Shown here piece after piece: positions 1-13,449 of a stretch of 13,449 bases of DNA. The stretch is from assembly GCA_947598455.1 (NCBI GenBank), contig CANQFI010000039.1, positions 1 through 13,449 of the forward strand, written 5' to 3'. Position numbers and translations under genes: made by a program. Numbering within the stretch: the stretch's first letter is position 1; each line of letters begins with the position of its first letter. The stretch is from an uncultured Bacilli bacterium (lineage in GTDB: Bacteria; Bacillota_I; Bacilli_A; RF39; UBA660). The notes beneath the pieces were generated by a model. It did no database searches, had not been told where the DNA came from, and was given only the letters and a program-made list of their open reading frames with translations.

Positions 1-681
1 TTCTTTAGGATGCGTAGCTCCTATATTATGTTTTCCTCCCTTTATAATATCGATATTATCCATATAATCTTTTCCTAAATAATCTATTACTTTATGAGGA
101 TTAACTTGTTCATCTTCATCACCATATATAATAACAAAATCATTTTTAGGTATTTCTTTTACTTCTTCTTCTAAATCTTCTCTAACTATTAATTGATAAG
201 ACTTACGTAAAAATTTTGTTCCATAAACCATTTCATTAGTTTTTAAAATATGTATAACATAAAAATCTCTTAAACAATTTCTAAGTCCTTGTAAAACTTG
301 CGGAGTTTTAATAAATTTCCTACTATTATTTGCTGTCCTAATTATAGCTGGTGATACTAAAATTAATTTTTGTTTAGCTTTATATTTTGTCTTATACCTA
401 ATAGCAACACTTCCTCCAAAACTATACCCTAAAATATAATCAATATCCAAATTATGTTCCTTTATATATTTATTAATATAGTCAGCAAAATCACTTAAGT
501 TCCATTCTCTATCTGGTTCTGCTTCACCACAAAATCCTGGTAAATTTAATTTATAAACATCATAATTTTTTTCTAATCTTTTAACTAATTCTTCTCTATT
601 ATGCCAGGCATCTATTTCTTTAGTTTGTGAAGTATAATTACGATAGTTCCACCCATGTATTAACAATATCGCCTTTTTCAC
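1..681 (-). CDS. alpha/beta hydrolase, 3' end cut by window edge
   Basis: Probable serine hydrolase of the alpha/beta-hydrolase fold; substrate unknown. The 227 visible codons are open from a GTG start to the window edge. What is seen: an N-terminal strand ending in the oxyanion-type motif IHGW (residues 8-11), the nucleophile elbow GYSFGG with Ser87, a likely acid at Asp188 in YGDEDEQVNP, and a candidate His218 in GGKHN. The whole triad is therefore present and only the last residues are missing. There is no signal peptide, so it is probably cytoplasmic. The GTG start shares its G with the TAG stop of the upstream Mur-ligase-like gene, and the AGGAGG ribosome site lies inside that gene's last codons, so the two should be translationally coupled. 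A GTG codon is the only start that fits this spacing. It might be an esterase, a peptidase-like enzyme or an acyl hydrolase; the sequence does not decide. Confidence 0.88.
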   Translation of the reverse strand, partial: MKKAILLIHGWNYRNYTSQTKEIDAWHNREELVKRLEKNYDVYKLNLPGFCGEAEPDREWNLSDFADYINKYIKEHNLDIDYILGYSFGGSVAIRYKTKYKAKQKLILVSPAIIRTANNSRKFIKTPQVLQGLRNCLRDFYVIHILKTNEMVYGTKFLRKSYQLIVREDLEEEVKEIPKNDFVIIYGDEDEQVNPHKVIDYLGKDYMDNIDIIKGGKHNIGATHPKE

Positions 682-2099
682 TATTTTTCCTCCTCATAAG
701 GAATAATTTTATAAGTATCTTTTTCTAAACTCAACAAATTATTTTCTAATACTTTTTCATAATCTCTAAAATAACCACTATAATGATAAAAAATTATCCC
801 TTTATAATTTTTCATAAAATCATGATTATTAACTATTTTTACATTTGCATAACCCTTTAATATATTTAAATATTCAATATCATTAAATAAATAAACATTA
901 TCAAATTTAGAAAATAACTCTGGTACTTTATCAAAACGATCTGTATTTTCTGCTGAGCCGAATTTTCTAATAACAAGTATTTTCTTTTTATATTTATTCT
1001 TACTTAATTGTTTTAATCTTTCATAAGTAGTTACATCTCCATCAAAGAATACTTGTTTTCCAAAAATATTTACTTTTCCAACTCTATTTTCAACAGGTAC
1101 ATATTTATTTAAAGCATCAACTATTTCCTTAATAGGTACACCTAAATACTTACCAACTTTATATGCTAATGCATATTGTAACAAAGATAAATACGTTAAT
1201 AAATATGGCTTTACAAAATTATCTTCAATCATAAATCCATCATTTTTATAAGAAATATTACTATTAAATGATATTAACTTTTCTAAACTAGTATTAAATA
1301 ATTTATTATCATCATAATATATATCACCATTTTTTAAATTAATTCTTTTTATATATGAATCACTACTATTATAAAAACCTACTTTAGCATTTCTAAATAT
1401 TTCCGCTTTATTAATTGCTAAATCTTCTATTCTATCCATCCCATCTTTATGTAAATGTGATGAATCTAGTTGTAAAAAACAAGCAATATATGGTTTAAGT
1501 AAAGCACTTAATACTTTAACATGATCTTTAAAATATATAGAGTTTTCTAAAACAACATATTCTATATCATCTTTAAGTAAATTAATAATATGAGCTTTAA
1601 GTAAAATAGGTGTTATTCTTTTATGATAAATACGTTCTACTTTGTATTTTTTAGCTAAAACCTTTTCTATTAAACCAACACTAGTTGTTTTTCCTACACT
1701 ACCTGTAACCGCAACTACTTTCGGTTTTACTTTTTCTAAAACATAATAATATAATTTATCTATTTCTTCTAAGATATTATCAACAACTAAATAGTTATAT
1801 TTATCATTGTCGAATAAAGATAACATATCTTTTTCTACTACATAAGTATACTCTGGATGTTTATCCATAATCTCTTGTATATGAGGTCGATAATCAATAT
1901 AATTAACCATCCATCCATCTTCAATATCATATTTCGTAAAATATATAGGAAAAAATAAAATATTTTTAGAATCTTTTTCATATTTATCTTCTAAATAAAC
2001 TATTCTTAAATAATCAAAGACAATTTCTTTATTATCAACATGTTCATTGATAATTTTACAAATTTTTTTTAAATCATTTAAAGTATACTTATTGGTCAT
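681..2099 (-). CDS. Mur-ligase-family ATP-dependent ligase (MurE/MurF-like)
   Basis: A 472-residue protein with the Mur ligase layout. About 125 N-terminal residues are unlike MurE/MurF. Then come the central ATPase domain with P-loop GSVGKTT (133-139), a Glu at 185 in the strand before the Mg site (VLENS), a segment DSSHLHKDG (212-220) resembling the DHLDxHG motif, and NKAEIF (230-235), whose Lys corresponds to the catalytic/carbamylated Lys region. A C-terminal domain begins near PVENRVGKV (335-343). Such enzymes form an amide bond between an acyl phosphate and an amine. Which substrate is used here is unknown, and the DYAHxP motif of true MurC-F is replaced by DGDVTTYE. The start is ATG at 2099 with GAGGAG upstream; an in-frame GTG at 2117 sits on top of that ribosome site and is unlikely. 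It overlaps the downstream hydrolase by one base, suggesting that ligase and hydrolase act on one pathway. Confidence 0.85.
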   Translation of the reverse strand: MTNKYTLNDLKKICKIINEHVDNKEIVFDYLRIVYLEDKYEKDSKNILFFPIYFTKYDIEDGWMVNYIDYRPHIQEIMDKHPEYTYVVEKDMLSLFDNDKYNYLVVDNILEEIDKLYYYVLEKVKPKVVAVTGSVGKTTSVGLIEKVLAKKYKVERIYHKRITPILLKAHIINLLKDDIEYVVLENSIYFKDHVKVLSALLKPYIACFLQLDSSHLHKDGMDRIEDLAINKAEIFRNAKVGFYNSSDSYIKRINLKNGDIYYDDNKLFNTSLEKLISFNSNISYKNDGFMIEDNFVKPYLLTYLSLLQYALAYKVGKYLGVPIKEIVDALNKYVPVENRVGKVNIFGKQVFFDGDVTTYERLKQLSKNKYKKKILVIRKFGSAENTDRFDKVPELFSKFDNVYLFNDIEYLNILKGYANVKIVNNHDFMKNYKGIIFYHYSGYFRDYEKVLENNLLSLEKDTYKIIPYEEEK

Positions 2100-2122
2100 C
2101 AAACCATCTCTCCTCACTAATT

Positions 2123-2131
2123 ATTATAGCA
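2123..2131 (-). promoter_or_regulatory. extended -10 promoter for the ligase-hydrolase unit
   Basis: On the minus strand the sequence is TGCTATAAT, a perfect extended -10. No good -35 is present at 16-18 bp (AGGAAT at 17 bp). It begins within the T-run of the leuS terminator. Initiation about 7 nt downstream, near 2116, would put the GAGGAG ribosome site almost at the 5' end of the mRNA. Confidence 0.6.
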
Positions 2132-2166
2132 AAAAAGTAGATTTAATTCCTCTAAATCTACTTTTT
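2131..2166 (-). terminator. rho-independent terminator of the leuS operon
   Basis: A perfect 14-bp inverted repeat (2132-2145 with 2153-2166) has a 7-nt loop and reads into TTTTTT on the minus strand. It starts 5 bases past the leuS stop codon. The stem is AT-rich, but its length and T-run support termination. Confidence 0.85.
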
Positions 2167-2171
2167 ATTCC

Positions 2172-4592
2172 CTATTTAACAACAATATTAACTATTTTAC
2201 CTTTAACAACTATTACTTTAACAACTTCTTTACCTTCCATAAACTTAATTACATTAGGTTCAGCCATTGCTTTTGCTTTAACGCTTTCTTCATCTTCGTC
2301 AACCATAATTGTAATAGAAGCTCTTAATTTACCATTTACTTGAACTCCAATTGTTTTTTCATTATCAATTGTCTTAGCTTCATCATAAGTTGGCCACTTA
2401 CTATTACATATTGGTTCATAACCGATTTGTTCATTTAATTCTTCAGTAACATGAGGTGCTAAAGGATTTAATAATGTTAATAATACATGATAATCTTCTT
2501 TTGTAATATTTTCCATATCATCATAAGCATTTGCTAAAATCATTAAAGTAGAAACTACTGTATTATAAGCCATATGTGTTAAATCATATTCAACTTTTTT
2601 AATACTCTTATGAATTAAACTCTCTAAGTCTTTTGAGTATTCTTTACCTTCTACTACTTTATCTTTTAATCTAATTACTTTGTCAATAAAACGTTTACAT
2701 CCTCTTAATGAATCAGTACTCCAAGGAGCATCCTGTTCATAATCACCCATAAACATTTCGTAAACTCTTAAAGTATCAGCTCCATATTCTTTAACAATAT
2801 CATCAGGATTTATTACATTACCTTTTGATTTACTCATTTTTTCATTATTAGAACCTAATACCATACCATGACTAACTCTTGTCCATATCATTTCTTTATT
2901 AGGTACTAAACCAATATTATATAAGAATTGAACCCAGAATCTTGCATATAATAAGTGTCTAGCTGTATGTTCCATTCCCCCATTATACCAATCTACTCTA
3001 TTCCAATACTTCATCGCATCCATTGATGCAAACTCGTGTGTATTATGGGCATCCATAAATCTTAAGAAATACCAACTTGAACCAGCCCAGTTAGGCATTG
3101 TATCCGTTTCTCTTCTAGCTTTACCTCCACAACAAGGACAAGTTGTATTTACCCAATCAGTTATATTAGCTAATGGACTTTCCCCATCTTCTGTTGGTTC
3201 ATATTCCGCTACATCAGGAAGCAATAATGGTAAATCTTTTTCATCCATTGGTTGCCATCCACATTTTTCACAATAAATCATTGGAATTGGTTCACCCCAG
3301 AATCTCTGTCTAGAGAAAATCCAATCACGCATCTTATAATTATTTACAACACGACCAATACCTTTTTCTTCTAACATCTTCGTTAAAGCTTCTTTAGCTT
3401 CTTTAATACTCATTCCACTATATTCTTCAGAATTTATTAATCTAGCTTCTGGATTTTCTAAATAATCATATTTTTCATAAGCTTTTTCTCCTAAATTACC
3501 ACCAGTAATAACTTCAACTATTTCTAAATTATGAACTTTAGCATATTCATAATCTCTTTGATCATGAGCAGGAACTGCCATAACTGCTCCTGTACCATAA
3601 TCACCTAAGACAAAGTCTCCTAAATAAACTGGTACTTCTTTACCATTTACTGGATTAATTGCTTTAATACCTTTAACCTCAACACCAGATTTACCTTTAT
3701 TTAACTCTGTACGGTCCATATTAGATTTCTTACTAGTTTCTTCTATATAAGCTAATACTTCATCTTTATTTTCTACCCTTGGCATTAATTCTTTAATTAA
3801 TTTACCATCAGGTGCTATTACAAAGAAAGTAATACCATAAATTGTTTCTATACAAGTTGTAAATATTGAAAATTTACCACCACCAACGATATCAACATCT
3901 AATTCAACACCAGTTGATTTACCAATCCAATTTATTTGTCCTAATTTAACTTTTTCTGCAAAATTAGTATCATCTAATCCTTTTAATAAATCTTCAGCAT
4001 AGTCGCTCATTCTAAGCATCCATTGCGCTTTTTCTTTTTGAATAACTGGACTACCACAACGTTCACAAACACCGCCAGCTGCATCCTCGTTAGATAAAAC
4101 TGATTTACAAGTTGGACACCAATTTACTGGAATTGTACCTTTATAAGCCATTCCATGCTTATAAAATTGTAAAAATTGCCATTGTGTCCACTTATAATAC
4201 TCTGGATCAGTTGTTGAAAACTCTCTACTCCAATCAAAAGAGAAACCTAAACTCTTCATTTGATTTTTAAAAGTTACAATATTTTCTTTAACTGCTTCTT
4301 TAGGATGAATATGATTTTTTATTGCATATTGTTCAGCAGGTGCTCCAAAAGCATCCCATCCCATTGGATACAATACATTCATTCCTTGCATTCTTTTCAT
4401 TCTCGCAATTGCATCTTGCGCTGTATAACTTCTTACATGTCCAACATGTAAGCCAGATCCACTAGGATATGGAAATTCAACTAAGATATAATATGGTTTT
4501 TTAGTTTTATCACCATTCTTAGCTTCAAAAGTCTTATTATCATCCCAATACTTTTGCCATTTTTTCTCTATTTCATTAAAATTATATTCCAT
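2172..4592 (-). CDS. leuS: leucyl-tRNA synthetase (LeuRS)
   Basis: Class I aminoacyl-tRNA synthetase charging tRNA-Leu; about 806 residues, the usual bacterial length. Numbering here counts from a GTG three codons upstream of the chosen ATG. Seen: the HIGH-type motif HVGH (52-55), zinc-type Cys pairs CPTC and CERC (162-182) and CEKC with CPCC (444-491), an inserted CP1 editing domain (about 228-415) with GTGAVMAVPAHDQRD (336-350), the catalytic motif KMSKS (588-592), and an anticodon-binding C-terminus. The editing-domain threonine motif, TTRPDT in many LeuRSs, reads TTCIET (248-253); the Thr residues and the conserved Asp350 remain. The ATG at 4592 is preferred because the family begins near YNFxEIEKKWQ and AAAGAG lies upstream; GTG at 4601 is the alternative. 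It is the last gene of a T-box-controlled operon, 14 nt after the Nudix gene. Confidence 0.98.
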   Translation of the reverse strand: MEYNFNEIEKKWQKYWDDNKTFEAKNGDKTKKPYYILVEFPYPSGSGLHVGHVRSYTAQDAIARMKRMQGMNVLYPMGWDAFGAPAEQYAIKNHIHPKEAVKENIVTFKNQMKSLGFSFDWSREFSTTDPEYYKWTQWQFLQFYKHGMAYKGTIPVNWCPTCKSVLSNEDAAGGVCERCGSPVIQKEKAQWMLRMSDYAEDLLKGLDDTNFAEKVKLGQINWIGKSTGVELDVDIVGGGKFSIFTTCIETIYGITFFVIAPDGKLIKELMPRVENKDEVLAYIEETSKKSNMDRTELNKGKSGVEVKGIKAINPVNGKEVPVYLGDFVLGDYGTGAVMAVPAHDQRDYEYAKVHNLEIVEVITGGNLGEKAYEKYDYLENPEARLINSEEYSGMSIKEAKEALTKMLEEKGIGRVVNNYKMRDWIFSRQRFWGEPIPMIYCEKCGWQPMDEKDLPLLLPDVAEYEPTEDGESPLANITDWVNTTCPCCGGKARRETDTMPNWAGSSWYFLRFMDAHNTHEFASMDAMKYWNRVDWYNGGMEHTARHLLYARFWVQFLYNIGLVPNKEMIWTRVSHGMVLGSNNEKMSKSKGNVINPDDIVKEYGADTLRVYEMFMGDYEQDAPWSTDSLRGCKRFIDKVIRLKDKVVEGKEYSKDLESLIHKSIKKVEYDLTHMAYNTVVSTLMILANAYDDMENITKEDYHVLLTLLNPLAPHVTEELNEQIGYEPICNSKWPTYDEAKTIDNEKTIGVQVNGKLRASITIMVDEDEESVKAKAMAEPNVIKFMEGKEVVKVIVVKGKIVNIVVK

Positions 4593-4606
4593 TTTTTTCA
4601 CTCTTT

Positions 4607-5461
4607 CTAATTGTTATCTTTTAGCCATTCTACCATTTTTTCAGTAGCTTCTTTTCTATTCATTCCATCTAACATTTCTGAATTAACTAAAAGACCATCT
4701 GTAATTATTACTTTATCTTTCATTGCATATTCATAGGTTTTATGATGCAATCCATCTTTTATTTCTTTTAAAACAGTATCTTTATCTACCCATTCTACAC
4801 TAAATACTTCATCATCATCTAAGTTCTGTTCATTTTTATTTCCATCAAGTAATTTAAATAAAAATCCTGTACATTCTATATTAAAGTATTTATCTTTATT
4901 AAAAGCATAATAATGATGATTAATTTTTGGTAACTCTTTTAGTAGTTTTAACTTATTATAACCTGTTTCTTCTTCTACTTCTCTTAAAGCACAATCTAAA
5001 GGATTCTCATTATCTTTTATAGTTCCCCCTATAAATAATCTACCTCCTTTATCATGCCAATTTATTGTTAAATATTTATCATTATCTTCATCATAAACAA
5101 TTGCTACTATTGAATTCTTTTTATATTCATCTTCATGAGGTTTACCAGTTACTTCTTCTATAACTTGTTTAATTGCTAAATTATATCTCATTGCATAATC
5201 ATAATCTTCTTCATTATGTAAAGGTATCCCAACTCTATCTTCTTTAAGCGAACTATCAATATAAATAGGTAATTTATCATTATTTACTGGATTAATTGCA
5301 TACATATCTGTAAAACCATCTTTAAGATTAATATCTAATACATTACTAGAATTTAATACAATATAAGTAGCTCCAAATAATATATCTACTTCTTTAACTA
5401 ATATTTCTAATACCTTATCACTATTTTCTACTTTAAATTTAACTAATACTTTATTTTTCAT
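4607..5461 (-). CDS. Nudix hydrolase inserted in a LeuRS CP1-like editing domain
   Basis: A 284-residue chimeric protein. Residues 118-250 form a Nudix domain with a complete Nudix box, GX5EX7REUXEEXGU, from Gly146 to Tyr168 (REVEEETGY at 160-168), so pyrophosphohydrolase chemistry on a nucleoside diphosphate-X substrate is plausible. The flanks are not Nudix-like. Residues 18-101 resemble the LeuRS CP1 domain: LFGATYIVL, AINPVN (identical to LeuS), and IPLHNEEDYDYA, which keeps Asp86 at the place of the universal CP1 aspartate. Residues 257-283 (VNSEMLDGM, KEATEKM) match the CP1 segment after the insertion point. By eye, 11 of 23 and 11 of 27 residues equal LeuS. The Thr-rich editing motif is lost (LVKEVDI). 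There is no catalytic synthetase domain. The start codon lies inside the preceding gene (11-nt overlap), with a weak ribosome site, suggesting coupling. Function unknown: perhaps trans-editing, a regulator, or a Nudix enzyme using the CP1 shell for binding. Confidence 0.88.
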   Translation of the reverse strand: MKNKVLVKFKVENSDKVLEILVKEVDILFGATYIVLNSSNVLDINLKDGFTDMYAINPVNNDKLPIYIDSSLKEDRVGIPLHNEEDYDYAMRYNLAIKQVIEEVTGKPHEDEYKKNSIVAIVYDEDNDKYLTINWHDKGGRLFIGGTIKDNENPLDCALREVEEETGYNKLKLLKELPKINHHYYAFNKDKYFNIECTGFLFKLLDGNKNEQNLDDDEVFSVEWVDKDTVLKEIKDGLHHKTYEYAMKDKVIITDGLLVNSEMLDGMNRKEATEKMVEWLKDNN

Positions 5462-5813
5462 TTTCTTTGCCCCATTTTCTCTTTAAATAATGTCCATATC
5501 CATAATACATACTAAATATTAAAACTAATATAATTACAAAAGCTATTAATAATTTTACACCTATAAACCATCCTTTCGGTAATAAATTAATAACTGTTAT
5601 TGTAAAAGCTATAATAAAAGCATTAATAATAGAAATACCATTTAATAACTTACGATAATTCATTTTTTTCTTATTTAAATTAAATTTTTTAGTTAAAATT
5701 ACCAATTCTGATATTTTAGTATACTTTTCTTTTTTGAGCAAATCATCAAATATAAAATAGTATACAAAATACACAATTACAAAAATTATAAAAAAGAATA
5801 CTATATCAAACAT
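5451..5813 (-). CDS. small membrane protein, first gene of the leuS operon
   Basis: A 120-residue protein of unknown function. It has an N-terminal hydrophobic helix (about 4-22), a charged, Lys-rich stretch (26-54) ending in KKMNYRKLLNGI, and two more hydrophobic helices (about 57-78 and 84-103). A basic tail KRKWGKENEK follows, so three membrane segments are likely. The ATG at 5813 is preceded by GGAAGTGAG just after the T-run of the T-box terminator, so its translation depends on antitermination. The last 11 nt overlap the Nudix gene. The arrangement (T-box leader, membrane protein, Nudix/CP1 protein, LeuRS) implies a leucine-linked role, but nothing in the sequence marks it as a transporter. 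I know no named family for it. Confidence 0.8.
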   Translation of the reverse strand: MFDIVFFFIIFVIVYFVYYFIFDDLLKKEKYTKISELVILTKKFNLNKKKMNYRKLLNGISIINAFIIAFTITVINLLPKGWFIGVKLLIAFVIILVLIFSMYYGYGHYLKRKWGKENEK

Positions 5814-5830
5814 TCTAAAATCTCACTTCC

Positions 5831-5868
5831 AAAAATAAAAGACATCTTCGTATAAGGACGAAAATGTC
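5831..5868 (-). terminator. T-box-controlled terminator
   Basis: The minus strand has GACATTTTCG and CGAAGATGTC (5868-5859 with 5850-5841), a 10-bp stem with one G-T pair and an 8-nt loop, followed by TTTTATTTTT. Its 5' arm directly follows the antiterminator core, so antiterminator and terminator should be mutually exclusive, as in known T-box leaders. Confidence 0.9.
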
Positions 5869-6028
5869 GTGGTACCACCTTAATTTCTGATATAAAATCA
5901 GCTTTAAATTGATAAAGGAATTACCCTAAAAGCTCCAAAAGCAAGTTCAAATATTTATCATCCTAATTTTCACCAACCATTAGTTCTCTTTAATGAATCA
6001 ATATTTTACTACTCTTTCTTCATCACTT
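5831..6028 (-). ncRNA. T-box leader, leucine-specific
   Basis: This untranslated leader senses uncharged tRNA-Leu and controls readthrough into the operon. It holds the conserved T-box antiterminator core AAGGTGGTACCACG (minus strand, 5881-5868), whose UGGU bulge complements the ACCA end of a tRNA with discriminator A, as in tRNA-Leu. Stem I can be drawn: AAATATT pairs with AATATTT, CTAAT with ATTAG, and the distal loop has GGTTGGTG. The specifier loop has AGTA on its 5' side and GAA on its 3' side, followed by CTT (5945-5943), a leucine codon; a one-base shift gives TTG, also leucine. This agrees with leuS being in the operon. The 5' end is inferred from the promoter. Confidence 0.93.
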
Positions 6029-6035
6029 AAAATGT

Positions 6036-6064
6036 ATTATAAAATATCTTTTTTTTTAAATCAA
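6036..6064 (-). promoter_or_regulatory. sigma-A promoter of the T-box/leuS operon
   Basis: Minus strand TTGATT (-35, 6064-6059), a 17-bp spacer containing a run of nine A, and a consensus TATAAT (-10, 6041-6036). Initiation is expected near 6028. The -35 lies only 8 bases beyond the stop codon of the upstream gene. Confidence 0.8.
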
Positions 6065-6072
6065 GGAAATAA

Positions 6073-6600
6073 TTAACGAGTTCTACCATTTTCAGGCTCT
6101 TCTGGTTCAATACTATCATCATATTCCACACCAAGTTTATTAGCAAAATAATGCATTTCTGTTGAAACTGAATTTTCATCATAATAGCCAATTTTTTGTA
6201 AATAATTAAAGTAATCAGCTGCAGCACGCATTTTTTTTAATTTACATTGTTCTTCAGTAATTTTTCCGTTTTCAAAATTTTCATCAGCTATGGCAATTTT
6301 TCTATTAAATGATGAAGTAAATAATCCATTAGTCATAATATGGAAAATTCCTATTACTGTTCCTTTTAATCTTCCGTTCCTATTAATTGCAAACCTCATT
6401 TTACTCCCTAAATTTACTGAATATCTTGCATAAGCTTCAATAGGTCCTTGTGTCGGAATATGAACCATTCCACCAGCTGGTGCTCTAAATATACTTGTAA
6501 GTCTTCCATTTCTTACAATTCTCCCAGCTCTACCTAGAGGTTCTCCTGAAGCGCTTACCCCACCACGCCATCGACCTGGCATACCCCTTCTTGGTGGCAT
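6073..6600 (-). CDS. Gly/Arg-rich orphan protein
   Basis: A 175-residue protein that I do not recognise. The first 40 residues are unusually rich in Gly, Arg, Pro and Ala (MPPRRGMPGRWRGG at the start) and strongly basic. A middle part (about 45-100) has alternating hydrophobic residues and could be beta-rich, with FAINRNGRLKGTVIGIF. An apparently helical part (about 100-145) includes ITEEQCKLKKMRAAADYFNYL, and the end is acidic (DDSIEPEEPENG). No membrane segment or signal peptide is seen. The Gly/Arg/Pro codons make its 5' part distinctly GC-richer than its neighbours. The start is ATG with AAGGGG eight bases upstream. It lies 38 nt after the GH31 stop and has its own putative promoter. Nucleic-acid binding is possible from the basic N-terminus, but that is only inference. 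Confidence 0.75.
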   Translation of the reverse strand: MPPRRGMPGRWRGGVSASGEPLGRAGRIVRNGRLTSIFRAPAGGMVHIPTQGPIEAYARYSVNLGSKMRFAINRNGRLKGTVIGIFHIMTNGLFTSSFNRKIAIADENFENGKITEEQCKLKKMRAAADYFNYLQKIGYYDENSVSTEMHYFANKLGVEYDDSIEPEEPENGRTR

Positions 6601-6623
6601 AACATCATCCCCTTACTACCGCT

Positions 6624-6652
6624 ATTATAAGCACAAAACTAAATTTGTGCAA
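6624..6652 (-). promoter_or_regulatory. promoter with a palindrome in its spacer
   Basis: Minus strand TTGCAC (-35-like, 6652-6647) and TATAAT (6629-6624) are 17 bp apart. A perfect inverted repeat GCACAAA/TTTGTGC (6631-6637 and 6644-6650, 6-base gap) fills the spacer and overlaps the -35. This is a plausible operator. The GH31 stop codon lies inside the palindrome. Confidence 0.5.
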
Positions 6653-9119
6653 CATATTCTAACAATTTCATAAACATATTAACAAAAATTTTATCCAAAC
6701 CAACTTTTTGTAAATTTCTAATTTCCATACGTTTCTTATCAATACTCATATTAGAGAATACTATATTACTAATTTGTTCCTTTAAATTAGTTTTTATTTG
6801 TAAATCAGAAATAATTGAATCAATATCTTCATTAATTAATCTTACTGCATCTATCTCAATATCTTTACCCTTACAATTAATAGTTAATTGTTTAGTAGTT
6901 GGAACATCTAAAACTTCAACAATAAAATCAGTATCTTCTATATAACAATCTCTATTTACTTTATCATTATCAATATAAACAATTACATCATTAGCTTCTC
7001 TTGTATTTCTAAACCTAATACGATAATTTCTTTTTGCTGGTGCAATACCCGTTTTACCTTCAACAGGTCTAATAATTAAAGTATAGTTATTAGCCATATA
7101 ATTATAATCAACTCTTGTAAGTAAATAATAACCTTCTTTATATAAATTACTATATCCATCATCTTCATATAAATTATATTGATTACTTTTACCAGGGAAA
7201 ACATGGATTTCCATTGTTTTAGGTGAATTAGTAACGTTCATATTATTTTCTAAATCTGCCATACATACAATTGAACCATCTCTTGCAAAAACTGGATAAT
7301 CTTCATCTTTATAGAATAATATATATCTTTTATTACCTATATATTTCTTTCCTGTTTTAAAATCATACCAAGTCCCTTTAGGTAAGAATATCTTTTCAAC
7401 AGATCTATTCATGACCGTATCCTTAGGTTTAGTAATAGGTGCTACAAATAATTCAGATCCAAAATAATATTCATTTTTATAATCAATTTCATCATAAATT
7501 TCCGGATACTGATAATAAACCGGCTGTACTAAAGGCAAACCAACTTTATAATATTTATATGCTTCTGAATAAATATATGGAATTAATTTATGTCTCATTT
7601 GACAATATAATCTAACGATATTTAAAGTCTTAACATCCCATTTCCATGGTTCTCTTTTATAATATCTACCATACTTAGCACTAAATCTAAATATTGGACT
7701 AAAAGCTCCATATTGAACATATCTAATATATAATTCTGAATCTTCAATACCATCTTTATATCCTCCAACATCATGACTCCACCAAGAAAGTCCCAGATTA
7801 GAAGATGTACTATTATAATAAGGTAAAATCTTTAATGTATTCCAACTTACTAAAGTTTCTCCACTATAATGAACAGGATATAAATGTGGTGCATAAGTAC
7901 TAGGCCTACTAAGTATTAAAGGTCTCACTCCTTCCATTTTATTAAAGTCTGTAAAATGATAATAATTTAAAGCATCATTTGAAGCTCTATCTTTTAAATT
8001 ACGATAATTTATCCAAAAGAAATCTATTCCTATTTTGTATAATGGATCAATAAGTTCACTTAAATAAGCACTCATTAATTCTTTATCAAAAGCATTAAAT
8101 GGTATAGTCTGTTTTTCTCCTACAGCAATTCTTTTAGCTATTTCATCAAATTTAGGTTCATGTGGATGAATACCTTCACTTGGATCTAAACTAAGTCCTA
8201 CTCTAACTCCACGATCATGCATATATTTCACAAATTCAACTGGCTTATAAAATAATTCACGATTAAATGTAAAACCAGAACTAAATCTTGATAGATTGTT
8301 CTTATCTTTTAAATGCCAGTTATCTCCTAAAAGTAAAACACTAACAGGAATTTTATTTTTATTAAATTCCATAAGTAATTTTTTAATATCATCAAATGTA
8401 TAAACATCATTTTTATTCCACCAAATACCTAAAGCATAACGAGGTATTAAAGGAGGCATACCAGTTAAAGTAAAATAACTATATAAACAATTACCAAAAT
8501 CTTTATTATACATAAATACATATACATCAATACGTTTTTTATCATTATATATTATTGAACCATCTTCTCCAATAAAATTTGAAGTAGAATCATCTATTGA
8601 TACAAATCCATCAGCTGAATATAGTCCTTTAGCTTTCGCTACTAACATATCTTCAACTTTTCTTTTAACATGTTTAAAATCTTTTACTTCACTTTCTCCT
8701 AAAAAAGGATCGTTAGTTCTATCAATATTAGCAATAATTCCTTTATAATTTCTTGCTTCAGGATGACCATAATACCATTCCTTATTATTAGAATCAAGTA
8801 ATTTAATACTTAAAATACTATCTGGAGCATATTTATTACTTGCAAAAGATTTTTCCTTTTCATAACGTAGATTAAAATACTTCGTTGTAATATCTAATAT
8901 CTTTTCATTTTGATCTACTTTCATTTGGGGAATCGGAAAATTTCTAAACTTAGCAAATTCTGTCGGTCTATCTTCAAAATATCCTTCTTCACTAAACTCC
9001 AAACGAACCAATAAATCACTCAAAACAGTAATACGATAAAATTGTCCTCTAAATATTGTTTGAGGTTTACTTATTGCATTTTGATAATCTGGTTTAAAAT
9101 GTTCTCCAAAATTAGTCAT
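6639..9119 (-). CDS. glycoside hydrolase family 31 protein, catalytic Asp residues replaced
   Basis: An 826-residue homologue of family 31 alpha-glycosidases, which hydrolyse or transfer alpha-linked sugars by a retaining mechanism with two aspartates. Order: an N-terminal beta-sandwich (about 20-215), a (beta/alpha)8 barrel from PLIPRYALGIWW (223-234) to about 545, then C-terminal beta domains and an extra helical tail (about 780-826). Family landmarks seen: GVRVGLSLDP (304-313), SNLGLSWWSHDVGG (440-453) and FSPIFRFSAKYG (473-484). The nucleophile position, WxD in homologues, is FWIN with Asn371 (codon AAT). The acid/base position, SGD, is SGET with Glu421 (GAA). The DxDWH substrate loop reads LGDNWH. 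It may therefore be inactive, a binding protein, or catalytically rewired. There is no signal peptide, so it is probably cytoplasmic. The ATG is preceded by GGAGG at 7-nt spacing. No sugar transporter or other glycosidase is nearby. Confidence 0.92.
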   Translation of the reverse strand: MTNFGEHFKPDYQNAISKPQTIFRGQFYRITVLSDLLVRLEFSEEGYFEDRPTEFAKFRNFPIPQMKVDQNEKILDITTKYFNLRYEKEKSFASNKYAPDSILSIKLLDSNNKEWYYGHPEARNYKGIIANIDRTNDPFLGESEVKDFKHVKRKVEDMLVAKAKGLYSADGFVSIDDSTSNFIGEDGSIIYNDKKRIDVYVFMYNKDFGNCLYSYFTLTGMPPLIPRYALGIWWNKNDVYTFDDIKKLLMEFNKNKIPVSVLLLGDNWHLKDKNNLSRFSSGFTFNRELFYKPVEFVKYMHDRGVRVGLSLDPSEGIHPHEPKFDEIAKRIAVGEKQTIPFNAFDKELMSAYLSELIDPLYKIGIDFFWINYRNLKDRASNDALNYYHFTDFNKMEGVRPLILSRPSTYAPHLYPVHYSGETLVSWNTLKILPYYNSTSSNLGLSWWSHDVGGYKDGIEDSELYIRYVQYGAFSPIFRFSAKYGRYYKREPWKWDVKTLNIVRLYCQMRHKLIPYIYSEAYKYYKVGLPLVQPVYYQYPEIYDEIDYKNEYYFGSELFVAPITKPKDTVMNRSVEKIFLPKGTWYDFKTGKKYIGNKRYILFYKDEDYPVFARDGSIVCMADLENNMNVTNSPKTMEIHVFPGKSNQYNLYEDDGYSNLYKEGYYLLTRVDYNYMANNYTLIIRPVEGKTGIAPAKRNYRIRFRNTREANDVIVYIDNDKVNRDCYIEDTDFIVEVLDVPTTKQLTINCKGKDIEIDAVRLINEDIDSIISDLQIKTNLKEQISNIVFSNMSIDKKRMEIRNLQKVGLDKIFVNMFMKLLEYVAQI

Positions 9120-9177
9120 AAAAACGCCTCCATTTTATTCTTTACTTCATAACCATACTTATTATTTTTCATTATCT

Positions 9178-9186
9178 ATTATATCA
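9178..9186 (-). promoter_or_regulatory. extended -10 promoter for the GH31 gene
   Basis: The minus strand reads TGATATAAT, an extended -10, with no convincing -35 at 16-18 bp. It would start a leader of about 50 nt before the GH31 ATG. It is divergent from the ytqA promoter, the two -10 elements lying about 52 bp apart. Confidence 0.5.
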
Positions 9187-9234
9187 AAAATAATTACTTA
9201 TTACATCAACAATTTAAAGAACGTAAATATCTTA

Positions 9235-9243
9235 TGTTATAAT
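9235..9243 (+). promoter_or_regulatory. extended -10 promoter for ytqA
   Basis: TGTTATAAT on the plus strand is an extended -10; the -35 region (TTAAAG, 9214-9219) is poor. Initiation near 9250 would leave only about 11 nt before the ATG at 9261, just room for the GGTGA ribosome site at 9251-9255. Confidence 0.55.
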
Positions 9244-9260
9244 ACTTATTGGTGATGTTT

Positions 9261-10190
9261 ATGTTTAAATACACTTTAGACAATAAAAGATATCATACTC
9301 TTAACTATTATTATAAAAATAAATATGGAAAAAAAACCTTTAAAGTATCTTTAAATGGTGGTTTTTCTTGCCCTAATAAAATAAATGGTCCAGGTTGCAT
9401 CTTTTGTTCTCCCCTAGGGTCAGGCGATTTTGCTGGTGATAAAGAAAAAGACTTAGTTACTCAGTTTAATGAAGTTAAAGAAATCATGGAAAGGAAATGG
9501 CCCAATAGTTATTATATCGGTTATTTCCAAGCTAATACCAATACCTTTGCTCCTGTAAATGAATTAAAAGAAAAATATGAAACAATTCTTGCTTTACCAA
9601 ATGTTGTTGGTTTAAATATTGCTACTCGTAGTGATGCCATCACTGACGAGTGCTATGACTACTTAGAAAAACTTAATCAAAAAACCGACCTTATAATTGA
9701 ATTAGGTTTACAATCCACAAAATCATCTACCTTAAAATTTATTAATCGTGGCCACGATTTAGATAACTTTACTAAGTGTGTTAAAAACTTACAAAAACGT
9801 CATATTAAAGTAGTAGTTCATATCATAAATGGTTTCCCTAATGAAACTAAGGAAGATATGTTAAATACCATCCGTTATCTAAATAATTTACATATCGATG
9901 GCCTTAAAATTCATATGTTACACATTATCAAAAACACTCCTTTAGCAACATATTATGAAAAACATCCTTTTCATATCTTAACTAAAGAAGAATATATAGA
10001 TATTGTAATTAGCCAGTTAGAACTATTAGATCCTCAAATAGTTATTCATCGTATAACTGGTGATCCTAAAAAAGAAGATCTAATTGAACCTACTTGGTTA
10101 TTAAAAAAATTTTGTGTTTTAAATGATATCGATAAAGAAATGAAAAGAAGAAATACTTATCAAGGAGCCAAATTAAAAAGTAATAACTAA
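9261..10190 (+). CDS. ytqA: radical SAM protein, YtqA/YhcC family (TIGR01212)
   Basis: A 309-residue radical SAM enzyme. The family opening RYHTLNYYYKNKYGKKTFKV (10-29) leads to the 4Fe-4S site, Cys37-x8-Cys46-x2-Cys49 (CPN...GCIFC), a family-specific spacing wider than CxxxCxxC. Further family signs are GYFQANTNT, a SAM-binding-like ELGLQS, and a His-rich stretch near GLKIHMLHI. B. subtilis YtqA has been linked, as I recall, to wobble-uridine modification of tRNA (named MnmL, acting before the methyltransferase YtqB/MnmM); I give this with moderate certainty, and no ytqB is visible here. The start is ATG at 9261, because GGTGA lies 5 nt upstream and the family begins near here; TTG at 9249 and ATG at 9255 are in frame but overlap the promoter start or the ribosome site. 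It is the only plus-strand gene. Confidence 0.93.
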   Translation: MFKYTLDNKRYHTLNYYYKNKYGKKTFKVSLNGGFSCPNKINGPGCIFCSPLGSGDFAGDKEKDLVTQFNEVKEIMERKWPNSYYIGYFQANTNTFAPVNELKEKYETILALPNVVGLNIATRSDAITDECYDYLEKLNQKTDLIIELGLQSTKSSTLKFINRGHDLDNFTKCVKNLQKRHIKVVVHIINGFPNETKEDMLNTIRYLNNLHIDGLKIHMLHIIKNTPLATYYEKHPFHILTKEEYIDIVISQLELLDPQIVIHRITGDPKKEDLIEPTWLLKKFCVLNDIDKEMKRRNTYQGAKLKSNN

Positions 10191-10206
10191 TTAATTATTA
10201 CTTTTT
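10175..10206. terminator. bidirectional terminator between convergent genes
   Basis: A perfect 12-bp inverted repeat (10175-10186 with 10195-10206) has an 8-nt loop that contains both stop codons or parts of them. Each side ends in a run of five T on its own strand. The stem has only one G-C pair, so efficiency is uncertain. The two stop codons abut at 10190/10191. Confidence 0.65.
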
Positions 10207-11150
10207 CTTTTTAATCTAAATGTCATCGTATTTTCTGATACTTGAATTGGTTGAAATCCTAACTCTTCAACCATATTTTTAGCTTCAATCGCATCTTTCT
10301 TAACAACCACAAATATTTCTGCTAAAGAAACTATTTCCATAAACTTAGCCAATGCTTCTATCTCATAACCTTTATCTTGATAACTTTTATATATTTTATA
10401 TTCCATAAAACCATTAAACTTTAATGAAATATAACCGATTTCAACATTTTCATCTCTCAAATTAATAGTATAACCAATCGAAGCAAAATCAGGAGTATCT
10501 TTTTTCTTTAAATAAAGACGCTCTGTTTTTAAACAATTAACATATCCTTCTTCATCAAATTTTTCTAACTTTTTCATCGTTGAATCTTTTAAATCAAATC
10601 CTAACATTTTATCTCCCGCTAAAACGTCAGCATAATCATCTTCTTTTGTAAGTTCAACTAACGCTTTACAATACGTTTTTATTTTACTTAAATGTTCACT
10701 ATCAAAATGAAATCTTAACTCTTGTTGAATATTTATATAATCTAACAAATCTGTTTTAAATTGTTTACTACGAGCATGACAATCACAAGCCATTTCTAAT
10801 AAATCTAAATCAGACATATCATTAGAATTATCATAATATTCTGGATGATGAGAATTTCTACTCCAATGTAATCTAATTGCTTCTGTTTGTTCCTTACTTA
10901 AAACATGACTAATATTTTGCATTGAATCAATATCATCTACAATACTAGCTAAAGACATAAATTCTTCTGTATTCTGAATTTTAGAAATATCATGAACTGA
11001 GCAACGACCAATAAGTCTTATTGCATCAACACTTCTATTACGATGAATAAGATATCTCGCTAAATATTGTCCACTACGCATTACACAAGCCCTATGTATC
11101 AAAGCATCATTCATTTCTTTAGATAATTTTTCTGTATTAATCGTTCTCAT
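10191..11150 (-). CDS. DUF5662/HD-like domain fused to a GNAT-like domain
   Basis: A 319-residue two-domain protein. Residues about 15-150 look like DUF5662, an HD-like helical family: His19, His53-Asp54 (SVHDISK), His95, and HHPEYYD (101-107), followed by LLEMACDCHARS (117-128). These His/Asp residues are arranged as in metal-dependent phosphohydrolases, but no reaction is known to me. Residues about 206-316 look like a GNAT acetyltransferase: KTERLYLKKKD, IGYISLKF, then YQDKGYEIEAL (257-267) at the acetyl-CoA loop, and AKNMVEELGF near the end. The loop has QxxGxE rather than Q/RxxGxG/A, so acetyl-CoA binding may be weak or lost. The start is ATG with an ideal AGGAGG at 5-nt spacing. It is transcribed alone and ends in the shared terminator with ytqA. 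Confidence 0.8.
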   Translation of the reverse strand: MRTINTEKLSKEMNDALIHRACVMRSGQYLARYLIHRNRSVDAIRLIGRCSVHDISKIQNTEEFMSLASIVDDIDSMQNISHVLSKEQTEAIRLHWSRNSHHPEYYDNSNDMSDLDLLEMACDCHARSKQFKTDLLDYINIQQELRFHFDSEHLSKIKTYCKALVELTKEDDYADVLAGDKMLGFDLKDSTMKKLEKFDEEGYVNCLKTERLYLKKKDTPDFASIGYTINLRDENVEIGYISLKFNGFMEYKIYKSYQDKGYEIEALAKFMEIVSLAEIFVVVKKDAIEAKNMVEELGFQPIQVSENTMTFRLKRKSNN

Positions 11151-11177
11151 AATGACCTCCTACACGACTTAAAACGT

Positions 11178-11205
11178 ATTATACACTAAATTTAAAATTA
11201 GGCAA
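11178..11205 (-). promoter_or_regulatory. sigma-A promoter of the DUF5662-GNAT gene
   Basis: Minus strand TTGCCT (-35, 11205-11200) and TATAAT (-10, 11183-11178) with a 16-bp spacer. Initiation near 11171 gives a short leader ending in the AGGAGG ribosome site at 11161-11156. Confidence 0.6.
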
Positions 11206-11217
11206 CTTGACAAGCAG

Positions 11218-11245
11218 AAAAAAAGTTATCTCATAAAAAGATAAC
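11218..11245 (-). terminator. rho-independent terminator of the antiporter gene
   Basis: On the minus strand GTTATCT and AGATAAC (11245-11239 with 11231-11225) form a 7-bp stem with a 7-nt loop, followed by seven T. The stop codon of the antiporter gene lies in the 3' arm. Confidence 0.8.
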
Positions 11246-12155
11246 AACAATAAATAATATATAAAAGAATCATACTAATTCCTTCTTTACGATTTATTTT
11301 TAAATCAGAAAAATAAAAATATATAAATAATGTTCCACCAATAAGAATACCAATATCTATCAAAGAAGAAACATTTATTAATATAGGATTTAAAAAACTA
11401 CTCATTCCTAAAATAAACAATATATTAAAAATATTACTTCCTATTACATTCCCTACTGCTATATCATTCTCACCCTTTAATAATGCCACCAAAGAAGTAC
11501 ATAACTCCGGTAATGAAGTCCCAATAGCAACAATAGTTAAACCAATTACTCTTTCACTTATTCCTAAATTTCTTGCAACTTCACAAGCTCCATCAACAGT
11601 CATTTGACCTCCAAATATTACTAAAGCTAAACCACCTAATGTTAAAACTAAATCCATTATCGAAAATTTCTTTGCTTCAACTATTTTATCTTCTTTACTA
11701 ACTGATTTAATCAAACTAAATAAATATATAATAAGACCTAATAATAAAATAATTCCACTAATTCGACTAATTATTAACATACCTCTCGTAAAATAATTAA
11801 TCATTACTAAAATAAATAATAAAACAGCACTTAATAAAGAAATCATATAATCTTTAACAATTACTTCTTTTTCAGTAACTACATCTTTAAATAATGCCGT
11901 AATACCCAATACCATTAATAAATTAAATATATTAGAACCAATTATATTTGATACCGATAAATCTGCTGAATTCTTTAAAATTGCTGTAATACTAACAGCT
12001 GCCTCTGGTGCCGAAGTTCCAAAAGCCACTAAAGTTAAACCAATAATAACATTAGGTATTTTAAATACTTTAGCTATATTACTACTACCTTCTACAAAAA
12101 AATCTGCTCCTTTAATTAATAAAATAAATCCTATAATTAATAATAAATAAATCAT
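11226..12155 (-). CDS. CaCA-family cation antiporter, probable Mn2+ exporter
   Basis: A 309-residue inner-membrane exchanger of the Ca2+:cation antiporter superfamily (YrbG type), with about ten hydrophobic helices. The two inverted alpha-repeats that form the ion path are clear: GLTLVAFGTSAPE (39-51) with IIGSNIFN (71-78), and GLTIVAIGTSLPE (205-217) with VIGSNIFN (237-244). Glu51 and Glu217 are the expected ion ligands. A charged loop (about 149-165) joins the halves. A Mn2+-sensing yybP-ykoY riboswitch precedes it, so Mn2+ efflux is more likely than Ca2+ efflux; that is inference from context. The ATG at 12155 is chosen because GGAGG lies 5-6 nt upstream; the in-frame ATG at 12167 overlaps that site and would add MEVF. 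It is a single-gene unit between the riboswitch terminator and its own terminator. Confidence 0.92.
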   Translation of the reverse strand: MIYLLLIIGFILLIKGADFFVEGSSNIAKVFKIPNVIIGLTLVAFGTSAPEAAVSITAILKNSADLSVSNIIGSNIFNLLMVLGITALFKDVVTEKEVIVKDYMISLLSAVLLFILVMINYFTRGMLIISRISGIILLLGLIIYLFSLIKSVSKEDKIVEAKKFSIMDLVLTLGGLALVIFGGQMTVDGACEVARNLGISERVIGLTIVAIGTSLPELCTSLVALLKGENDIAVGNVIGSNIFNILFILGMSSFLNPILINVSSLIDIGILIGGTLFIYFYFSDLKINRKEGISMILLYIIYCCYLFMR

Positions 12156-12168
12156 AAATACCTCCATT

Positions 12169-12198
12169 AAAAAAACTTTTATACTATTGTATAAAAGT
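12169..12198 (-). terminator. riboswitch expression-platform terminator
   Basis: Minus strand: a perfect 10-bp stem ACTTTTATAC/GTATAAAAGT (12198-12189 with 12184-12175), a 4-nt loop and six T. Its 5' arm contains CTTTT, which also closes the aptamer's P1 helix, so P1 and the terminator exclude each other. Confidence 0.9.
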
Positions 12199-12281
12199 CT
12201 TGCTATTTAAATTATATGCGGATTAAAAATCGTGATGACGCATATCATACCATTTATGGTTAGCTACTCCCTTTTAAGTAC
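12197..12281 (-). ncRNA. yybP-ykoY manganese riboswitch aptamer
   Basis: Seen on the minus strand in order: GGGAGTAG (12271-12264), a P2-like hairpin ACCAT-AA-ATGGT (12260-12249), a P3-like helix ATATGCG/CGCATAT (12245-12239 with 12220-12214) carrying GTCATCACGA (12239-12230), and the 3' signature GCAAGAC (12203-12197). GGGAGTAG, CATCACGA and GCAAGAC are hallmarks of the yybP-ykoY class, which binds Mn2+. P1 pairs AAAAG (12275-12271) with CTTTT (12197-12193), and these same bases belong to the terminator. Mn2+ binding should stabilise P1 and switch the antiporter gene on. Confidence 0.92.
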
Positions 12282-12287
12282 TTATTA

Positions 12288-12316
12288 AGTATAACATATC
12301 ATAATCTTATTTGCAA
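12288..12316 (-). promoter_or_regulatory. promoter of the riboswitch-antiporter unit
   Basis: Minus strand TTGCAA (-35, 12316-12311), a 17-bp spacer ending in TGT, and TATACT (-10, 12293-12288), so also an extended -10. Initiation is expected near 12281. The -35 begins two bases after the stop codon of the upstream carboxypeptidase gene. Confidence 0.75.
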
Positions 12317-12318
12317 AT

Positions 12319-13449
12319 TTACTTATCATACTTTTCTTTAAAATAATTAACTAATGGTAAGACAGTTAACTCTTTACCACAAACTCTTTTAGCTACTTCA
12401 CATATATTATAAGCTCCACCATATTTATGAATATTTTCTTGTAAAAACTTTGTTATTTCTTTAATCTTACCCTTTTTTAATAATTCATTAACATCTCCTA
12501 CTTTTTGATTTATTGTTTCTAACAACATTCCATCAAATATAGAACCTAATAAGTATGAAGGGAAATAACCAAATGATCCTTGTGACCAATGAACATCTTG
12601 TAAAATACCATCTTTATCATTAACAACATCAAGTCCTAAATATTCTTTTGTTTTTTCTTTCCATATTTCTGGTAACTGAGATACCTTAATCTTTTCACTA
12701 AATAAATCTCTTTCTATTTCATATCTCATTATAATATGTAAAGAATATGTTAGTTCATCAGCTTCTGTTCTTATTAAAGAAGCTTCTGCTTTATTTAATT
12801 CATCAACAAATTCCTCTAAAGACATATTTACTTTTAACATAGGTTTAATTTCTTCATAAATTGGTACCCAAAAGTTCTTATTACGTCCTAACATATTTTC
12901 ATAAAATCTTGATTGTGATTCATGTAAAGCATACTTATTAATTCCATATTCTAAGTATTTAGCTAAATCTTTTCCAATACTTTGTTCAAATATTCCATGT
13001 CCACCTTCATGTATTATGGTACACACATGTTCAAAAATTGATTTATTTAAAGAAAAAGCAATTCTTACATCATTATTATTAATTTTACTTGTATAACCAT
13101 GTGGATAAATTCCTAACGTTCCTCTTTCATTGTCAAAGCCAATATAATCTAATAAATATTTAGCAATATTAATTAATTCTTCTTGAGTAAATTTATTATC
13201 ATCATTAACTTTAGTTACTGGTTTTAAATTTTTTACAATTGGAATTATTGCTTCTTTTAATTCATTAAATAATTTATCAATTACTTCACTTTTAACATTT
13301 TCTTCATAATCATTTAACATTGCATCATATATATTTTCACCAGGATATCTAAATTCATAATATTGTTTAGTCATTACAATAAGTTTTTCTAAATATGGTT
13401 TAAATATTTGATAATCATTCTTTTCTTTTGCTTCCATCCATGCTGTTTG
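12319..13449 (-). CDS. M32-family metallocarboxypeptidase, 5' end outside the window
   Basis: A zinc carboxypeptidase (Taq/YpwA type, family M32) that removes C-terminal residues from peptides, usually in the cytoplasm. The 376 visible residues lack roughly the first quarter of a family member near 500 residues. The frame stays open to the window edge (Q-T-A-W precedes an internal Met at 13437), and WMEAK...NDYQIFKPYLEKL is typical internal family sequence, so that Met is not the start. Seen, in fragment numbering: the zinc motif HEGGH (147-151), the second motif HESQSRFYEN (176-185) with the third zinc ligand Glu, then IRTEADELTY, YEIERDLF, and LQDVHWSQGSFGYFPSY near the C-terminus. The HPF motif of many members reads PHGYTS here. 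No terminator is seen before the next promoter, so readthrough into the Mn2+ riboswitch is possible. Confidence 0.95.
   Translation of the reverse strand, partial: QTAWMEAKEKNDYQIFKPYLEKLIVMTKQYYEFRYPGENIYDAMLNDYEENVKSEVIDKLFNELKEAIIPIVKNLKPVTKVNDDNKFTQEELINIAKYLLDYIGFDNERGTLGIYPHGYTSKINNNDVRIAFSLNKSIFEHVCTIIHEGGHGIFEQSIGKDLAKYLEYGINKYALHESQSRFYENMLGRNKNFWVPIYEEIKPMLKVNMSLEEFVDELNKAEASLIRTEADELTYSLHIIMRYEIERDLFSEKIKVSQLPEIWKEKTKEYLGLDVVNDKDGILQDVHWSQGSFGYFPSYLLGSIFDGMLLETINQKVGDVNELLKKGKIKEITKFLQENIHKYGGAYNICEVAKRVCGKELTVLPLVNYFKEKYDK

Follow-up and report, generated by a model that had tools for sequence, protein, structure and literature searches.

The whole stretch of DNA analysed here, the window, comes from a gut bacterium, is 13,449 nts long and carries on its minus strand (4607..5461) a gene for a free-standing protein of 284 aa, named nudcp, in which a Nudix domain lies inside the CP1 editing domain of leucyl-tRNA synthetase (LeuRS); it was identified from the open reading frame, Pfam profiles, sequence searches and a predicted model. 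The interpretation that we favour, and consider probable, is that nudcp is a CP1-Nudix module released from a LeuRS, in which editing has decayed and the Nudix site has been kept, most likely as a pyrophosphohydrolase made together with LeuRS under T-box control.

The LeuRS editing-domain profile PF13603 matched nudcp over three stretches (E 8.8e-20, 71.4 bits, curated cut-off 25) and the NUDIX profile PF00293 matched with an E-value of 2.9e-15; judged from these scores, the likeness to both domains is far above chance. No other profile exceeded its cut-off and the synthetase catalytic core is absent, as had been noted from the sequence-only reading; nudcp is thus a homolog of the editing domain with a CP1 barrel and is not itself a leucyl-tRNA synthetase. 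With sequence alone, a solved LeuRS editing domain was matched with an E-value of 1.4e-12; the match comprises the collinear stretches 7-40, 50-103 and 251-282, of which only the middle one was significant when the stretches were taken one by one. The N-terminal CP1 segment (residues 1-112; 5126..5461, minus strand), recognized by PF13603 and a model match, is an editing-domain barrel without the Thr-rich motif and without the GTG loop; its residues 1-40 are likewise CP1 by sequence and model match, which extends the earlier description. The Nudix domain follows (residues 113-247; 4721..5125, minus strand) and then the C-terminal CP1 segment (residues 248-284; 4610..4720, minus strand), recognized by the third collinear stretch and a model match. 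A recount gave the same local identities with the adjacent LeuS as the sequence-only reading had reported: AINPVN is identical at residue 55 of nudcp and residue 314 of LeuS, 11 of 23 residues match between nudcp 79-101 and LeuS 343-365, and 11 of 27 between nudcp 257-283 and LeuS 387-413. That reading implied that the flanks would form a CP1-like barrel around the Nudix domain; searches with nudcp matched LeuRS CP1 on either side of it, and in the predicted model a CP1 barrel surrounds the Nudix domain and matches LeuRS CP1 structures over residues 3-284. Compared with the CP1 editing domains of PF13603 (PDB 4k47, 2ajg), nudcp has lost the Thr-rich motif and the GTG loop and has about 135 residues of Nudix inserted. 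It resembles the Nudix hydrolases of PF00293 in its intact box and predicted fold, whereas its Nudix domain is nested within the CP1 barrel and theirs is free. To judge from structure titles, CP1 is the benzoxaborole binding site in solved LeuRS structures.

The gene belongs to an operon in which a T-box leader (RF00230; 5851..6032, minus strand; 98.5 bits against a gathering threshold of 93) precedes TM120, nudcp and leuS, an order common to the window and three related loci, L001-L003. TM120 (5451..5813, minus strand) encodes a small membrane-type protein, to judge from its hydrophobic sequence; the last 11 bases of TM120 are shared with the start of nudcp. The GTG start of leuS lies 5 nts past the nudcp stop; leuS (2172..4601, minus strand; TIGR00396, 931 bits) encodes a LeuRS with a mosaic identity profile and a Nudix-free CP1 of a type carrying the motif TTCIET. 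The specifier region of the T-box reads GAACUUG; CUU and UUG are both leucine codons, and we read the specifier as leucine in either frame considered. A scan with RF00230 also placed a T-box upstream at L001-L003 and L041 but gave none at L009; among 13 further loci, some with and some without Nudix, 11 had one, and L004 and L030 did not. A conserved 120-aa protein of the TM120 type stands immediately before nudcp or leuS in the genus, and no Pfam model matched TM120 above cut-off. A glycosidase gene, which we take to be of family 31, lies within 4 kb upstream of leuS at 43 of the 55 loci of Nudix-bearing LeuRSs with enough sequence and likewise in the window; the locus is therefore largely shared with those synthetases.

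Relatives of nudcp were sought among proteins and genomes. The protein search returned 37 relatives, including the free-standing P0002-P0014 and fragments of Nudix-bearing LeuRSs. The scan of genome contigs returned 291 related stretches; of the best 80 of the 291, 77 were LeuRS genes with a Nudix domain inside CP1, about 940 aa long when complete and in some cases truncated at a contig end, and three were the free-standing L001-L003. In the family of L001's genome, 186 of 291 sampled genomes matched at 1e-5, many through the CP1 of ordinary LeuRSs. Counted from the matches listed, 66 of the 291 carry a Nudix-LeuRS, a figure that includes three with shortened frames and leaves out G178, split across two contig ends. 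The close free-standing form was found in one of these genomes (G001) and a distant one in five (G011, G016, G037, G158, G268). Mutual exclusion of the free-standing and embedded forms was considered and set aside: 0 of 8 genomes had both, yet with the embedded form in 66/291 such an outcome would arise by chance in about one case in eight. The Nudix-LeuRSs, mostly from Bacilli MAGs, share with nudcp the CP1-Nudix-CP1 order and the insertion point, are 51-60% identical to it in 37 of the 42 rows aligned and 28-40% in the remaining 5, and, like the nudcp operon, have a T-box upstream in most cases scanned; they retain the synthetase core and the editing residues, both of which nudcp lacks. No name or description of the Nudix-LeuRS architecture, nor of a free-standing CP1-Nudix protein, was found in open-licence literature; the accessible parts of PMC3532385 and PMC11580382 are without this architecture, and those of PMC11580382 without the word "Nudix".

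The distant free-standing form (family B; L112-L116 in G011, G158, G016, G037 and G268) is a second CP1-Nudix family. No leuS was found beside it on the 5 stretches examined; a CYTH-like gene adjoins in 3 of the 5 and a cytidylate-kinase-like gene lies near it in G011, G158 and G037, Pfam having been run on the genes of L115 only. Two 265-aa proteins (L119:3845-4642 and L120:4469-5266) have a Nudix domain behind an N-terminus that we take to be ASCH-like, the match being limited to the Nudix part. P0026 (judged from its listed match), P0028 and P0035 are odd fusions in which part of this Nudix or CP1 is joined to sequence or domains of unrelated kinds, and are possibly artefacts of assembly or gene calling.

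Trees were built from the free-standing clade of nudcp (clade A, 6 rows standing for 14 proteins), Nudix-LeuRSs and family B: a quick one with 120 rows, taken from clade A (6), the Nudix-LeuRSs (84 of 87) and family B (30 of 120), and a careful one with 60 rows (6, 39 and 15, respectively) and 200 bootstraps. In both, clade A was a single clade inside the Nudix-LeuRSs and family B a single clade on a long branch; the clade enclosing A within the Nudix-LeuRSs had a support of 100/100, the trees carrying no inferred root and the nearest sister of A being ambiguous. The free-standing state needs two changes, and one change sufficed in 0 of the 200 bootstrap trees of the careful tree. CP1 being part of LeuRS, this is most simply read as two releases, and the CP1-Nudix module seems to have been released from LeuRS at least twice. 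Residues 1-104 of nudcp are 33-50% identical (median 45%) to 74 Nudix-LeuRSs, compared to 32% for the adjacent LeuS, and residues 249-284 are 31-49% identical (median 39%), compared to 33%. Since the N-terminal CP1 of nudcp is closer to the Nudix-LeuRSs, the adjacent LeuS was probably not its source. Descent from a Nudix-bearing LeuRS, one origin given in the sequence-only reading, is supported by the 66 genomes with such synthetases and by the nesting of clade A.

The fate of the two active sites was followed in an alignment of 77 rows (13 of clade A, 42 Nudix-LeuRSs and 22 of family B). Both catalytic Thr are present in 42/42 Nudix-LeuRSs, 1/13 A and 0/22 B, and the Arg after the Thr pair in 42/42, 1/13 and 9/22, respectively. 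In the window, the Thr-rich motif (TTRPDT in active editing domains) is replaced by L21-V-K-E-V-D-I27; the motif Asp is retained in 12/13 A and is Glu in 22/22 B. The equivalent of Asp342 is Asp in 42/42 Nudix-LeuRSs, Asn in 13/13 A and Ile or Asn in B, and A has 5 residues fewer than the Nudix-LeuRSs in their YGTGAIMAVPAHD strand, which is shortened in B as well (4 rows per group). The pocket itself is not erased: His82 is retained in 77/77 rows, Asp86 in 13/13 A, 42/42 Nudix-LeuRSs and 18/22 B, and the equivalent of Thr252, the last Thr of the motif, in 10/13 A (the window not among them) and 0/22 B. Asp86 corresponds to Asp345 of E. coli, the residue to which the amino group binds (Asp342 and Thr252 likewise follow the E. 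coli numbering); its retention beside the loss of the Thr-rich motif agrees with the earlier description. For comparison, a LeuRS-I with a disrupted editing domain is described in the accessible part of PMC9437257.

On the Nudix side, the exact box GX5EX7REUXEEXGU first noted in the sequence-only reading was recovered by a motif check at residues 146-168 (4958..5026, minus strand). G146, E152, R160, E161, E164, E165 and Y168 are present in 77/77 rows and G167 in 76/77. The exact box is also found in all of P0001-P0014, in 79 of 80 loci (L074 excepted) and in 118 of 120 family-B proteins among the matches listed. Pairwise Nei-Gojobori dN/dS values, rough at synonymous distances of about 0.3-0.9, were computed between the window and L001, L002 and L003, respectively: 0.14, 0.11 and 0.25 for the Nudix part (113-245), 0.29, 0.38 and 0.66 for the N-terminal CP1 (1-112), 0.26, 0.34 and 0.46 for the C-terminal CP1 (246-284), and 0.05-0.07 for leuS. 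Between L001 and L002 the values were 0.12 (Nudix), 0.19 (N-terminal CP1), 0.51 (C-terminal CP1) and 0.05 (leuS); here the N-terminal CP1 is near the Nudix part, which counts against the favoured interpretation.

The adjacent leuS pointed to a further process. Its best identity in 40-residue windows was taken against the 70 of 77 Nudix-LeuRSs longer than 900 aa: windows starting at 41-181 reached 92-98% and those starting at 421-601 reached 90-100%, those starting at 241-381, in CP1, only 38-65%, and C-terminal windows up to 68-88%. Its CP1 cassette (residues 224-416; 3354..3932, minus strand) thus differs from the CP1 of Nudix-LeuRSs with a nearly identical core. TTCIET was present in 120/120 nearest relatives of this CP1 among the matches listed (the 7999 closest candidates having been scored). 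Eleven TTCIET LeuRSs, hand-picked from 116 and including 2 from the clade of the window, had cores (190 residues before CP1 and 230 after) 83-96% identical to the nearest Nudix-LeuRS and CP1s 39-47% identical, while three pairs of TTCIET CP1s were 79-85% alike. The two CP1 types, with Nudix and TTCIET without it, alternate among LeuRSs with similar cores. The Nudix-LeuRS label has to change 11 times in a quick tree of the core (78 rows), starred branches forcing 7 or more of these changes, and 6 times in a second, narrower quick tree (54 of 99 rows), where 4 or more are forced. Stars are less trustworthy in quick trees with long rows; in both trees T_P0040, T_P0041, T_P0043, T_P0045 and T_P0052 fall in the clade of the window though labelled T, which raises the counts of the T and free-standing labels and leaves the Nudix-LeuRS label unaffected. 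We read these patterns as repeated exchange of CP1 as a cassette among LeuRSs. A control weakens this argument: Nudix-LeuRSs with cores 83-93% alike had CP1-Nudix regions only 53% and 55% alike (L122 compared with L035 and L041), so faster change of CP1 than of the core, by evolution or by exchange, occurs anyway.

Of 15 genomes in the genus, 3 carry the free gene and 3 a Nudix-LeuRS, the other 9 giving no match at 1e-20. The leuS of G303, G272, G177 and G305 is of the Nudix-free TTCIET type and overlaps TM120, which leaves no space for a relic of nudcp; in G306 a Nudix-LeuRS directly follows TM120. In G304, which groups with species having the free gene, about 80 nts between TM120 and leuS are a relic (L146, about 3919-4011; 93 nts compared to 847 in L003): 35 of the 36 bases from the nudcp ATG onward are those of L003, and so are 34 of the 36 that end just ahead of the leuS ATG. 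Both ends match and the middle is gone, so nudcp was once present in G304 and was lost through an internal deletion. With this relic and its absence from the same place in four other species, nudcp is dispensable. That it is the cassette displaced when LeuS took its present CP1 is not favoured by the four species without a relic; a history in which the gene was inserted after the swap and lost once takes fewer steps than one in which it was there at the swap and lost about four times (forks partly ambiguous), and parsimony in the genus leans toward later insertion.

Other origins were considered. No match at 1e-10 was found across 72,556 plasmid records, and a plasmid origin was set aside. A phage origin was rejected, its sole support being a partial match of 31% to the LeuRS editing domain in an unverified, unannotated Enterococcus phage record (L193, OR846593.1) that could be host DNA. 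Viral contigs gave a single distant match, on a 258-kb contig (L081) with a stretch 30% identical to nudcp 120-226, in the Nudix part only. PADLOC returned a weak Nudix-level match, PDC-S07, and membership of a defence system was not retained.

Combined, these results suggest the following sequence. A CP1 editing domain already carrying a Nudix insert would have become a gene of its own between TM120 and leuS; its editing site would then have decayed and its Nudix site stayed. A rise in uncharged tRNA-Leu would, through the T-box, lead to synthesis of the putative pyrophosphohydrolase together with LeuRS, and the CP1 barrel would serve as a scaffold, possibly as a docking or ligand-binding module. 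We infer catalytic activity, substrate and coupling to leucine starvation alike; we know of no activity for any member of the CP1-Nudix family. The likeliest substrates would be dinucleoside polyphosphates (ApnN) or, close to them in chemistry, RNA 5' ends that carry a cap or a triphosphate. ApnN are a by-product of aminoacyl-tRNA synthetase adenylate chemistry, and their production by LeuRS was not found in open-licence literature. The earlier proposal, hydrolysis of a nucleotide formed under leucine shortage, would fit the T-box operon as a candidate role. In the accessible part of PMC5389931, the tyrosine that sets ApnN specificity sits in the loop after the Nudix box; in nudcp, Tyr184 and Tyr185 lie 16-17 residues past the box in a region with no alignment through human Tyr87, and Tyr185 is present in 13/13 A, 40/42 Nudix-LeuRSs and 21/22 B. 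The best fold match to the Nudix domain was 2azw, listed as undetermined in that source, and Ap4A hydrolases, Ap6A hydrolases and MutT1 were among the fold matches of family B.

A Nudix-only profile matched best the Dcp2 decapping enzymes among solved structures (1.6e-8), followed by AvrM14, a MutT-type protein, CT771 and lupin Ap4A hydrolase; with MutT-type proteins and AvrM14 also matched, what similarity says about the substrate is weak. LeuRS CP1 binds the tRNA acceptor end. The Nudix domain might act on an RNA 5' end, possibly of a tRNA held by LeuRS or CP1, removing a triphosphate or nucleotide cap, and in Nudix-LeuRSs it would lie near the acceptor end. Dcp2 as the nearest solved structure and RppH among the top Foldseek matches speak for such a role, but the profile E-values are modest and common to Ap4A hydrolases and MutT-type proteins, and the GTG loop is lost; we consider it rather unlikely. 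It is doubtful that nudcp is instead a regulatory or assembly partner of LeuRS, its CP1 a decoy or dock and its Nudix domain a ligand sensor: the position immediately before leuS in the window and L001-L003, the 5-nt spacing and the conserved His82 and Asp86 would fit, but all 77 rows keep the metal and catalytic residues of the Nudix site, and leuS was not found next to family B on the 5 stretches examined.

Trans-editing, which the sequence-only reading had offered as one function, is disfavoured, and we regard it as very unlikely that nudcp clears Ile-, Nva- or Met-tRNA-Leu for a LeuS with a weakened editing site. The predicted barrel, Asp86 and the Thr252-equivalent retained in most of clade A agree with it, as do the TTCIET of the neighbouring LeuS in place of TTRPDT or TTRCDT and the isolated Giardia LeuRS CP1 reported to edit in the accessible part of PMC3532385. 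Against this, the Thr pair and the Asp342-equivalent are gone, the GTG loop has 5 residues fewer in the four A rows compared, the N-terminal CP1 evolves faster than the Nudix part, and the adjacent LeuS retains a full-length CP1; moreover, five species of the genus manage with a TTCIET LeuS and no intact nudcp before it, so this CP1 type does not need nudcp. Like nudcp, the trans-editing factors of the INS superfamily, AlaXp and DTD are separate genes related to a synthetase editing domain, but they are deacylases, whereas nudcp has lost the catalytic Thr pair and does not qualify as such a factor. In its accessible part PMC11295145 has five families and superfamilies of trans-editing factors, with INS, AlaXp and DTD named in section headings and no CP1-derived factor among those named there. 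At3g23145 of Arabidopsis, an IleRS editing-only fragment of 158 residues (PMC7564348), is likewise a free-standing CP1-type piece without critical residues, but it is from a plant and that source mentions no Nudix domain in its accessible part. Least probable of all is a functionless, decaying remnant of a copied or displaced domain, which the lost editing residues, the deleted copy in G304 and the absence from four further species retaining the TM120-leuS pair would suit; the intact box of P0001-P0014 speaks against it, as do the dN/dS values, which stay well below 1 for the window, L001, L002 and L003 and reach their minimum in the Nudix part.

Beyond the released pyrophosphohydrolase that we favour, we tentatively raise a speculative extension: the retired pocket with His82 and Asp86 might bind an aminoacyl group or amino acid and gate a Nudix domain that destroys a nucleotide signal of idle LeuRS, in a portable CP1-Nudix module moved in and out of LeuRS by cassette exchange in gut Bacillota and released at least twice, giving a leucine-starvation feedback independent of (p)ppGpp. 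The alternation of CP1 types points to wholesale exchange of CP1 between close synthetases. In nudcp, a proofreading domain of an aminoacyl-tRNA synthetase has turned into the carrier of a different enzyme, apparently through two releases, in which the Thr pair was lost and the Nudix site retained in parallel, and the function of the Nudix insert in LeuRS becomes testable on a small separate protein.
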